Positions 1-64,000 of a DNA stretch of 64,000 bases are shown here, in pieces. The translations under genes were made by a program, and so were the position numbers. The notes beneath the pieces are model-generated. The model had not been told where the DNA came from. It saw nothing but the letters and a program-made list of their open reading frames with translations, and did not search any database. How positions within the stretch are numbered: position 1 is the stretch's first letter; each line of letters starts with the position of its first letter. This DNA comes from Tomocerus qinae (lineage: Eukaryota > Arthropoda > Collembola > Entomobryomorpha > Tomoceridae), in contig CM034548.1 of assembly GCA_020055645.1 (NCBI GenBank), forward strand, positions 29,066,201 through 29,130,200, in the 5' to 3' direction.

Positions 1-155
1 TAAGATAATTATTTTTCTGACTTTGTCTATGCCTATTCCATATTCGACCACTAAAAATATCTCATTTACTACCAAAAATAGTTATTAAATTACAAAGTGA
101 TCTTTTAATAGTTCAGTACATGTTAATGGTTAAAATATATACTAATGTTAACTAG

Positions 156-494
156 AGTAACGGAACTGCAGGACTTAGAGTAAATGGAGGTTCTGTTGAA
201 ACAAGCTATAACCTAAAATGTAAATGGTTGTCTAAGCCCGGCCCTAAGCCAGACTTCGATGATGCAAAAGATGAACAATATTGTGCAACACTCAATGTGA
301 GCAGATACCTAAATACATGCGTGTGCCGGATCAGGTTGGTTTTGTAGGAAGTTGATCTCTACATCCCCTCTCTGTACGCATCTGTTCGGGTACTTCTCGA
401 CGGGAGAAATCTTTCCTCCTCCAGTGTCGGACTCTTGCACAGCCATCACTCATTTGTTGCGCGATTTTGCGGGCTCTTCACTCGGAAGATGTAA
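156..494 (+). CDS. Possible 3' end of an unidentified gene (two exons)
   Basis: Two open stretches, richer in G+C than their surroundings, join in one frame: 156-296 (47 codons after a CTAG acceptor) and 348-494 (49 codons including the TAA stop). They are separated by a 51-bp candidate intron with a GTGAGC donor and TTTGTAG acceptor. The inferred C-terminal 95 residues contain three cysteines and no transmembrane segment or motif I recognise. The start would lie left of the window. The frame continuity and the good donor are seen directly; that this is a real gene is inference. It could also be chance, since both exons are short. Confidence 0.35.
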
Positions 495-2112
495 TATGGA
501 TCAGGCTTCCCTTGTGCAGCTCCCGCTTCATTTATCCGAATAACCGAATTTTACATAGAGACGGGTTGCGTTTTTTAAAAAATTTATCAACTTTAGTAAG
601 ATATGAATAATTAGTAATGCTATAAAGCAATCTGCTATTTTTTCATGCGTTGTTTAATGCCAGTACAGATGAGAAATGGGGAATTTAGATGCAAATATAT
701 AATGCAAATATATTTTCTATTCCGCAAAAATTCCGTTTTACCAAATAAATGATTAGTATTTGATCAAAAGAAGTAATTGACAGCTTGAAATTATTTATTG
801 CGTTTTTATTATATACACATACATTAGAATCATAAAGTGAGCCTCTATAATTACTGAGCACTATTATTGATGAGATATTGTACAAAAGAGCCTTTTACAC
901 TTTGCTTTAGTAATTAACACTTTAACCATGACTTTAACTTTCACCGCTAAGGTTATTTTATACAAATCCCAAAAATGCACTAATAATATTATTTACAATC
1001 ACTCAAATACAATAGAAATTATTATTTAAAAAATTCCAGAATAAATACTAGAAAATTGCAAAACATTAGCCTAGATCTTGCAGAGACAAAAAACTTTTTA
1101 GAAAATAGTTTGTCAACTAATTTGCACAATTTATGTTCATGAAGACGATTGAAGATCATTAAATAAACGTATATAACCACATCATTAGCATTAATATCAC
1201 TGGTAACGGGAGATGACACTTTGATAACAATATTAGATCACTTAATATGTTTATTTATTTCCTTGAGAATGTGGATTTATTACATTACCAGCAATTTCCA
1301 AAAACAATATTTCTAAAGATCTAAGCTTGGTCTGATTGGAGTTACATGTCTTAACTTAATTCTATATGGACGGTTATTAAATATTGCCTCAGGCTAAGAA
1401 TGAGTACATTTCAAGATGATCATAGTCTCGAAATATATAGAAAAAATTCAGAAGCATTCTCTTAGGGAGAGAAATAAGTTTCATTAGTACTAATCGATGT
1501 CTGAAGTATTGATGATTTTTTGTATAAAAGTTATAACTAAAAATCAAAATTGGGTCAAGGCTTGTCACAAATGAAAAACGCCGCACTGTAATATCAAATT
1601 CTATCCAGTAGAACTTACCTATTTTATTACTTATTGGAGGCCGGGTATTTTATTCGTGTACGTATTTTAAAATCCCAAAATTGCTTTAAATATTGCAGCG
1701 AAACGTATGCATTGCATCGGTTTGACATTCTTAATTATCCGCTATGTTTATTTAGTTCGAAGTACTTCCATTATGTGATGTAGTAGGTAACACCTTCACA
1801 ACGTAAACTTAAATACCTAGTGCCGATCAACTTTGAAACCGAATATTTTATAATTTTTAAACAAAAAACACAAAAATTTAACATTGGCTGCTAACAGGGA
1901 AATGTATAAAAATACGTCTATAAGAGATAAATTTAGAAATTTGCATATCATAGCTTACAGGTTTCAGTTAAACGACCATATACTTACAAAATTTGAAGGT
2001 TTTTTAACCGGAGATGTAACGGAGTTGCACACGCGGACTCTAATAATTTAACCTACAGTGCCAAACGTTTATATATGTATTTACAAATCCGTATAAACAA
2101 ACGTTTGTCAAA
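495..2112. other. Intergenic, no gene seen
   Basis: AT-rich sequence with only short, unsupported open frames. Because UFD1 is on the minus strand, the part just below 2113 should hold its 3' untranslated region. I see no repeat or RNA gene. Confidence 0.5.
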
Positions 2113-4225
2113 CTAATCTTTAGGCTTGGTTCTGAGCGTGCTACCTTGACCAGTGAAAGCTTTAAAACCTTTATCAATTTTTCCACCGTTTACACTGTTG
2201 GGTGGACGACTATTTCGAAGAAATGTGATGTGTCCAACTTCAAAATCAAAATCGGGGACACCGCGGCGGTAGGCTACTAAGCCATTTTCGACAGAAGGAG
2301 AGCAGCCAACCGTTTTTCCATCCAATCTAGAATTAAAATAACAATTTTTGTACCTCATATGTCTGTGGAGATTAGAAATGATAATATCAATAAACATTCT
2401 TTAAACAGATACGTCAATTAAACCTAAGAAACTTAGTTATACATATATACTAACGCTTAATTTTTTAAATCTAATGATTATTTAATTAAAGCAGTAAAAT
2501 AATTTCCAAGCAGCTATGGTTTAGAGACATCAGTTATTAGCAAAAACACAAGGCAAAAAATAATGGCTTTGACAACGAATTTAATATATTTTCAAAAACG
2601 TTGACATACAATATAACCGATGGTTGCTTTAGAATATAAATATGAAGTAATTATTTGCATTATATAAAACTTACCGATTGCCACTACCACCAAATGGTAT
2701 GAAGTATTGTGTATCCATTGGCGAGTCTATCTCTGTTGAGCTTTCTTCTTCAGGTGGTGTTGGAGGAGTCGGGTCTACATAGTCTATCGGAGGTGCAAAA
2801 TCAACCTAATACAAATATAGACAATTTAGATTTTTTCAATAAAGTATAACACTAAATGAGAGAATTGCCATAATAAGCTTGTCTTACATCCATATCACAC
2901 TCAATAATGCTGACCGCATGTCCTGGTTTAGTTTCCAAAACTCTTAGTTCGTACAACTTATCATTATACCGAATAGCAATTACGTCTCCAGTAGTGAGAC
3001 ATGCAAAACTTCGCAAAGCATTTTCGAGCATTGCTTTTGGATTGGTGATGTCCAAAAATTCCACCGATTGAGGCTCAAACTTTGAAAAGCTAGCAACTGG
3101 CAGTGTAGCACTGTCAATTCTAATTACTGTGGCTTCTTCACACAATAGATTTCTCATCATCTATAAAAATTAACGAGAGAATATTTTATTAATTTTTAGT
3201 AATTTACATTCCATTTTTTTAAAATTAGCATTGTAAGTCTGATTCTAGTCACCAGATACTTAATGCATTTAGTAATTAATACTTTAATAATTATTAGTAA
3301 ATAATCATAAATTGTAATTTAAAATTTTAATTGAAAATTCTAATTTAAAAATTATTACCCAGTAAGGAATATAGCATTTTCCCTCATCGGCCACGAATTC
3401 CAAAACTCCGCAGTGTGTCGTCCTTTCATTCCTAAGATTTGTTAATTTAAAGAGCATCGGATACACAACATTTAGTCGTGTTAGATGCTCCAATGCCGAC
3501 GGAGGCAAAATAACTGAAAATAATTTGAATTTTCATGAAACTGATTATCATGTTTATGTAAATATTTTAATGAATTTAAAAGTTTTAGTTAAAGAGATAG
3601 TTTAATGGAAACCTTTTTTGAATTAAACCTTGTACTAATAATCATATACTTACACTAAATACACTTACACTTCCTAAAGTTATCAATACATGAATAATTT
3701 ACGCTTTCATTACTACCACTTATCAAAAATGGATTAAAAATAAAACCTATTGGTAGACATAGTAACTGTCTGGATGATAATAATAATAATCTATCTGCTG
3801 TCCTGGGAATATTGACAGTTGCGTCATTAGATTTGGACAATAATTGTAAACAATTGTCAACCAATTTAATTTTTAATGCCAGACTAACGAAATGAACTAA
3901 ATGTACAAAATTTTAATGAAATGAAATTCATTTAATAAATTACTGAAGGATTCTGAAAAATATCTTACTTTTCCCTCCGTTTTCAACATCCTGCCGTTCG
4001 TTCCCTGGAAGCATAGACACAGAATAGCAGCGGTAGGACATGCTAAAGGGCCGGCTGGCAACGCCATTAAAAATTCCAAATCCAAACTAGAACATGATTA
4101 GATACATTATTTTGAAATCAGTAAATAAATTCAAATACCAAATAAACTTTCAATATAATAACTTAAAAATCACTGATAAACAATCAAGATTACAAAACGT
4201 ATTAAGATTCAAAAAATATTACCAT
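2113..4225 (-). CDS. UFD1: Ubiquitin recognition factor in ER-associated degradation, UFD1
   Basis: UFD1 pairs with NPL4 as the adaptor that brings ubiquitylated clients to the p97/VCP segregase for ER-associated and nuclear degradation. Exons on the minus strand: 4223-4225, 3969-4086, 3359-3513, 2888-3160, 2675-2805 and 2113-2326, giving 297 aa against about 307 in the human protein. The N-terminal double-psi barrel / UT3 region shows family blocks such as [50 protein letters not shown] and [15 protein letters not shown]. The C-terminal part carries GNRLDGK and [15 protein letters not shown], the region that contacts p97 and NPL4 in known members. Exon 1 is just the ATG followed by GTAATA; exon 2 then opens with FGFGIFNG, as in other UFD1 N-termini. 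All phases agree. Confidence 0.95.
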
Positions 4226-4979
4226 TTTTAATTTTGAGTATAAGCACGAATGGTGAATAAAGTAGGAGAGATTAATGAAAGACGAAAATTTCGTAGTTAA
4301 TAGAAGAATGAATTGGTATGTCACTGATGGAATCCAAATACCACACACGAGCAAATACGGATGTTCCAAAATCGTCCTGCTGCCTTCAATTTTGCAATCT
4401 CATTCACAAAACGATCAGCTGACTTCGTGGGGTCTGTGCCTGTATCAACTAACTACTTCTTTACTAAAATTTATTGCCCAATTAATTATTATTAGCTCAA
4501 TCAGTAACAAAACTTCATCACTAAATCATTCAATGAATTGCAATATTCTTCAATTTGCCGGCAAGACTTTCCTTGCTCAGTACATTTAAATATCTCCCTG
4601 TGCCCCGCATTGACATTCTTACTGACTGCATATAATATGCACGCTACATGAAGGCTCCCTCCTTCAGGTTCGGACATCATTCGTAGATGTCTAAAAAAAA
4701 TGGCCTCCCCTAGCCTCCAACCAATCCAAATGTGGATTCTTCTCTCCAATAATCTTATTCAAAATAGTAGTAAACATTAAATATTGAATTGCATTAATAA
4801 TATCAAACGGGTCTCAATTATTAATTATCCACGAAATATATCAGTTTCAAATGCGGTCCAGTGGAAAAATACCCGATACCCGAAGGCCAGGCCTGTCTAT
4901 TTTAAAATAATAGCAAAAGAGTCTAGTTTAGATTGCTACATGGATTGCCACAAAAGGAGGGTTCCGACGTTCCGACTAT
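4226..4979. other. Upstream region of UFD1, no further gene seen
   Basis: Should hold the UFD1 promoter and 5' untranslated region. Small overlapping open frames occur on both strands (4275-4589 plus, 4501-4749 minus), but neither has recognisable content or supporting splice structure. Confidence 0.45.
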
Positions 4980-5534
4980 GAGATAAGACCGGGAGCTGAT
5001 AGAGAGGAGAAAAAATTACATATCATAGCAAAAAATCGTACATTAAGCAAAGTTTTTGAGATACTAATTTTTTAAGATTTTCTTAAACATTAGTGGGAGA
5101 GACAGACGTGCCCCGCGCTGGGGGCAAAAAGTCAGATTTCCACCCTTTTGATTTCCTTTAAATTTTGTTCATGGATGTAGGAGTAGGAAGGAAGGATTAA
5201 GGAATTTTTCCAAAGTTGTTCCACTCAGGACCAAGGCCTAGTTTAGGCACCAAAATTATTTAAAAAATGGATTTGTAAGCGTTTTTTAGGGACTGTTCAA
5301 TGTACGATGGTTACACAAAATGGAATTTATTTTTTAATGGTAATTTAATTTCGCTTAAAATATCGGATTTTACCCGGGTTTTTTGGTTTCATTTAATTTC
5401 AATGAAAAAAATCTTTAAATTCATAGACCCAGGTAAAATTTTTTTTGAAACAAATAGCTCGCTTAATGTACTATGTACGATTTTTTGCTATGATATGTAA
5501 TTTTTTCTCCTCTATCAGCTCCCGGTCCTAACTC
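4980..5534. mobile_element. MITE-like element with ~65-bp terminal inverted repeats
   Basis: The left end (about 4980-5047) and right end (about 5462-5534) are inverted copies sharing GACCGGGAGCTGATAGAG, then a run into ATTACATATCATAGCAAAAAA and TCGTACATTAAGC or the near equivalent. The roughly 420-bp interior has no coding potential. This is the structure of a non-autonomous DNA transposon. I could not fix the target duplication or superfamily. A weakly similar stretch lies near 21118-21260. Confidence 0.75.
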
Positions 5535-5870
5535 AATATCCGCGGAACCCTCCTTTATAAGCCGATGATACATTGCTAACAGCTAACCAGCACGTCAACC
5601 GCAATCAACCACCGAAAATCGAATATGCATGCAAATGATTTGATAACCAACTAACAACTAATAAAAAATTACTGAGATGGAAGTAGCAATTTTCGAGATC
5701 CAATTTGTGTATGTATTCGAGACGGTCTAATGCTTAAGGTTCAGGGTTTTTCACAATACGGAGGAATTCAATAAATAAAGGTCAATTAAAGGTGATGAGG
5801 AAGTATCTATGACTACGATTTAAAAACGCATAGAGGCATAGAAATTTATTCTATGACAAGATTCAAAAAT

Positions 5871-6165
5871 ACTTTTTTGGAAAACTTGAAACTCCTCCGA
5901 GAATACTGGTCGTAGAAAGACAAGATTCGTCTCTGAAAACCAGAAAAACCTGGTTGACGTCTGGTATTCTGCGCTTATTCATATTCATCTGCAATTTCGA
6001 GATATTGTGAATTTAAAATTAAAACCTTAATATCTCGAAATTGCAGATGAATATGAATGACGCAGAATACCAGACCTCAACCAGGTTTTTCTGAGGTTTT
6101 AGAGACCAATCTTGTCTTTCTACGACCAGTATTCTCGGAGGAGTTTTAAGTTTGCCAAAAAAAGT
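5871..6165. mobile_element. Foldback (palindromic) element, ~295 bp
   Basis: Two arms of about 130 bp are near-perfect reverse complements around a spacer of about 20 bp centred near 6015. Matching blocks include AAACTCCTCCGAGAATACTGG with CCAGTATTCTCGGAGGAGTT, and ATTCATATTCATCTGCAATTT with its complement. The element carries no open frame. The shape fits a hairpin MITE or foldback element; no target duplication is obvious. Confidence 0.8.
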
Positions 6166-6235
6166 TTAGGGCTAATTTGCTAGTCGAGGTCATGTAAAAA
6201 ACAAATGAAAATAATGGTTATTATAAACAAAAATT

Positions 6236-6303
6236 AAAAAAATTTTGTACAAATATTATTTAACTTATTAAAAAAATTTTGTACAAATATTATCTAACTT
6301 TTC
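6236..6303. repeat. 34-bp tandem direct duplication
   Basis: Two adjacent copies of a unit containing AAATTTTGTACAAATATTAT, followed by TTAACTT or CTAACTT, differ at only a few positions. Confidence 0.8.
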
Positions 6304-6786
6304 ATACCTCTATGGAATTGAACAGACAGTTTATAATTTAAATAAATAAATAATAACGAAAAAATAAATGTTATTGTTATAACCATGAACTACACAATGC
6401 AAACAAGGCAATCGATATAACCCTTTTCGTATCTGCAGCACCGCACATATTCAGCACACGTGGGTCCGTGAACGTGAACTTCCAATTCGGAGTCCGTCAA
6501 ATCCCGCGACACACAAAATTCAACCACGCCAGCTATCTTTTATTGCCTCCGTTCATCGTTTTCTCCATGAGTGTCGGTGAGGCGTGAATTGCTACTATCT
6601 ACTTTACCATCTTTGATCTTGAAGTTTTGTAGAACAAGATCAGTCCATTCAAATCGCGGTGGTAAGATAAACTTTACTAAATAAAAATTCATATAATATT
6701 CATGGTTCGATTTAGGAGTCAATTAACAATTGTGTGTACTTTTGTATTTTGTATTATATTAGAACTCCCTTCAGCACCTGAGCAAG

Positions 6787-7934
6787 ATGACGGAATACGG
6801 GTGGGATGTAGATGAACCATGGGTTGAATTTACCCAGGAGTGGTATTTGGATATGTTTTGGATGGAGTGCTCAGGAGAGGGGGCGAATGAACCGGATGAT
6901 GACGTACCTAACCCTGCCCGATATAAGTACGTGGACGTAGGAGATCCGATAGATATGCACGATTTTGGACCATCAAATATGGTAAATAAGGCAGATGATA
7001 GAATTTCATATTTGAATGCAAAATTTTTCTTCAATTAAAAAAATGCAATATTGGGAATTAAGATAAAAAATTTAGATTTTTTTCTTAGGACTATAACTAT
7101 TTTGAAAAGTTGTACACTTATAGGCGACCGTTTGAAGAGGTGTACGTGTTTATAAATAACATCGTGGACCAAATGATTGTACTTGAAGGGGAAATGAACG
7201 AAAAGACTTTATGGACTTTTTCTTTTGTTTTACAAACTTCTGAAGCTGATCGGCATCGGCGTATGGGATATGAAATAATAGACCAAATTTATCGTCGAAA
7301 GCTTCCTCCAGGTCCGACAATGTTATTTCAAAATACTCTTGCAAGAATTCGATACGGTGAGTACCAATTGGCGATGGACATGATGCAGCAATCCCGAAAA
7401 CAATTTCCGGGTTACGGCCGCAATGTTAAATTGGAAGACTACCTCTACAAGAAAATTGAAGAAAGGAGTCAAAACAGGACAAATTGGGCTATCGCACAAT
7501 GCTGTGTAATTGGAGCATTGTTTATTCTGGGGAGCAGATCGGCAATAATGTAAGTTTATTAGTTAACCACACAAATATAGTTTGGTTTAAATGTCCTCTG
7601 TTAGGTTTCTAATTTCCAAGCGGATTTGTGGCTTACTCAGTAAGTATTTCTGCGCTTGATATAATATATGCTGCACCACTGCACTGCAAACGTGCAAACA
7701 GATTCTTTAAATTCACATCTACCTCAGTCCACCGTCTATCGAGCACAAAAATAATAAAAGTGATCCCTAAATTCACTAGAAACTTATAGCCCTACAGAGG
7801 ACAATTTGTCATAAAGGTTACTATAGACGATGCGGAATTGCGGACTAACATGTAAACGTGCATTCATTAATTGTTAATTAATGTTAATTGGTGTACTTTC
7901 ATATTGCAGGCACTGGTTTAGAGCACGTTACTGA
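6787..7934 (+). CDS. FIS1-like tail-anchored TPR protein with acidic N-terminal extension
   Basis: Exons 6787-6981, 7089-7549 and 7910-7934 give 226 aa. Residues 1-65 are acidic and unfamiliar. Residues about 66-195 have the helical layout of FIS1, the mitochondrial and peroxisomal fission adaptor: a segment KTLWTFSFVLQTS, then RMGYEIIDQIYRR, then a TPR-like pair around LARIRYGEYQLAMDMMQQS. A hydrophobic segment (about 197-218, AIAQCCVIGALFILGS) and a short basic tail HWFRARY follow, as in a C-terminal membrane anchor. The last intron splits an ATG codon; reading through its donor GTAAGT instead ends at TAA one codon later, so the tail may vary. The 5' untranslated exon may end near 6662 at GTAAGA. 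The FIS1 relation rests on spacing and pattern, not on a search; another tail-anchored TPR protein is possible. Confidence 0.6.
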
Positions 7935-9208
7935 GTCGGGCTGAAAACATCCAGTATATTTTCTCATTCATTGCACATTATCAATTAGTAACATCGAAAT
8001 GTACACACACATTGTTTTACTGTTGTTTCGTTTTGCATCACTCATCATCGTTGTATCATCAATCTCAATCAAAACTCTTGTTTATAGAATAAATTGAATA
8101 ACCCGTTCCAAAAAATTATCAAATTCAAATCATTAATTGCAACAAAATCCGCATTGTAGATACATACGACATACGTATAAACAGCTTTATTATACAGATT
8201 ATACAGACCAACGCGCATGAACATGGCTCCCACTTACAACGTGGCGAAATTGGTTCAGGTTGAGTGTATTTTGTCATACATATGGACAATGGGCAATACA
8301 GTGGGAATTCGGACTGATTTCTATGACACCCTAGTGACCAAATTTCAATCGATCATAAATCCTAAAGAAAATTCGGCATCAGTGACAAAATTTAACTTTT
8401 TGTTATAATGAATGACGAATGTCGCCATGTTGTATGGGGGAGGGGAGTCGTGTCAACGCCTGTTGAAGCAGACTGTTTCAGTATTTAGTTGTCCGTGATT
8501 CGATGATATTGAACCCCAATAACCGTTCTAAATCAGATTACGACATAAATTGGAAATTGTCACTAATCTGATTTTTGGTTAAAATATTTTATAACTACTA
8601 GTGATGGCCTTTTCGAAGAAACAGAAATTAATTACTTGTGTACCAAAATTTGAAATTAAATAAGTTAATAATACTATTTTCATTTTTTTTGGTTACATGA
8701 AATCTAGTAGCATCCAACGAGCAATTCACAAGACTAGTTTGCTTGACCTTATTCCACATTCATTAGGGCAGATATCTGCCATTATTATCGGGAGAAGTTA
8801 GATTGATTAAGTTTCTTTTCATGCAGTACAAATAAGTGAATTTTTTTCCCTTAAACACAAATTTTGGCTAATTATATTCAACCCATAGTTGAGTAATTGC
8901 CACTTCTGTTACCGTATACTGCCGTTTCTATTCTACCAAGTATTATGCAATAATATTATAATACTATAGTATTATATGACATATCTTTGTTTGTCATCGT
9001 TGATATCTATTTTAACTGGTTTGAAGAAAATGAAAATTTCACATAATAGCCATTTAATAAAATTTTTGGAAGCAATTTATATAGCTTTATTTACAGTGAA
9101 ACAAGATGTGAAAACAATCCTGTACAGAAATTAGGATAGTTTATCGATTTTATCTTTCTGTTAGTATACCGAGTAGACCGAGTCGATTCAAAACAAGTGG
9201 TTTTTTAT
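7935..9208. other. Intergenic; poly(A) signal for the FIS1-like gene
   Basis: AATAAA at 8088-8093, about 155 nt after the stop at 7934, is a plausible polyadenylation signal. A short frame starting at 8217 runs to a possible GT donor, but no partner exon was found. Nothing else is evident up to the peroxidase gene. Confidence 0.5.
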
Positions 9209-12200
9209 TTATTGAACAAATGGACGGAGATTTAGAGCTCTGGTAGCATCGCAAGGGACGAAAGGATTGCTGTAATTGCAAAACAATTAATTCGTTATTC
9301 AAAATTTCTTTTTCATATCTACAACAATTGAAATAAGAATGGAAAATCTTAACTGAGGAATAATTATTGTGCATTAACGGTTACCTGGAAGAAGATACCA
9401 AGAAGACATTTCTTGAGGTTGATGGTTGCTGACTGTTTTGACAAATGATATCTCCCAATGTCCTTTTTCTTAATTCTGTTAATTGAGCAGATGTGAAGCT
9501 TCCAGCTTGACCTCCATGAGTAAAGAAGAATCTATCTCCGAATTTAAGTCTGGCGAATTGGACACCCTGTGCAATTGATAACGATCAAATCAGATGAATT
9601 TTCAGTATTTTTCATGATTTACTTTGGAGATGCATCGTCTCGTTGATCATTCAATCCAATTATACTTTATGGTATAGTATTATTACTACTATTATTATAA
9701 AACATGTATGGTTCTCCAAATAAGCTTTAAACAAAAGAGCAACAAACCTTAATGCAGTTGAAAGTGGGTCCTGAAATTCCTCCAGGGACTGGAGCCTCGA
9801 TAAGACCGCCAGTGAAAAAATCAATGTCATTGGGAGTTAATCCCAATTGAGAATAAACATTTACAACTCTAGTCCATGCATCGGCCCGAACTTCAACTGG
9901 CCTTGAATTCCAACTGGTGATGGGAGCCAATCCACAAACGTTTCTGAACGCATTGTAACCAGGCAGTCCGTGGTCTCGACCTCGCTACACATTTTTGTAG
10001 AATTTCAAATAAAAATATCGCAATATTTGAAATGGAATAATCAAAATTGTGTTCACTATAAACCTGAATATTTCTTGCGACTAAATCTGATCCAAAGTTC
10101 TGATTCTGTGGCTTAAAGAGGAAGTTTCTGACGTCATCGGTAACAAAAGGATCAAATTCTTGGGAGTTCTGGGTCATCAAACCTCTTAAGATCCAGTCAT
10201 ATCCTTGACCGTTACTTTGGGTTATCTATTGGTAGATTTTATTGAAAGTTAAATGCAACCAACACCTAACAAAAGAAAATCATGACCTTTTGTTTTGTCC
10301 TAAATACCTGTGTGGACTGGAAGTAATGGTCCCGAATTTGGTATGAACCAACATTTGCATTATTATTATTTACTAATCGAACAATCCCGTTGATAAGGGT
10401 GTGGCCAAAACGATAAGCTGCTGTTGCAAAACTGTTGATAACTGAAGGGTTAATGGATGCGTCGTATGTGGAATAAGAATTTCCCAAAGTCAATCCATAT
10501 TCTTGCATTGAATCCGGTCCCAAAATTATTGGAAGGTATTCGTTGTAAGTAATTTGTTGAAGTTCAGCACCAATAATTCGTCTACATTTAAGAATCCAAA
10601 GAAGTGTTTTAAAGATTTCAGGGAAACCAAATATCATCAGATTCTGGTGGGACTTCAATCCACGTCGATTTAAAGGGAATCGTCATCGAAAGGGATTTAT
10701 CGTCATACTATATCTATGAATATTTATTTTCGGTACCTAGTTTCTTGGAAAAGCCTTTCATCATCCCATGATGGAGCCAATTGTCTTAGTCCGTCAGCGA
10801 TTCTGTTGTGTTCCATAATGAAAACTAAAAATGAAACGATAAAAGATTTACCAAAAGGCATTTGTTTTTTCAAAGTAATTAGCAATATGTTTTCCATACA
10901 GCGAATTCTGAAATACTCAATGGTCCAATGTTAGAACGTGTTCTTATTTTACGATACATTGCAATTTATAATTACGACCTACCATTATGCATAACAGCCA
11001 GGGCAGGCATTTCATTAATTCTGTCATCTCCAGCAACAAATGTGCCTTGAACTTGTACTCCGATTGCATTGCCAGTGGGAAGAAAACCAGTGAGACCATT
11101 GGCGTTTGTCCTTAAGCGACCTGATTAATGGTAATAACAAAATATGTTAACGCCATAATAATATATCTTTATGAAATGATATATTTTATTGATATTAATA
11201 AGAATAGATTTTGAATTTTTCGTCACTTAATATATATATTCACAAATCATTGGACAAATGTTTATGAATATTATGATAATGAAACACATTTTATGATGCA
11301 TAAATTGGACTAGAAACTCATTTTACTTACCTCCACTAAATGATCGTAGATTTTGAGTTCTTTGGGGCGATGATCCATAAATTTGGGAGGCATCAATAAA
11401 ACCAGTGTTTACATTGATTTGTTCTCTTGCTCCGGTTGCTGTTGGATTTATTTGAACATTTAGTAATAAATAAATAACTTTTCATTTTTAAAGCACCTTT
11501 TGTGAAGTGTTTAATTCTCTGTATTAAAATGTACACAGAATAATAATAGTAAGGATTTCTAACAACCATACTTGCAAAGCACCATGGTGTCGACCGAGTA
11601 AAGTCCATGCATCCAGTTGGATTTCTAGAAGAATAAAATGGATCGTTAGATGGGACAGGGATTACCCAACAGTCAGGATCACTCTGCCCGGCACAACATT
11701 GTCTGTCTGAAATGAAAATATTATAATTTATTATTGTAGATTAATTTTTTTTATTAGCCATTGGATTAATTATCTAACGCATTACGTACCTAGCTAAATA
11801 AAAATTTCCATAAATGACTTACTATTTTCTGGTGTAAGAGAAATGTCGTGGTCAAGAAATTGTCCAAATTGGGGGACCATATTTGTGATAAACGGATTGG
11901 CAACTAAAGAATCAGGGTGAACGGCATTACTGATGACTCTGGCACTTGGAAGACGAGATCTCTGTCTTCCTCCACGGGGAACATCAGCGCCGTCATCGTA
12001 AGCTGGATTGACAACTCTGGCTAGGGGGGAGGGGGCTGAACCCCATCGGACGTTCCTCAAGTTGTTACATGTACCGTCCTGGGTTCGGAATTTGGATGAA
12101 GCTATGCAGTTAGTTTGGGCTTGCTGACAAGCTTGGGGAAGAGCTTGGCGAATTTGTCTGAGTGCAGTGTGTCTGTCCAAATTATGCCTGCGAAATATTT

Positions 12201-13254
12201 AAAAACGATTAAAAGGGGCGGGTGGAAGAGATTTATTAGGCCATCTACAGTAGGCGGAAAGAGCCAGGGCTTTACATGTCCTTTGTGAGAAATGATTTTA
12301 AAAAATCATTGTCCCCCAACTACTCATGGGGCCTCACTACTTATGCATGGCCGAAAACTTGGGTAGCGTACTGTATATATAGTATTGTCAATAATAAATC
12401 AGTTAGCTTCCGTGGAAAGTTTATAAAATTAATTCACATACTCTTGCGTCAAGATATCAAAAGTGGTCTTCTGAATGTGGCCAAGTCTTCCAATGGCCTC
12501 TGACTCTGGGGTAGATTTTGTGCCCCGTCTTTTGGATGATTGTTGCCCATTCACAGTTTGGTTGTACAACGTTTTGTCATACTCTTCGGTTGCAATCTGT
12601 ACAAAATTAATGAAAATCAATAATTATTATTTATAATTATTTCCTACTAACGCTCTCGCGTCTATAGGAAACTTTTTTCTTTTTGGAATATTAATAATTT
12701 TAATAATTTCATTCAAGTTTGGACACGCTTTCTTATTTAAAAAATATTGTCGTCCTTAGAGCTATGTAGTGGAATATGAGATAAAAGTATTTTTTGTTTA
12801 GTATTAGTTTAGCTGCATTTATTTAGAGAAGCCAGTAAAACTGGGTATTTATAAAGAAAAATAGGATATTTACGCTGTAAAATGTTTTTACCCATACGTT
12901 AACATAAACGAAAAATTGAAGTGGATTGAAATTTTTATTTAACTATTTTCAGACATTCAATAGAATTCTATGAATTCTTTCATTGGATAGATTAAATTTT
13001 ATCTAGTGTCTAATTTAGTATTTTAATTTCGAAAATTGCAAAAAAATAGTTATTAACCTGGATGGCTTTGGTCACAATTTCAAGATATTTTGTGTCGTCT
13101 TGAGCCGCACCGAAACACACTGCTGTGCTCAGTATGCAGAAAATTATGAAACCCCTGAAAATAAATAATCGGTTAATGTACTTATATCAATCGGGGTCTG
13201 TTGATAAATATATCCTATATTGTTAGAATGTGTGTAATTAGACTTTAACCTCAT
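9209..13254 (-). CDS. Secreted animal heme peroxidase, copy 1 (chorion-peroxidase-like)
   Basis: Thirteen minus-strand exons: 13250-13254, 13058-13154, 12442-12596, 11823-12187, 11572-11706, 11331-11438, 10983-11120, 10737-10824, 10308-10581, 10064-10225, 9748-9984, 9385-9566 and 9209-9269, giving 668 aa with every phase agreeing. A signal peptide starts [20 protein letters not shown]. Family landmarks follow in order: [16 protein letters not shown] with the distal histidine (about residue 199), REQIN with the catalytic arginine (about 257), [31 protein letters not shown] with the proximal heme-ligand histidine (about 424), [11 protein letters not shown], and a C-terminal tail with NPFVPC. 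Such enzymes use H2O2 to oxidise tyrosines or halides, for example in eggshell or cuticle cross-linking; that role here is inferred from the family. A TATATAAA-like motif lies upstream near 13385. Confidence 0.92.
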
Positions 13255-14988
13255 TTTTGAGTCTTCCACTGATGAAATTCCTGTACTACAAGAAAAATCG
13301 GGACAGATAATTTAGAAAGAACTATACTGTCAGGCCACGATAGGCTGTACGGATCTGTTGGCTAAAAAATCTTTTAAGCGTATTTATATAAATCTCAAAA
13401 TTGAATATGGATTGTGGTTTTTCAATAACAATGTTTGAGATGAGAGAGATGAACTGCACAGCTAACAATGAGTTAACTTTGAGGCATTTGTACAGAAGTT
13501 AAAGTTATATAATAGCAATAATTTATTACTTGATCATGGACAAACTAATGCATGTAAATTACATCGTTAATACCAGGGAAAAATTATAAAGGCGATTTGT
13601 GTCACAGTTCTTCCCAGATTTACATTTATAATTTCTACCTATATATGCGTATAATCTGGGCAACCACCTTGAAATACATACTAACTCCATTTTTAAAGTT
13701 CAAAACTTTAAATTAAATAAGAATTAAGATTTTAATGAATTATTGACACTTTCATTGGATTTGATTTGATCTGAGGGAATAGGAAAGTTAATCAAATTTT
13801 AATCAAAAATTCTGAATTCAAAACTGATTATTCATACATCTATGATTTGCAGGTAAGAAAAGACTACAATTGTCTCATTTCCCATCCCATGATATAAATT
13901 GGCAAATAATGCAAACGTCAATGCTTTAGTAATTTAGCTAGAGGTCCAAAATGGTTACATTATCCATCGAAATACTGTCCAGAGTGATCAATGGCCATTC
14001 GGAGAAAATGTTTGTGTATTTGTGCCTTTTTTATTTTTGCATATAAAATATTTGATGTACCGTCGTATAATATTATTTGACCCAGACATAAATTTGAGGA
14101 TGGCTTGTGGTTGTAACATACTTGTTAAGCAACTGTTTGATTGTCAATGTCAAAGAGAAATTATTAGGACGTAAAGGTGGAAATAGTAGAGTAAAACTGG
14201 AAATGAGTATTTGACGCTGTCAGATTATAATTAATGTATTTTTATTGCGTAATAGAGCAAATGGTTTTTGTTACATAAACGTCATTTGTAGCAGATATAT
14301 CAATATTATACTATATATGACTTCATTATATTTGGGAAGAAAAATATGTACTTAATTAAGCATACAAATACGACAATTCCCTAACCGTACATATTTATCC
14401 ATTGACACAGGGATTGGAATTCAATTTAAGTTTAAATTGCCTTATCAGATATTAACAGTGGATTATCGACATGAATTAATTCATGCAAAATAGGAAAAAT
14501 GCGTACTGAATTAAGCATACATATAAAACAATTCCCTAAAATTGTATATTTGTATAATGACAGGATTGGAATTCAATTTAAGTTTAAATTGTCGTATTAG
14601 TTATTAACGGTGGATTAATGACATCTAGTTTATGCAAAATAAAAAATATTGCATCTAGTTTTGTGCCCGTAAATAAAATGTTTTGACAATTTGAAAAGGA
14701 ATATGATGCTATACTATATAATCCAAGGACAAAGCAAACAGATCAATAGAAATACAAGCACAGACGCTGTGAAACAAATGTAGGAAAGCTTCAATCTGCT
14801 ATCACAGCAGGACCAACATCCTCAGAATTTATTACTATGTTTTATTAAATATCATTTTTCACCTTAAAAAACTATGCTTCTCAACTTTTTATTAGTCAGT
14901 TTGATGTATTACAAATTTACAGTTAGCGTTTTACTTACACACAACATGAACATATAGAAAATGAGTTTTAAAATACTTAGGATTCAAT
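13255..14988. other. Spacer between the two peroxidase genes
   Basis: AT-rich, without coding signal. It should hold the promoter of copy 1 and the 3' end of copy 2, and contains the direct duplication at 14341-14650. Confidence 0.5.
14341..14650. repeat. ~150-bp direct duplication
   Basis: Two adjacent diverged copies share AATTAAGCATACA, ACAATTCCCTAA, GGATTGGAATTCAATTTAAG and TTTAAATTG in the same order. The first begins about 14341 and the second about 14495. Confidence 0.75.
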
Positions 14989-17900
14989 TTAGCCCCATTG
15001 ATATATAAAGGGACGTAGATTTAACTTTCTGCTGGCCTGAAAACAACTCACAAATGGGTTGCTGTAATTGAAAGACAAAAGTTTGAATTATTACACACTT
15101 ATTTTTTGAGTCATTCTAATATGTATGCTCATTTTTAAAGCTTGTTAGAAATGTTTTATCTTGTAAAATATTTGTAAATGGAAAATAACTGTTAACAAAT
15201 TTTTATTACATATTGAATATACCTACCGTGATGAAGATGTAAGGAAGACATTGTTAGAAGTTGAGGGCTGCTGACTGTTTTGACAAATTATATCCCCTAA
15301 AGTACGCTTTCGCAATTCTATAGCTTGAGCAGGGGTGAAACTACCGGCTTTATTTCCATGGGTAAAGAAAAATCGATCTCCAAATTTAAGCCTGGCAAAT
15401 TGGACACTCTATTTTACAAAATAAAATTAGTTCAATTGATTTCTTCCAATAAAAATCATGGAATATGAATTGTTACGTTTTCAAAAGCAGTTCAAAACTT
15501 ATTTCGGTTAAACAAATATGCCATATACCATAATGCAGTTAAAAGTGGGTCCTGTGATTCCCCCAGCGACTGGATTCTCTATAAGACCCCCAGTAAATAA
15601 ATCGATATCGTTAGGGGTTAAACCCAGTCCTAGTAATTGATACACACTTTGTACCCTGATCCAAACATCAGCCCTAATTTCATCTGGTCTTTGAGCCCAA
15701 CTGGTAATGGAAGGCAATCCACAAATGTTCCTGAATGTATTATAGTCGGGTAAACCGTGGTCTCGGCCCCGCTATAAAATTTTTGAAAATCTTTTCATTA
15801 TGACCTAAAGAAATTGTTAAGAAATTTAAAAATCCCAACCTGAATATTTCGGGCAACTAAATCAGATCCGAAAGTTGCATTTGGTTTTTTAAATAAAAAG
15901 TTTCGAACGTCATCGGTGACAAAATTATCACATTCCTGGGAATTCTGAGCCATTAGACCTCTCAAGATCCAATCGTAACCTTGGCCATTACTTTGGGTCA
16001 TCTATCAGCATTAGAATGTTTTTCAGCAATTGTAATTACTTACATGAAAAGCTAAAAATTTGCCAAGATTCATTTTTACCTGTGTTGACTGAAAATACTG
16101 ATCCTGAATTCGGTATTGTCCAACAAATGCATTTCTATTATTTACTAATCGAACAAGACCATTGATTAGAGAATGGCCAAAACGATAAGCTGCTGTAGCA
16201 AAACTGTTTATAACTGAAGGATTAACGGTTTGGTCGTAGGTGGAATATGAATTCCCTAGAGTCAATCCATATTCCTGCATTGAATCCAATCCCAAAATTA
16301 TTGGAAGGTATTCGTTGTAAGTGACTTGTTGCAGCTCTGCTCCGACAATTCGTCTAAATAATGTATAACAGAAAGGAAAGATGAATGTATATACTATTAC
16401 ATGCCATATAACATATTTAACATAATAATACATACTTATTACAGATGTCATGTTATTATTATCTTTAATTTGAATACTTTTTGTTCCATTCACACTGCCA
16501 ATAAATCACTAAATGTTAATATCAATGGAACAACAACTTTAATGGTAACGTTAACTTTACTGCATACCTAGCCTCTTGGAAAAGCCTCTCGTCGCCCCAT
16601 GAGGGTGCTAATTCTCGCAGTCCGGCAGCGATTCTATTGTGCTCCATGATAAAAACTGGAAAATATAGTTAAAGAATAAATGCATTAATTACTTTTGAGA
16701 AATACGACACGAGTAAATTTATATATATTACTATATTGGGATTTAACGTCGATCAAAATAAATCTGTTCTATCTTCATCAACATAACTTCAAACTTTTAC
16801 ACTATAGTCATGCAAAAATTTCACTTACGATTATGCATTACAGTAAGTGCCGGTGTCTCATTTACTCGGTCATCCCCAGCAACAAAAGTCCCTTGAACTT
16901 TAACCCCGATTGCTTGACTTGTAGGGAGAAATCCGTTTAGACCATTTGTGTTTGTTATTAAGCGACCTATTTATTTAGTTTAAACAGAGAAATTGCGTTT
17001 TTATAATATTCCATGGCGTCACATAATATGTGCGTCATCGTGTGGTAAAAGCATTCGAAAAGCAAATTAAAAATTGTAGATTATGTGCATCAAAATATAT
17101 TTAATATACAAATGATAGTAAATTGAAGCACGTGGCAAGAAAATGTAAGGTTATACCTCCCCTAAACGTGCGTAGACTTTGAGTTCGTTGAGTTGAAGAT
17201 CCGTAAATTTGGGACCCATCAATGAAAGCTGTATTCATATTGATTTGCTCTCTTACTCCAGTGTCTAATAAATGTTTTAAAAAATCTATTAAATTAGAAT
17301 AAATTTAAATGGATTCGAAATAGAAAATTCGGGAAATTTGCAAAATTTTGTTCAATGGATATTGACAATAAGAATCAAAAATGAGATTTAGTTAAAAAGT
17401 TATTGATACTTTGTAACTGCCTTTAATTTTCGTTCTTTTCCTTGGCAACAATTCTTTTCTACCTAGGTTTAGAAAAAACAAGGACACCCGGATTGAATTT
17501 CCATCACTGGTACCTACCTGCAAAGCACCATGGTGTCGATCGCACAAAATCGATGCAAGTTTGAGGTTGTGGGGATTGAACCATCGGATCGTAGCTGGGG
17601 ATTGAAATAGTCCAACATTCAGGATCATTATTGTCTTTACAACATTGTCGGACTAATAAAAAAGGCCAATTTAATGTTCATAATTGAAGGCAATAAAGCT
17701 GCATTTATGTGCAAGATAAGAAGAAAGAATAAAAATCAATGTGCAGTCTTAAATGAAATTGTTTTAAATTGTTTCCACGTTTCTTACTGTTTACGTGAGT
17801 GAGTGAAATGTCGTGATCAAGAAATTGTCCAAACTGGGGAACCATATTTGTGATAGATGGATTGGCAATGGCAGCATCAGGATGTATAATATTGCTGACA

Positions 17901-19019
17901 TCACGAGGGTTTGGTAGACGAGATTCTTGTCTTCCTCCGCGGGGAACGCCAACTCCGTCCTCATAAGCCGGATTTGCTATTCGGGTTAAGGGTGAGGGGG
18001 CTGAACCCCATCTAACATTTCTTAAGTTGTTGCATGTACCGTCCTGGGTTCTGAATTTGGAAGATGATTCACAATTTGCTGTATTTTGTTGACAAACTTC
18101 TGGAAGAGCTTGTCGAATTTTTCGACGTATTGTGTGATTATCGTTTCTGGAATATTTATTAAGTTTCAAGTAAATTATGGCTCCTATACATTATAGTTGT
18201 CCAGAGCTAACTGTGAATTCAGTCTAAAGCATGGTTTTATTTTTCAATGTTATAATAATCTAATACTACCAGTTAGTAAGTTTTAACTTCCAAATATACT
18301 CAAAATAATTACATTCGTATGTATTACAGTTACATGCTGGATAACGATATTTTAATATTATCCTATTAAATCTAGGAATAAATAGTGTCAGAACGAAATT
18401 AGTACTTACTCTTCTGTTATTAGGTCAAATCCAGTTGTTGGTATAGAAAAATCACCAATTTTATCAGTGAATCCCAATTCTGAATACGATTTAAATCCAT
18501 GAGTAAACGACTGTTGGTTACAGATAACTATGTTAACAATACAATTGCTTAATTTTTTGTGACAAGTTAAGAATACAAAAATATGTGACAATCGTTTTGA
18601 TTAACAGAAAAATGGATTATGGTGCAAATATGAATTAATTATTTTTTTATGAAAAATCCTTTTCCCTTTTATTTTAAAAACTGTCCTGAGATGCTAAAAA
18701 TTTTCGTATCAGTACTTACTAGTAAATTTGATAAACAAGAAATGAAAATGCAAAAAAATATAAAATAATTCAATACGTCACAACTTTAACCATAATTTGT
18801 AGTAGTTAATTTAAAAAAAAAACAATTTCCTTCAACCTGATTTCTTTCTATCTCGGTTTCGAAATTCTTTTCGTCGTTGTCCTGTATTCCATGACAAGTT
18901 TTGGCTCCCAATAAGCAGAAAAGAAAATAAAATCTGGAAAGGATATACTAAGATGTATTATATAGATCTAGTGAAAATAAAATCAGTAAATTACTAAATT
19001 AATTGTAACCTAACCTCAT
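14989..19019 (-). CDS. Secreted animal heme peroxidase, copy 2 (tandem paralog)
   Basis: Minus-strand exons: 19015-19019, 18837-18933, 18410-18510, 17788-18146, 17518-17652, 17157-17264, 16829-16966, 16568-16655, 16080-16353, 15840-16001, 15529-15771, 15227-15408 and 14989-15061, giving 654 aa. The signal peptide begins MRFYFLFCLLGAKTCHG. All family landmarks are intact: [10 protein letters not shown] (distal histidine about residue 179), [37 protein letters not shown] and [11 protein letters not shown]. It closely resembles the gene at 9209-13254, with the same number of exons, many of identical length (97, 135, 108, 138, 88, 274, 162 and 182 nt). The region before the catalytic core (third exon) has diverged most. 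The two genes therefore arose by tandem duplication and both look functional. Confidence 0.92.
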
Positions 19020-20056
19020 ATTAATTTCCGATGCTATGAGTAGGAAAGAATTAAGGAAAAACGTTTATGAAATATTAGTGCCGAAACAATTTATGTTTAG
19101 CTATTTATGCAATTCTGTATAATATAATTCATAAACTTGAAAATAGAGTGGAATTTTTTAAATTCCAATTTTTGCATTTCCATTGTCGACATTTTGTAAC
19201 TGCGATGAGTACAATAATTAAGGAAAATAACAATAAATAAATAAGTGATCGTGGTACATACAAACATTCATTCAACTTGAGTGACTTACACAAGCAAATA
19301 GCAAACAATTATAATTGTTTTGATTCCAGAGCACATTTACTTTATTGTTCACTCTGATACAACAATAAATGTCAAACATTGAACTAAAAAATTACAATAT
19401 TTGTTACCATCTAATCAATACTTCGTTTATATTAATTTAAAATCTGGTTGTTTACCAGGTTGTTTACGATGATAGCAGAAAATTGAAATTTTGATGTGAT
19501 TTTTGTCGGTTTACTACATATTTAAGATTTTACTTTAGGTATGCTAACATAAACGAACCATATAATAGACCATATCACATACAAAACATTATACTACCCT
19601 ACACCTATAAAATATATTGAGCCAAGTATTTATGATTTGTATTTATTTTTGACTTTTTTGCTTTGTTCAGTCGTTTGCTTGTCTGCCAAACAAAAATATT
19701 TTCCACTTCCTTTGATTTGAATATAAATGGTCAATCTCAGGCGCGGTGGTTTATGTGACAAGCCAGGCCCAACTTATGATTTGGTAAGGTCAAACGAAAA
19801 TTCAGAAAAAATTTGTAAATTCCTAAATAATGCATTACAATAAAACCTAAATAACAAAACATAGTGTATAGCATTGTAACTGCCAATCGTAATAATTTTA
19901 AAAGCGCATTGCCGTTAGTGCACACTATATTTGAAGTAATTGTTCATGAAAATGATACAAGTTGATTTTCATGAAAAAAAATGATTTTGGCACAAACTAA
20001 GAACCTAATTTTATAAATATAAATGACATATTTTGAAAGAGGATAATATGATGACT
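19020..20056. other. Intergenic upstream of peroxidase copy 2
   Basis: AT-rich; expected to hold the copy 2 promoter. No gene, RNA or clear repeat seen. Confidence 0.5.
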
Positions 20057-20064
20057 ATAAAGAC

Positions 20065-20251
20065 CAAGCACGTATCCAGTAGGGGGCGGGGGTGGCGCAG
20101 CGCCCCCCCTAAATCAGAGAAAAAGGGAAGTTTTTTCCTCAAAATTTGCCAAAAATTGCAAAATTTTTTCGCGCTTAGCCCGAATATGTCTCCTTTTTGT
20201 CATTATTTTTAGTTCCGCCCCCCCTTGAACAAATTTCTAGATACGTGCCTG
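20065..20251. mobile_element. hAT-type MITE, copy A (187 bp)
   Basis: Ends CAAGCACGTATCCAG and (inverted) CAGGCACGTATCTAG are imperfect terminal inverted repeats. The element is flanked by an exact 8-bp duplication ATAAAGAC (20057-20064 and 20252-20259), the size typical of hAT transposons. Its interior has G- and C-rich tracts near one end and no coding capacity. A second copy lies inverted at 21663-21848. Confidence 0.9.
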
Positions 20252-21117
20252 ATAAAGACGATTTACAAAAGATGATTTACACCCAGTGAGTGTACTAAAT
20301 TTACCACTGTTAGGCTTTTTTTAACCTTCACACTGGTATTTCAGCTCATAAATTTGCAATTTTACCACTTTAATCCTTTTCTACCTGTGGTATTTTTGCA
20401 CACTGTACCCAGTATGCTTATTAAATAAATAACCGTCTTCAATGTCAGTCTTTCGTGTAAATTTTAATTAGATATTAGATTGCTTGCCTAACTTTTAGAG
20501 ACACGACTATTCAGAGACTCTTTTAAGTATACATCATTTCAAGTTTTACCCATCATAACAGATAATAATTTTTTAATTAGTATCTAAAATAAAGTTAATT
20601 AATTAATTAATTAAGTATGCATCATGAAATTTTTAAATTGGAAAGTGCAGAAAAGTGTAGTACAGAATTGCAATTTGATACGTAATTCGGTGTTCCATTT
20701 TTTTATTAAAATTAAAATTCACAGGAAAAAGAGCGTTTAACATTGCTGCAAGTTCGATGATCAATGCCAATGTCACCATTTGTTTGATGGTTATTCGCAT
20801 CTGGCATGCAGTTAACAAATATTTTATTTAGAGCAGTTTAAACTTGTAATTGCCCATTCATTCCAGCCCTATGAATTATTTATTGTGCAACCATTATAGT
20901 TCCACCATGGTTAGGTGGTTATGGTTTGTAAACAAATAATTACAGGCATTATTATACAGGTGTTGTGTTAACTTTTATTTATTTGTGAAACATTCTGATA
21001 ATACACCTAATGAAAATTAATTCAAGCAAAGCAAGTACATTAACAGCAAATGAAATATATAATGCAAGTAATATAATGACCCTTCGGCTATTGAATTATT
21101 TTAATGAGATGATAGAG

Positions 21118-21400
21118 AATAAAATATTACATATTATGGAAAAAATCCTACATTGAACTAATTCTACGAGCTAAAAGGGAGAATATTTACTGATACACGG
21201 GCACGAATGCCACGAATGGAGGTGTCCCACGGGGGGCCGAAAAGTGGTATTATTGGGGCAAATTCACCTATCCATTTGCACTATTTAGAGGAGCTTGTGC
21301 TGTCTCATTGTGCTTGTGTAGTCTTTCTGTCCTTCCTTTTCCGTCTGTACCTTTGAATTTTGATTTTGAGCATACATAGACCAGCTTTTACTTTTTTAGA
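21118..21400. repeat. Possible decayed relative of the MITE at 4980-5534
   Basis: ATTACATATTATGG followed by AAAAAATCCTACATTGAA resembles the TIR of the 4980-5534 element. Nearby CGGGCACGAATG and GGGGGGCCGAAAAG echo its CG-rich interior. The similarity is only partial. Confidence 0.3.
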
Positions 21401-21662
21401 ATGAACGAACGAAAATAACTTTGGAACAAAAGTTGTAATTAAAATTTTCTGTGTCCTTCAGAGAGGTTGTAATTAGGACAATTGGGATTACAAACGGGTA
21501 AAAACAGTCACACCTCCTGAGTGTACATTCTAAAAAATCGGTTGAAATTCGTTTTTAAATAGTTTCTCTTATAGTACTTCTGATTAGGGAGTCAAATGGG
21601 GAGTCAATATGTTTTTATAAATTCAGCGTGAAAAATGTGCTATTTTTTGCTGCGGTAGTTAT

Positions 21663-21848
21663 CAGGCACGTATGTAGAAATTTGTTCAAGGGGGGCGGAA
21701 CTAAAAATAATGACAAAAAGGAGACATATTCGCGCTAAGCGCGAAAAAATTTTGCAATTTTTGGCCAATTTTGAGAAAAAAACTTCTCTTTTCCTCTGAT
21801 TTAGGGGGGGCGCTGCGCCACCCCCGCCCCCTACTGGATACGTGCTTG
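21663..21848. mobile_element. hAT-type MITE, copy B (186 bp), inverted relative to copy A
   Basis: Begins CAGGCACGTATGTAG and ends CTACTGGATACGTGCTTG, flanked by an exact 8-bp duplication GTAGTTAT (21655-21662 and 21849-21856). Apart from substitutions and small gaps it is the reverse complement of the 20065-20251 element, so the two are independent insertions of one family. Confidence 0.9.
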
Positions 21849-22600
21849 GTAGTTATGACCTTCTATATTCAACATGAAGGTAAATAATTTCGCGTCATTG
21901 GACGACACTACTGGCAGATCTATATGGATAAAGTCATACACTCTTGGGGAAAAAAATTGTCCTTGGTCGAGGACCAATGCTATTTTAGAATGCCCACAAT
22001 TTATGGCATTTTGAGTAAAAATAAAAATATCATAACATTCGAAAGTAACGGTAGATAGTGGATGTATATCCTATGGACTTAAAAAATGGCTATAATTATA
22101 TCATTTATGTCGAAAATTATTAGGTTCCATCTCCAGTAAAAGTCGTTCTAATATGTTGGTAGATAGTTATGAATGTGGACTTAAATCAATATTTGTATAA
22201 CAACAACTACAATAAAATTCCTTTGGATTCATTATTATTACCCACACAACACATGTTTGCATTTATTACATTTAGCGCATGATGCATGTAGTCATATTTT
22301 ATCCATAATGTCTTACCGTATTACTAATACCTACATTTGCGATATGCATCATTAGTAGTAATCAAAAGTAGAATCGAATCCGATTTGATTTACTTTTTTG
22401 CATCAAAACTGCGTCTGCTCATGCGCGAACAAGAAAATCGTATCGTTCTCATCGGAATTTTTTGTATCGTCTCCTGGGACGATTTAGATTCGGATTAGAA
22501 AGATTTTGCATGGAAAATCGCAGGTTGTAGTGTTAAAGTGCGGAATCAGCCCAGCCTAACGAAATTTTGCTTTTCGGAGTATCAAATCCTTTAGTTTTCG

Positions 22601-23920
22601 ATGACCACAAGAAGGAGTAAAAAAATTATGAACCCGAAACCAATTCCAGTCAAGTTTAAGTGGACAGAAGACCTAAATAACCGAATGGCTGACTACATAA
22701 GAAAGTATTACAAGCAATATAAAGTAAGTGATGATAGGGAATTCATCAATTCTATTGAAGTTTTTAAAATTGTGAAACTATTTTAAGAAAACTATTATTT
22801 ATTCTGCTTCAGAGTCAACAAAAGGTAATCTTTGCAAGAAAGATGAAAGAATCTTTGAAATTGGAAATAACCGACCTGCAAATGAAAAACGCACTAGACT
22901 CTTTGATTCGAAAATACAAATTTGTGAAAGGAAAATTGGATTCTTCTGGTTTTGGCGTAGACAAGGAGGCCAACTTACAAGCTGGTAATTTTTTTTTAAT
23001 GAGAGCCATAACATAATCATAATTTTTTAGATATTAGCATAATCATTTGTTGCATTAGTAATTTTAGAAATCATTTTTTATTTTAGGTTGGATACTCAAA
23101 AAATGTCCTCAATTCGAAATCTTGGATTCTGTAATGTCAACAAGACCTAACATTACTCCCCCGTTCATTGTTGAATCAACACAACCAATTAACAAAGAAG
23201 AAGATGGCTCTGATTCTGAAATGGCAAGTTCTTAAATTAAATGAAAAATGTTTTAAAAGCTATGTAAATTCTAACTTAATTTAACAAAGCATTCCTTTTA
23301 CAGATTTCCAAAGAAATACAAGAAGCTTCGGTTAATGAAAATTTATCTGATGATTCAAAGCTAGTTAATTCAGATGTAGATATAAGTGAGGATGAACACG
23401 AAGACAATCAACCCGATCTGAAAACATTCGTTCGTAGCAGTTTTTCTGGAATTGGCGTAAAAGTGGAGCCTGCTATTAAAAAACAGAAAAATTCCCTGAA
23501 TTCCTTTGCCGATGTCATCAGTGAAAAGCTAAGTAAACAGGCAGACGCAGAAAGTAAAAAACTTGCTTTTGAGGAGCAAAAGTTTGAGTATACAAAAATA
23601 ATGGACACATATGGACACAGACACAACAAAACCCACGATTTAAATTTGTACAAGGTAAACATTTTGATTTATTAAATTGCCGTAAAGTTGCAGTTGAATA
23701 ATTTAAATTAATTATCAATGTGTTAATACAGTTACAGCTGGACAAAGAAATAGCATTGGAAAAGCTGACATCTGAAAAGGAAATAGCGCTTGCGCGACTA
23801 AGCACCGAACAGGAGATTGCTACTGAAAAATTGAAGCACGAGAAGCAGACCTGGGAATTCGAATTAAAGAAAATTCAGTTACAGATAGAACTTGAAAAAG
23901 CAAAGTCAAACAAAACATAA
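22601..23920 (+). CDS. Harbinger Myb/SANT-like DNA-binding protein
   Basis: Exons 22601-22723, 22813-22984, 23087-23223, 23304-23654 and 23732-23920 give 323 aa. In PIF/Harbinger elements this partner protein helps carry the transposase to the nucleus and to the element ends. Residues about 10-90 form a Myb/SANT trihelix-type domain (FKWTEDLNNRMADYIRKYY, then SLIRKYKFVKGKL). The middle is acidic. Residues about 262-323 form a long charged coiled coil with repeated KEIALEKL-like heptads. The third intron uses a GC donor (ATG then GCAAGT at 23224); reading through it would stop within four codons, while exons 4 and 5 stay open in the matching phase. Confidence 0.85.
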
Positions 23921-24002
23921 TTTATTTAACCTCATAAGTTAAAAAGATTGCTTTTCAACTGAAACTTGCGGTCCAGATTAATAAAAACCGACCAAAGAAA
24001 AT

Positions 24003-25275
24003 TTAGTTTTGCATACTATTTACTATTTCGCATAGAGCGGACCGTTTTAATTCGCCTTTTCTATTTATCGTTGTATGATTTTCATTTGGCTCAGGTTCAT
24101 TGTCAGCTTCTGTGTAAATGAAGTCATCGGGTTCATTCCAAGGGTCGAAATGCATTAAAAAATTGTGGAGAATGACGCATGCCTGGATCCACTGACAAAC
24201 TTTCCTGTGGCCGTCTTCTAAATCGACGTTAATGCGCAGTCCTAATAAGCTCTGGAAACGACCCTTTAATATTCCGATAGTTTGCTCAACATAGATTCTT
24301 TTGCTGGACAAGTGCCGATTAAAAACAGCTTTCGCATTGTCGAGATTGCCATTTGTTCTTTTATAGGGTACCACGACCGTTTCAGATTTTGCATATGCTG
24401 AATCGCCAATTATGAATTCGCCATCACTAAAATACATAAAAGTTTGACGAACAAGGGGACAAGAATTGAAAACTTTTGAATCATGCACGCTTCCAGGATA
24501 ACCAGTAGTAAAATGGCGTATAATTTTGTTGTGGTCGCATACAACTTGGAAATGCATACAATATTTTTTTTTCCTTGACCAGTAAGTTTCTTTTTCTTCA
24601 GACGGAGCGTGGTAAAAAGTGGCATCCGAGCCGTCGACAAATCCAACGCATTTTGGAAATAAATGTGTTGCCATTTCTGATCCAAGAGCCTTTCTTTCTG
24701 CCACATCCGGCCATCTAATCCACTTTTTACTTAGATTCGTTAGGGCTGTAATCACTCTATTTGTGTAGTTATTAACGGAGCCTTCACTTATCCCAAATTT
24801 TGCAGCAATTATACGTAGGCTTGCTCCATTTCCATAAGATCCTAGCTCGGTTAAGGCAACTGCTAATTGTATTATTACTTCTGCTTGCATGTCTGTAAAT
24901 ACCGGATCTCCTAATCAAAATAATAATATTTTAAATATTTTAAATTATAGATCGGGGTTTAAAAATGGTTTATAGAATAGATTTTTAATTTATCCACCTA
25001 CCTTTAATTTCATCCAACAATAAAAAGAACGATGTTCGACTCATTCTTAAATGTTGACGGAATCTGAGATCATCGTAATTGAATAACACGGTCTCTAAAA
25101 AGTGACTGCTTTTTGGAACTACTGTTCTTGGAATAGAATATCTATTTTCCAGCAATGTGATGATAAGTAATAAAATATCCTCGTCACCAAGAATTTGATG
25201 CTCAATTTTAGATTCACAAATATCGTATAAACCTACCATTAAAGCGAAATTTAAAACGTCTTGTTTTTCTCCCAT
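24003..25275 (-). CDS. PIF/Harbinger DDE transposase
   Basis: Exons 25002-25275 and 24003-24910 give 393 aa. The enzyme cuts and joins Harbinger element ends. An N-terminal helical region is followed by a helix-turn-helix-like stretch (LRIIAAKFGISEGSVNNYT). The RNase H-like catalytic core follows with an intact triad: Asp in GFVDGSD (about residue 184), Asp in IIGDSAY (about 261) and Glu in YVEQTIGILKGRF (about 300). The block GYPGSVHDSKVF is typical of HARBI1-family proteins. There is no stop or frameshift. The splice joins IKG to DPVFTDMQ, recreating a block usual in the family. The domesticated HARBI1 gene is an alternative, but the TIRs and partner gene argue for a transposon. Confidence 0.93.
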
Positions 25276-25461
25276 TTTAGCTAAGCTATTTAGTAGAATA
25301 TCAATACTTTTGCTATTGAATTTTTGAAAAAGTCCGCCCTGGATTTAGTTGTCGAATTATTTTAATCAGAGCACTCAAAAGCTATGTTCGATTCGATTCA
25401 TTTTCTTCAAATCTGAATCTAAATCAAATCCGATTCGATTCTACTTTTGATTACTACTATT

Positions 25462-27558
25462 ATGTTACAATAACAAAAGAAATACCCTTAAGTTAACTAA
25501 AATGAGCCGATTCAGAAAATTAGTACATCGCTAAAATACAGCACTAAATGTAGGGACTTAAAAAATTCTATTTTGCAATCCTTTTTTGTAATTTATTGTG
25601 TAAAATTAAAATTAGTGTCTCATTTTTTCACGTAAGTAGTTTTTTTTAGAACTCATCTTCCCGAAACCAAACTGTAACAGCTTTACACTTAACATTATAA
25701 ACCATTTCATGCCTTGTAAGTTTAAAAGATGAATTTATTTGTCGATGTTCTTTAACTAGAGCAACCAATTATAACGGGTTTTACTAACTCCTCCCTTTTT
25801 GGGAGAACGTAGAAATTAGAAAGGTTAACACCTAAAATTATTTGAATTTCTCAACTCTCGTATGTCATAAGAAATAAACCGTGGTAAACGTTGTACTAAA
25901 GCAGCGGTAAAATTTAGTACGTATCAAGTCCCCCAATAGTATAGTGCAAAGGCCATTGATAAGTATTAGTGACGCCAGAGAAAAAAATTAATTACTCCAA
26001 GGACTTCAACGCTATTTTTAAACTCGAAGTTTTCTAATGTCCCAAGTCCCAATAACACATGTTGAACGTTTCTTTGAGTTATATCAATCCATTCGAAAGT
26101 TATTACGATCATACTCTCACCCACAGACAGACAGACTGAAGGAATGGGACTATAAAGCTATCGGTTACAAACCGATGTTTAAAAAATAAGTCAATGCAAC
26201 CACACTATTTGTTACCACAATTTATTAATTCAATTAGCCATTTAATCATCGGTTTCACAAATAATAGGCAGTAGGTACTACAGTCTTAATTATTGGCAGT
26301 GTAATAGTTAGTGACTATATCAAAGTAAGAATAATGATCTCAATATTGTTAATGATAAATGTATCTGGTTTTGCAATGTGCTACTGCTACCCCACCAATT
26401 TGTGTTACAAACAGAGCAGTAGTAGAGACATTTTTAAATAATGCAATACGAGGCAACTTCTTATATCGGAGCCCCGAAGACTGTATTATTTGCTGAACCT
26501 CCTGGAGTGGGGTTGATCCATTCATCCATTCTAATTGTCTCTTTATTGAAAGCATGTCCGGGGGACTGATCCCAGGGAAACTGGCACCTTACAGTGGGAC
26601 TTAGAATGAATATGTACCAAGTTGTCCTTTGGGCCATTTGCCATGGGGCCAGTCGGCCTATAACACCCTATTGAAGAGAGGGGCACTAAATAAAAGAATA
26701 AATTGTGCCTGATGTGCCTTTTCACAATTTAGATTTGGAATGTGCATAGCTACTTCATTGCCCAAAAGGTAGTGGTGAGATACCACATTGCAAAGCCATT
26801 TGACACAGTATCAAATGGGTGGTTGACCATCGGATCAAATGATGATCACATTTCTGTTAATTGTTCCTCAGTGCTTTGAGAATGGAGAGGGCGATTCTTA
26901 TCAATCGATTATCTTAATTTTCTTAGTACATAATTTAGAATATTTTCAGTTTCATTCATCAATACATCTTGTAGTTATGTACTAAAAATTCCCATCAAGT
27001 TGGATAGCCATTATCCATGTCCATAAGTGCTTCTAATAGCTATATTAGATAGATAGTAATTAATAATCACAGCTATAATTACTATGTTATAATATTACAG
27101 GTTATCCTTCATTGAGCCCCACCTTTACAAAAGTTTTTAAAACTGTGTAAAACATCCATACGTTGCGTTGTTGGAGATCGACCCACTAATCGATGTAGAG
27201 TTTAAAAGTTATATGCTAAAAATTGAAGGAGTCAATCATTCAATTCATTTAAAAGCAAACAACATCCTGTTACAAGTGAACTAATTACATGGTATAAATA
27301 TTTTTTAACTTCATCACCTTGGAACATGCACTTTTGGATATTTTAATCCAGGGGTATTATTAACACTCGTGGATTAACTAAAGCTACTTGAGAATAGCAA
27401 TAAAGTTATGAGGTTGATTTGATTTATCCCTGAAAAAAGGGTGAAGTTTGCAATTCCTCGCAATAATGAACATGAAAAATCATCATAAATAAATTTTATG
27501 TACGATTTAGTTCTCTATATTTGCTATTTAGTAATTTGGTACTGAGAGACTGTCAAAT
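25462..27558. other. Intergenic, no supported gene
   Basis: Contains a CAGACAGACAGAC-like stretch near 26125 and a less AT-rich block at about 26460-26660 with short open frames on the minus strand, origin unknown. Nothing else is recognised. Confidence 0.45.
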
Positions 27559-29062
27559 TCAAGGATTATTTTTCGTTGCAATTCCATTTTCACTATGGGC
27601 TACTCTCGTTCTCCGGGAACTTGTTCTGGAGTTAGAGGAAGAGTTTTGGTTGTAAACCGACCACGGAGCGTAACTTTGGTAAGGATAATTTTTTCTGCCC
27701 GTCATTCTCATCACTTGATGGTACAATGGCCAGTCTTTCAGCTCCTCACAGTCTGCAACCGCTCTTGCGTCTCGTTGTTTGGGACAACTCAACCGAATGT
27801 AGCAATTGAAGATTCGATTTATTTCGTTTTCAAACAAACTCAAAATTCTCTGCAATCCCCAGCAAAATGTAATTAAAAAACATATATCTTACAACTCTAT
27901 ATTTTCGCACCATATAAATAGCCAAGGATTCAATGTAAATATAAAACACTGGAGGTGACATTTTCATATAAATGGCTCTATGACTTGAGGAACAATACAT
28001 GGTTAAATAAACAGCTTGAGTCTACTCAATAGTGCCATAGCCAAATGTCTAGTTATTAGTACTGAGTTCAAATAAGCTTAAAACAATCGCAGTTTACACA
28101 CTACTGGAAAATATTTTTGTAGAAAAATAGACAACTTACTACATAAGTAATAATATTGAAGTTACTTTTAAAAATGACATTTATTGAATTACAATGCTTT
28201 ATAATGAAATACAAGAATATTACCGTAATATCCTGCTTTGTTTGTGGGTCCATTGAATTTGAATTGCTGCTCATTATTTTCTGCAAGACAATCATTTCTT
28301 TTCTATTATCATACTTTGCATAGATTGATGTACATATAAAAACATGAAATATGACAACCTTTAAAATTCATAGACTATTTTGTGTAACAATAGCAATTCT
28401 CTTTAAATCATGTGTTATTTACCATTTTTATTATTATTATACGATTAAAATACTAAGTATCATTTTGATACGGAAAAATCTTTGTAGTAAACCTCGAGTA
28501 CATACACTAAATAATTTTAGTTTTTACAGCATCCTAAACAGGTTTCATCATAACTCATATAGGAAAAATATGAGACACTGATAATTAAGAACTGATACGA
28601 AGTACAATGCACTAAAGAATAATCTCAAATGTGTGTGTTCGTTTGGAATATACGATATTATTTAATTTCTGTGCTATTAATTTTGAGTACATATAGATAA
28701 ATCCGGTGTCTGCAGTCAATTGACTATTAACGAACATAAAACTAATAATAAAGTAAGAAACTCTGTTTTTAAAGAAGAGCTCAAGAACCAATTGTATAGT
28801 CAAAATGGTATACGGTACAAAGGGTTTAAGTATTCTACGAAAGTATTTGTAAAAGGAATTATTATTATTATAATGCATGCAATCCATTTAATATAACATT
28901 CAATAAAATAACGACCTGCACGTTAAAGCGTCGTTGATTTGGAACATCTTCTTGAATTTTAAATTGTAAATCAGTACTTGGTGCTCCTTCTACAAGAATG
29001 CTTGAAATAAACGACAACAACAAAAATTCTGATACCAGTATAATATATCGAGAGTAATCCAT
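27559..29062 (-). CDS. Unknown small secreted protein (164 aa)
   Basis: Three phase-0 exons on the minus strand: 28916-29062, 28224-28280 and 27559-27849. The N-terminus MDYSRYIILVSEFLLLSFIS continues into a hydrophobic core and a likely signal-peptidase site near VEGAPS (about residue 27). The mature part is hydrophilic, with three cysteines close together (FNCYIRLSC, then DCEELKDW), an aromatic patch NYPYQSYAPWSVY, and a Ser/Arg-rich tail with dibasic pairs. I do not recognise the family. Size and layout suit a secreted factor or peptide precursor, but that is inference. A TATA box and initiator-like site sit about 70-110 nt upstream of the ATG. The first donor (CAG then GTCGTT) is weak and is the least certain junction. 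Confidence 0.6.
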
Positions 29063-29133
29063 GGTTTGCTTCGGTGATCTAAGAAATGTCAAATATGGAA
29101 ACAGTTTTGAATGACATAAATCTAACGTTTAAC

Positions 29134-29170
29134 TGCTCCAATTCTCAAAGATAGCATCAGCTATTTATAG
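29134..29170 (-). promoter_or_regulatory. TATA box and initiator-like site for the 164-aa secreted protein gene
   Basis: On the minus strand CTATAAATAG (29161-29170) is followed about 35 nt later by GCAGTTA (near 29134), resembling the arthropod initiator TCAGTY. This would give a 5' untranslated region of about 72 nt. Confidence 0.5.
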
Positions 29171-30565
29171 GATTTTGTTTGGGTTGAACTCGGAGAAATA
29201 TGTTATTAAATAAAAACAAAAATTATTATCTACAATTAGTTGTTTCCTTGTTTCATGTTGTGGCCGAAGCATCAAAAAATGACATCTGATAGATACAGCT
29301 ATGTCATTTTGCAAATGAGGATTACAATTGCATGTCTGTAAAAAGTTATGTCTACAAACATGATATCAGGATGTACTTATACTACACTTATACTAAAAAC
29401 CAGTTATTAATAACATCAATGCCCATATTATCTGCCACTGCCAAGCCTTATTATTTTAGTAGTTGAGTGAATTGGCTGTATAACCTCTGAATTTCGCCCT
29501 GTCTTGGTCGAGATTATTAAATCTAATAAAATAGTAAGGCCATAGTTTTATCAGAATTAGGTTATTTCTTTTCTATACAGTAGCAGTAGCATAATAAAAT
29601 ATTAGTAATGCTTAAAGGTTATCCTAATTCACATTAAAGTCACGTAATTAGTGTTAAAATTTAACATCAAACACAAATAATTTTATAATAAACTAGTGAA
29701 CCCAGCTAAGGGGGCAAATCTAGCACTCAAGAGAAATTCAGCAGGCCACCCATCACAGTAATAAAAACAATTTCGAAAACATCCCATTAGGTTGGTAACT
29801 TTGTAAATACAAAGTACATTTAAATTAATACACCTTTATTTTCTACAGTGGTTGGAAAAATTAGCTGCAGCCCCAACTTCCTGATAAAAAGGAATTTCCT
29901 ACACCAAAACTGTAGATTAATAACTGTAGATAGTAGCATCAAATATAGGGAACAATGAAAGACTATTTCCGAAAAAACTCCCACAAAGTTACCAAAACTT
30001 TTAAAATCGAAAAAATAAGATTCCCTCTAGGATTTTTGAAAAACGTTAAGAACAACAGTACAACTTACGAATAAATATTTTTAAAGAATAGTTAATTGCC
30101 CAGTGCTGTTATTTAATTCTACAATATTCCAACTGGCACAAAGGAATTAAGAGGGTAGTAAAAAGTAAACCCAGCTCTATTAAAAAATGTTGAATAAGTT
30201 TTTCGATATTATAGCAGAACCAATTTGGGTTAGAAGTTTTGAAATGCTATTTAATACGCACATTACGATCATTACGAAATGTTCCCTTTCGCTAATCATT
30301 TCCATTCGATCCCCAGTCACCATTCAACCTTCTTATGTAAACTATTATTATTTAGATGTTATAACAATAATATGAAACGACTCATTTCGTTGGTTTAGAG
30401 GAATTGGGCTTGCGCATTTTACTTTTTTTGCTTTTAAGGAGCCTGCATATATTCCGTGTGCAGTTGATGGGAGGAGGGGATACCCAAAAGTGTTGCAGTC
30501 AGCACTTGCGTTACACATGTGGGAGGGACGTAATATATGCAGGTTCCCAAGGTTCTCCACCACAC

Positions 30566-30610
<45 letters not shown>

Positions 30611-31994
30611 TAAATTTATCAAGTCTGCGATTATATATAGAGATGGTCATAGTAGTAGGTTTAAATACGGTTTTTATTGTTTCCAAATGCATTAAAGATG
30701 GCTCATTATATTATGTAAGAAGATTGGGTTTTTTCCATTAGGAGGAATAATTGAATTACAATTTTAGAATTTGAATAACAAATATCAACATGAATTTCTT
30801 TCCAAAATTTGTAAGTGTAAATTTAAAACGTAATAATAATTATACCTAATACTAACACATTGCGAGTGATGCAAAGTTATTAAACAGAAAAGATGGAAAC
30901 TCTTTAAAATGCTATATGGCACTTTGTTATCGCTTTCACTATAATATTTAGTACAAAGGTTCAATATTCGCATTTGACTTTTACTAAAAGTTGACATTAT
31001 TTTCCTTTTTATTAAAAAAATATTCCACCATGATTTTCGCGATTTCTTAAAAAATACGGAAGTAGAAAACGAATTTGTCCGCAGAAGTTATAAGTAGTAT
31101 AAGAGCGAGATTTTTTATAGGCACTTACTTATTAATATGACTTATATCTAACATTAATAACTATATTCCATTTCAGAGAGACATAATAACGATAAGTTAT
31201 TCTTCGATTGCGTACATAAGTTTTATAACCATTGATAAACATTTAATCATTGGAAGAAACTTAAGGAGTTGATATACAGATATATAATATTCGTCAACCA
31301 TATTATATTCTTCACAGAAGGCACGCTTTGTATGATCATGTGATGTTTAAAATTTTCTCTTCTGGAATCATTAGCAGTTTAAGGAAATTAAATAAAATTT
31401 TGGCATAAATTGAAATTCAACATCCAATGTACAAGAATGTAACTTATAGGGATGATGAAAAAGATATAATATTTGTCGACTGCTTTAACCAAAACAGAAA
31501 AGGATAGTAAAATTGAGAGCAGAAAAAGGAATTCTCTGACATAGGAACCCGAACCCTTAAAATGGCATCATTTGGTGGGCTTATGCCTAAATTTGTGTTC
31601 TCCGGTCTTGATTTGCACAATTTTTATGTATAACATTAAAACTGTGTTATAAATAAAGGCATCTAACAGTTTTTCATGAGCGTTGACGTTTGCTATAGCC
31701 TATTGTGATCAAAATTAGTTTTTTAGGTCATACTCATACAACAATGTGTTTTCATTTAGACCTTTATTTCCTTATTGTCTATTATCCTTATGGTATTATT
31801 TTAAAGATGTACCATTTCGTTCTCTCAATTCCTGCGTTTAGCTTTTGTATTTAACAACTACTTAAATTCGAGTATATTAATTGGAACTGAAAATATCTGC
31901 ACAGAATAAATTTTATATACTGGCTCCCATTACTTTCACAGTTAATTAAACGAGATTTGTTAAGTGGTGCAAAAATATATTGGTTCATTTTCAG
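29171..31994. other. Intergenic with TA microsatellite; no gene seen
   Basis: AT-rich sequence without supported exons. Around 29700-30000 there is text resembling an old transposon remnant (ACCCAGCTAAGGGGGC), but no structure could be defined. Confidence 0.4.
30567..30608. repeat. (TA)21 microsatellite
   Basis: An uninterrupted TA dinucleotide run of 42 bp. Confidence 0.98.
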
Positions 31995-32049
31995 TAGACA
32001 GGGAGAACTTAAAATAAGCACGCTGGACGATACAGAGGCAACAATAAAG

Positions 32050-32358
32050 ATGGGCACCACTGTAGCTTTAAACTACATGTTGCTGTGGACAATGTTCTCA
32101 GTTGGCTTGCTGGTTTATTTATTGAGTAAACTTTTTTCACACTTATTCGAACATTTTTCAATTTATATGACCGTATAAATAATATTCTTCTATTTGATTG
32201 CAGTCAAACATGTTCAAGCGTCTGATAGCGAAGAATCTAAAATCTTTTCTGGTGAAGTGGTGGAATACATGGCTCCGGTTCCAAGTATACCTACAGTTAA
32301 CAAGAGATCCATAGTAGAACTGAAAAACGAATCCGAAAATTACTATGTCGATACTTAA
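32050..32358 (+). CDS. Unknown small single-pass membrane or secreted protein (at least 76 aa)
   Basis: Exons 32050-32125 and 32204-32358 join in phase, with GTAAAC donor and GATTGCAG acceptor. The product has a hydrophobic segment (YMLLWTMFSVGLLVYLLI, about residues 9-26) and then a 50-residue acidic tail containing one dibasic site, NKRSIVELKNE, and ending ENYYVDT. The N-terminal segment could be a signal peptide, making this a peptide precursor, or a membrane anchor. The frame stays open upstream to a candidate acceptor at 31994, so an earlier exon could add N-terminal residues. AATAAA begins three bases after the stop. No family is recognised. Confidence 0.5.
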
Positions 32359-32360
32359 GC

Positions 32361-32366
32361 AATAAA
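32361..32366 (+). other. Polyadenylation signal AATAAA
   Basis: Lies two bases after the TAA stop of the small gene ending at 32358, implying a very short 3' untranslated region. Confidence 0.55.
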
Positions 32367-32560
32367 AGTATTTTACTGATGACGCCAGCGTAACTTTACC
32401 GTTGCCCATCCTCTATGTAGTTATAACGCTGATTATATTGCATACAAGACCTGCATGTGACCTGGCATTTTTACTCCTCATAAATTATGATTTAATTTTC
32501 CTGCATTGTTTATTAAACTTGGTACTTGCCTCAACTGAGAGGGACCATTGCTAGTTTGAA

Positions 32561-32740
32561 TGGATAAGTGACACTTTGTATATGCAAAAATGCAAATGGA
32601 TATCCCGTATATGGATAGTGACAACTTGTATATGCAAAAATGCAAATGGATATCCCGTATATGGATAGTGACAACTTGTATATGCAAAAATGCAAATGGA
32701 TATCCCGTATATGGATAGTGACAACTTGTATACGCAAATG
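32561..32740. repeat. 50-bp minisatellite, ~3.4 copies
   Basis: Exact or near-exact 50-bp units start at 32581, 32631 and 32681, each containing TGCAAATGGATATCCCGTAT and GTGACAACTTGTATA, with partial copies on both sides. Open frames across it are an artefact of the repeat. Confidence 0.95.
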
Positions 32741-33480
32741 TATATGTTGTATATGCTCTTAACATGGATTATTATGATCATAAACATGATTATTAATACA
32801 CTAGCAGGTCACAGTACCTAGGCCCTATTATAAATAAAGCTAGTGTGTATTCCGGGGGGCAATATTGTACGAAGAGACGAAAGTATTTCAGATGCACAGC
32901 TTTTTCTAATTGAACTTTTCATGATTGCTCATTTGGTGGGTCCGCGTTGGAAGTAGAGATTTTACATTGATAGGCATAGGGACTTTTGTTTTAGAAAACT
33001 GTCCGTATTTCCGGATAGGGAGGAGGTACTTGGCAAGTGTATTGTCTTGTATCATAATTAAAATAAAACAATGTAAATGGCCACATTTTAAATTTTCCCG
33101 CACATGAAATAATAGGAACCTTAAGCGAACCGAAAGCTGGTAATATTTGCATACAGAATACATGAACTACTTTGTTATGAAATACACGGACTTGTTGAAC
33201 TTTACCATATTTAGGTAACGTTTAAGATTGGGTTCTGCTTAGCTGTGTTATCAGAGCGGCAAATTAACACACGATGATATAAACAAAACATACCTACGGA
33301 ATTTTTCACTGCGCAACACGAACAACACGATTATACTATAGAGTAATTACTATCCCTTATATGTATATTCATGCGTTTGCATTTGTATTAATCTTTTACT
33401 TCATGTCAATAATCCATGCTAAAAGAGCATATAAGGGATATCCATTTGCGTATACAAGTGGTCACTACCCTCATATACGA
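32700..33480. mobile_element. Inverted-repeat element with minisatellite in one arm
   Basis: The segment 33409-33480 is an inverted copy of about 32700-32772: GGATATCCATTTGCGTATAC, then GTGGTCACTACC, matches the complement of the minisatellite unit, and both outer sides share ATCCATG(C/T)TAA followed by AGAGCATATA. A spacer of about 640 bp separates them. A non-autonomous transposon with an arm expanded into a minisatellite is the likely explanation. Confidence 0.6.
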
Positions 33481-33749
33481 AATGATTCATACAAGTTATC
33501 CGGATATCATTTTGAATGTCGTCGATACATGCAATTTCGAAATCATCATCGGAGAGATTACTTCTCCCAGTAATATCATTTTCATCGTAGGATATATTTA
33601 GCAGTTCTTTACAATTGTCCATTTTTTAACTATGTACGATATTTGTTATATACTCGAGTTTTACACCCTATTCGGCTCGATTTGCTGGACCAAGGACGAA
33701 ACTACACATTAGCAATACAACCGAATTTTCGTTTGAAATGAAAGCATGT

Positions 33750-34135
33750 GAAAAACTGACTTAATGAAGAAAATGGAAGCTTACTTAATGAAAGAAAATG
33801 AAATCTGACCTAAAAGAAATAAAAACTGAATGAAGAAAATGAAAACTGAATTAACGAAAGAAAATGAAAACTGAATTTCCGAAAGAAAATGAAAACTGAA
33901 TTAACGAAAGAAAATGAAAACTGAATTTCCGAAAGAAAATGAAAACTGAATTAACGAAAGAAAATGAAAACTGAATTAACGAAAGAAAATGAAAACTGAA
34001 TTAACGAAAGAAAATGAAAACTGAATTAACGAAAGAAAATGAAAACTGAATTAGCGAAAGAAAATGAAAACTGAATTAACGATAGAAAATGAAAACTGAA
34101 TTAACGAAAGAAAATGAAAACTGACTTAAGCAAAT
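33750..34135. repeat. 25-bp minisatellite, ~12 clean copies plus degenerate ones
   Basis: Unit GAAAGAAAATGAAAACTGAA plus TTAAC (or TTTCC) repeats every 25 bp from about 33830 to 34133. Diverged copies extend left to about 33750. Confidence 0.95.
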
Positions 34136-34169
34136 TTAGTTTTGACTTTTTGGTTGAATTAAATTTAGA

Positions 34170-34350
34170 CTAAACCGTATAATAAACGATTTTTCGGTAA
34201 AATTTAATTTGTATTTGACTGAATCGAATTAGATCCGACATTTTCGGCTAAACAGTTTATTTGACTGAATCAAATAAGACCTGACATTTTCGGTTAAAAC
34301 ATTTAACTTGTATTTGATTGAAATCATTAAAATCCGACTTTTCGGTTACC
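34170..34350. repeat. Degenerate ~55-bp repeat
   Basis: Recurring blocks TATTTGACTGAATC, GATCCGACATTTTCGG and variants appear about three times directly after the 25-bp array. Confidence 0.6.
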
Positions 34351-34754
34351 GATTGCATTTAATTTGTTTACCAAAAAATGTTGTTGTAATTAGTTGTACC
34401 CTTATCGAAACATGATTTTCGGCCAAATTAAGCTCCTTTTCGACCAAGCTCACAAAACTGCTTTCTTTTAAAATTTAATTAACCAAATGGCATTATTTTA
34501 TGACTAATGCATACAATGCCCTGACTATCGTTGAAATAATTGCGATCCTTTATGAGTAAACCTCTTAATTAAAAATCAACTGTATAAACAATAACATTCC
34601 TTTTTTTATAAAAACTTAAAATTCATGATTTTAGATGGCATTGCGTTCTTTATGAGTAATCCTCTGAAAAACCTACTGTGTCGTCCAATTATAAACGTTT
34701 CTGTCACCCTCGGGTTTAGATTGCTCGAATAGTTTTGGAATTCAGGTCCGCTTA

Positions 34755-34925
34755 GACTCAATAGAATATTTGAATTTCTGCTGGTTCGGCTCGGTTCGAC
34801 TCAATAGAATATTTGGATTTCTGCTGGTTCGGCTCGGTTCGACTCAATAGAATATTTGGATTTCTGCTGGTTCGGCTCGGTTCGACTCAATAGAATATTT
34901 GGATTTCTGCTGGTCCGGCTCAGAT
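34755..34925. repeat. 43-bp minisatellite, ~4 copies
   Basis: Unit containing GACTCAATAGAATATTTGG and TTTCTGCTGGTTCGGCTCGG, with copies starting at about 34755, 34798, 34841 and 34884. Confidence 0.93.
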
Positions 34926-34944
34926 CACCAACTCGCTCGGATTT

Positions 34945-35175
34945 ATTTAAAAATCTGGTTCTGTTCTCTCGAATTATTTTGGATGTCGGGTTCGGCTCGC
35001 TCGAATTTATTAAAAAATCTGGTTCGGCTCTCTCGAATTATTTTGGATGTCGGGTTCGGCTCGCTCGAATTTATTAAAAAATCTGGTTCGGCTCTCTCGA
35101 ATTATTTTGGATGTCGGGTTCGGCTCGCTCGAATTTTTTTGGATTTCGTGTTCGGCTCGCTCGAATTTTAGAGGG
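34945..35175. repeat. 64-bp minisatellite, ~3.5 copies
   Basis: Unit containing TCTCTCGAATTATTTTGGAT, GTCGGGTTCGGCTCGCTCG and AATTTATTAAAAAA. It shares the GGTTCGGCTC core with the 43-bp array next to it, so one probably grew from the other. Apparent proteins across it are repeat artefacts. Confidence 0.93.
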
Positions 35176-35223
35176 CCGAGGTTTGTCTCGACTCGGCTCG
35201 CTGACCCTGAACTAGCAAGCGCA

Positions 35224-35407
35224 CTATTATTATGGTTCCGCTGACACAGTCATCTCTTTGTATTCGAAAGACAATGGATCATATGTTGCATTACAATGGA
35301 CCTCCCACGTTGATTTGCTCGACTCGAAGTTTGCGCTGAAGATAAGCCTTTGTATTGAGAAAGATAAGCCTTACAAAGAGATGACTGTGGCAGCGGAACG
35401 ATAATAG
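35224..35407. repeat. Inverted repeat, ~37-bp arms
   Basis: Left arm (35224-35262) and right arm (35372-35407) share GGTTCCGCTG, CACAGTCATCTCTTTGTA and CTATTAT as reverse complements. The spacer is about 110 bp. Confidence 0.85.
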
Positions 35408-35551
35408 GTAGGCAGGGTATGTGTAGTGATGTATAGATTGACGAGTAAAAGAGAAATGATTATTATCTAGAAACAGAAACCTACGTGCCTGGAGGACCTA
35501 CCTGGTTGCATAGCTATAGAGATTATACACTCTAAACATATACATTATACT

Positions 35552-35647
35552 ATTAATGTTGTCGATAATGTACCCCAACGCATACCTTCATGTGCTAAAT
35601 TTAATACATGGAGTTATGCGTTGGGGTACATTATTGAAAACATTAAT
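35552..35647. repeat. Strong hairpin, 33-bp arms
   Basis: 35552-35584 and 35615-35647 are reverse complements apart from two or three mismatches, including ATAATGTACCCCAACGCATA. The loop is about 30 bp. Confidence 0.88.
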
Positions 35648-36444
35648 AAAGAATCTACAGCGTACAGCACAGCATTTGCCTGTGTTAAACTTACGCTCAT
35701 CCAAAGGCGCCAACGCAAGAAAAGCCTATTGAATGACCTCCAGTTTTAAATGTGAATCTTTGAACTAACAATGGTTCCAATTTAAAATGAATTTAATGTA
35801 AGTATTTTAAAAATTCTCGGCTACAATGTAACTTAATTAACAACTGTCAGAGTAAGTGTTTTAATGTTTGCTATTCTAAGGAAGAAAATGTTTTAAACTC
35901 CATTCTGGTCTCGAAGAACTTCAACTCGTGGGTTTCTCCCGGCCATGATCGGGCAGTGTTTTTACAAAAATTATTTTTAGGTGTTAGTGTTACATAACCT
36001 CTTTGATTGCACTATACATTTTCCAGTTTTAACGATCAACGTAATTATTAATTGACAAATAACATCCAACTAATGTTTAATCCACTACCTATCTACATTT
36101 TTAAAAGATTTTTGTCTCAATGTTAAGACCCAATATTCTAGTCTCTCAGTAATCGTCCAGGAGTCTGATTTCATTTTCTCATTTTAAACACTTATACATG
36201 TGAGCAAGTAAGATAACAACGTTTAAATGCAACCTACGGCAAAGCACCGCATTGGCATAAGGTGGGAGAGTTGTAATTTATACGATTATTATCAATTGTT
36301 CTAAGATGAATTTGTTTCTGTCGTAACTGTAAGTTTTATTTTCGTCTTTTCATTTATAAATTCTGCTGAATTGCAAGTTCATTGGCTAACATTGGATTTT
36401 GTTCCCCATTTCGCAGGGGGAGAATAGCCAATCCCGGCTTTGCC

Positions 36445-39400
36445 ATGAGTGGATCGGTTGTACTTGTCACTGAGGCGGACGCCGAAAAGATTGAGCACTA
36501 CGTTGGACTTGCTCAACTATTTGGTGATCCCAATGCTAAGGATGACGCCCGGGTAAAAGCGGCTCAAGAATTGAGCGAAGGATTTGAGGTAAAACTGCTC
36601 AATTATTTGGAATTATGTGCTTCGTTTCATCTTTCAAACTATCTTTCTATATTTATGGGTACAAACGTATTTATATATTTTTGTACTAATTCCTGGAATT
36701 TGCCATTTCCCCATTTTGTCAAACATAAAATACATGCCCAACTAACCAAATCTTTTCATTTAGTTTTGTATTACATTCAATAGTGTAATAACCATTGTAT
36801 GCTCTGTTTGACAAGACTGATAAGAGTACTTAAATGTTAACTACTACTAGGTACACTGTATATATACTTAAATAATTAATGTTGTTGTTGTTACAATGGA
36901 GACTTTAAAGTTTTTATAATCCGAAGGTACGAAACATTAATGGTTCAAGTACGCAGAGTACATACTGGTGCTGGTACGTGCATCATTAATAAAAATGATA
37001 CAGATTAAAATCTTCGATAAATACTCTTCTACAAACAGTCCAAAAAATGAATTACCTGTATTGAGTAAATATGATGCAACAAGATATAAAGTGAAATTAA
37101 AAATACCTGCTACAATAATAATAAGTTAATTTATCTGCGTAATTCATTTTTAGCTCGCCTGAATAAGGCAGCTTATAGAACCGTTTCTATTGATGTCTTA
37201 GAATTGACTCCAACATCTAAGCAATCATATTTTTAAATTGCATTCCTTAATATTTCATTTTTGCAGACGATTTTAGCAAGTCCACACTATGCGACATTCG
37301 TTGAGTCAGCTGTACCTATATTTCTAAAGTTTCTACAAGGAGGAGAGGCTTATTTTGTCGCCGAGTATCATGCTCAGGTATTTACTTTAACCTACAAAAC
37401 GACAAATATATAATATAATACAAATATTTTAACCAACATTGAACGGTGCGAAATTGCCATTCGTTTATCCGTATGTATAACCATCGTCAAAAACATTTAG
37501 CAGTAACTTGTACGTACTAAATGAACTTGTACTTGTAGTGTTAAATATTAAGCATTCGTATGCATAAAGTTATTTCATACTGTGATGCAGAACTATTGTT
37601 GGATGTTGTAGCTATCTAACTATATGATATTAATTTTTGCAATTTAATAATTTTAGCAAGGAAGAAAGACCATATTGGAGCTATTGCATCGAATACCATG
37701 CAATGAGCATATCAGACCACACGTTCGCAACATATTGAATATAATGTTCAAACTTCTCGAAATAGATAACGAGGAGAATGTCATTATATGTCTGAGAATA
37801 ATTATCGAATTACACAAACAATTTCGACCACCTTTTTCACCTGAAGTTCAACAGTTCTTAAATTTTGTTAAGAATGTCTATAAAGACCTACCTGGCCACA
37901 TGGACAAAATATTCGATCCGAAACCTCAGAACAAAGTGAAAGACATTAGTGAAATAAATTTAGGCGTTGTACTTGACGATATTTATGCAGTCACAAGTTT
38001 TCAAAGCGAAAAAAAGAACACGGAGGGGAATAACTTCTCGGTCTTTGTTGTACGAGATGAAAAAGTTTATGCTTTTGATTATTATATTCACTAAATGTAT
38101 TTATATCTACTATTAACTACCATTGACTATGTATGTTAAAATAATTTATGTTTGTTTTGTACAGTACAATGTTCTTCCTAAAGCACGAAACTCTTTGAAG
38201 GTCCTGCAGGAATTACCCATTATTGTCGTCCTTATGTATCAGATATACAAAAACAATGTTCAACAAGAAGTAGCTGAATTCATCCCTATTGTAATGCTGA
38301 CGATAACATTGCAACCGAGTTTACAACAGAGGTTTGTTTACAACACCTTTCATCTATGAGACATTTTTAGTATGAGTTAGCTCAAGTAATATAGTCATTG
38401 TTGTTATGAATTTTTAAGTGAGTTTGTGAAATATTTAATAGGAATAACCCTAACTTCAACAAAGAAGTTTTAGTCGAATTTATGGGTGCTCAAGTGAAAA
38501 CGCTTTCTTTCCTTGCTTACATTATCAAACTTTATCAAGATTTGGTAGTCCAACACAGCAATCTTCTCGTTACGGGACTCATAAATCTCTTAGGTCTCTG
38601 TCCAATGGAAGTAGCCTACTTAAGACGAGAACTGTTCATTGCTGCCCGTCATATAATGGCCACAGACCTCAGATTCAGTAAGAAAACATTTAAAAATACA
38701 ATTTTAAATTGAATTAATGATTTGTTTAAACTTGACACGTTTTAGGTTTTAAGCTACCTGGAATGTTTTTTCAAATTTCAGCTATCATAAATTGTTTTTA
38801 AATATTTTTTCTAGAATTTGTTCCATATATGGACAAACTTTTTGATGAAGAAATATTGTTGGGACGAGGGTGGACAGTTAATGAAACCATGCGTCCTTTG
38901 GCATACAGTACACTGGCTGACCTGGTTCATCATGTACGTCAACATTTGTCCCTTTGCGACCTTAACCGAGCCGTTATGTTTTTTTCTTGTCATGTACATG
39001 ACGAGAGTCTACCATTAAGGTACATTAAATATACTCACTATTAGCTCTAGTCATATTTTGTATTAACAATTTGTTTTTGGCCTTGTAAATGGCGTGAAGT
39101 GGAAAATTATGTTAATACACATCTCTCCCATTGAAAATATTAGTCCCAGTAGTTTCCCTGCTAAACTATTAAGTAAAATGCATGACATACTTTTTTTGTG
39201 GCAATTTCCAGCATCCAAACGATGAGTTGCAAATTACTGTTCAATCTGGTAGAAAGTATTCGCCTAAAGTCTGAATCCGAAGGTGGAAATGGACGGGAGA
39301 TACTGATGAGAATGTTGGATGTTCTCGTGTATAAATTCAAAGTCATCGCTCAAGTTCACATTCCATTCTTTTTAGAAACGTAACGTTTTCATAAATGTAT

Positions 39401-42400
39401 TTTCTACACAAAATACTACACTATGGTTGCGTACTTAAAGTTCGTGTTTATAATTTTATAAATCCAGAAATAAGGAACTAGCAGCTGCGCCTCCAGTTCC
39501 AGTTAAACCTGAACCAGTAGAACAAGCAACGGCAGACGAGCTGTTTGCTAAACAATTAGCAACCGAAGAAAAACCAAAAGAAGAAAGTCGTCGTTTCGGA
39601 TTTCCTTTAGCTCCAATGCAAAATTATTCTTTTACCGAATGCAGAACATTAGTGAAAACTGTTGTATGTGCAGTAAAAACAATATCTTGGGGCATTGCGT
39701 CTTGCAAAGTACGATTTTGTCTATTTAAGTTTATACAGCAAAAATTTATTATTCTTTGATTGCAATCGCAGATTTTTCTAGATAATTAACCTGTTATTTT
39801 CTTACAATAGAATGTGAATCAAGAAACAGTTCCAAACCAGCCAGCCTCCTACAAGCAGTTTACTGCAAAAGAAACAGAAGTATACCTAAGACTGATAAGA
39901 TGGGGATTGAAAGCTGTTGACATATATGCTATAAATGGGCCAACTGTTAATGCCCATGGACAGCAGACTTATATTCCTCAAAGGCCGATAAATACTCAAG
40001 GAGTTCGTTCTAAAGAAGAAAAGGAAGTTTTAGAACATTTTGCAGGAGCGGTATGTAATGTATCTTACTTATGTTTTAGGGAATAATTATTCAATACAAA
40101 TTCAATATTACGCAATTATCTCATTTGCAGTTTACATTGCTGAACAATTACTCTTTTCGTGAGCTATTTGCTGTAAGTATTGACACATTGGTTCAACGGA
40201 TTCACGAGAATAACGCGCTTCAAGTTGTTGCCAATAATCTTTTGGCAAACCCTACCACATCTGCTGTTTTCGCAACCATCCTTGTCGAGTATTTACTTCA
40301 AAAGATGCCAGAAATGGGAGATGATGTCGAAAAAAGTAATTTATATCTTCGCCTGTTCAAATTAGTCTTTGGATCGGTAAGTTTATTTTCTTCTGAAAAC
40401 GAGCAAATGCTTCGTCCGCATTTGAAAGATATTGTTAACAGGTTAGTTTGTTATCATTATTGTTTTGGATTCTTCGTTTCTAAAATAGATAGATAGATGT
40501 ATTCATAAGACTTAAAACTTGTGATGGAATTTGAAAGCGTTTTTCTGGGTTTACAGATCTATGGAACTTGCTCTAAATGCAAAAGATCCATACAACTATT
40601 TCCTACTTTTACGAGCTTTGTTTCGCTCTATTGGCGGTGGGAGTCACGATTTGTTGTACCAAGAATTTCTTCCTCTGTTACCAAGTTTGCTTCAAGGTTA
40701 GTAGTAATTGCTATTGGCGCTGTATAGTGTCTTTTATTTTGAAAAATATTCTAACCTACTTACTTTTATGTATTAGGTCTGAATAGTTTACAATCTGGAC
40801 TACACAAGCAACATATGAAAGACCTGTTTGTGGAATTGTGCTTAACCGTCCCAGTTCGACTCAGTAGTCTTCTCCCTTACTTACCAATGTTGATGGATCC
40901 TCTTGTCTCTGCCCTTAATGGCTCTACAACATTAATTAGCCAAGGATTGCGGACCCTTGAATTATGTGTCGATAACTTACAGCCTGAGTTTTTGTACGAG
41001 CATATACAACCTGTGAGGGCAGAGCTAATGCAGGCTCTGTGGCGTACACTGAGAAGTGCCAATGATTCTACTGCCGTTGTTGCGTTTCGAATATTGGGGA
41101 AATTTGGAGGAAGTAATAGGAAAATGCTTGTGGAACCACAGAAGTTGGAGTTTACAGACAAAACAATTCTAGGCCAATGCTTAACTCTTCATTTTCAAGA
41201 CCACAAAACAACGATATCACTTCCCATTGACAAAATTCTTGAAGTGGCTCTGCAGACCTTGCGATCATTAAATCCCAGTTTGGATTTGTTCTACAAGAAG
41301 CAAGCTTGGGAACTCGTAAAAGCATTTATCATGAGTTCTTCTATTGTGGAAGAAGATCGCTTCATTTCAAACAAAATTATTCTGCACGGGAAAATGAGCG
41401 AAGGGGAGGTCGGACCATCAAGTCTGGCACAACGTCCAGTATTTACAGATGAGAAATGCAGATCAACTTTAACTATGGGTATTGCTGGGATTTTCATTGC
41501 TGTGTGCGTGAAAGAACTGAAAAGGGAAGCCTACATTTTCATGATACCTTTCATTCGACACATTGCATTGGTCATTGTTTCCCAACAAACTGGACCCTTT
41601 TTGGGAAGAATGCATAATATGGATCCATACGTTCTATTTGATGCCATGGCTCAAGTCCTTGCTCATGAAGAACGGGATATGAAGCGACCTGTCCTAGTTG
41701 GACTCTCAATTCTTATGAATTGTATTATAAATATTGTCCGAAGCAAAGATAGGGTAAGTATGCTTTTCCCTATTCAAATCGTTTCTGTCTTAAAAATAGT
41801 AACATGAATGGTAGCGGTTACCAGTAAACTTTGATTTATTGCAATTACTACCAGACGATTTTCCATAATATTGTCTAATTGTTTCTTATTCATTAGTTTA
41901 AAACAATCGTTTATTTACATTTATTTATTGACATTTATTTACAATTACACAAAAAATTGTTTTTCAGGCATGCTCCCTTCCAATGATTGAATATCTCACA
42001 GAGAAAATGTGTAACCTGTGCTATGAAAGAGCCTGGTACACCAAAATGGGCGGTTGTCAAGCTATTAGTTTCTTCTTGGAAAATATGTCTCTTCGTTGGA
42101 TTTTGTCACATCAATTCACTATGGTCAAAGCAATGTATTTCGTTCTCACTGATCTCACAGGAGAAGTCTCTGCTGGAGCTTTGGATATAGCTCGGGAGAA
42201 TTTGGCAAAACTCATTCGTATATGTGCCACTTGTTCAGAAGATAATTTACACGCTCTCAAGGTCAAAAGTCTTCATGACATGACTTTGGAATTTGTAAAG
42301 CAATTAACATCTCCCATAACAAATATCCGAAACCAATCGATGAGAGGATTGGAGCTGCTTGGAGAACATCAATCTAAAAACGTTTCTGCTGTAATGGAAC

Positions 42401-45400
42401 CTCATAGAGACGTGCTAATGGATATGGTACCACCGAAAAAGCATTTAATCAGACATCAATCCATACAATCCCAGCTGGGACTTTTAGACGGAAATACATT
42501 CTGTTTGAGCCTTCGTCCTCGATTGTTTACTCTGGATCTGAATACGATTGAACACAGGAATTTTGTTTCTGAGCTGACTGCTCTGTGTGAAGCGGATGAC
42601 CAAGCTCTATCCAAATTACCATGCTACAAAAACGTGACTAATTTAACACCTGTGAAAATGGCTATCATGCGGGTAGTTGCTCGTGTAGCTCGTTTGAACG
42701 AAGCAGGACCGATCACAAAAGAGAAGATAGTGAGTCTATTTGTAAAAGGAATGGCTTCGGGAAATACAGACTTGATGAACTGTGCTTTTGAATGTCTTCA
42801 AAAGTTTATGGAGGAACACACAGTAGAAGTGGAAATGCAAACAAATGCCCTACGACCAATTTTACACGCATTAACAAATATGCGGACAGTGACGATTCCC
42901 ATCCTGACTCAGTTGTCGTTCTTGTATCAACTTTTCCCAGGTCTCTACACAGACAAAGTTTGGGAGCAACTTTTACAAATTTTACGCAAATGTTTGGAGC
43001 TGGCTTTGGTGGCTCACAGTAAGGCGCCAGCTCGAACTGGAGTTCATGAATTAAAGTTGGCAGTTGCAGTTCTGTCCCTCTTTCCTCTACTTCCTCCTTC
43101 AAACACCCGATTCTTGGAACCGATGGTTAAACTTTGTCTTCAAGCAGAAAAGGCTCTTTTGCTAGGAAAAGGCTGCCCACTTCGCCAGCCACTGATGAAG
43201 TTTCTTTTAAGGCAGCCCCAAGAATACATTGATCTCGTGTTTGCTATGCCGTATTTGAATTTGGCTGAATGGAACAGATTTTTCATCTACTTCCTCCAGC
43301 AAGATGATGCCGAAAAATTGAGACAATGTTTAGTGTTGAAACCCGCAAAACTAATTTACTGTCTAAATATAAAATCTAATCCTATAATTCCGCCGGTTCC
43401 TCCACACGTATTGAATAATGCTGGTGCAGCCACGGCCACCCCTCCGTCTACTCCCACATCAACTGGGTCATCAACACCAACTTCCTCTGCATCCACGCCA
43501 GGCCCTCCTATATTCTCCACCACCGAACAGAATGACATCCAGTATTTGGCTGTAAAAGCCATGACAGTATTGAGTGAATTTGACGAAGATTGGATTTTGG
43601 GGGTAGGGCCTAATCGCGGTGAAGTTGTCAAGTCCCTGAGAACTTTATGGGAAAGCCATGAGTACCAAGCGTCTTGTAACACCCACATTTGCTGTCTTCC
43701 CTCTTCGTCGTCGAAAGATCCAAATCCACCGGCTGCGGCATCTCCCGCTCCTGCGCCAGAACCTTCTCCTGCCCCGAGTGAAGATTCAGCTTCTGGAGCT
43801 GCTAATGGTACTCCAGCAAAGCCTGCTGTTCAGACTCCAACTGTAACTGCCGCCGCGTGGAGTCGACTTCAAGTTCAGACATGGAAAGAGCCCCAGATGA
43901 TAGCAAAATTACTGCTAAGTTACTACAGAAAGAATCCAAGTGATATTGACATGCTGTTCAAGCTACTCCTAGCATTTTGCGGAAAAAGTATTTCTCAATT
44001 TCAATTTCTAAAAGACTTTTTGGAAAAAACAGTCACCAAATATTCGGTTCAATGGAAGCGAGTTGCATTCTTTCAATTTGTTACCACTTTTCAAGAGCGA
44101 GACTACCCCGAGGAACTCAAAGCAAAAATTATCCAATACATTCTCATACCATGCATGGCTTATTGTTTTGAAAAAGGCCAAGGCGATGAGCTTATTGGCT
44201 CCGAACCAATGCCTGATAAAGACAGTACGGACAATATTGTCAGTGTTTTCTTGAGCAAAGTCATAGATCCAGAAAATCCAAATGCTATGCCAGACTCCGT
44301 GCGGATTTTACTGTGTCAACTTTCTTGTCTTTTGGTGGAACAAGCCTCAGCTCATATACACGACGCTTCAAATAAAAAACAAGGGAACAAGTTAAGACGC
44401 CTTATGACTTTTGCATGGCCTTGTTTGCTGTCGAAAACTTGTGTCGACTCCAGCACTAAATATTATGGGCATTTACTCCTGAGTCATATCATTGCTAAAT
44501 TTGCAATTCACAAGCGAATTGTGCTGCAAGTTTTTCACAGTTTACTGAAGGCATCTGCTCTGGAGGCTAAAAATGTGGTGAAACAAGCATTGGAAATAAT
44601 AACTCCTGCTTTACCTTTAAGAATGGAGGATGGTAATACAATGCTAATTCACTGGACGAAGAAAATTCTGTTGGAAGAAGGTCATTCTTTAAGTCAGTTG
44701 ATGCACTTGTTGCAACTTATTGTTCGTCATTGGAGAGTCTACTATCCTGTTCGTCACATGCTGGTCGCTCATATGGTAAGTGCTATTCAGCGTTTAGGAT
44801 TCACTCCGACGAGTACTTTCGAACATCGAAAACTTGCTGTGGAAATGGCAGAAGTTGTTATCAAATGGGAGCTGGAGCGTATCCGAAATGAAGATGATAG
44901 TTCCATTCCTTTAGAAAAGAAACTCAAATCGACACCGTCTCCTTTGATCAATACGACGAAAGCGTTGGAGAAGACTCACACGGACTCTGTGTTAAATTTT
45001 CTTCTTCGTTTAGCTTGTCAAGTGAACGAGCCAAATCCTGCTGCGGGTTCTACAGGCGAGATTCTTTCAAAGAGATGTGTCAGTCTCGTAAAGACAGTAT
45101 TAAAACCGGATGTGTGGTCAGATTGTGATTTAAAGTTGTCATGGTTTGACAAGTTATTCGGAACAATAGATAGTCCTCAGGTGAATAATCCGAATATTTG
45201 CACTGCACTCGAGCTTATGACTTTTATCATTGGAATTCTCCCGAAAGAAAATGTGTTGGAGCATATGAAAGTATTACAAAAGGGGATCTCAGCCTGTATG
45301 ACATGTCAAAATTCCCGAGTAATTAGAGCAGTTCATACGTTTATGACGAAACTCATGAGCGTTTTCCCAACTGAATTCCCTACCAGTAACAATTCTGCGT

Positions 45401-48400
45401 CGACAATGCAAAAATACGAAGAACTGGACACTCTTTACACGTGTGTGAGTAAAGTTGTATACGACGGACTGAGTAATTATGACAAAGTTGCAAATGCAAA
45501 TCCCCAATCTCTTCTTGGCGCTCTGATGATGCTCAAATCTGCTTGTACAAACAATCCTTGCTATATTGACAGGATAATTACCCCTTTCATGAAGGTTTTG
45601 CAACGGTTAGCCAGGGAACATCTAAACCCCGCATCTGCTGATGCGACTTTAGCGACGGAATTACTCGTGCTTAGTCTGGACCTTGTTAAGAATCGTGTGG
45701 GTGTCATGGGAGTAGAAATGAGAAAAGCATTTATTGGAACTGTTCTTGTTGGACTCATCGAAAAGTCCACGGACACTAAAGTCATGCAAGGAATAATTAA
45801 AATGCTGGAGGAATGGGTGAGGAATAAGAATCCCATTGTGATCAACCAAGGTCCAAGTCTGAGGGAGAAATCCATTCTTCTCGTGAAAATGATGCAGAAT
45901 GTAGAAAAGAGATTTTCTGGCGATAATGAACTGATTGGACTGTTTTTAGAACTAATCAATTTCATCTACAGAGATGAACATTTAAAAGTAGGGGAATTAA
46001 ACGCCAAGTTGGAACCAGCTTTCTTGTCCGGGCTTCGATGCACGCAGCCTCTTATTAGGGCGAAATTCTTCCAAGTTTTCGACGCATCCATACGAAGACG
46101 TCTTCATGACAGAATCATGTACATTCTATGCAGTCAAAACTGGGAAGCAATGGGGCCACACTACTGGATCAAGCAGTGCACTGAGTTGCTTCTGTCCACG
46201 GTCATAGATGCAGATGTGGAACTTACTCCTCGAGAAGCAATCATTCCAGGAGTGGCACACAATATGCACAGTGCAGAGCCATATCAAAGAGAAACTTTCT
46301 TGAAAATCGACCCAGATATGAAGGTGGAGCCTTATGATTACGAAGTCGCTTTTATCCAGCAGCTAGAGAATGATATCGAAAATCTCGAGAAAGTTGACGA
46401 GACGGATGAAGCCACTGTTGTTAAAGTTATTGCCAGGATGGAAGACGCTTTTCTAAAGGAAGGCTGGTGCGATCCCTCTCATCCCGTCATAAACGTCAAG
46501 ATGATACTCTTGAAAGAAACAGACTTTGGCCATACCATTTCAGAGCTAAGATTAAGCACATTCATACAATCTGTTATTCAACTCATTCATTTGGACACCA
46601 ACTTGGCTGAAAAAGTCTGGGGAACATTTTTCCCTAGAGCATGGCGAATTTTCTCAGAAAAACAGCAAATGGCCATTGCCAACGACATTGTACCATTTTT
46701 ATGCAGTGGGGTTCACGTTTTACAGCAAACTTGTTATCCAAGTACTATGAATACGTTTGTCGAGGCTCTCTGCGGTTGTATTCCTGCTGTCACAATTAAA
46801 CCGTAAGCAAATGAATATTATTCTTTTGATATTTATTTTAACTGCAACTTGTCCGTTTGCGATTAAGTTTTAATTTTTTTAATGTCAATTTGGAAAGTTG
46901 TTTTCTCCTCACTAGTTTATTAAACTTAGATCATAATTTGAAACTAAATATATTAAAATTGTGTTTTTTATTGCAGAGCTGTCTTGTTTTATCTTGGGCG
47001 TACCCATAATCTGTGGCATAGAATGGCCCTGTTGCTCGAACAAATGGCACTCGATAACGGAAATACTCCACAATTAAAAACAAAGAAAGATGCCGCTGGG
47101 GATTGTTATGATTTCGAACCCAGCGTCCCACCCACAACGAGTCCATCACAGCCATCTCTTCAGCAACAGGAAATCTTAGATGCTCTATCAGAGCTGTATT
47201 CAATGTTAAAAGAAGATGATCTGTGGGCTGGAATGTGGCAACGTAAGGCTAGATATCCAGAGACAAATATAGGCATTGCTTTTGAAATGCAAGGATTTTA
47301 CGAAAAGGCGCAAGGGTCTTATGAGGTTGGAATGTCTAAAGCAAAAGCAGACTTTGCTAATTCGAGTGCTAACATGGCGGTGTTTAGTGAACTGAAGTTG
47401 TGGGAAGATCACTGGATAAAGTAAGAGAATGTTTTAGTTCCTGTATATGTACACAATAGTGACTCTCCTTTGGTTGACCATTGGTTGCTATAAATTCTCG
47501 TCTGTTATTCCAGATGTTCAAAGGAACTTAATCAGTGGGATATCGTTCAAGAATACAGTTCATGTAAAACTGCATCTAATCCAATGGTTGTTATTGAATC
47601 TGCTTGGCGTGTTCCAAATTGGTCATTGATGAAGGAGTCTTTGGCACAAGTAGAAGTTACATGTCCTAAGGATCAAGCCTGGAAAGTTCATTTACTTCGT
47701 GGCTACGTCGCTATATGTTCTAGCGAAGATCAAGATTTGGCTAAAGTTGACCGCTACGTTGAAGGGGCACAAGCTCTATGCATTAAAGAATGGAGAAGAT
47801 TACCAGCGTTAATTTCTAATGTCCACATAAGCGTATTGCAAGCAGCTCAAATGGCAAGCTAACCTAATTAGAACTACTGTGACATTTTGTATTCTACTTT
47901 AAATGGATGGACGTAGAAATCCTAATCTGACCTTTATGCATATTACAGATAGTAGAGCTTCATGAAGCAACACAAATCCACCAAGGGCTTACGCGTACTA
48001 ATTCACTACATGATATGAAATCTGTTGTAAAAACCTGGAGAAATAGATTACCGTGCATTTCAGACGATTTGAGCCATTGGTCAGACATATTTACATGGAG
48101 ACAGCAACATTATCAATTTATTGCTAACCACTTCGATGGACAGAATGATCAAGGCGGCAACCAGACGATGCTCGGTGTACATGCCTCTGCTCAGGTCAGA
48201 ACTGATTTTTCTGTTGACCTACAGCTTACTATAATACCGATTGCTTCCCGAATGATAATATTAGCTGTAAATATTGATGCTAATTGAGTTTAATTTTTGT
48301 TGTAATAGGCGATTTGTCATTTTGGGAAGATTGCCAGAAAACATAACCTGACATCCGTTTGCTTAGAATCGTTGTCAAAGATTTACACAATTCCTAGTGT

Positions 48401-51400
48401 GCCAATAGTTGACTGCTTCCAAAAAATCAAGCAACAAGTGAAATGTTATATTCAGCAGGCCCAAGTTCTTGGTCGAAACGAATTGCAGGAAGCTCTTGAA
48501 ATTGTTGAATCCACAAACTTAAAATATTTCTCCAAAGAAATGACGTGTGAATTCTTCGCGTTGAAAGGACTGCTTTTATCCCAAATAGGTACGTTATTTG
48601 CCAACTAATTTTATTTTGCGAATGAAATTTATTTTAATAAGTAATTAAATTGTGATACCAAATCTGTTACTTTGTGAATTTCTGAAGGGCGCTCGGAAGA
48701 TGCTAATAAGGCATTCTCAGCTGCCTGCCAAATGCACGATGCCCTTTCAAAGTCTTGGGGATTCTGGGGAGATTATTTAGAAACGACTTTTACGCGAGAT
48801 TCTCGACAAATACACTTGGGAATCTCAGCGGTGACTGCGTTCATGAACTCCTGCCGCCACCAAAATGAAGCTAAAGCAAGAAAGTACATCGCTAAGGTAA
48901 ATTAAATTACTTGATTTTTTCTTGTTGATTGATTATGTATTTGATACACTGCAACTTTTTTTCAATTCTTTATAGATCTTATGGCTTCTTATGTATGACG
49001 ACGAAAAGGGCACTCTTGCTGATGCTGTTGATAAGTTTGCACTTGGGGTACCGCCAATCCAATGGCTCCCTTGGGTTCCTCAGCTTTTAACATCATTGGT
49101 GCGCCATGATGGGAAGATGGTCATTAACTTACTGAACCAAGTTGGTCGTATGTATCCACAAGCCGTCTACTTCCCCATTAGGACTCTGTACTTGACTTTG
49201 AAAATTGAGCAACGAGAAAAGACTCGACATGCAGAATTGGCTGCTGCCGCCGCGGCGGGCTCCATTTTAAACTCACCTGTTCCTGTTACTGTTAATATGA
49301 ACCCTGTTATTTCAAATCCTGACATGGCTGCCGCTGCTGCTGCCAATGCCTCCCAACAATTGCAGTTATCTCAACAACTACATCAATTCCAACAACAACT
49401 TCAACAGCTACAAATGCAAAATTTGACACCAATCCAATTGCAACAACAACAACAACACATTCAGCAACAACTACAGGCAATTCAGCAACAGCAACATCTT
49501 CTGCAGCAACACCAGCAAAACATACAGAATCACCAAAAACTTCAGATTCAGATGCAGTATGGCCAACAGCCACCTCATAACTTTCCCGTTCCGCAGCCAA
49601 AGACAGAACCGGGCACCGAGCTAGTACCTAGCAGTCAATCTCCGTCTCCAGCTCCAGGTCCTTCCCTTCTCAACACAGTTAACTCTTCAGTGGCAGGTTC
49701 TCCTAATCAGCCACCTCCTCCTACTCAACCCGAAACTCAGGCCATCAAAGCCACGCCTAGTATGTGGAGATGTTCCAGGATAATGCACATGCAAAGAGAT
49801 CTTCATCCGACAGTTTTATCCAGCTTAGAAGGCATTGTTGATCAGGTGACATTTATTTACAATTATAAATCTCATTTGATAATAGTTCAATCATGATTTT
49901 GAAATGGGAAAATTAAAATGAAATTTTTGTAACATATGACAATTAAAGTTACAATCAATTGGTAATTTCAGATAATTTGGTTCCGAGAAAACTGGTATGA
50001 GGAAGTACATAGGCAGTTGAAAATTGGATTGGCAAAGTGTCATGCCATTGCCTTTGAAAACCGATCTTTGGTGATGGACGCTTGTATTACCCCTCAATTG
50101 CAGAATTATGTGAAGAAGCTTGTATCAACTTTCGGTCATGGTGTGTAATTGTTGTCTGACTTAAATTAAGTATATCATGAGTACAGTTTTACTTGAGCTT
50201 TTGTTTAACTATTAGTTTTTGCTTCGAGTACAGCTGGGGCAACTACATCGTCTTTGCCGACTTCAACGTCTATGGGTGCTCCTTCAACTTCCTCGTCAGG
50301 TGTTCCGGGAGCTTCCGTGACGATGCAGTCTACCTCAGGCACCCCAACAATAGAAGCCCTATTACGTCGCACGACGACCAATCAGGATCCATCGTTTCAG
50401 CATATGAAAGTCCAGTTTTCCATGGATTTTGATAATTCCATTCCAGGGGCTGACAAACTACACAACCTCATATTGAAACTTAGAAAATGGATCAAAATAC
50501 TTGAAGCCAAAACTAGAATGTTCCCTAAGTAAGAGAGTTTCATAGTTCATAGTTCGGCTTTATTCTGGACATACCTTCTGGTTTGTGTTGGTTATTCATT
50601 AAGTACCTCTTTCTTATATTTGGCTTTACAATGAATTTTTTCAGGACTTTTTTGATGGAGGACCGTTTTAGATTCTTACAAAACTTTAGTAGTCAAATAG
50701 CAGAAATTGAACTTCCAGGAGAATTTCTGATTCCAAAGGTAATTTGATAGCTTCAACTGACTTTTGTAAAATACGATAATGTTGTGAAGTGTTTGTGTTA
50801 TTGAAAATATTTAATTTTGTTGCAGCATGCTCACTATTATGTAAAAATAGCAAGATTCCAACCAAGGATTGAAGTAGTACAGAAACACAATACTTCATCT
50901 CGAAGAATATTTATCCGTGGACATAACGGAAAGATATATCCCTACCTCATAGTAAATGACTCTGGGCTTTCGGACCAGAGAAGAGAAGAAAGAGTGATGC
51001 AAATGACTAGAATGTTAAATCATTACTTGAGCCGACAGAAAGTAACGGCGAAAAGAAACTTGCGATTCACGGTCCCTAAAGTCGTAGCTGTTTCCCCACA
51101 AATGAGACTTGTAGAAGATAATCCTGCGTCTCTGTCTCTGTTGGACATCTTCAAAATCAGCTGCTCCAGACGAACGGTGGAATTTGACAGTCCGATAATT
51201 CGCTACTATGAGAAAATAGCTGCTATTCAGGTTTTCCTCGTACTAATGTTCACATATTTTAGAAATGAGTTCTATTTGTACATCTTTGCGTGTGGTTTTC
51301 TTTAGCAAACGAGAGGAGCTCAAGTGAGCCATCAAGTTCTGCGGGAAATCCTTAGAGATATTCAATCGAATCTCGTACCAAGGACGATGATGAAGGAATG

Positions 51401-52297
51401 GGCTCTAAATACTTTCCATGGACCTTCTGATTATTGGGTTTTTAGGAAAATTGTAAGACATTAATTGTTAAACCAGAAACGATTTTGAATTAAACATGTA
51501 ATCATTAACTATGCTTTTCTTTCAGTTTGCCCTTCAACTTTGCTTGTGGGCATTTGCAGAATACGCTTTCCATTTGACAAGACTTAATCCTGAAATGATG
51601 TACCTGCATAAGGATTCTGGGATGATTAACATTTCATATTTTAAATTTGATATTGATGATGGAACAGGTACGCTTCTTTTCATTTGCGTTGTTCAAATTA
51701 CAGATACAAGAAATTTTTCACCATGATTTGGATTTTAATATTAATCCCTAATAAATACTTTACATTTAGGTGAATTAGATTCCAATCGTCCAGTTCCATT
51801 TCGTCTCACACCAAACATTGCAGAATTCTTAACACCGTTTGGAGTACAGGGTCCAATCGTATCAGCCATGATATCAATAGCAAGGTGTCTTGTGTATCCT
51901 AATTATAAAATGCCCGCAATTTTACGGGCAATTCTCAGAGACGAAATGATTTCGTGGATAAAAAAGAAGCAAGAGGACAGGGAGATACCTTCTGGATCTA
52001 GAGAGTCTGGCACAAGCAATGAAACGGATGCTGAAACAGTGATTAATATGGTTACTAAGTCTGTAAATGCTATCATGCATCGCATGCAGATGCTTTCAAG
52101 TTTTGATGGGTCTGAAAGCAAGGTGAGTTATCTTGTTCTTTGCTAGCCTTGTACAATAGCAGTGAGAAGTGTAATGGCCCGAAATTCTTTTATCTATAAA
52201 ATCCATTTATTTATTACAGGTGAGCTGCCTTGTGGCCGCTGCAAATAGCCACGACAATTTGTGCCGAATGGATCCTGCCTGGCACCCGTGGCTCTAA
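36445..52297 (+). CDS. TRRAP: TRRAP / Nipped-A, PIKK-family pseudokinase scaffold
   Basis: TRRAP is the scaffold subunit of SAGA and NuA4/TIP60 acetyltransferase complexes that binds activators. Twenty-seven coding exons: 36445-36588, 37267-37377, 37657-~38049, 38165-38331, 38442-38677, 38815-39019, 39212-39379, 39468-39708, 39811-40050, 40131-40441, 40557-40696, 40777-41753, 41968-46802, 46977-47420, 47514-47853, 47949-48194, 48309-48588, 48688-48896, 48976-49845, 49972-50140, 50216-50528, 50645-50738, 50826-51230, 51306-51452, 51526-51667, 51770-52122 and 52220-52297. About 4085 aa, against about 3800-3860 in fly and human. HEAT repeats fill the first two thirds ([32 protein letters not shown]). 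The FAT region holds [16 protein letters not shown], the PIKK region [20 protein letters not shown] and [13 protein letters not shown], and the FATC end [11 protein letters not shown]. As in all TRRAPs, the usual kinase catalytic residues are not evident. The donor of exon 3 is uncertain, and the intron at 47854 starts with GC. Confidence 0.97.
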
Positions 52298-54055
52298 GTC
52301 TAAAAATTATTTGATGTACCTTTCTATGAATGTGTATGTAGTAATAATACTTCCCTACCCATCTTCTCCTTTTTATTTACCAATTCTTTCAATGTTTTTA
52401 GGTTAGACATCAATTTTATTTCCAATACAGCATTATCAATGAACTGTATCAATTCAAGCGCTGTGAAATATTTTCTGACAAAGTGTTTTGTCAACATGAA
52501 AACTGTCGTTTTGTGTTAAATTCTGTCAGTAAAAGGAAACACAGTAACTGAGGATTCACGTTTTCCTTAGTGTTTTATAGTAGTTTAAATCTGTGACGAT
52601 TGATTTGTTAGATAAGAAATTATAAAGTTGTCAAACATTTTCCACGAGATTAGAAAGAAACTTTTAAAAATACATACAGTCCAGTATTTTTACGTGATAA
52701 AAATGTAAGATATTAATCATGTAATATGAAGGAACGCTGCCACAAGACAACTGCTCCACATTGATGCTATGGAAGAAATATAGAGTCGGCGCTGGAATAA
52801 CTTTCGTAGGTTTCATTATCTAAAAATGACTCTATTTACCCTGGCAAGATTTTATTTTAGGGCTTTTCTATTTACTACAAGACCTACCTATTGTTACTAA
52901 TAGTAGTGTAAATAATACTACTTTGTTGATATTTCACATGTACTTTGTCGATATACAATTATACAACTTTAAGTCGATGTAATTTTTTTTCTTGTTTACC
53001 TTATAAATTCTTTATAGTAGGAAAATTTCTAAAATAAACGAATCTTTTTATTTAACGTAATTGAAAATAAATATCGTTTTCCATCATTAATGTCAAGTAT
53101 ATATTAATTATTACTCCTTATAGTGTTACTTACTATTACGCTGCCAGATAGAAATTCTCAACTGCTGGACGATCCCTTAAAAACCATTACAGCATAAAAT
53201 TGGCTAAATATACGTATCTAGATGTCTGTAATAAATATTACGCATTTAGTTTTTTTATACATGCTTTATCGTTTTTAATTGTCTTAAAATATATTATAAT
53301 TTATAAAACATTAAGTAACATTTTTACAATTTCGTCGGTAAGTAATCAAAAATTAAAATCAGAATGGCTAGTGCATTTTACAATCTTACTTTTTTTAAAT
53401 CCTTCGTAGTATTAATGCAGTTCATATATTTTACTTTTCTTAGGTTTTTAAATACTTTAGAATTCTGATTCTGTAAAAAAAACATTCTAAAGTACAGAAA
53501 GAGGAAAGTTCAATCTACTATACTGGAGCGACACAATTTGAAGATTTTAGCAAAGAGAGATAGATATAAAGCTGGCGCAGGATCGCATGGACTTGACTCT
53601 GGAAAATATCTTCAAGCATTGTACTAGGTGGATTTAATATGAGTGTGTCTCTTCATGCTGCACACATGACACACCTACTACTTTCTCAGCAGGAAGAACG
53701 TTCTTAACAGACAATCAAAAGCAGAAATATCCTGCATAATGTTTATAATGTGTTTGAACTGGAGGAGAAGCATCCAGTTCCAGATTGGACTACTGAGAGA
53801 TAGCTAGTTCTGGTAGGTGTAATTGCTTTCTCTCCTGGTACTACAACTGCTATTCACTTTCTAACGGTGTACTCAGGTATCATCGTTGTGCATGCAGGAT
53901 TATTCCTTTTAGTAGCATATTTTACATTACAATATTGATATAGTGGTCTTTGAAGCAATTGAACAAAAATTACATTTGCAAGTAGAACTACAATATTGCT
54001 AAGTACAAGTTTCTACATTTAAAATGACTTAGCTTGTCATTGAATAGAACCAAAA
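52298..54055. other. TRRAP 3' region and caveolin upstream region
   Basis: AATAAA at 53033-53038 and again near 53066, some 740-770 nt after the stop, are candidate polyadenylation signals for TRRAP. The remainder should include the caveolin promoter and 5' untranslated region. No other gene was seen. Confidence 0.45.
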
Positions 54056-55067
54056 ATGTCTATACACATGAATAAAGTGAGCACCACAGCCATAGCTGGC
54101 ATTGACAGGGACGAATATAACCGAGACCCCTTAGAAATTAATCGAAACATTCAAGTAAACAATATTATCTCTCATTTTATGTACTTTCTGTAATCTCTGA
54201 AATATTCAGGCATTTATAATTAACAAAGCGATTTTGACAAAAGGTATCGTGGCAAACTGTTATTGGAGAACCAGAAGGTCTACAAAGTCCGGTGTGGATT
54301 TGGAAATTCTCATCTCTCTGTTTCAGTGCTGTCCAAAATTGTACGTACAAATTCCTTAGCATTTTACTTTCTCCACTTCTCGCATTCATTCTTGGTGTTA
54401 ATTTTGCCCTCATTGCCTTTCTGGTAAGAATTTTTCATGTCTATTAATATTAAGCCATTTATAGCCATACTTTGCTATTTTATTTATGTTTTAATAATGA
54501 TTATAATGTTGAACCATTTAAAACCATGTAAAATTGAGTTGTGTAGTAATTTTAATTCATCAGTGATGAATCAGTTCATATTTTAATTGTGTTGCAATAA
54601 TATATATTAAAATAATAATTAACCTTAGAATGGATAAAGACCTCCGTCCATGGAGTTTGAGATCTCATCTTTTAACGTTGTTTTCGAGATTTATTTATTC
54701 TAGGGTTAAGTATGTAGCTTTGTTTCTCTAGTAAAGCCAATTAACTGCTATTTAGTACAATTAAACGTATATTAGAGTTCCTTACATGATTGATAAGCTC
54801 TCCCTAAATGTCACAAAGAAAATCAATAATGCTTCAATTGAAATAAGCATATGGATTTTTCTATTTTAGCAAATCTGGTTTGGACGTCCCATTCTCAAAT
54901 TTTTCTACGTGATATTCTACTTCATCAAAAGCTTTCTGGAAATGTTTCTGGGTTCAACAATAGGCCCTTTGTGTCAGGCCATAGGTGTGTGTCTTTCAGC
55001 CATAAAGATTAGACATCAAAGAGTTTACGATGCAAAAGACGAGCCACAATTTCCATTTATCATTTGA
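54056..55067 (+). CDS. CAV: Caveolin
   Basis: Exons 54056-54154, 54244-54423 and 54870-55067 join in phase 0 to give 158 aa (vertebrate caveolins are about 150-180). Caveolins are cytoplasm-facing hairpin membrane proteins that bind cholesterol and shape caveolae. Diagnostic blocks: NRDP near residue 20 (as in the family's LVNRDP), TVIGEPEG at 38-45 (family VIAEPEG), then IWKFSSLCFSAVQNCTYKF in the scaffolding region. A long hydrophobic intramembrane stretch follows (LSILLSPLLAFILGVNFAL, then IAFLQIWFGRPILKFF), then an amphipathic C-terminus with GPLCQAIGVCLSAIKI, the cysteines there being candidate palmitoylation sites. The start is the first of two in-frame ATGs. The acceptor at 54243 lacks a strong pyrimidine tract and is the weakest junction. 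Confidence 0.85.
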
Positions 55068-55727
55068 GAGGAACTTTATGCACACCAAAAACGGTTGATA
55101 ATATTTTACAGAATTAAAACTGCAACGTTACAAGGGATTACATTACTCTTTTATAGCTTTAGAGACGGGAAGCTTATTCATGAATAAGAAGACACAAACT
55201 GTATATAAACTAGCGAATTGTTTACACATGCATAATAGGATGCACGCCATGTATTTGCAAGTTCCGTCTGTTTATGACTATCGATTCAGTCACACTGCAC
55301 TATATTGTTATAATATTAGCCCACACAAGAGAAATTAAATACATAAAAACCAAAAGTTAATTTGCAAATGTGATCGAAGTTCAAATTATGGAAGCTTTTG
55401 TTAAATTTTTTCGTGATTTAAGAAAGTATAAAAATCAATCAAATGCCAATAGTATACGAGGAGAAACTATTTATCTCTCCTTACTTACCTTTACTTAGAT
55501 TTATTGTATAGGATTATAGGACTGTGAAGTAATCAGGCATTTCAGATTTTTAATATCTCCAGGTTTCTACTTAGTATTTGTTTTGTTTCGGATCATTTAA
55601 TAAGCTGACAACAATTTAAAGAAATGTTGATAATTATTTTAGTTTGCTTACTAGGAAATACTTAGAAAATAAAATATGTAGGATGTAGTATTTTATCACG
55701 ATAATTAAATATATCAAGATTTGTCTA

Positions 55728-55930
55728 AACAGGTTAGGCGAAGCGGGAGTTTGCAAATTAAAAGTTCACTTTTTTCACCTCTATATTCACCTGCCTGTAA
55801 TCACCATGGTAGTTAGCAATGGCAGTCATTTATCCTATCCAAGCAGTGGAGGACAAATTATAGGATTTGTCCTCCAGAAGTGACAAAAGTGAATTTTTAA
55901 TTTGTCAACTACCGGACCGACTAACCTGTT
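55728..55930. mobile_element. Small inverted-repeat element (~200 bp)
   Basis: Ends AACAGGTTAG and CTAACCTGTT are inverted. Further in, GCAAATTAAAAGTTCACTTT pairs with AAAGTGAATTTTTAATTTG. A second perfect hairpin, GGAGGACAAAT with ATTTGTCCTCC, sits inside at about 55849-55876. This fits a MITE; the target duplication is unclear. Confidence 0.7.
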
Positions 55931-58900
55931 ACCATATAGACGAATCTTGTAAATATATGGATACATTCATGAATAAACCTTTAGCTTAAATCCTGTAACC
56001 TGTAACTCATACATAGTTACATAAAAATATTTACTACTTACTTCTACTTAACCTAAGGTAACGTAACCAAAATGGGTTGTACAAAAATACATAAATAATA
56101 TGCAATTAAATATTGAAATAAATTTTCTGGAAATCATAAGCAAAGAATTTGGATTTTTCTTACAACTAATATGGAAACCTCATCAGTAAATTAAGTAAGA
56201 AGTCAAACAAGCAAATAAAGGTAGTTTTTTAACTTTCAGATAATTTTAGAAGTAGTACAATTTCGACAATTTTAGTTTCTAGAAATGCAGTAGAACTGTT
56301 CTCATTTTACCCCCTTATTATATCTCTTGATCCGTTTTAAGCCACTTTCATTTCACACCTAATTAAGTTCTTCCTTGTTATGTAAATTGTGAGATGGTAT
56401 CTGTAGATATTCAAGGAGGGAGAAGGGTAAAATAAAATAAAGCTAAGTAGGACAACTATCTATTTATTAGTGTATTGTATCCACAACTGGTTTCCTCGCA
56501 GAATATTTTCATTTGTCACACAATAGGTACATTTTTCCGATCTTTTCTACTGCCATAATATGTGCCTGTGGTTATGCTGGTTCATTTCTATGTTTTTTTG
56601 TTTTGCCCGTGTGTTCCACTTTATGCATACGATACTTTTACAGTGAGCATAGGTTTTCCAAAGCAAGAAGTTGATGTTGCTGTCTTGTCTTCATGAGAAC
56701 CATTTGATTGAGCTCCAGCTGCAAAGAACCCATCATTTCTAATGCTGTAATACAGTTTGCCTGGAATTGTATCATTTCAATTCATTCTTCTATCGTTTGA
56801 AGCTCCAAAAGCGACGAACTGATTAATGATCCTCAAAGTAATTCCTAAAGACGACCTCGTAACATGATCAATCAATCTTTCCACTTGCTTTCACTTCTGA
56901 AATTTTCACTATCTGGTTCGTGCAAATTTTATTTTCCTTCGGTTCACTGGAATCATAAAAATAAATCGCGACACACTCCTTTCTTAATACTTGTCATTTA
57001 TTTGTAGTTCGATCAGATGAACTGCCCTAAATATAAGCAAGGAAATTGATCGTATATTTGTCTTCTTTATCTTTTCTCCCAAAACAAAGCAATACTTTTT
57101 CTGTTGCTTCTCAATATTCTATCAAATCTTTGATTACACAACTAGTTCACTTGTTCGCGTACAACTATTGGAAGAACGCCAAAATAAGCCAACTATCGTC
57201 AATGCTATTAAAAAAGCAATATTTGAGAAATAGATTGACACGTGCGAAAAAAAGAAATAATTGTCAAAAGTCATAAGTTTGAATATTTTGTTTACGGATG
57301 TCTTCTGAGCGGCCAAATAATATTATGTCAGCTGCTATAATATTATTTAAGTTCATTGAAATTGTTATAAAGATACATGCTAGGGATCTTTTAAAAAAAT
57401 ATATCATCAAATTCTGAGATGACCAATTATTTTATGTTCCAGCACAGGAAAGAAATTCGGAACATTTGGATAAATGTGCACCTATAACCAATAGTCCACA
57501 TGTATTTGCTTTGGAAATTCCCAATGACTATTATCTTTATGACTACATTTAATTAGATTGAATGGATAGTTTACCACACGAAAATGTAAATACAAGTCTC
57601 GTTTGCTTTGATAAATTATGTATAACCTGCCTGTTGTGTTATACAGAAATAATAAACTCTCATGATCATGACTGGGTATTACATGCGAAAGAAGTTTTGA
57701 TGTGACAGGGAAACATACTTGGGCAGAGCAAAAATTATGGAGTTACAAATATGAGTTTCAAAGAAAGTGGAGCAAACTGACAATTTGGTTGATGATGAGT
57801 CCTTTTGTCCGTGTCGTTTTAACTTAACATACTCCCACAGCCCACACTCGCTTATAATGTGACCAAAGAAGTTAATAGTGTAGCTATAGCTTAACTTAAT
57901 TTATCTCACAGTTTTTACTGTTTTGATGTCGACAACATTAAACGAGGTTCATAATAATAACAGAAAGAAATAATCATAGGAATTAGAAATTATCACTACT
58001 AAGTCTTTTTCCAGAAGTAACTCAACTTGTTTGTAAAATCGGTGATTTGTTGCACAATTGAAAAGCATATTGGTAAAATTTCAGGGAACATTAAGAACAT
58101 ATTCAATCTTCATATGCAATTTTTAGCTGATAAACTCTGCAACAGTTGTATGTGTTACTTGCTACAGCTACGATACTCGTATCTGTAACAGTGTAGCCCC
58201 ACCTCAGAGCCCAGATATGTCTCATCCATGTATAACAAACTACATATACCTATATATCGAATATCGGCTACAAAATTCGTATTATTTGACTAGAAAAGAT
58301 TATATTCATATGACACGGTTACGCGAATGTAATAATTCAATACTTTCCATTCTTTTATTTTCCTCATCCACTTTTCAGCATGTTTATACGAACAAAACGG
58401 AACGAAAAATTAGTGACACAAGTGACTATCTCCGGATGGCACGGACATTGATTTTGTTACTCTTCCTGACTTCTGACTGCCAGTTTAGGACAGAGCTTAC
58501 AAAGGGAAACTTATTATCTATGAAAGCGTTTTTCAATATTAGATGTATCCTTCCTATCCTTATCTCATTTGCTCATCCTTCAACAACCTTAACATTACCA
58601 TAAGAAAGTTAAGTAGGTAGGTGAAAATAGATAGATGATAATATATTCTGTTTTGCATAAAGTATTATGGTAATTTTTGTAGTGTGGCCTTATAGTATTA
58701 TTATTACGGTATATGTACTACTGACTACTATGCTTCCAATAAATACTAGAAACTAGCGAAACTCTTAATGTAAAATGTAATAACATAATATTACCAATGC
58801 TACTACATATTGTATACTATTTAGGTTCTGACTCAAATTCAGTGCAATTGGTTATAGTACATTATAAATGAATCTGATGCTCAAAATTTCAATAATCTGC

Positions 58901-59230
58901 AATTGATAAATAAATCAGAATGCTAGCAGGAAAATTACCAAATAATGACAGGTTGACGATCAGACTAAAATTATCTGTATCTCTGGATGAATCAAACTTG
59001 GTATAAAAAGGAAACATAATATTATGGATAAGTTATAGGCTAGGTTAAGTTTTTTCTAAAAATCTATTAGGACTAGACATAGGCTATTTACTGTGCAAAA
59101 CGAAAATTGGCAAATAGCTATTCATAACTACTGTACAAATTTGAAAAAAATACATGATTTTTACATCTTCAAAAACCAATTGACAGCTTTGAAACCAATT
59201 TCTATGTCCATTTTAGGTTTTACATGATTA

Positions 59231-59280
59231 CATCCGAATTCATCCGAATTCATCCGAATTCATCCGAATTCATCCGAATT
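59231..59280. repeat. 10-bp tandem repeat, 5 exact copies
   Basis: CATCCGAATT is repeated five times without change. Confidence 0.98.
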
Positions 59281-59891
59281 TATTTTATTTTATGTAGAAT
59301 ACCAAAAATAATTGTAGAATGATAATTTGAAAATTACTATTATCATGTACCGTTGGAAATAATGACTGTCCAAATTTTAATGACTTCTCAGTCCCAAGTA
59401 AGGTAGACCTTATGTCCTATCAAATCTAAAAACTAACTGCTAGTTGTTAAATTTTTGTGGTGTAATAATTATGAATCGTTGTATTCCTTGTAATAATTAT
59501 ACCATAGAACCAGTTAATACCATAAGATAATTTCATGTCTTACTTAACTATTTTCTATCAAAGTACCCCATTTGCGTATACCCGTTTACGCTGGTATAGT
59601 CAAGGAATACGGTTGCAGCGGCTTTGACTTGAGCGAAGTACAAAATGTTCACAATCCTACATTCTAACTTCGTGTGCTAAGGCTAAAAACATGCGTTTTC
59701 AGTTTTAGTATTAATTGTCGGTACTCTCAATTCTCAAATGTAGTTCAGGTCGAGAGCTCTTGTTAAAAAAAATAGTTTCATAACGTCTTAATATTGGCAT
59801 TCATTGACACTAACAGTAATGAAGTAGATTTTCATTTATTTCATGTTTTAAATTAAAAATTTTCAAGCGATCTTCTATCTGGAAATCAGCA

Positions 59892-60590
59892 ATGTCAATG
59901 ATGTCTTCTACGCATAATAATACGACCCCAAACCGATTTTCTCACGGCAATGGAAATAGTTCAGTGGCAAGTGGTCTTCCAACCCCTACCTGTACGACCA
60001 CTCAATCAAACTTCCCGTTCATGAGTGAAATCCAAGTGTTAGTGTTAGAAAGAGCTGCAAAAAACTACAAAGCAGACGATCAATGTCAGTACAAATTTGA
60101 CCCTTTATAACTATAATTTTTCAATCCTCATCATCTGTCATCATAGTATTATCTCGTTACAGTAATTTATTTCGTTGTTGGTTTAATATGTGTGAATTCT
60201 AAATACCGATTGTCAGTTTTTAATTGCTCTTTGTTTGGTTTCATTTGAATTGCAGTGAAACGTGACGATGTGATTGCTCTGTCGTGGGTGTTTGGCAACA
60301 CAATTGAACATGCCATGGAACTAGTTGATCGAGAGCTTGTGTCTGTTTTGAAAAGTCCGTCCAGTAAACTAATTATCAATGTCCGTGGAAGTGAAGAAAC
60401 TTATTGGATTCCTCCAGGGGCTGCAGTTTGTCAATGCCAAAGCTACATTCATGGTATAAAACCAATATGTAAACATATAATAGCAGCTCATTTCGTCCTT
60501 TCGTCATTATGTCCCAGCGAATACTACTCAATCTCAGATGCTGAACTTTCGCATACATACAAGAAGTTTTTTAAGGACTGTGATTTGTAG
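59892..60590 (+). CDS. ZSWIM7: SWIM-type zinc-finger protein SWS1 (ZSWIM7)
   Basis: Exons 59892-60084 and 60256-60590 give 175 aa. SWS1 forms a complex with SWSAP1 (Shu complex) that supports RAD51 filaments in homologous recombination and meiosis. Evidence: a conserved LSWVFGNTIEHAMELVDREL block (family FLFGSSATQALDLVDRQ), then the SWIM zinc motif VCQCQSYIHGIKPICKHII with its CxC...CxH ligands intact, and a helical C-terminus. Human ZSWIM7 is about 140 aa; the extra length is a Ser/Thr/Asn-rich N-terminal stretch of about 40 residues. The start has three close ATGs, so the exact initiator is open. AATAAA lies 116 nt past the stop. Confidence 0.88.
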
Positions 60591-60705
60591 TTTTTAAAAT
60601 GTCGATGTAAAATAATTTCCATTTAATCTGCTATAATTTTAAAATTTCCAAATTAATTCAAGTCTATTTTAAATACTTGTCCAAGTAGTATTTCTTAAGC
60701 TTTCT

Positions 60706-60711
60706 AATAAA
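60706..60711 (+). other. Polyadenylation signal AATAAA (SWS1 gene)
   Basis: Located 116 nt downstream of the SWS1 stop codon; a further AATAAA is near 60832. Confidence 0.5.
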
Positions 60712-61869
60712 AGACCAAGTTAATTTCGGGTGTATACAAAAAGTGTATGTTATTTTACAGTTATAATATTGCTTTTGTTAATAAATTAAATCGTAAGTTA
60801 TAAGATGCAACAATGTTTTTAAAATGTGATGAATAAAAGTGACTGGACTGAATGTAAACACGCTAAGACACTTATTTCGTTTTATTTGTGCGATTATTGC
60901 CTGATGCCATTCATTTCATTGTTTACATTTCATTATTGCTCCACATATTACTTAAGCCTTTTGAACTTTTTATCAATGACTAGTACAATAATAAGAAACT
61001 TCTAAACAGAGTAGTCATTCCTTTACCTGAATACTCAAAAACCTTTAAGCGTGAAGTTATCATAATTACGTAGTTGCAGTAATTTAAACACCTTCTTCAT
61101 ATCCTACCTTTACCCGACGCATAAATATATTACAACTTGTAATTAACCTACAGTATTGCGTTTTAATTTAACAGTACAATGTTTTTCCTATTGACATAAT
61201 ACTAATTTTAAATACCCATCAAATATTTAACATGAGCACAATTTTAAATTTGGTATAATACACATTAGAATTGGATATTTTAGGGCACAATTGTGTCATC
61301 TAGAAGATAAGGCTGGCATAAAATCTATACCGAAGCGTCGAAGGCCACTACTAGTAAATTACAACGCTGGTAATAATATTGCCATCAATAGTAGAGTATA
61401 AATACTAAACGTCACCCAATCCATTGACCACAAAACTGGTAATCTAAACTAAGGATGGACTGGAGAAACACTACTAAAACTTACAGTCATACTAACCCTG
61501 CTTGCATTTCCATCCTAATACCAAATAAAATGAAATTAAACAGTAATGGGTGATAACATTTGCGATAATTGTGTATAACAGACAAATCGATATATATTGC
61601 CATATCAATAAAAAACTATAATTCAACAAAAAATGGAATTTAATAATCTGTGAGATTTGATCCTATACGACCCATGATTAAGATTCACATTTTTAAAGTC
61701 GCTATTTTATGGATCAAGGAGCAAAGCTTGGACGACCGCTAAGTAAGTAAATGACAATTTCGTCCATATATATGAGTTGACAGATATTCTTCGCGTCTTA
61801 GCTAATTATGAACATCGTGTAAAACACGATTTAAGATAAAACGGATATAAATGATTACTTGAATAAGAA
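60712..61869. other. Convergent intergenic region between SWS1 and ELMOD
   Basis: Expected to contain the 3' ends of both genes. No coding signal or repeat noticed. Confidence 0.5.
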
Positions 61870-63529
61870 TCAGATCGTTCTAACTTCAACGAGGAAGCAA
61901 GTTTTATCGTCCGCCAATTTTTTAATGATTTTCTTATCAAAAGCTTGTTTAATGCGACCGAATTCCATGATATCTTTTGGGCGACTAGTCAACCAATAAG
62001 AATCAAATTCCACAATCAATGCGCAACAAAACTCGAAAAAGATTCCTAACAAAGCCTCGCCCCAAGTCACGCTGTCATTCGAGTGTTCCTTCTGGTCCAA
62101 ATCTATGATCAACCCCACACGGTTGTAAAAATGGGTTTTCACTAGCCCCTGTTGAAAGAGCTTATAAGCCATAAATGTGATCTGGATGGATAAAATGGCA
62201 AACGGGTAAGAATATGTAGGATGTCGAGAGTGACTCAGCAGCTGATAAGTTACTTCTTTGTAGTTTTTGGCTAAAAATCTGTAAAAACCAAATTATAATC
62301 AAATAGCAGTTAAAATGATTAACATAAAAATCCAATTTAAAACAATTATTCAGAAATAGAAGAAAGCTAAAAATTGTTTCCATTTCTCAAATTTTAGTTA
62401 CGTATCCATATTACTGTTATATGAATAAATTGTATGAACAGTTCACTGTGGTAGACAGTAATAATTTGAAATCATTTCATAACAAAATAGGCAAACACTA
62501 CCACTATTGTTATTGTCAAAGCAAATAATAAATATGCAAATTAAACACATGTCATTATTAAAATTTGACAAGAAATACTTACAGCATTGATTCTAAGCCT
62601 AAATATCCACATCCTCGAAAATCAGTGCTCGGATCAGATCCCTGGAATCCAATATTTTGCCATTGACGTGAAACACGCCCACTTAACTTTTCCCCTCTGG
62701 TCAGACACTCCCACAATTCCAGCAACTGAATAGAAAAACCATTATTTTTCAGCTTGTTTACAATAAAGTTGTCATCACTGTTTGATTTGAATCATGATAG
62801 TTGCAGAAGTACTTTTAAACTGACCTTTGCTTCATGAGTAGCGTTGGAGGTATCAAAAGGAACTCCACGGAGCAATTCTACCCTCACATTTAAATCCTTA
62901 TACGCCCAGATGCATTCCAAGGAGTCCGTCATTCCAGTCACAAATCTGGAAAAGAAATATACAATTAATATCTATACTACATGTTTATATCGACTTATTT
63001 GAGAAAGTTTAAATTGCAATCTGTACCTTGTATGCAGTTTAGTGTTAATTGACTTTGCCCTAGAAATACGGAGTGCAGCGCGTTGCATCAGCTCTTTCCG
63101 GCTTTGTCGGCTGTTAAATGTTCCATCGTTAATGGCTTTATCCAGAACTCCCAAAACAGCTTTTATCTCCAGATGTTTAGAATCCATAATGGACCGTTCT
63201 TCAAAGAAACAAAACCAACATTTATAATTAGTGAATACGTAAAGTAACTATAGTTTAATACTTTTTAGCACTACACTTTATTTTTAAAATTTTATTAATT
63301 TTTATAGCTGCCTTACAAGTACTAGTTAATCTAATAAAAGTATAAATAAAGTACAAATTGACAACTTACCTACATTACGTATGCGCTTACTCCCCCTTAA
63401 ATCACCGTAAACAATTCTCTGGAGCTCAGTGAGTTTGGTTAGATGACGAAGACAATACTTAGTCACCCTATGATATAAGTCAGCTGCGATAGAAAAAATG
63501 TATTTCAAAATATTTACTACGAACCACAT
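61870..63529 (-). CDS. ELMOD: ELMO domain-containing protein (ELMOD1/2-type ARF/ARL GAP)
   Basis: Minus-strand exons 63370-63529, 63027-63198, 62825-62945, 62583-62725 and 61870-62278 give 334 aa, the usual size for ELMOD1/2. These proteins stimulate GTP hydrolysis on ARL2 and ARF GTPases without a classical ARF-GAP zinc finger. The ELMO domain carries WQNIGFQGSDPSTDFRGCGY, which includes the conserved GAP arginine in TDFRG, then YSYPFAILSIQITFMAYKL, VKTHFYNR, and VEFDSYWLTSRPKDIMEFGR. The N-terminus begins MWFVVNILKYIFSIAADLY, a hydrophobic stretch seen in several ELMODs. All splice phases agree. Which ELMOD subtype this is cannot be settled by eye. Confidence 0.93.
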
Positions 63530-64000
63530 TCTGGATTCTCGCCAACTGAGCGAAAGAACTTTTACAACAGCCTATTTTCTTAAACAGTCGAAACAGATGA
63601 CAGATGGTAATTTTTAGAGACTAGTAATATTTCGCCCAATGCTTGTCTTTTGGAGATCAGGCAATGACAACCTGATGGTAAAAGAAAATTATTGATCGTC
63701 TAGGGTGTAGGTACATTGAGAATACCAAGTAATTTCAACCATTAACATATTTACTATTTTGTTTTAGATAATATAAATATAAATTGTCTTTCGTTGTCAT
63801 TCATTATGCGTTTATTCTGGGATCAGAATACTTTCCACAGTCTTTTAAATGCGGTACAAAATTGCAGAAAACAGAAAGGATCTTTGATTTGTTGTATTTG
63901 TATGTCTAGGTAGACACACAGCAGAGCCACGTAATAACAATGACATTGCAGAAAAATAAATGCCGTCAGCAGCTCAATCAGTCGCAGGATGCCTGGTCAT
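63530..64000. other. Upstream of ELMOD, no other gene seen
   Basis: Should hold the ELMOD promoter. No other feature recognised. Confidence 0.45.

Follow-up and report, generated by a model that had tools for sequence, protein, structure and literature searches.

A two-gene DNA transposon of probable Pangu (Harbinger2) type and its recently mobile family in the collembolan Tomocerus qinae

In the genome of the collembolan Tomocerus qinae, a locus within the 64,000-nucleotide stretch analysed here (hereafter the window; contig CM034548.1) carries what a first-pass annotation described as a complete two-gene Harbinger transposon, possibly still active, with flanks of ATT instead of the usual TWA. 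To which group of transposons does this element belong, what do its flanks signify and how recently has its family moved? We consider it highly probable that it is a young two-gene DNA transposon whose family has moved recently, and that it belongs to Pangu (Harbinger2) as judged by its target site and by the published description of that group, the tree used being one of its own genome only. Pangu is a known group, to which the window family adds a further member.

The element and its two genes

The element is a complete DNA transposon of 3,105 bp (window 22354-25458, Table 1), as the TIRs, the ATT flanks and the two open frames expected from the first-pass annotation are all present. The TIR arms (22353-22392 and 25420-25459), initially put at about 38 bp, are 40 nt long and 98% complementary, with one mismatch. 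When up to three mismatches were permitted, the outer 27 nt of the TIR occurred twice in the window, both times exactly, and not once in 100 shuffles, and the inverted-repeat score of the element is 36 compared with a maximum of 14 among 300 random segments of equal length from the window. Nine symmetric boundary pairs were tried, and the previously noted match of 3 bp on both sides (ATT/ATT) is obtained solely at 22354/25458, where the two flanks have four bases, ATTA, in common. Near the right end the TIR word GATTCGATTC is present in two copies, and the left end has one in inverted orientation. No further copy of the element was found within the 64-kb window. The element is situated between three minus-strand ORFs with exons of an animal haem peroxidase (PF03098, 11.8-18.2 kb) on one side and a TRRAP ORF (42.0-46.8 kb; Tra1_ring, PF20206) on the other.

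Table 1. Features of the element in window coordinates
Feature	Position	Strand	Basis or remark
Left target-site duplication, ATT	22351..22353	.	Flank comparison; ANT in 37/40 perfect family duplications
Left TIR, begins AGTAGTAATC	22354..22392	+	Inverted-repeat match
Gene 2 (probable DNA-binding partner), exon 1	22601..22723	+	Donor GTAAGT
Gene 2, exon 2	22813..22984	+	
Gene 2, exon 3, followed by GC-AG intron (donor GCAAGT at 23224)	23087..23223	+	Donor identical in 6 copies
Gene 2, exon 4, with in-frame 18-bp stretch missing from 5 other near-full copies	23304..23654	+	
Gene 2, exon 5 with stop	23732..23920	+	
AATAAA, candidate polyadenylation signal of transposase gene	23921..23926	-	
AATAAA, candidate polyadenylation signal of gene 2	23980..23985	+	
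Transposase, exon 2: DDE domain (D184, D261, E300) and stop	24003..24910	-	
Transposase, intron, 91 bp, GTAGGT...GATTAG	24911..25001	-	GT-AG
Transposase, exon 1 with ATG	25002..25275	-	
Subterminal additional copy of TIR word GATTCGATTC	25390..25399	.	Possible protein-binding word, inferred
Right TIR	25420..25458	-	Inverted-repeat match
Right target-site duplication, ATT	25459..25461	.	Flank comparison

The two genes are convergent, with a candidate AATAAA on either strand between both stops. Splicing of the transposase gene yields a protein of 393 aa; many GT/AG pairs would keep the frame, and the intron was chosen because its donor resembles the consensus. The protein matches PF13359 (DDE_Tnp_4; 5.3e-38, 130.6 bits compared with a cut-off of 24.8), and the three catalytic acidic residues that had been read from the sequence earlier lie within this domain, where they align with the D, D and E that are invariant in four IS5-type transposases of bacteria (one a fragment). 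A match to the helix-turn-helix model HTH_Tnp_4 reaches only 15.4 bits (cut-off 27), and no second domain is recognised. The structure predicted for the transposase exon from its sequence alone was uninformative (mean pLDDT 34.9), and a search of the PDB by sequence returned nothing convincing for the transposase or for the gene 2 protein.

Gene 2 encodes 323 aa on the plus strand (22601-23920). It had been described as an uninterrupted Myb/SANT gene, of which the open frame holds once four introns have been spliced out; in the DNA the gene is divided into five exons, and the Myb/SANT-like signal of its N-terminal part is sub-threshold (PF12776, 16.4 bits, cut-off 23.6). The whole protein has no match in Pfam, and hence no YqaJ. 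Since the GC donor of the third intron is present in all six near-full copies described below, it represents a trait of the family rather than decay of the window copy. In searches that possibly excluded the host's own and very near genomes, no relatives of the transposase were found in viral contigs (also by an IS5-guided alignment), genome contigs or phages, none of gene 2 in viral contigs and none of the TIR in viral or genome contigs.

Family copies and miniature derivatives

A search of the host's own 334-Mb assembly (115 contigs) gave at least 168 matches (141 candidates, 40 scored). These include at least six near-full copies at separate places, the window copy among them, so that the near-identical relatives which the first-pass annotation proposed to look for do exist: at least five other copies differ from the window copy by 0.16-1.3%. 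The closest of these, L006, is separated from it by 5 substitutions in 3,084 aligned bases, and a second set, L007, L008 and L010, shows mutual differences of 1-3 bases in about 3,000 (0.03-0.10%). The two sets are 1.0-1.2% apart, and L009 lies 1.2-1.3% from both. Copies that lie at different places diverge by as little as 0.03-0.16%, from which we judge the family to have been mobile recently, and at the level of the family the earlier suggestion of recent activity is borne out.

Among the six near-full copies, the window copy is the only one that has both frames open together with the ATG of the transposase. L009 also has both frames open, yet reads ATA at the transposase start, whereas one gene is broken in each of L006 and L007 and both are broken in L008 and L010. 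The one-base coding indels of the other copies fall in homopolymer runs, and L007 carries four of them but only 2-3 substitutions relative to L008 and L010, so that some of these indels are possibly assembly errors. A 22-base loss in L008 is not of the homopolymer kind. Between the window copy and L009, 3 silent and 10 changing codon differences were counted in the transposase and 6 silent and 7 changing in gene 2, numbers too small for inference.

Another reading is a domesticated pair of host genes that derives from such an element, and insects provide documented cases in which both Harbinger genes were co-domesticated (PMC9710019). As set out in the parts of that paper available to us, the mark of domestication is the absence of TIRs, of target-site duplications and of near-identical copies. 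All three are present here, on which grounds we reject domestication as highly improbable.

The family also comprises at least 35 derivatives of 380-663 bp that bear the ends of the element and include a swarm of about 430 bp. All 35 retain the element's first ~198 bp (mean 97.4% to the window copy), and 34 of the 35 keep the last ~113 bp (mean 93.9%). The intervening core of about 117 bp has no close alignment to the full element in L013, the one derivative examined for it, and in several derivative copies the right-hand match reaches inward at about 80%. Eighteen derivatives are exactly 427 bp long and differ from one another by a mean of 1.8%, ten pairs by less than 0.3%; eight more diverged ones (382 and 415-417 bp) have a mean mutual difference of 3.7%. 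Two derivatives are inserted into members of the family (L010 and L027). Such a picture is expected of miniature derivatives mobilised in trans, and those of about 430 bp, which share the ends of the element, were very probably moved by the proteins of the family.

Target sites and classification

The insertion sample was taken from the listed places with a left end and consists of 40 end pairs and the outer ends of two elements interrupted by nested insertions, 42 in total. L011, a fragment of 405 bp lacking TIRs, was left out, as were L017, where a single TIR was found, and the second L026 element, whose right TIR was not found. A perfect 3-bp duplication flanks 40 of the 42 insertions, the flank pairs without a match being those of L029 (first element) and L036. 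When oriented by the element, the perfect duplications read ATT in 20 cases, AAT in 16 and AGT, AAA, TGT and AGA in one each. Thus 37 of the 40 conform to ANT, three do not (AAA, TGT and AGA) and none conforms to TWA. The base preceding the duplication is a pyrimidine in 39 of the 40 and the base following it a purine in 36, which makes the preferred site a palindrome-like Y|ANT|R.

Empty sites, which had been suggested as a check, were found as paralogous sequences within the family loci. Three are precise, two of them of the ANT type, L031 (AAT, with one other substitution) and L026 (ATT, exact), and the third belongs to the derivative nested in L010 (AAA), whose unoccupied site is seen in the other five near-full copies. 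A weaker candidate for L024 contains indels and was left uncounted, as were L018, L029, L030 and L039, where the matches merely repeat the occupied junction, and the nested case of L027, which fits poorly. Had the copies arisen by segmental duplication rather than by transposition, their surroundings would have been carried along; the 10-12 bases beside paired copies, the duplication aside, differ from copy to copy, and the empty sites are precise, so that this origin is rejected, its probability being practically negligible. The near-identical copies are best read as products of transposition.

Within the PHIS superfamily, PIF/Harbinger is reported to duplicate TWA, ISL2EU AT, Nuwa CWG and C|TNA|G and Pangu ANT, and Spy to make no duplication (Han et al. 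2015, PMC4482050, as far as its text was available). Pangu corresponds to Harbinger2 of Repbase (PMC12730594, likewise seen in part). Because ANT defines Pangu/Harbinger2, as TWA would define PIF/Harbinger, the ATT flank of the window copy is a diagnostic feature. The first-pass annotation had called it a small oddity, a view that does not hold, given that ANT is the rule of the family (37/40) and TWA is absent (0/40).

The window copy on its own could be read otherwise, as a canonical PIF/Harbinger element with a true duplication of TTA, one base off ATT: its flanks share ATTA, TTA becomes readable if the ends are taken to be asymmetric, and PF13359 places the transposase in that superfamily. 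Symmetric ends, however, fit ATT only. Moreover, the 16 AAT and the one AGT that accompany the 20 ATT across the family are unreadable as a shifted TTA, and TWA, found in none of the 40, is detectable in this genome, where another family, B, has duplicated TAA in 4 of 5 copies. On these family-wide duplications we reject a PIF/Harbinger assignment as very unlikely. The remaining groups are ruled out as well, ISL2EU (which duplicates AT and has YqaJ in its second gene) by the 3-bp duplications and by the lack of YqaJ in gene 2, Spy (no duplication, insertion at AAATTT, one gene) by the 3-bp duplications and the second gene, and NuwaI and NuwaII (CWG and C|TNA|G) by the ANT duplications of the family.

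The assignment to Pangu agrees with other published traits of that group. According to the available text of the 2015 survey, Pangu elements have TIRs of 11-40 bp that usually start with AG or GG, mostly carry two genes and, as autonomous candidates, average about 3,487 bp; their second gene is said to be without known motifs in the results, yet to contain Myb/SANT in the discussion, and their hosts include arthropods (PMC4482050). The window family shares the ANT duplications, the ends starting with AG (AGTAGTAATC), a TIR of 39-40 nt at the top of the published range, a length of about 3 kb, a DDE gene without another recognised domain and the possession of a second gene with an elusive motif, the Myb/SANT-like signal of gene 2 staying below the Pfam cut-off. 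It differs in its swarm of young derivatives of about 430 bp and in its preference for Y|ANT|R, neither of which is described for Pangu in those parts of the survey (PMC4482050). The same text lists 34 Pangu families in 15 genomes, of which two are potentially active in the sense of having both genes intact. Among the papers listed by a literature search on Pangu/Harbinger2, judged by titles and abstract openings and with subscription journals mostly outside its scope, none dealt specifically with an active Pangu element.

With PIF/Harbinger proper, as represented by rice Ping, Pong and mPing (PMC2836001, seen in part), the window family has in common two genes, a DDE transposase and a putative Myb-like partner, and an autonomous element with miniature relatives, and is distinguished from it by ANT in place of the TWA duplications (PMC4482050). 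Bacterial IS5-type elements belong to a common transposase superfamily with invariant D, D and E, and the available survey text gives the IS5 target as ANT (PMC4482050). They differ from the window family in sequence: the 20 plasmid records found with the transposase, all bacterial transposases, match at 23-32% identity over 28-59% of the protein. To our knowledge, bacterial IS5-type insertion sequences have no second gene of the kind of gene 2.

The placement within the host genome was approached with a search for PF13359, which gave 151 matches (423 candidates, 150 scored), and trees were built from the best 30 loci minus L072. The tree used here has 30 rows and 247 columns; L078 and L079 were added to an earlier set of 32 rows, from which a frame-broken copy of the family, a long IS5 row and two close relatives of L046 were dropped. 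The window family clusters with L074 and families C and D (86/91; 82/83 in the first tree), with long branches flagged, while families A and B (98/91), which we take to resemble HARBI1, stand apart, as does a third set that presumably resembles ISL2EU or Spy. The placement of the window family with L074, C and D is only suggestive. Families C (L065/L066 and L075/L076) and D (L078/L079) are likewise about 3 kb long and have a related DDE domain and a related segment of gene 2, but possess other TIRs, AAGGGTACTCACT and AGCTTCACTCAG. The shared segment, which lies around CP..LD....N..PP, matches between these families and the window family with phmmer values of 1.4e-6 and 2e-6 (in a set of four sequences only) and at 92% over 34 columns in hhalign; it was looked for in family A, where no match was found.

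Family C has duplicated ATT in its one complete copy, and family D ATT in one copy and TAT in the other. Of the five copies of family B, the one that does not show TAA shows ATA; as these were obtained by the same approach, TWA would have been seen in the window family had it been there. Family A shows ATT in two distinct two-ended copies, L058 (the same place as L081) and L064, has the right end only in L054/L080, and lacks any end that could be found in L055 and L056. Since this ATT-making family groups with the TAA-making family B, ANT is not confined to the clade of the window family. The choice between ANT and TWA as the target in this superfamily could be studied well with this young two-gene copy, given its dozens of precise insertions and the miniature derivatives that belong to it, all the more as a family making TAA is present in the same genome.

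Proposed mechanism and the standing of the window copy

For rice Ping/Pong and zebrafish Harbinger3 both proteins are required, and the Myb-like protein of Harbinger3 binds to the TIRs and also to the transposase, which depends on it for nuclear localisation; excision of mPing is usually precise (PMC2836001, in the parts available). By analogy with these systems, we infer a similar division of labour here. The gene 2 protein would attach to the TIRs, probably by way of its Myb/SANT-like N-terminal part, may also recognise subterminal words such as GATTCGATTC, and would bring the DDE transposase to the ends of the element. The transposase would then excise the element and join it to a staggered cut around the ANT of YANTR, which would produce the 3-bp duplication.

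How far the window copy itself takes part is a separate matter. A reading that we hold tentatively, and consider rather unlikely, is that this Pangu family is still moving and that the window copy supplies working proteins preferring Y|ANT|R, which would drive an ongoing burst of the ~427-bp derivatives with their internal hairpin. Were this so, the family would constitute a Pangu counterpart of Ping/mPing and would tie ANT targeting directly to this transposase lineage.

It is quite conceivable, if somewhat short of probable, that the window copy is instead a passenger of its recently mobile family, moved by another copy and weakened or disabled in its products by changes of its own. The catalytic E300 is followed by Q301 in the window copy and by H in the other five, and among 33 rows compared at this position (one of them a hand-typed segment and several near-duplicates) Q is found in the window copy only, the rest having R, N, H or C. 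As the residue after the glutamate varies this widely among homologues, Q301 may be tolerated, and both frames of the window copy are open with their splice sites retained. Its private coding substitutions among the six copies number two in all, one in each gene, and the 18-bp in-frame stretch of gene 2 is likewise private to it. Compared with L006, the window copy shows four codon differences, all of which change the residue, and two of these are private to L006.

Harbinger-like elements in the host genome

Across the whole assembly of the host (G000), at least 151 matches to the DDE_Tnp_4 transposase domain (PF13359) are found, and most of those listed are free of internal stop codons; this genome is rich in Harbinger-like elements. 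The listed matches include repeated near-identical copies of families other than that of the window element.

Target duplications and nested derivatives

The HARBI1-like family A is flanked by ATT duplications and has two distinct complete copies (L081/L058, a single place, and L064), yet in the transposase tree it groups with the TAA-making family B (L068–L073) with support of 98/91. Thus, tree and duplication type may be discordant, or else ANT may be ancestral. Within the window family, two of the three non-ANT duplications belong to short derivatives that reside inside other family members, where the duplications in L010, a near-full copy, and L027 are AAA and TCT. At the L029 locus, two derivatives are spaced by 7 bp, the first of which lacks a matching 3-bp duplication.

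Derivative core

Folding covered one derivative core, that of L013, where the arms of the hairpin each exceed 20 bp. The DNA fold has an energy of −27.7 kcal/mol (z −8.5), and none of 200 shuffles was equally stable.

Surroundings of the element

Two of the haem peroxidase exons align with the same beginning of the Pfam model, which implies two or more genes. The tandem-repeat cluster precedes the TRRAP ORF by several kb.

Coordinates of features in the window and at family loci
Feature	Position	Strand	Detail
Neighbouring animal haem peroxidase exons	window 11794–18169	minus	
Tandem-repeat cluster	window 32560–35169		50-bp x3.6, 25-bp x15.5, 43-bp x3.9, 64/128-bp
Nested derivative	L010:4475–4854		
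Nested derivative	L027:877–1303		
Derivative pair	L029:501–1350		
Core of derivative	L013:699–816		427-bp derivative; near-perfect hairpin
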